From contig SKVS01000103.1 of the NCBI GenBank assembly GCA_007129335.1, positions 1 through 14,453 of the forward strand: 14,453 nucleotides of DNA, written 5' to 3'. Positions within the stretch are counted from its first letter, which is position 1. The number at the start of each line of letters is the position of its first letter. The position numbers were made by a program, and so were the translations under genes. This document shows, piece by piece, positions 1-14,453 of this stretch. This stretch comes from Spirochaetaceae bacterium. GTDB taxonomy: Bacteria > Spirochaetota > Spirochaetia > DSM-27196 > Salinispiraceae. The notes beneath the pieces were generated by a model, which was not told the DNA's origin, did no database searches, and saw only the letters and a program-made list of their open reading frames with translations.

Positions 1-128
1 GCTTTTGCCCGGGCTTCTTCGCTTACCAGAACAGAATCCCCTTCAGCGGGTTTTTGGGCCCGATGGGTTTTGTTATTCTTGTTGTACGCAGATACGGGGT
101 CTAAGGGACCGAGTCTTTCGATACTCAT
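1..128 (-). CDS. flgM: FlgM-like anti-sigma-28 factor, N-terminal part only
   Basis: Partial gene on the minus strand; only the first 42 codons lie in the window and the rest runs off the left edge. The protein begins MSIERLGPLDPVSAYNK and continues with a polar linker and a VSEEARAKA segment. This resembles the N-terminus of spirochaetal FlgM proteins, which start with an IERLGPxxP-type sequence followed by a serine-rich stretch and an SxEA motif. FlgM binds the flagellar sigma factor FliA and holds it inactive until the hook-basal body is finished. The ATG is preceded at a good distance by AAGGAAGG on the minus strand. It lies 78 bp downstream of rsmI on the same strand and is probably co-transcribed. 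The C-terminal sigma-binding helices, which would settle the identity, are outside the window. Confidence 0.6.
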   Translation of the reverse strand, partial: MSIERLGPLDPVSAYNKNNKTHRAQKPAEGDSVLVSEEARAK

Positions 129-206
129 AACCGTAATTCCTTCCTTTCCCTTACAGTATCGGACATTTAACCCAAAAAGTTAAGCCCTTTTCCTGCAAAG
201 GATCGT

Positions 207-917
207 TTATCCCGAATTATCATCCAAATCATCCGGGTCGGTGGTACTATTGCCCGACAGTATCAAGGCGCATTCACCCTTAATGGTGCCACGTCCGGAA
301 AAATCTTGCAATACCTCCTGGGCAGTGCCTTCCACCAGTTCTTCATGACTTTTGGTCAATTCCCGGCCGACCAGGACTCTCCGTTGACTATCCAGTTCGG
401 CCAGATCTTGAAGGAGCTTGACCAGTCGGAATGGCGATTCGTAGATAATACAATTGTCGCCCGAATCCAAAAGTTCCTTGAGTTGTTTCTTCCGTCTTCC
501 GGATTTTGGGGACAGAAAACCGTCGAAAATCAGCCTTCTGCCCGAATAGCCCGATACGCTTGCTAATGCGGTCAGTGCGCTTGGGCCGGGAATGGGGGTA
601 ATGGTGTAACCCGCCTGGCGCACCGCATGGACCAGTCGAGCACCAGGATCGCTTATTCCCGGAGTACCGGCATCGCTAATAAAGGCAACATTCTTTCCGG
701 CTTCCAGCTCGCTCATAATCCGGGTTGCTGCCTGGAGTTCATTATGACCCCGGCAGCTCATGAGAGGTTTTCGTATTTCCAGGTGATTCAGGAGCTTCAG
801 ACTGTGCCGGGTATCCTCAGCAGCTATAAGATCCACCTGCTTCAGAGTTTCGATTGCTCTGAGGGTTATGTCCCCCAGGTTACCTAGAGGGGTTGCGACA
901 ATAAACAGTTGTGCCAT
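207..917 (-). CDS. rsmI: 16S rRNA (cytidine1402-2'-O)-methyltransferase RsmI
   Basis: RsmI methylates the ribose 2'-OH of C1402 in the 16S rRNA P site using SAM. The 236-residue protein begins MAQLFIVATPLGNLGD, the family's characteristic start. It continues with AAEDTRHS (32-39), the SAM-binding signature SDAGTPGISDPG (81-92), IPGPSALTALAS (109-120) and GRELTKSHEE (184-193). The reading frame stays open upstream to 992. I chose ATG 917 because RsmI proteins start at this motif and because the upstream extension is encoded by a mobile palindrome. No convincing Shine-Dalgarno sequence precedes 917. The protein is shorter than E. coli RsmI (about 286 residues) and lacks the usual C-terminal helical domain, ending in an acidic DDLDD tail. 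The same-strand neighbour downstream is the FlgM-like gene. Confidence 0.93.
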   Translation of the reverse strand: MAQLFIVATPLGNLGDITLRAIETLKQVDLIAAEDTRHSLKLLNHLEIRKPLMSCRGHNELQAATRIMSELEAGKNVAFISDAGTPGISDPGARLVHAVRQAGYTITPIPGPSALTALASVSGYSGRRLIFDGFLSPKSGRRKKQLKELLDSGDNCIIYESPFRLVKLLQDLAELDSQRRVLVGRELTKSHEELVEGTAQEVLQDFSGRGTIKGECALILSGNSTTDPDDLDDNSG

Positions 918-950
918 AGGGGTATTGTAGGGTATTTTCTTCACCAGTGG

Positions 951-1058
951 TAGGGCGCTCATGACTATAGATTCAAACCAATAACTCGACAATTGTCGAG
1001 TTATTGGTTTGAATCTATAGTCTCTCAGTAACTTTCATTGTCATATGCGTTTGCCCTG
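951..1058. mobile_element. MITE-like element 1 with 60-bp palindrome core
   Basis: Non-coding element between the divergent genes rsmI and the zinc-ribbon gene. Its centre is a perfect 60-bp palindrome (963-1022). To the right follows TCTCAGTAACTTTCATTG (1023-1040), which matches 17 of 18 bases of the reverse complement of 4739-4756 in element 2. The right terminus (1042-1058) is the reverse complement of CAGGGCAAACGCATATG, identical to the end of element 3. The left boundary is uncertain. I placed it at TAGGGC (951-956), one base off the CAGGGC terminus, inside a 12-base block matching element 2 at 10 positions. No target duplication is visible, so the left end may be degenerate or truncated. 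It probably replaced or displaced the rsmI promoter region. Confidence 0.7.
963..1022. repeat. Perfect 60-bp palindrome, copy 1
   Basis: The sequence is its own reverse complement over all 60 bases, with the axis between 992 and 993 and the core CTCGACAATTGTCGAG. As RNA either strand would fold into one long hairpin; as DNA it could extrude a cruciform. It has no T-tract on either side, so it is not a standard intrinsic terminator. A second copy lies at 4757-4816. Confidence 0.97.
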
Positions 1059-1091
1059 AATAGCTGGATAGTTGGAGGATGGACATAGATT

Positions 1092-1577
1092 ATGGAAATA
1101 GGTGTAATACTTGGGCTGGCTATTCTCATTATCTTTCTTGTTTCTGCGATTTTCGCCCTGGGGAAGAATGATTTTTACTTCCTGGCGGATAAAATGGCTG
1201 ACCGGAGCCGCCGGCAGTTCGGGGTGGTCAAGCCCTGTCCTCTTTGCGGCTCTATGCTTGAGAAAGGGGAGAAGGTTCGGACCAAGGTTTTTACTGTGGA
1301 AAATCCGGGTAAGAAACAGGCCATGGGAATTACCGACAGTTTGGTACACATGTACGGTTGCCAGTACTGCGACCCCCGGGATCGGCTTGCCGATCCTGAA
1401 CCCGAACCCAATGTTATTCCCGGGCCGGGTCATCCGGTACATTCCCGTCCCCGGAGAATTTGTCCTGTCTGTTCCCAGGAGCTAGGTTCGAAAGATCATG
1501 TTGTGGCCCGCTTATTCGAACAGGATAATAAAAAACCCCATCTCCATGTTATTGGCTGCACCCGCTGCCGGAAATAA
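1092..1577 (+). CDS. Membrane-anchored double zinc-ribbon protein of unknown function
   Basis: I do not recognise this 161-residue protein as a named family. Residues 4-23 form one hydrophobic N-terminal helix, probably a membrane anchor. Two zinc-ribbon modules follow. The first has CPLC (C49, C52) paired with CQYC (C90, C93). The second has CPVC (C124, C127) paired with CTRC (C156, C159). Each module has the order CPxC, a spacer of about 30-40 residues, then GCxxC, as in structural zinc ribbons. A proline- and acid-rich linker (about 101-121) separates them. GGAGG at 1074-1078 lies 13 bases before the ATG, a slightly long spacing. It ends 82 bp before aspS on the same strand and could be co-transcribed, but nothing ties its function to translation. 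It may bind protein or nucleic acid at the membrane; this is a guess. Confidence 0.75.
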   Translation: MEIGVILGLAILIIFLVSAIFALGKNDFYFLADKMADRSRRQFGVVKPCPLCGSMLEKGEKVRTKVFTVENPGKKQAMGITDSLVHMYGCQYCDPRDRLADPEPEPNVIPGPGHPVHSRPRRICPVCSQELGSKDHVVARLFEQDNKKPHLHVIGCTRCRK

Positions 1578-1659
1578 TCTGTGAATCCCTCGATCAATTG
1601 AATAAGATCCAAGGTCAGTCCCTTGATGCTCCTTTCCTCCAAGTGATATTCTCCCCCCC

Positions 1660-3459
1660 ATGGAACAACATAAAAGAACCGTCACGTGTGGAAGCCTGAC
1701 CGCTGAAAATGCAGGCCAGAAGGTCGTACTGAATGGGTGGGTCCACCGGCACCGGGATCATGGCGGAGTCCTGTTTCTCAATATCCGCGATCGTTATGGC
1801 ATAACCCAGGTACTCGTGGGTGAAAACGCCGATTCTCATTTACGAACCACCGCTGAATCGTTGAAATTTGAATATTGTGTAGCGGTGTATGGAACGGTTC
1901 ATCTCCGGCCGGATGCAATGGTCAATCCTGATATGCCCACGGGGGCTATTGAGGTTCAGGCGGAACGCATAGAAATTCTTTCAACCTGTGAAACCCTCCC
2001 TTTCATGATAGAGGAGAAGGCTGCTACCAATGAGGACCTTCGGTTGAAGTACCGGTATCTCGATCTGCGTACCGATGGCATGCAGAAAAAAATTGCCCTG
2101 CGCAGCCAGGTTATGTTCCGAATCCGGGAGTATTTGACCAAGGGAGGATTCCTGGAAATTGAAACTCCCACCATGATTCGTTCAACCCCCGAGGGAGCCC
2201 GGGACTTTTTGGTACCGAGCCGGATTCATCCGGGAAATTTCTATGCCCTCCCCCAGAGTCCCCAGCTGTTCAAGCAGATTCTCATGGTTTCCGGCTTTGA
2301 CAAGTATTTTCAGTTGGCCCATTGTTTCCGGGATGAGGATGCCCGGGGAGACAGGCAACCCGAGCATACCCAAATCGATATAGAAATGAGTTTTGTAGAT
2401 CAGGAAGATGTTTTTGCCCTCATAGAAGGTTTGTTCGGTCACATATTTCGGACAACCCTCGGAGTAGATTTGGATTCGGTCTTCCTGCGACTTTCCTATG
2501 ACGAGGCCATGGACCGGTTTGGTTCGGATAAGCCGGACCTCCGGTACGATTTGGAACTTCAGAACGGCGCATTTATGGCCGACATGTCGGATTTCCAGGT
2601 GTTCAAGCAGGCTATTGCCGATGGTGGGGCAATTCGGGCCTTGGTTGTTCCGGGGTGCGCCGATTATTCCCGGAAGCAGATAAGCGACCTGGAGGACACC
2701 GCCAAGATTTATAAGGCCAAAGGACTTGCCTGGCTCAAGGTGGTAGAACCGGGGACGGGGATCGACGGATCGGCTCTGGATGGGGGGATTGGCAAGTTTT
2801 TCTCTGGGAATAGCCAGGAAATTCTTTCCCGCCTGGGTGCAAAAACCGGTGACCTGGTACTCTTTGTTGCCGATACCCGGGCAATTGCCAACACTGCCCT
2901 GGGGTCGGTACGGAGCAGGCTCGGTAAAGACCTGAACCTTGCAAAGCCAGGAACCTTCAAGTTCGCCTGGATCATTGACTTCCCGCTGTTCGAGTGGAAT
3001 GAAGATGAGGAAAAATGGGATGCGGCCCACCATATGTTTACCATGCCTCAGGCCAGGTTTCTGGACACCATGGAACAGAACCCCGGACTAGTGAAGGGGA
3101 ACCTCTACGATCTGGTGTGTAACGGCTACGAAATGGCCTCGGGTTCTATTCGTATTCACGACCCGGCAATACAAAAAAGAATTTTCTCAATTGTAGGATT
3201 CCCCGAGGAAGAAGCGCAAAAGCGTTTTGGTTTCCTGCTGGATGCCTTTCGCTACGGACCTCCCCCTCATGGGGGTATTGCCCCTGGGCTTGATCGATTG
3301 CTCATGGTCATGACCGGAGAATCCACCATTCGGGAGGTTATGGCATTTCCCAAGAACTCGGTGGGAGTCAGTCCTATGGACGACAGTCCCAGTCCTGTGG
3401 ATGAGCAACAGCTGAAAGAGCTGGGACTGAGCCTTTTGTCAACGAATGATCAACACTAA
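1660..3459 (+). CDS. aspS: Aspartyl-tRNA synthetase, bacterial type, probably non-discriminating
   Basis: Class II synthetase that attaches aspartate to tRNA-Asp in the cytoplasm. The 599 residues match the usual bacterial length of about 590. An OB-fold anticodon-binding domain (about 1-110) contains GWVHRHRDHGG. Class II motif 1 lies around 160-190 (GGFLEIETP), motif 2 at 223-244 (FRDEDARGDRQPEHTQID), and a GAD insertion domain covers roughly 290-420. Motif 3 (GIAPGLDRL ... AFPKN) is near 538-566. H34 aligns with P. aeruginosa AspRS H31, and A86 lies where discriminating enzymes carry lysine. Both points suggest a non-discriminating enzyme that also charges tRNA-Asn with Asp. ATG 1660 is the first possible start after an in-frame TGA, but the leader just before it is pyrimidine-rich and has no Shine-Dalgarno sequence. 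It ends 11 bp before serA. Confidence 0.97.
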   Translation: MEQHKRTVTCGSLTAENAGQKVVLNGWVHRHRDHGGVLFLNIRDRYGITQVLVGENADSHLRTTAESLKFEYCVAVYGTVHLRPDAMVNPDMPTGAIEVQAERIEILSTCETLPFMIEEKAATNEDLRLKYRYLDLRTDGMQKKIALRSQVMFRIREYLTKGGFLEIETPTMIRSTPEGARDFLVPSRIHPGNFYALPQSPQLFKQILMVSGFDKYFQLAHCFRDEDARGDRQPEHTQIDIEMSFVDQEDVFALIEGLFGHIFRTTLGVDLDSVFLRLSYDEAMDRFGSDKPDLRYDLELQNGAFMADMSDFQVFKQAIADGGAIRALVVPGCADYSRKQISDLEDTAKIYKAKGLAWLKVVEPGTGIDGSALDGGIGKFFSGNSQEILSRLGAKTGDLVLFVADTRAIANTALGSVRSRLGKDLNLAKPGTFKFAWIIDFPLFEWNEDEEKWDAAHHMFTMPQARFLDTMEQNPGLVKGNLYDLVCNGYEMASGSIRIHDPAIQKRIFSIVGFPEEEAQKRFGFLLDAFRYGPPPHGGIAPGLDRLLMVMTGESTIREVMAFPKNSVGVSPMDDSPSPVDEQQLKELGLSLLSTNDQH

Positions 3460-3470
3460 GGAGTTTCTCA

Positions 3471-4640
3471 ATGTTCACCATAAAAACCTTGAATGAAATC
3501 AGCAGTCAGGGATTGTCTCTGCTGCCCAGGGATCGCTTTACTATCTCAAAGGATGAGGAAAATCCTGACGGCATTATTCTTCGCTCGTTCAAGATGCACG
3601 GAATGGATTTGCCTCCCGGACTCAAGGCTGTTGCCCGGGCCGGAGCAGGAACGAACAATATTCCTATTGATGCATGCAGTCAAAAGGGGATTGTGGTTTT
3701 CAATACCCCTGGAGCCAATGCGAATTCGGTGAAGGAACTTGTTCTTACGGGAATGTTCATTTCAAGCCGGAAAATCACCGAATCCATTGCCTGGAGCCAG
3801 GGATTGAAAGGAAAGGGTTCTGAGGTTCCAAAGCTGGTAGAATCGGGTAAATCGAATTTTGCTGGTCCGGAAATTCTGGGAAAAAAGCTTGCGGTGGTAG
3901 GACTGGGAGCAATTGGAGTCATGGTTGCCAATGCTGCGGTGGCCCTTGGGATGGAAGTGCTGGGTTACGATCCGTACATCAGCGTCGAAAGCGCGTGGGG
4001 GTTGAGCAGGGCGGTACAGCGGGCAGGCAGTCTTGAAGGGTGTATTGGGGATGCGGATTTCATTAGCCTCCACGTACCCCTGTTGGACAGTACCACAGAA
4101 ATGGTAAATGCTTCCCTCCTGGCAAAGATGCGCCCTGGGGTCAGGATTCTCAATTTTGCCCGGGGAGAGTTGGTGGATACTCCAGCAATTCTGGCAGCAT
4201 TACAAGGGGGCAGGGTTTCAGCCTATGTTATAGACTTCCCTACAGACGAACTTCTGGGAGTCGATGGGGTCATTCCTATTCCCCATTTGGGTGCCAGTAC
4301 ACCCGAGGCCGAGGAAAACTGTGCAATAATGGCAGCTAATCAGCTTCGAAATTATCTGGATCTGGGAAACATAAAAAACTCGGTCAATTTTCCCGATTGT
4401 GAAATGGATTTTACCACCGGTCTTCGGTTGACCATTTCCAATAGGAACATTCCAAACATGGTAGGACAAATAACAACGGTTCTTGCCCAGGAAAACATTA
4501 ATATTGCCGATCTGTTAAACAGGCATCGGGGCGATCTGGCCTACAATATTATCGACCTGGATGGGGATATAAGCGAGGTAGCTCTGGATAAGGTCCGATC
4601 TATCGAGGGTATTATCGGTCTCAGGGTAATTCGGCGCTGA
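3471..4640 (+). CDS. serA: D-3-phosphoglycerate dehydrogenase with ACT domain
   Basis: It likely oxidises 3-phosphoglycerate to 3-phosphohydroxypyruvate with NAD, the first step of serine synthesis. The protein has 389 residues, the compact form without the extra domain of longer PGDHs. The substrate-binding domain flanks a Rossmann domain with VGLGAIG (143-149) and the NAD-selective acidic residue D167. Catalytic residues expected in the family are visible: R231 in NFARGELVD, E260 in FPTDE and H272 in PHLGAST. The R-to-E spacing equals that of E. coli SerA. The C-terminal ACT domain (about 318-389) suggests feedback control by serine or another amino acid. The ATG follows AAGGAG closely. With only 11 bp after aspS it is almost certainly in the same operon. 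No serC lies nearby, so a related 2-hydroxyacid dehydrogenase role is the main alternative. Confidence 0.88.
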   Translation: MFTIKTLNEISSQGLSLLPRDRFTISKDEENPDGIILRSFKMHGMDLPPGLKAVARAGAGTNNIPIDACSQKGIVVFNTPGANANSVKELVLTGMFISSRKITESIAWSQGLKGKGSEVPKLVESGKSNFAGPEILGKKLAVVGLGAIGVMVANAAVALGMEVLGYDPYISVESAWGLSRAVQRAGSLEGCIGDADFISLHVPLLDSTTEMVNASLLAKMRPGVRILNFARGELVDTPAILAALQGGRVSAYVIDFPTDELLGVDGVIPIPHLGASTPEAEENCAIMAANQLRNYLDLGNIKNSVNFPDCEMDFTTGLRLTISNRNIPNMVGQITTVLAQENINIADLLNRHRGDLAYNIIDLDGDISEVALDKVRSIEGIIGLRVIRR

Positions 4641-4643
4641 GTC

Positions 4644-4661
4644 AGGGGGTGGGTGCCCCCT
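4644..4661 (+). terminator. GC-rich hairpin just after serA
   Basis: AGGGGG (4644-4649) pairs with CCCCCT (4656-4661) around a six-base loop, starting three bases after the serA stop codon. There is no T-tract behind it, so it may pause polymerase or protect the mRNA 3' end rather than be a full intrinsic terminator. Confidence 0.35.
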
Positions 4662-4712
4662 ACCTACTCCGCCGGCTTAATGTGCTGCTCCGGTTTGATA
4701 TGCCTCAGCCCT

Positions 4713-4722
4713 GGGGTGTACT
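4713..4722. repeat. Left target-site duplication of element 2
   Basis: GGGGTGTACT directly precedes the CAGGGC terminus of element 2 and matches CGGGTGTACT at 4884-4893, just after its other end, at 9 of 10 positions. The length equals the 10-bp duplication around element 3. Confidence 0.75.
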
Positions 4723-4883
4723 CAGGGCTAAAGCAGGGCAATGAAAGTTGCTGAGAGACTATAGATTCAAACCTGTAACTCGACAATTGTCGAGTTATAG
4801 GTTTGAATCTATAGTCATAAGCGACCTAGTTCTCCTGGGCTTACGGATTTTCCACTTTCAATATTCGCCCTGCTTTAGCCCTT
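4723..4883. mobile_element. MITE-like element 2 with palindrome core and terminal inverted repeats
   Basis: A 161-bp non-coding element between serA and the histidine kinase gene. The left end reads CAGGGCTAAAGCAGGGCAA and continues through TGAAAGT (4748). The right end (4854-4883) is its inverse with a 4-base insertion and one changed terminal base. The outer arms pair perfectly over 16 bp (4724-4739 with 4867-4882). A 60-bp near-palindrome sits inside at 4757-4816. Flanking 10-bp direct repeats (9 of 10 identical) mark it as an insertion. Its internal 4739-4816 block matches element 1 in reverse orientation. It contains no transposase, so it would have to be moved in trans. It lies immediately upstream of the kinase gene, so transcription of that gene must cross or start within it. 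Confidence 0.82.
4757..4816. repeat. 60-bp near-perfect palindrome, copy 2
   Basis: Same sequence as the palindrome at 963-1022 except at three positions, with the same core CTCGACAATTGTCGAG. Only one of its 30 pairs is imperfect: G4775 opposite T4798, which would be a G-U wobble in RNA. T4774 with A4799 replaces the A-T pair seen at 980/1005 in copy 1. Confidence 0.96.
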
Positions 4884-4893
4884 CGGGTGTACT
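4884..4893. repeat. Right target-site duplication of element 2
   Basis: CGGGTGTACT follows the right end of element 2 and is the partner of GGGGTGTACT at 4713-4722. The GTG at 4887, an apparent upstream start of the kinase frame, lies inside this duplication. Confidence 0.75.
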
Positions 4894-4928
4894 TGATTGC
4901 TCTTTTGAGCTGGGATAAACTCTGGCAC

Positions 4929-6746
4929 ATGGGCATTGTCTCCCGCATTAAATCTTTTGCATCGTATAAAACAGTCCTGTATCACAGGGATTTTCACCGG
5001 GTGAACTCCCGGATGACCCTGGTCCGGTTATTTTTCTTTCTTGCTACCCTCATCCTCGAGTGGGTGCTTTGGTACACCTTTTCGGCGGATATAAAAGAAG
5101 CCTACGGGCTTTACCGTGTTTTTCTCCTTGGTTTAACCGTCTTGTTGCCATTTCGCATAGTTCTCTCGTACCGGCCAAGACCTTTCTTCCGAAAGGTTCA
5201 GGAATCCCTTTTATTTTTTTCATCGCTGGATTACGCAGGATGGATTTTCCTTGGCCTTCTTGGTCCGCCGAATGCCCTGAGGTTTGTTTTCCTGTATTTG
5301 GTATCATTTCCCTATTTGCTCACCACCCTGTTTCCCTTGAATTCGGGTTACACCCTTGCCAGCCTTCTGACCGAGATGGTTGGTTTTATTCTGATTCTCT
5401 GGGCATCCCTTGCCCGGGGATGGTTGCCTGTGGGTATAGTTTGGTTGGTGTTTTACATCATCTTAGCGGGGGTAATGGCCATTCATGGGGGCTTGATCGT
5501 GTATTTAACCAAGGTCGGGCAGGTTAGGTACAGAAAAATCCAGGGTTACCACGGAATGCTCCGGCGTCAGCGGGACTGGCTGCAAAACCGCCAGGATATT
5601 ACCCGTTCCCTTTACGCCCGGGTGAGTCATGAGCTTCGAACTCCCCTGAATGGAATTATGGGAATGACAAACCTCTTGCAGGATTCGGCACTTCCTCCGG
5701 ATCTTTTTGAGTACACCCTGGGTATACGGAGTAATGCGGAGCTTCTTCTGAGTATCATTAACGATATTCTTGACAAGTCAAAAATCGATTCGGGTTTTTT
5801 TGTTGCCGAAAAGCGGCAATTTTCCCTGGGTGATACCCTGAACATTTTGGGTCTTACCATTCGGCATACCCTCGGAGAGAAGCCTGTTCGGTTGGATATT
5901 ATGACCGATCCCCAGGTTCCTGACATAGTGCAGGGAGATCAGACCAGGCTCATGCAGATTCTCTTCAATATTCTCGGTAATGCTGCTAAGTTCACCAAAG
6001 AAGGTACCATTACCCTGGATGTGGGAATGGAGGCAAGGCAGGATCATAGGTTTTCCCTTAGTTTTCGGGTAACCGATACGGGAATCGGAATCCCGCAAGA
6101 TCAGATCTCCCGGATTTTTGATGAATATGTTCAGCTTCATTCAGTGCAGGGCCTTGGGGGATCGGGGTTGGGCCTGTCCATTACCCGGGATATTGTACGT
6201 GCCCTGGACGGTACCATTCATGTTCAAAGTACCCTGGGTAAGGGTACGACCTTTCGGGTTACTCTCCCTTTCGAAGTTCCCGGTTCGCTGGGGGAAAGGG
6301 TCGGCGGAATGGTGCAGCCAAGTCTTTTTCCCGGAATCAAGCCTGAACCAGTTTGCCTGAAGGTGCTGGTTGTAGATGATAACGGGGTAAACAGGCAGAT
6401 TCTTCAGCGCATGCTGGAAAAGGCTGGGTGCTTCGTTCATCCCCTTGCCAGTGGTGGGAGCGCTTTGGAATCCATGACCCTGGACCGGTATGATTTGGTT
6501 TTTCTGGATTACCAGATGGCCGATATGAACGGGGTAGATGTTATTCGGGAATTAGACCGGAAAATTGCGGGAAGTTCGCCCTGGTCCGGCACCCGGATAG
6601 AAAACATCATTCTCATTACCGGCCATGGAGCTGATATACTTACCCAGGATATTAGTCACAGGATTCATAGTTTTCTCCAAAAACCCGTTCGTCTTACCCA
6701 GATCATGCAATTATGTAATCCCCGGGGAGTTTCCGAATCTGATTGA
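4929..6746 (+). CDS. Membrane hybrid sensor histidine kinase with C-terminal receiver domain
   Basis: Hybrid two-component kinase that should autophosphorylate and pass the phosphate to its own receiver. From ATG 4929 it has 605 residues. About six membrane helices fill residues 30-194 and form the sensor part; no known sensory domain is obvious. The dimerisation domain holds the H-box SHELRTPLNG with phospho-acceptor H234. The ATPase domain shows the N-box (N351 in ILGNAAKF), G1 box DTGIGIP (383-389), F-box FDEY and G2 box GGSGLGLS (410-417). The receiver (about 477-595) has DD483-484, phospho-acceptor D527 in LDYQM, T564 and K585. The frame is open back to GTG 4887, but that lies in the duplication flanking element 2, so I prefer ATG 4929. 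Neither start has a good ribosome site. No partner regulator or phosphotransfer protein is adjacent, so its signal and output are unknown. Confidence 0.92.
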   Translation: MGIVSRIKSFASYKTVLYHRDFHRVNSRMTLVRLFFFLATLILEWVLWYTFSADIKEAYGLYRVFLLGLTVLLPFRIVLSYRPRPFFRKVQESLLFFSSLDYAGWIFLGLLGPPNALRFVFLYLVSFPYLLTTLFPLNSGYTLASLLTEMVGFILILWASLARGWLPVGIVWLVFYIILAGVMAIHGGLIVYLTKVGQVRYRKIQGYHGMLRRQRDWLQNRQDITRSLYARVSHELRTPLNGIMGMTNLLQDSALPPDLFEYTLGIRSNAELLLSIINDILDKSKIDSGFFVAEKRQFSLGDTLNILGLTIRHTLGEKPVRLDIMTDPQVPDIVQGDQTRLMQILFNILGNAAKFTKEGTITLDVGMEARQDHRFSLSFRVTDTGIGIPQDQISRIFDEYVQLHSVQGLGGSGLGLSITRDIVRALDGTIHVQSTLGKGTTFRVTLPFEVPGSLGERVGGMVQPSLFPGIKPEPVCLKVLVVDDNGVNRQILQRMLEKAGCFVHPLASGGSALESMTLDRYDLVFLDYQMADMNGVDVIRELDRKIAGSSPWSGTRIENIILITGHGADILTQDISHRIHSFLQKPVRLTQIMQLCNPRGVSESD

Positions 6747-6764
6747 CCTGGCTATCCAACAGGA

Positions 6765-6774
6765 CAAACCCAGG
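6765..6774. repeat. Left 10-bp target-site duplication of element 3
   Basis: CAAACCCAGG directly abuts the left terminus of element 3 and is repeated exactly at 6897-6906. Confidence 0.92.
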
Positions 6775-6896
6775 CAGGGCAAACGCATATGGCAATCAAG
6801 CCTGGCAACATAGCGCAATGAGGTTGGATAAACACCTACAACTGAGCATTAAATGGGTCATTTTCCCGAATCACTTTGCCATATGCGTTTGCCCTG
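6775..6896. mobile_element. MITE, 122 bp, with 21-bp perfect terminal inverted repeats
   Basis: A non-autonomous element between the kinase gene and the prolyl isomerase gene. The left end (6775-6795) begins CAGGGCAAACGCATATG, and the right end (6876-6896) is its perfect reverse complement over 21 bp. The element is flanked by an exact 10-bp direct repeat, CAAACCCAGG, the expected footprint of transposition. The roughly 80 bp inside carry no gene and do not resemble the palindrome core of elements 1 and 2. A 10-bp duplication is long and is compatible with IS4-like transposases, but the source IS is not in this window, so the family assignment is inference. The perfect repeats and duplication point to a recent insertion. 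Confidence 0.93.
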
Positions 6897-6906
6897 CAAA
6901 CCCAGG
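6897..6906. repeat. Right 10-bp target-site duplication of element 3
   Basis: Exact copy of CAAACCCAGG at 6765-6774, directly after the right terminus GCCCTG of element 3. Confidence 0.92.
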
Positions 6907-6940
6907 ACAAAGGGTGCAAAGTTTTTCCTTTTATGGTAGG

Positions 6941-6956
6941 GTAGATGACAATCTAC
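6941..6956 (+). promoter_or_regulatory. Small inverted repeat in the leader of the isomerase gene
   Basis: GTAGAT (6941-6946) and ATCTAC (6951-6956) form a perfect 6-bp inverted repeat around a four-base spacer, six bases before the AAGGAG ribosome site at 6963-6968. It could be an operator or an mRNA hairpin near the ribosome site; it is short enough to be chance. Confidence 0.3.
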
Positions 6957-6974
6957 AGACACAAGGAGTTCGTA

Positions 6975-8024
6975 ATGCATAGATCCAGGTTTGGGGTGTT
7001 CGCGGGAATGGTCCTCATTCTCATGATAACACCGTTTACGAGCTGTGCGCAAAATGCAGGAGGAAATGCGATGTCCCAATTATCCGACGGCTTGTATGCC
7101 CAAATGGAAACAACAAAGGGTACAATAATTCTGGAACTGGAATTTGAAAAGACCCCTTTGACCGTAATGAATTTTGTTGGACTGGCTGAGGGGGCATTGA
7201 ATACCAATGTACGATCGGGTCAACCCTTTTACGACGGTTTGACCTTTCACCGGGTTATTGACGATTTCATGATCCAGGGGGGGGATCCTCAGGGGAATGG
7301 AACCGGAGGGCCGGGGTATCGGTTTCCCGATGAATTCGATGCATCATTGCGCCACTCGGGCCCGGGAATCCTTTCCATGGCTAATTCAGGGCCAAATACA
7401 AATGGAAGCCAGTTTTTCATAACCCATGTGGAAACACCCTGGCTCGATGATAAGCACACGGTATTTGGCCGGGTTGTTCAGGGACAGGATGTGGTGAATG
7501 CGATTGTCCAGGGCGATTCAATTAAAAATCTTACAATTCTGCGTAAGGGCGATGCAGCCCAGGGCTTTGTGGTAACCCAGGATTTGTTCGATGAGCAAAT
7601 GCAGCAGGCGGCTTCCCGGCAGGAAGCGTACCGACAGGAAATGGCCAGGGCCGAGCAGGCACGAATTGCGGAAATTCTTCCCGAAGGCATTGTCGACGAA
7701 AATAATATTCGCTATCAGATCCTCGTTCAGGGGGATGGGGGTACGCCTACGCCCGGACAGACAGTTCGGGTTCATTATACCGGCGCTCTTTTGGATGGAC
7801 GGGTATTCGATTCCAGTGAACAGCGGGGTCCGGCTGAATTTCCTATTGGTGTCGGTCAGCTCATTCGGGGCTGGGACATTATGATTCCCCAAATGCAGGT
7901 CGGAGAAAAACGAGCTTTCGTTCTTCCTCCCGAACTGGCCTACGGTGAACGAGGGGCTGGAGGAGTAATTCCCCCAGGAGCATTTTTATTCTTCGAGGTG
8001 GAGCTTTTGGCCGTCGTCCGGTAA
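6975..8024 (+). CDS. Cyclophilin-FKBP fusion peptidyl-prolyl isomerase, predicted lipoprotein
   Basis: Dual prolyl isomerase that should assist folding of exported proteins. From ATG 6975 it has 349 residues; AAGGAG sits six bases upstream, which favours this start over the more upstream frame opening. A hydrophobic signal peptide ends in TPFTSC with C24, a plausible spirochaetal lipobox. The cyclophilin domain (about 42-200) shows FHRVIDDFMIQGGDPQGNG with catalytic R93, MANSGPNTNGSQFFIT and W156 in PWLDDKHTVFG. A charged helical linker (about 205-236) follows. The FKBP domain (about 245-349) shows VHYTGALLDGRVFDSS, GQLIRGWDIMIPQMQVG and PPELAYGERGAGGVIPPGAFL. Both active sites look intact. 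The cyclophilin-then-FKBP order belongs to the dual-family immunophilins which, as I recall, were reported from spirochaetes. It appears to be a single-gene unit, ending before a terminator. Confidence 0.93.
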   Translation: MHRSRFGVFAGMVLILMITPFTSCAQNAGGNAMSQLSDGLYAQMETTKGTIILELEFEKTPLTVMNFVGLAEGALNTNVRSGQPFYDGLTFHRVIDDFMIQGGDPQGNGTGGPGYRFPDEFDASLRHSGPGILSMANSGPNTNGSQFFITHVETPWLDDKHTVFGRVVQGQDVVNAIVQGDSIKNLTILRKGDAAQGFVVTQDLFDEQMQQAASRQEAYRQEMARAEQARIAEILPEGIVDENNIRYQILVQGDGGTPTPGQTVRVHYTGALLDGRVFDSSEQRGPAEFPIGVGQLIRGWDIMIPQMQVGEKRAFVLPPELAYGERGAGGVIPPGAFLFFEVELLAVVR

Positions 8025-8069
8025 TCCAGACCGGGGCTAAGAATATTCCGATTATCTCATTTCCTATCC

Positions 8070-8098
8070 GCGGCAAGGGAAATCCTTGTCGCTTTTTT
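8070..8098 (+). terminator. Intrinsic terminator after the prolyl isomerase gene
   Basis: GCGGCAAGG (8070-8078) pairs with CCTTGTCGC (8084-8092), with one G-U pair and a five-base loop, followed directly by six T (8093-8098). It separates the isomerase gene from the opp operon. Confidence 0.9.
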
Positions 8099-8166
8099 GT
8101 TTCCGACATTTATGTAGCCTGAAAATATTTTTCATACTTTTTTGTTCATATGTGGTGGAAAAGCCA

Positions 8167-8195
8167 TTGCACGTTTTTTATGATCGGGCTAAAGT
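8167..8195 (+). promoter_or_regulatory. oppA: Candidate sigma-70 promoter for the opp operon
   Basis: TTGCAC (8167-8172) and TAAAGT (8190-8195) are separated by 17 bases, 37 bp upstream of the oppA start and downstream of the preceding terminator. Both boxes are only partial matches to consensus, and a TAATAT-like alternative overlaps just downstream. The position is logical, but the exact site is tentative. Confidence 0.35.
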
Positions 8196-8231
8196 ACAGT
8201 AATATTCTTTCATCCTAACAAGGAGGCGATG

Positions 8232-10037
8232 ATGAAGAGGTCCACTCTTTCGCTACTGATGGTTGTACTAACCGCATCGGTAGCACTTTTATTCTTCGGT
8301 TGCGGCCAGGCCCAACCAACAGCAACTACTGCTCAGCCCGAAGAGGTTCGACAGGTTCGGGAACCCGTTGCTCCGGGTCTGACCGTTGTTGACCACGGCG
8401 TTGGCGACTGGGAAATTGGTAAACGAGGCGGAAGAATGGTTATGGGACAACTTGGTGAAGGACCAAGAACCTTTAACTTTATTCTTGCTGCTGAAACCAG
8501 CACCACCGATATAACCGACCTGCTCGGAAGCGGTCTGGTAACCCGGAACCAGTTCACCCTGGAATACCAGCCCCACATGGCTGAAAGTTACGAAATTTCA
8601 GCAGATGAAAAAACCATTACGGTTCGGCTCCTGCCCGACCTGAAGTGGTCCGACGGTACCGCAATTACTTCCCGGGACTGGGTCGATGGTATGAACAAAG
8701 TCATCTTCAACGAAGATGTGCAAACCAATATGCGGGATGCATACTTCATTGGCGGTGAGTACGCAACCTTTACCTACATTGATGACAGAACCTTCAGTGT
8801 AACCGTAGCGGAAGTATACGCTGCTCTTCCCAACCTTTTGGGCAGACCCTTCCCTATGCACATCCTCGGACCCCTTCTCGACAGTCAGGGTGCTGAAGGT
8901 GTCAATACCCTTTGGGGAATCGATACCGATGTAACCCAGGTTGTGAGCTCCGGTCCATTCGTAATTGCCAGCTATAGCCCCGGCGAACGAATTACCCTCC
9001 GACGGAATCCCAACTACTTCATGAGGGATGCTGCAGGAACCCAACTGCCCTACCTGGACGAACTGGTAATGGTATTTACCCCCGACCAGGACACCCTGCT
9101 TCAGAACTTCCTTGCTCGTCAAACCGACATGCTCGGCGTTCGGGGTGCGGATTACGCTTCTTTAGTTAACCAGCAGGAAGCCCTTGGTTTCAAAATCTAT
9201 GAAGTTGGTGAATCAACCAATACAAACTTCATTACTATGAATCAGAATCCTGAGACCATGGAATCTCCCAAGATCGACTGGCTCATGAATCGTCAGTTCA
9301 GAACCGCTTTGGCTCACCTGATTGACCGGGAAACCCTCATTAACAACCTTGAGTTCGGTTTCGGTTATCCTCAGTACAGTTTTGTACCCCGGTTCAGTCC
9401 CTACTACTGGGAAGGTGCGGATGAAGCAGCTCCTAAATACGATCCTGTACGGGCCGCAGAAATTCTGGACTCCATTGGCTTCGTAGACCAAAATGGTGAC
9501 GGTTTCCGCCAGGACGACAAGGGTAATCCTATTTCTCTGGTTATCGAAACCAACGCTGGAAACCGGACACGGGAAGGAATCATTACCATTTTTGCTCAGG
9601 AAGCGGAAAACATTGGTCTTCGCATTACTCCCCGACCCATCGACTTCAACGTACTTGTTGGCAAGCTGCTTACTCCCGAGCCCTGGGACCTGATTCTCAT
9701 CGGTCTTACCGGTTCTGTAGACCCTATCAGCGGTGCAAACGTGTATCCTTCCCGGGGTAACCTCCACATGGTTGAACCTCGGCAGGAATCTCCCCGCCAG
9801 GACTGGCAGCGACGTGTTGATGAGGCCTGGATTGTTGCAAACCAGACCACCAACGAAGATCAGCGGAAACGGGGTTTCCAGACCATTCAGGAAATCTGGA
9901 TCGAAGAACTTCCCTGGGCGTACACCTTTACTCCCCTTGTCATGACTGCATATGCTGAACGGTTTGGGAACATTTACCCACAACCAATCGCTGGATTTGA
10001 CTGGAAAGGTATTATTACCCGGATCTACGAAAAGTAA
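8232..10037 (+). CDS. oppA: Oligopeptide ABC transporter substrate-binding lipoprotein OppA
   Basis: Extracytoplasmic peptide-binding protein that delivers substrate to the OppBC permease. From ATG 8232 it has 601 residues. Two ATGs occur in tandem (8229 and 8232); AAGGAGG at 8220-8226 is only two bases from the first and five from the second, so I chose the second. The signal peptide ends in LLFFGC with C24 as the lipidation site, followed by a flexible Thr/Ala/Pro linker. The SBP family 5 signature lies around 119-155 (YEISADEKTITVRLLPDLKW, then SDGTAITSRDW). A DQNGDGF segment in the second half resembles a calcium-binding loop common in these proteins. Substrate could be peptides or another family 5 ligand such as nickel or glycosides; the oppBCDF neighbours favour peptides. 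It is followed by tandem terminators, suggesting higher expression than the downstream genes. Confidence 0.93.
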   Translation: MKRSTLSLLMVVLTASVALLFFGCGQAQPTATTAQPEEVRQVREPVAPGLTVVDHGVGDWEIGKRGGRMVMGQLGEGPRTFNFILAAETSTTDITDLLGSGLVTRNQFTLEYQPHMAESYEISADEKTITVRLLPDLKWSDGTAITSRDWVDGMNKVIFNEDVQTNMRDAYFIGGEYATFTYIDDRTFSVTVAEVYAALPNLLGRPFPMHILGPLLDSQGAEGVNTLWGIDTDVTQVVSSGPFVIASYSPGERITLRRNPNYFMRDAAGTQLPYLDELVMVFTPDQDTLLQNFLARQTDMLGVRGADYASLVNQQEALGFKIYEVGESTNTNFITMNQNPETMESPKIDWLMNRQFRTALAHLIDRETLINNLEFGFGYPQYSFVPRFSPYYWEGADEAAPKYDPVRAAEILDSIGFVDQNGDGFRQDDKGNPISLVIETNAGNRTREGIITIFAQEAENIGLRITPRPIDFNVLVGKLLTPEPWDLILIGLTGSVDPISGANVYPSRGNLHMVEPRQESPRQDWQRRVDEAWIVANQTTNEDQRKRGFQTIQEIWIEELPWAYTFTPLVMTAYAERFGNIYPQPIAGFDWKGIITRIYEK

Positions 10038-10048
10038 GGTCTTTTTTA

Positions 10049-10076
10049 GGAGCCCGCTTCATGCGGGTTCCTTTTT
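10049..10076 (+). terminator. Intrinsic terminator 1 between oppA and oppB
   Basis: GGAGCCCGC (10049-10057) pairs with GCGGGTTCC (10063-10071), with one G-U pair and a five-base loop, followed by five T (10072-10076). It starts 11 bases after the oppA stop and probably reduces read-through into oppBCDF. Confidence 0.88.
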
Positions 10077-10078
10077 CT

Positions 10079-10113
10079 CCGCCGCTCTGCCCTGTCAGCA
10101 CGGCGGTTTTTTT
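10079..10113 (+). terminator. Intrinsic terminator 2 between oppA and oppB
   Basis: CCGCCG (10079-10084) pairs with CGGCGG (10101-10106), with a possible inner CTG/CAG pairing in the loop, followed by seven T (10107-10113). It lies in tandem with the terminator at 10049-10076. Confidence 0.75.
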
Positions 10114-10189
10114 CCGGCTTCTTTATGGTTACCCTTGGAGGAGCCGGGAAAAAATTCCACACAAGACACACCAATCCTAAGGACGACGT

Positions 10190-11329
10190 ATGACATTACT
10201 TCAGCGTATTCAGGGAATAAACTGGAAGGCAACCTTTGCCCTTGACCTGGTATTCATTGTACTCATGGTTACGGTTAATGGTTGGGCCTTGCCTACCGCA
10301 GTTGTACTTTCCCAGGCCATTTTTTGGTTGTTGCGACTCGTTTGGATAAGCCCAACCCTCCTGCGGTTTATTCTCAAACGGTTGCTCCACATGATACCGA
10401 TTCTTCTATCGGTAATAGCTATTGGCTTTTTGCTCATTCAGCTGGCTCCCGGGGACATCTTTACCCAGATGCAGTTGAATCCTAACATAAGGCCCTCGGA
10501 TATTGAAAATTTCCGTCGCCAGTTCGGTTTAGACCAACCTTGGTACGTTCAGTTTGTGCTGTATGTGGTTCGGGCTGTTCAGGGGAACTTCGGGTTTTCT
10601 ATTCAATGGCGGGTTCCGGTATTTACCCTGGTGAGCATGCGGGCCTGGAATACCATTATGCTCAGCGTTACCGCCCTGGCGTTTTCCTGGGGATTAAGCA
10701 TTCCTATGGGGATCCTTGCATCCACGAAGCAGTATAAGTGGCAGGACCAAACCATTTCGGTATTCGCTTTTATTGGTTTAGCTATACCCAACTTTTTTCT
10801 TGCCTTTCTTCTCCAGTTTGCACTTACCCGCCTGGCTCCTGGTGCATGGCCTATTTCGGGTATGCGGAGCCTGAACCATGAAAACCTTTCAGCCATAGGG
10901 CAGTTTTTCGATATTGCCCGTCATATGGTTCTCCCGGTATTTGTCATTGGAACCTCCGGAATGGCATCCCTGACCAGAATTATGCGGGCAAACATGCTCG
11001 ACATACTCAACCAGCAGTACATTGTTACCGCCAAAGCAAAGGGTCTGAGCGACCGGGTTGTTATTTACAAGCACGCCCTGCGTAACGCGATTAACCCCAT
11101 GATTACTATTCTCGGGTTCCAGATTGCATCGATCATGAGCGGTGCAGCCCTGACCGAGGTAGTTCTTTCCTGGCCCGGTTTAGGAAGCCTCATTCTTTCG
11201 GCAATTACCTCCCAGGACCTCTACCTTGTCATAGGGTCATTGATTTATGGTTCAATTCTACTGGTTATTGGTAACCTGATTGCTGATATTTTGCTTGCTG
11301 TAGTTGACCCCCGGGTCAGGATTTCTTAA
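10190..11329 (+). CDS. oppB: Oligopeptide ABC transporter permease OppB with N-terminal extension
   Basis: Inner-membrane permease subunit that pairs with OppC. The protein has 379 residues; typical OppB proteins have about 305-330. The normal start of the family, LRFILKRLLHMIPILL, appears only at residue 58. Before it lie two extra hydrophobic stretches (about 16-35 and 37-53) that may form a membrane hairpin. The permease core follows, with LAPGD (85-89), FGLDQPWYVQ, and the cytoplasmic EAA loop around 278-305 (YIVTAKAKGLSDRVVIYKHA) that contacts the ATPases. AAGGACGACGT precedes the ATG, supporting this start; no good alternative start lies at the usual family position. It follows oppA after tandem terminators and ends 14 bp before oppC. 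Confidence 0.93.
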   Translation: MTLLQRIQGINWKATFALDLVFIVLMVTVNGWALPTAVVLSQAIFWLLRLVWISPTLLRFILKRLLHMIPILLSVIAIGFLLIQLAPGDIFTQMQLNPNIRPSDIENFRRQFGLDQPWYVQFVLYVVRAVQGNFGFSIQWRVPVFTLVSMRAWNTIMLSVTALAFSWGLSIPMGILASTKQYKWQDQTISVFAFIGLAIPNFFLAFLLQFALTRLAPGAWPISGMRSLNHENLSAIGQFFDIARHMVLPVFVIGTSGMASLTRIMRANMLDILNQQYIVTAKAKGLSDRVVIYKHALRNAINPMITILGFQIASIMSGAALTEVVLSWPGLGSLILSAITSQDLYLVIGSLIYGSILLVIGNLIADILLAVVDPRVRIS

Positions 11330-11343
11330 GGAGTTATGTGCAT

Positions 11344-12747
11344 ATGAGTAATCAAGATACATTATCTGTTCGTGAAGGAATATCCGAGAAATCCGATTCA
11401 ATTTGGACCCATAACGTTCGGCGGTTTCGTAAACATACTTTGGGAAAAATTGGGCTTACCATTCTCTTACTTCTTTATCTCAGTGCTTTGTTCGCAGATT
11501 TTCTTTCTCCCTACACCATGCGCTGGGGGGATAATCGGAAACCCTACCATTCCCCTTCTACTATTAATCTGTTTTATAACGGTCCTAATGGCAGGGAGTT
11601 TAGACCCTTTGCTTACGAATATCGCATTGCTAATGTGGCTCTAAGAACCTACGATGTGGTTCCCGAGCACACCGTGCGGGCCATTAGTTTCGAAAATCGG
11701 GTAAATGTAAACGAAATGCGGGTAGTGGCAATTGAACCCACCGATAGCGCTCGGAGAACTACCATAATGAACGGGGTTGTCCGGCACTACCGCTTTGCTA
11801 CCGATTCGGAAGATTTTTTCAAAGTTCAAGAAGCCCTTGCCCGGTTGGAAGCCGATCCCAACCCCGATGCTCGTATTATGCTGGAGCTTAGCCCCTCGGT
11901 CAGCTCTTCGGGTGTTGAAAATCCCCGAAGCATGGTTCTTGCCAAGGGAAACAAGAATTTCCTGAGCTTCTTTAACCAGGGTGTGAGGTATCAGTTTATG
12001 GGGTGGCGTTGGGCTACCACCAATATTCATTTCTTTGGTTCCCGAACAGGTGGATACTTTCCCCTGGGGACCGATTCAACCGGAAGGGATCTTGCTTCCC
12101 GTCTTCTTCACGGTGCAAGGGTTTCCTTGACTGTAGGTCTTGTGGGTGCCGCAATTACCATGATCATCGGGCTTCTCATTGGGGGAATTGCCGGATACTT
12201 TGGCGGGTTTATCGATAACCTCCTCATGCGGTTCAGCGAGGTGCTTATTTCTATTCCTTCCCTGTATTTACTCTTTGCCCTCAGGTCCGCCCTTCCGGTA
12301 GACCTGGATTCCGGGCGGGTCTACATTATCATAATTCTCATTCTGAGTATGATAGGCTGGACCGGAGTGGCCAGGGTAATCCGTGGGCAGGTTTTGTCTA
12401 TTAAGAATGAGGACTTTGTCCTGAGCGCCCGGACCATGGGCCTGGGACACCTGAAAATCATAGTTCGCCATATTCTGCCGAGCACCCTGTCCTACGCAAT
12501 TATAAATACCACACTCCTTATTCCAGGGTACATTCTGGGTGAGTCAGCCCTCAGTCTTTTGGGGCTGGGTATAACCGAACCCCAGTCCTCCTGGGGATTG
12601 ATGCTGGCGGTTGGGAGAAATTTCCGGGTTGTGAATGATTTCCCCTTCGTTTTGGTTCCGGGATTCTTCATTTTCCTTGCTATTCTTGCCTGGAACTTCT
12701 TCGGTGACGGAATCAGGGATGCCTTCGATCCCAAGAGCAAACATTAA
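11344..12747 (+). CDS. oppC: Oligopeptide ABC transporter permease OppC with large extra domain
   Basis: Second permease subunit of the peptide transporter, 467 residues against about 300 for typical OppC. Residues 25-54 hold the OppC N-terminal region and first membrane helix (LGKIGLTILLLLYLSALFADF). The segment 62-238 separates this helix from the core and contains about 150 residues beyond the normal loop; by topology it should lie outside the cytoplasm. The core resumes with FPLGTDSTGRDLASRLLHGA (239-258), further membrane helices, and the EAA loop around 359-379 (LSARTMGLGHLKIIVRHILP). It ends with SLLGLGITEPQSSWG and GDGIRDAFDP, normal for OppC. AAGGAG at 11328-11333 lies ten bases before ATG 11344; GTG 11338 is an alternative adding two residues. 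It is in the opp operon, 13 bp before oppD. Confidence 0.93.
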   Translation: MSNQDTLSVREGISEKSDSIWTHNVRRFRKHTLGKIGLTILLLLYLSALFADFLSPYTMRWGDNRKPYHSPSTINLFYNGPNGREFRPFAYEYRIANVALRTYDVVPEHTVRAISFENRVNVNEMRVVAIEPTDSARRTTIMNGVVRHYRFATDSEDFFKVQEALARLEADPNPDARIMLELSPSVSSSGVENPRSMVLAKGNKNFLSFFNQGVRYQFMGWRWATTNIHFFGSRTGGYFPLGTDSTGRDLASRLLHGARVSLTVGLVGAAITMIIGLLIGGIAGYFGGFIDNLLMRFSEVLISIPSLYLLFALRSALPVDLDSGRVYIIIILILSMIGWTGVARVIRGQVLSIKNEDFVLSARTMGLGHLKIIVRHILPSTLSYAIINTTLLIPGYILGESALSLLGLGITEPQSSWGLMLAVGRNFRVVNDFPFVLVPGFFIFLAILAWNFFGDGIRDAFDPKSKH

Positions 12748-12760
12748 GAAAGGAATACAG

Positions 12761-13903
12761 ATGGGTAAACTAATAGAGATTGAAAATTTACGGACCTACT
12801 TTTTCCTCCCGGGATACGCTGTAAGGGCGGTAGATGGCATTAGCTTCTCGGTAGATGAAGGTGAGACCGTAGGAATAGTTGGTGAATCGGGTTGCGGAAA
12901 AAGTCAGACCTCCATGTCCATTATGAGGCTTGTTCCCGATCCTCCGGGCAAAATTATTCAAGGGCAAATTAAGTTCGATGGCAAAGACCTTCTGAAGCTC
13001 TCAGAGGATGAAATGCGCAAGGTTCGGGGAAACGATGTTTCCATGATTTTCCAGGAGCCAATGACCAGCTTGAATCCTGTTTTAACCATAGGATTTCAGA
13101 TTGCCGAAGTTCTCATGCTTCACCGGAAGCTCAGTCCCTCGGATGCGGATAAGGAAGCAGCACGTCTGTTGAAAATGGTTGGTATTTCCGACCCAGAGGA
13201 ACGGTTGAAGGAATACCCCTTTCAGCTTTCCGGTGGATTGCGCCAGCGTGTTATGATCGCTATAGCAATGGCCTGCCAGCCGAAGCTGCTCATTGCCGAT
13301 GAACCTACCACTGCATTGGATGTTACTATTCAAGCCCAGATCCTTCGGCTCATGAAGAAGCTTCAGGAAGAAAAGAACATGGCTACCATGTTCATAACCC
13401 ACGACCTTGCAGTTATTGCCAACTTTACTACCCGGGTCATTGTTATGTATGCGGGGGTCATTGTGGAAGACTCTTCTGTTCATGATCTGTTTAAAAAACC
13501 TCTGCACCCCTATACCCAGGGGCTGCTGGGTTCCATTCCGGTAATGAATGAAGCGTCAAAAAACGATGAGGGAAAACGGAAGAGACTGTACACCATCCCA
13601 GGAACCCTGCCCGATCCCAAAAGATTCCCTGTGGGTTGCAGGTTTGCCAGTCGATGTCCCAAGGCCATGAAGCAATGCTGGGAAGCAGAGCCGGAAATTG
13701 TCGAGGTAGAAAACGGCCGGAAAGTTCGCTGTTTTCTCTACAGTCCGACTATCAGGCAGGATCCCACCATAAAAAGTATCGAGATACTCGCCAAGCATGG
13801 GGGAAAAGCCTGGCTGAAGGAAGTGGAACGCAGGGAAAAGGCAAAAGCCAAGAGTGGGGCAAAAAACAAAGCCCTGGAAAACCCAGTTCAGGGAGATAAG
13901 TAA
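12761..13903 (+). CDS. oppD: Oligopeptide ABC transporter ATP-binding protein OppD
   Basis: Cytoplasmic ATPase that drives peptide import with OppF. From ATG 12761, after AAAGGAATACAG, it has 380 residues. The frame is open further upstream into oppC, but the family start [14 protein letters not shown] fixes this ATG. It shows Walker A GESGCGKS (41-48), Q-loop Q98 in [11 protein letters not shown], the ABC signature LSGGLRQR (157-164), Walker B LLIADEP with D180 and E181, and switch H214 in FITHD. The C-terminal oligopeptide-transporter region contains [16 protein letters not shown] (292-307), with cysteines typical of the OppD/DppD type. An unusual tail from about 345 is rich in lysine, glutamate and alanine. 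Two bases separate it from oppF. Confidence 0.96.
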
Positions 13904-13905
13904 CC

Positions 13906-14453
13906 GTGAAAGAACAACTACTGAAAGTACAAAGACTGAAGAAATATTTCCCTGTAAAAGCAGGGGCCTTTTCTACCAAGAACCTCATCCTCAAGGCCGT
14001 GGACGATGTAAACTTCGATCTTACCAAGGGGGAAACCCTGGGGATTGTAGGGGAGTCAGGTTGTGGAAAAACAACCATTGGCCGCTGTGTAGCCCGGCTC
14101 TATGAGCCTGATGAGGGAAGGATTTATCTTCGTCCCCAGCAGCCCATTGTTGAGCAGGTCGACAAGCTGGATCTGGAACGGATTCAGCTTCAAACCGAAC
14201 TGGATGGACTTAATATTGAAGACAAGGGGCACAAGCTTTCTTCCCGGGATCTGAAGAAGAAAATAAAAACCTTAAAACACGCAGCCAATGAAATCGCTGC
14301 TACCACCGATCTGTTGAGCATGAACGGAAAGGCCCTGAAGGAAGCAAGGAAATCTATTCAAATGATTTTCCAGGATCCCTGGGCATCCTTGAATCCCTAT
14401 ATGATTGTAAAAGACATTGTCGGAGAGGGTCCCAAAGAATACGGGATGCATAA
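13906..14453 (+). CDS. oppF: Oligopeptide ABC transporter ATP-binding protein OppF, N-terminal part
   Basis: Second ATPase of the transporter, cut by the window end after 182 codons. It starts at GTG 13906, two bases after the oppD stop, with GGGAGA at 13891-13896 as ribosome site. Visible features are KYFPVKAG near the N-terminus as in OppF/DppF proteins, Walker A GESGCGKT (49-56) and the Q-loop IQMIFQDPWASLNP with Q156. About 100 residues separate Walker A and the Q-loop, compared with about 45 in ordinary OppF. The extra segment (about 78-140) is highly charged and looks helical (LDLERIQLQTELDGL, LKKKIKTLKHAANEI). Translational coupling to oppD is likely. Signature, Walker B and C-terminal parts lie beyond the window. 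Confidence 0.9.
   Translation, partial: MKEQLLKVQRLKKYFPVKAGAFSTKNLILKAVDDVNFDLTKGETLGIVGESGCGKTTIGRCVARLYEPDEGRIYLRPQQPIVEQVDKLDLERIQLQTELDGLNIEDKGHKLSSRDLKKKIKTLKHAANEIAATTDLLSMNGKALKEARKSIQMIFQDPWASLNPYMIVKDIVGEGPKEYGMH

Follow-up and report, generated by a model that had tools for sequence, protein, structure and literature searches.

Results

Three short intergenic elements in the window

The window, the whole stretch of 14,453 nucleotides analysed here, is contig C61 of its own assembly (G000), which comprises 2.0 Mb in 410 contigs and is 57.7% complete. It contains three short elements, E1, E2 and E3, which at 108, 162 and 122 bp are too short for a transposase gene. The best NCBIfam matches of the genes near them are a 16S rRNA methyltransferase, an aspartyl-tRNA synthetase, a phosphoglycerate dehydrogenase, a hybrid histidine kinase and a peptidyl-prolyl isomerase, of which only the methyltransferase and the synthetase matches passed the curated cut-off. 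All three elements are intergenic, provided that the methyltransferase gene starts at position 917 and not at the outermost TTG at position 992, which lies inside E1. None of the listed open reading frames of at least 80 aa lies inside E1, E2 or E3, two mechanical ones entering E1 from outside, and an Rfam search of the window gave no match at gathering scores.

E2 (positions 4723 to 4884, forward strand) is a nearly full-length miniature inverted-repeat transposable element (MITE) of a family built around a 60-bp palindrome, which here occupies positions 4757 to 4816 and belongs to neither strand, its arms being 97% complementary. In its left end a second CAGGGC comes after CAGGGCTAAAG, the sequence of its right end is GCCCTTC, and the inverted ends are imperfect. 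E3 (positions 6775 to 6896, forward strand) is a MITE of a second family, whose inverted ends start with CAGGGCAAACGCATATGGCAA and are 100% complementary over 21 bp (22 bp as computed, with one flanking base pair counted in). The first-pass annotation reported 10-bp duplications around both elements. E3 is indeed flanked by CAAACCCAGG at positions 6765 to 6774 and exactly again at 6897 to 6906, 10 bp with 0 mismatches on the forward strand, whereas the bases flanking E2 share only the 9 bp GGGTGTACT (positions 4714 to 4722 and 4885 to 4893, forward strand) and not a clean 10.

E1 (positions 951 to 1058, reverse strand) ends in the intact 17-bp ISAs1-type end CAGGGCAAACGCATATG (positions 1042 to 1058, reverse strand), the same as in E3. 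Its 60-bp palindrome (positions 963 to 1022, no strand) is perfect, 100% complementary without a spacer, and together with its flank corresponds to E2 in reverse, the two forming an inverted repeat with 90-nt arms that are 93% complementary; the initial description of E1 as the end of E3 joined to the palindrome and flank of E2 was accurate. We detected no target duplication for E1, its outer 10-mer having at least 4 mismatches to everything in positions 801 to 974, which is chance level. The alignment rules out E1 as a third type of element: as aligned, it is a truncated E2-family copy in reverse orientation that has lost about 55 bp of its far side together with that end, which reduces the three element types first proposed to two families.

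Two MITE families recur across the genome

Both families are non-coding and have one end, CAGGGCAAACGC, in common. The CAGGGC singled out earlier as the shared end is contained in this longer sequence, which is also the end common to the complete ISAs1 elements found in this analysis. We rejected a relationship between the two interiors, as no word longer than 8 bp is common to those of E2 and E3, in agreement with the earlier view of E3 as a common end on an unrelated interior. The features of MITEs were all found: short length without a transposase gene, many copies in one genome, target-site duplication and inverted terminal repeats, the latter being 21 bp at 100% in E3, imperfect in E2 and reduced to one end in E1.

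Genome searches and local BLAST over fetched stretches revealed about 47 E2-type loci, some of them just short fragments, and about 19 E3-type loci (20 matches, because the copy on contig C351 is split by an insert), all counts being approximate, since the assembly is incomplete and one element may be represented by two pieces at contig ends. Allowing at most one mismatch, CAGGGCAAACGC occurs at 119 sites in the 2.0-Mb genome compared to 1 for a control pattern, so its recurrence is not due to chance; as anticipated, similar ends turn up on many contigs, in many combinations of ends and cores. Pairing of ends at a spacing of 35 to 400 bp gave 63 pairs, 62 of them with both flanks, and 10-bp duplications with at most 2 mismatches flanked 26 of these 62 against 0.60 expected from shuffled flanks, pairs that share an end not being independent. 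The 36 pairs with more than 2 mismatches are a mix of real but old copies (e.g. those on C381 and C203) and spurious pairs. Duplication-flanked elements range from 51 bp (C116) and 61 bp (C189) up to 166 bp (C328), and the C351 element, 256 bp including its insert, is also duplication-flanked. The smallest two lie at G000:C116:2585-2635, with 1 mismatch in the 10-bp duplication, and at G000:C189:10479-10539, with 0 mismatches.

Other loci were peculiar. The E3-family copy at G000:C351:5903-6158 is broken by about 134 bp of another repeat, with ends GAGTCCCCTGAAAAAAG and CTTTTTTCAGGGGACTC and flanks TTGGAT, which is probably a further MITE family. At G000:C17:214-413, an E3-family copy directly adjoins a truncated E2-family copy, into which it possibly inserted; the other half of the latter was not seen. 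A 122-bp element at G000:C315:4274-4395 has the same ends and an interior that is at best a distant relative of E3, and possibly represents a third interior family.

Across 61 genomes, own genome included, a search with the E2 interior at a threshold of 0.1 returned, outside the own genome, only end-sized matches and a single core match (28 bp in genome G018, E = 0.0019), and the E3 interior had no homologue outside the own genome at E≤0.001. When 392 genomes of the phylum were searched by pattern, 3 gave any match, and among the matches listed, at most 10 per genome, the form CAGGGCAAACGCAGGGC was confined to the own genome.

The palindrome is less divergent than the rest of the E2 core

The palindrome is exactly 60 bp long in 16 of the 19 copies with both arms. 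Over the 10 distinct sequences of these 60-bp copies, complementarity holds in 287 of 300 pair cells, and both arms are altered at three positions. Divergence over 17 copies is lower in the palindrome (0.062) than in the rest of the core (0.168), which could result from selection for a hairpin or from arm-to-arm templated repair. The assembly breaks inside the E2 palindrome on contigs C107, C207, C273 and C331 and elsewhere in an E2-type element on C130, C148 and C295; such breaks may help explain why the assembly is so fragmented.

Ends and cores occur in many combinations

Alignment of 21 E2-family copies showed that the outer left module is followed by CATATG, by CAGGGC or by nothing, or is itself doubled, some ends being doubled in tandem, while the right end carries either CATATG or CCCTG. 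Four copies (C61e1, C148, C273 and C107) lack one end and were left out, and among the remaining 17, which have both, seven of the eight left/right combinations are present, in 5, 4, 2, 2, 2, 1 and 1 copies. End states were labelled by eye, with C371 and C398 as borderline cases assigned to CAGGGC, and C385 and the right end of C297 as borderline cases assigned to CATATG; C331 has no outer module on the left, and the contig boundary truncates C295 at its left end. A single core subgroup (94.9-100% core identity) holds all four left types. When mapped on a tree of the cores, left ends required 8 changes compared to a mean of 8.8 after shuffling, and 97 of 300 shuffles were as low; for right ends the figure was 5 compared to 6.8 (34 of 300 as low), which indicates weak clustering with cores. 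Since the tree is weak (of 17 inner branches, 1 was starred and 9 were open), these counts are soft and show no more than the lack of a clear correspondence between ends and cores.

The ends are those of ISAs1-family insertion sequences

The exact 17-mer CAGGGCAAACGCATATG occurs in 95 stretches of a species-level genome collection, against about 30 expected by chance according to our own arithmetic. Among the 80 of these that were listed, 6 belong to Clostridium sp. KNHs214, 10 to the planctomycete LacPavin MAG_68_11 and 8 to Spirochaetales CG_2015-01t_49_51 (JAACWS), and 10 have a partner end within 6 kb together with an 8-11-bp duplication (at most 1 mismatch). Two of these 10 are copies of a 1391-bp insertion sequence in KNHs214 (L106 6087-7477 and L142 6207-7597), each with CAGGGCAAACGC at both ends and exact 10-bp duplications. 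The 378-aa product of the open reading frame, read in the L106 copy only, matches PF13808 and PF01609 as well as NF033564 (E = 1.7e-129), i.e. an ISAs1 transposase. A second complete element was found in G036, a spirochaete of the same order (L246 952-2277); it is 1326 bp long, has CAGGGCAAACGC at both ends and the exact 10-bp duplication ATCAAGCGCC, and encodes a 386-aa ISAs1 transposase (E = 3.6e-126). In L106, L142 and L246, one end of each element runs on from CAGGGCAAACGC into ATATG. The insertion sequence with the same ends, whose identification had been proposed as a check, is thus of the ISAs1 family, and the MITEs have ends identical to those of an autonomous element and a duplication of equal length (10 bp).

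Searches with PF13808, NF033564 and protein queries found no ISAs1 transposase in the own 57.7%-complete assembly. Above the cut-off, such transposases were present in 11 of the 61 genomes (own included), G000 and G001 not being among them. G001, which belongs to the same genus, has 11 exact 17-bp ends, and a contig break lies 80-95 bp inside the end in 6 of 6 fetched stretches. The sequence inside these ends is of two kinds, one of which reads RRKIAFMRDDYLEQLLFSPDPIT followed by a stop and aligns with the C-terminus of the G036 transposase (score 56, maximum of 1000 shuffles 40) and of the KNHs214 transposase (score 33, shuffle maximum 29). A protein search also gave an ISAs1-like C-terminal match at G001:C19:7-96 (E = 0.028), so that G001 yields C-terminal transposase traces only. 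From these comparisons of sequence, the transposase serving the families of E1, E2 and E3 is very probably of the ISAs1 type; as carriers of ISAs1 ends, the elements are probably passengers of its transposase. We infer that the species itself has such a transposase, either unassembled or encoded in the missing part of the genome.

Discussion

We consider it highly likely, on the strength of sequence comparison, that E1, E2 and E3 are ISAs1-type MITEs mobilised in trans, with two interiors on the same ends, E1 being truncated and the ends having been mixed by exchange or re-duplication. An ISAs1-type transposase would recognise the shared ends, which are bounded by 10-bp duplications, and would move elements with either of two unrelated interiors, that of E2 with its 60-bp palindrome and that of E3. 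The end types, with CATATG or a second CAGGGC beside the outer 11 bp, with neither, or with the 11 bp doubled, would then have become freely mixed with core subtypes as dispersed copies repeatedly exchanged ends or re-duplicated them locally. The suggestion that one transposase moves interchangeable cargoes holds insofar as one type of end sits on unrelated interiors; the "cargoes", however, are short non-coding interiors. More tentatively, the 11-bp end CAGGGCAAACG may be an exchangeable and stackable module, copies gaining, losing, doubling or swapping ends by nested insertion or conversion while one ISAs1-type transposase re-mobilises the new combinations of ends and cores, down to 51-61 bp.

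How the varied ends arose admits other explanations. They may have formed separately in each copy, by slippage and point change (CATATGGC to CATGGC to CAGGGC) or by duplication of 11 bp, within the end, the outer CAGGGCAAACG sufficing for transposition and no exchange between copies being needed. We regard this as quite plausible, if somewhat short of an even chance: the left end of C385 contains the intermediate CATGGC, the doubled 11-bp modules of C381 and C328 resemble tandem duplication, and CATATG is probably ancestral since the complete elements of KNHs214 and G036 have it at one end and all 10 of the G001 ends listed show it as well. However, CAGGGC, mirrored at the right, stands in place of CATATG at either end and throughout the core subgroups defined by eye, and the core itself looks recombinant in two copies, C203 combining the body of one subgroup with the AGTAG end of another and C107 combining a body with an ATTCG end. 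A rather less probable route to doubled ends is that one copy inserted into the end of another, 11 bp in, duplicating AGGGCAAACG, and that transposition then used the outer end of the host copy together with the far end of the inserted one. The left end of C328, which reads CAGGACAAACA-CAGGGCAAACG with the duplication CCCCGGGTAT/CCCCAGGTAT flush with the outer module, fits this course of events, and copies do meet, as in the abutment on C17; yet none of the end pairs carries AGGGCAAACG on both sides, and, of the 9 copies whose left end shows a second CAGGGC or a doubled module, 7 have CCCTG at the right too, which calls for a second event.

Two further alternatives concern the origin of the elements themselves. 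That their transposase is unrelated to ISAs1 and the ends similar by coincidence seems very unlikely: the lack of a detected ISAs1 transposase in the own assembly would fit, but complete ISAs1 elements in Clostridium and in a spirochaete of the same order are bounded by identical ends of 12 bp, extending to 17 bp on one side, and by duplications of the same 10 bp length, and within the genus ISAs1-like C-terminal sequence adjoins such ends. Proximity of the three elements, all within 6 kb, is what a single local recombination joining the end of E3 to the core of E2 would predict for E1, but palindrome cores with CATATG ends also lie on, for example, C18, C360, C331 and C112; with the same combination on other contigs, we rejected one local event as the source of the similarity between the ends of E1 and E3 and give it practically no weight.

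The first-pass annotation saw in the locus its best candidate for something undescribed. MITEs that borrow the ends of an insertion sequence are in fact a well-described class, and it is the two families that are new. ISAs1 elements (NF033564; DDE_Tnp_1 and DDE_Tnp_1_assoc), as represented by the complete ones of KNHs214 and G036, have the same terminal CAGGGCAAACGC, continued by ATATG on one side, and likewise duplicate 10 bp of target, whereas E1 to E3 are only 108-162 bp long and without transposase. In the parts of the reports considered, MITEPye1 of Paracoccus yeei is tied to IS1182 (PMC11578231) and MITEs of P. gingivalis have IS5-like ends (PMC4596501). Like these, our elements are short, non-coding and multicopy, with IS-like ends and target duplications, E1 to E3 being intergenic in the window; unlike them, as far as those parts describe them, they belong to another IS family, place one end on two unrelated interiors and mix their end types. 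TIMEs, according to the portion consulted, are likewise non-autonomous units on shared transposon ends that form mosaics, but these are derived from Tn3, make 5-6-bp duplications and in some mosaics bear genes, whereas the E1-E3 families have short non-coding interiors only (PMC4133298). Literature searches on ISAs1, MITEs, spirochaetes and ends, which gave mostly listings, returned no description of ISAs1-derived MITEs in spirochaetes, one on end exchange returned nothing, and the parts seen of PMC5756416, PMC3281130 and PMC10969869 hold nothing on ISAs1-family ends.

Our analysis connects two repeat families from a poorly known lineage of spirochaetes, orphans until now, with a definite family of transposases. 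The mixing of ends and cores is the interesting part, a modest but real curiosity, and the dozens of related copies provide a set for working out the minimal transposon end and end exchange between MITEs. The same ends, flanked by 10-11-bp duplications with 0-1 mismatch, also bound short elements of 122-334 bp in planctomycetes, Mesorhizobium and another spirochaete (L108 6633-6774, L110, L121, L133, L134, L145, L160 and L183), and MITEs with such ends may be widespread.
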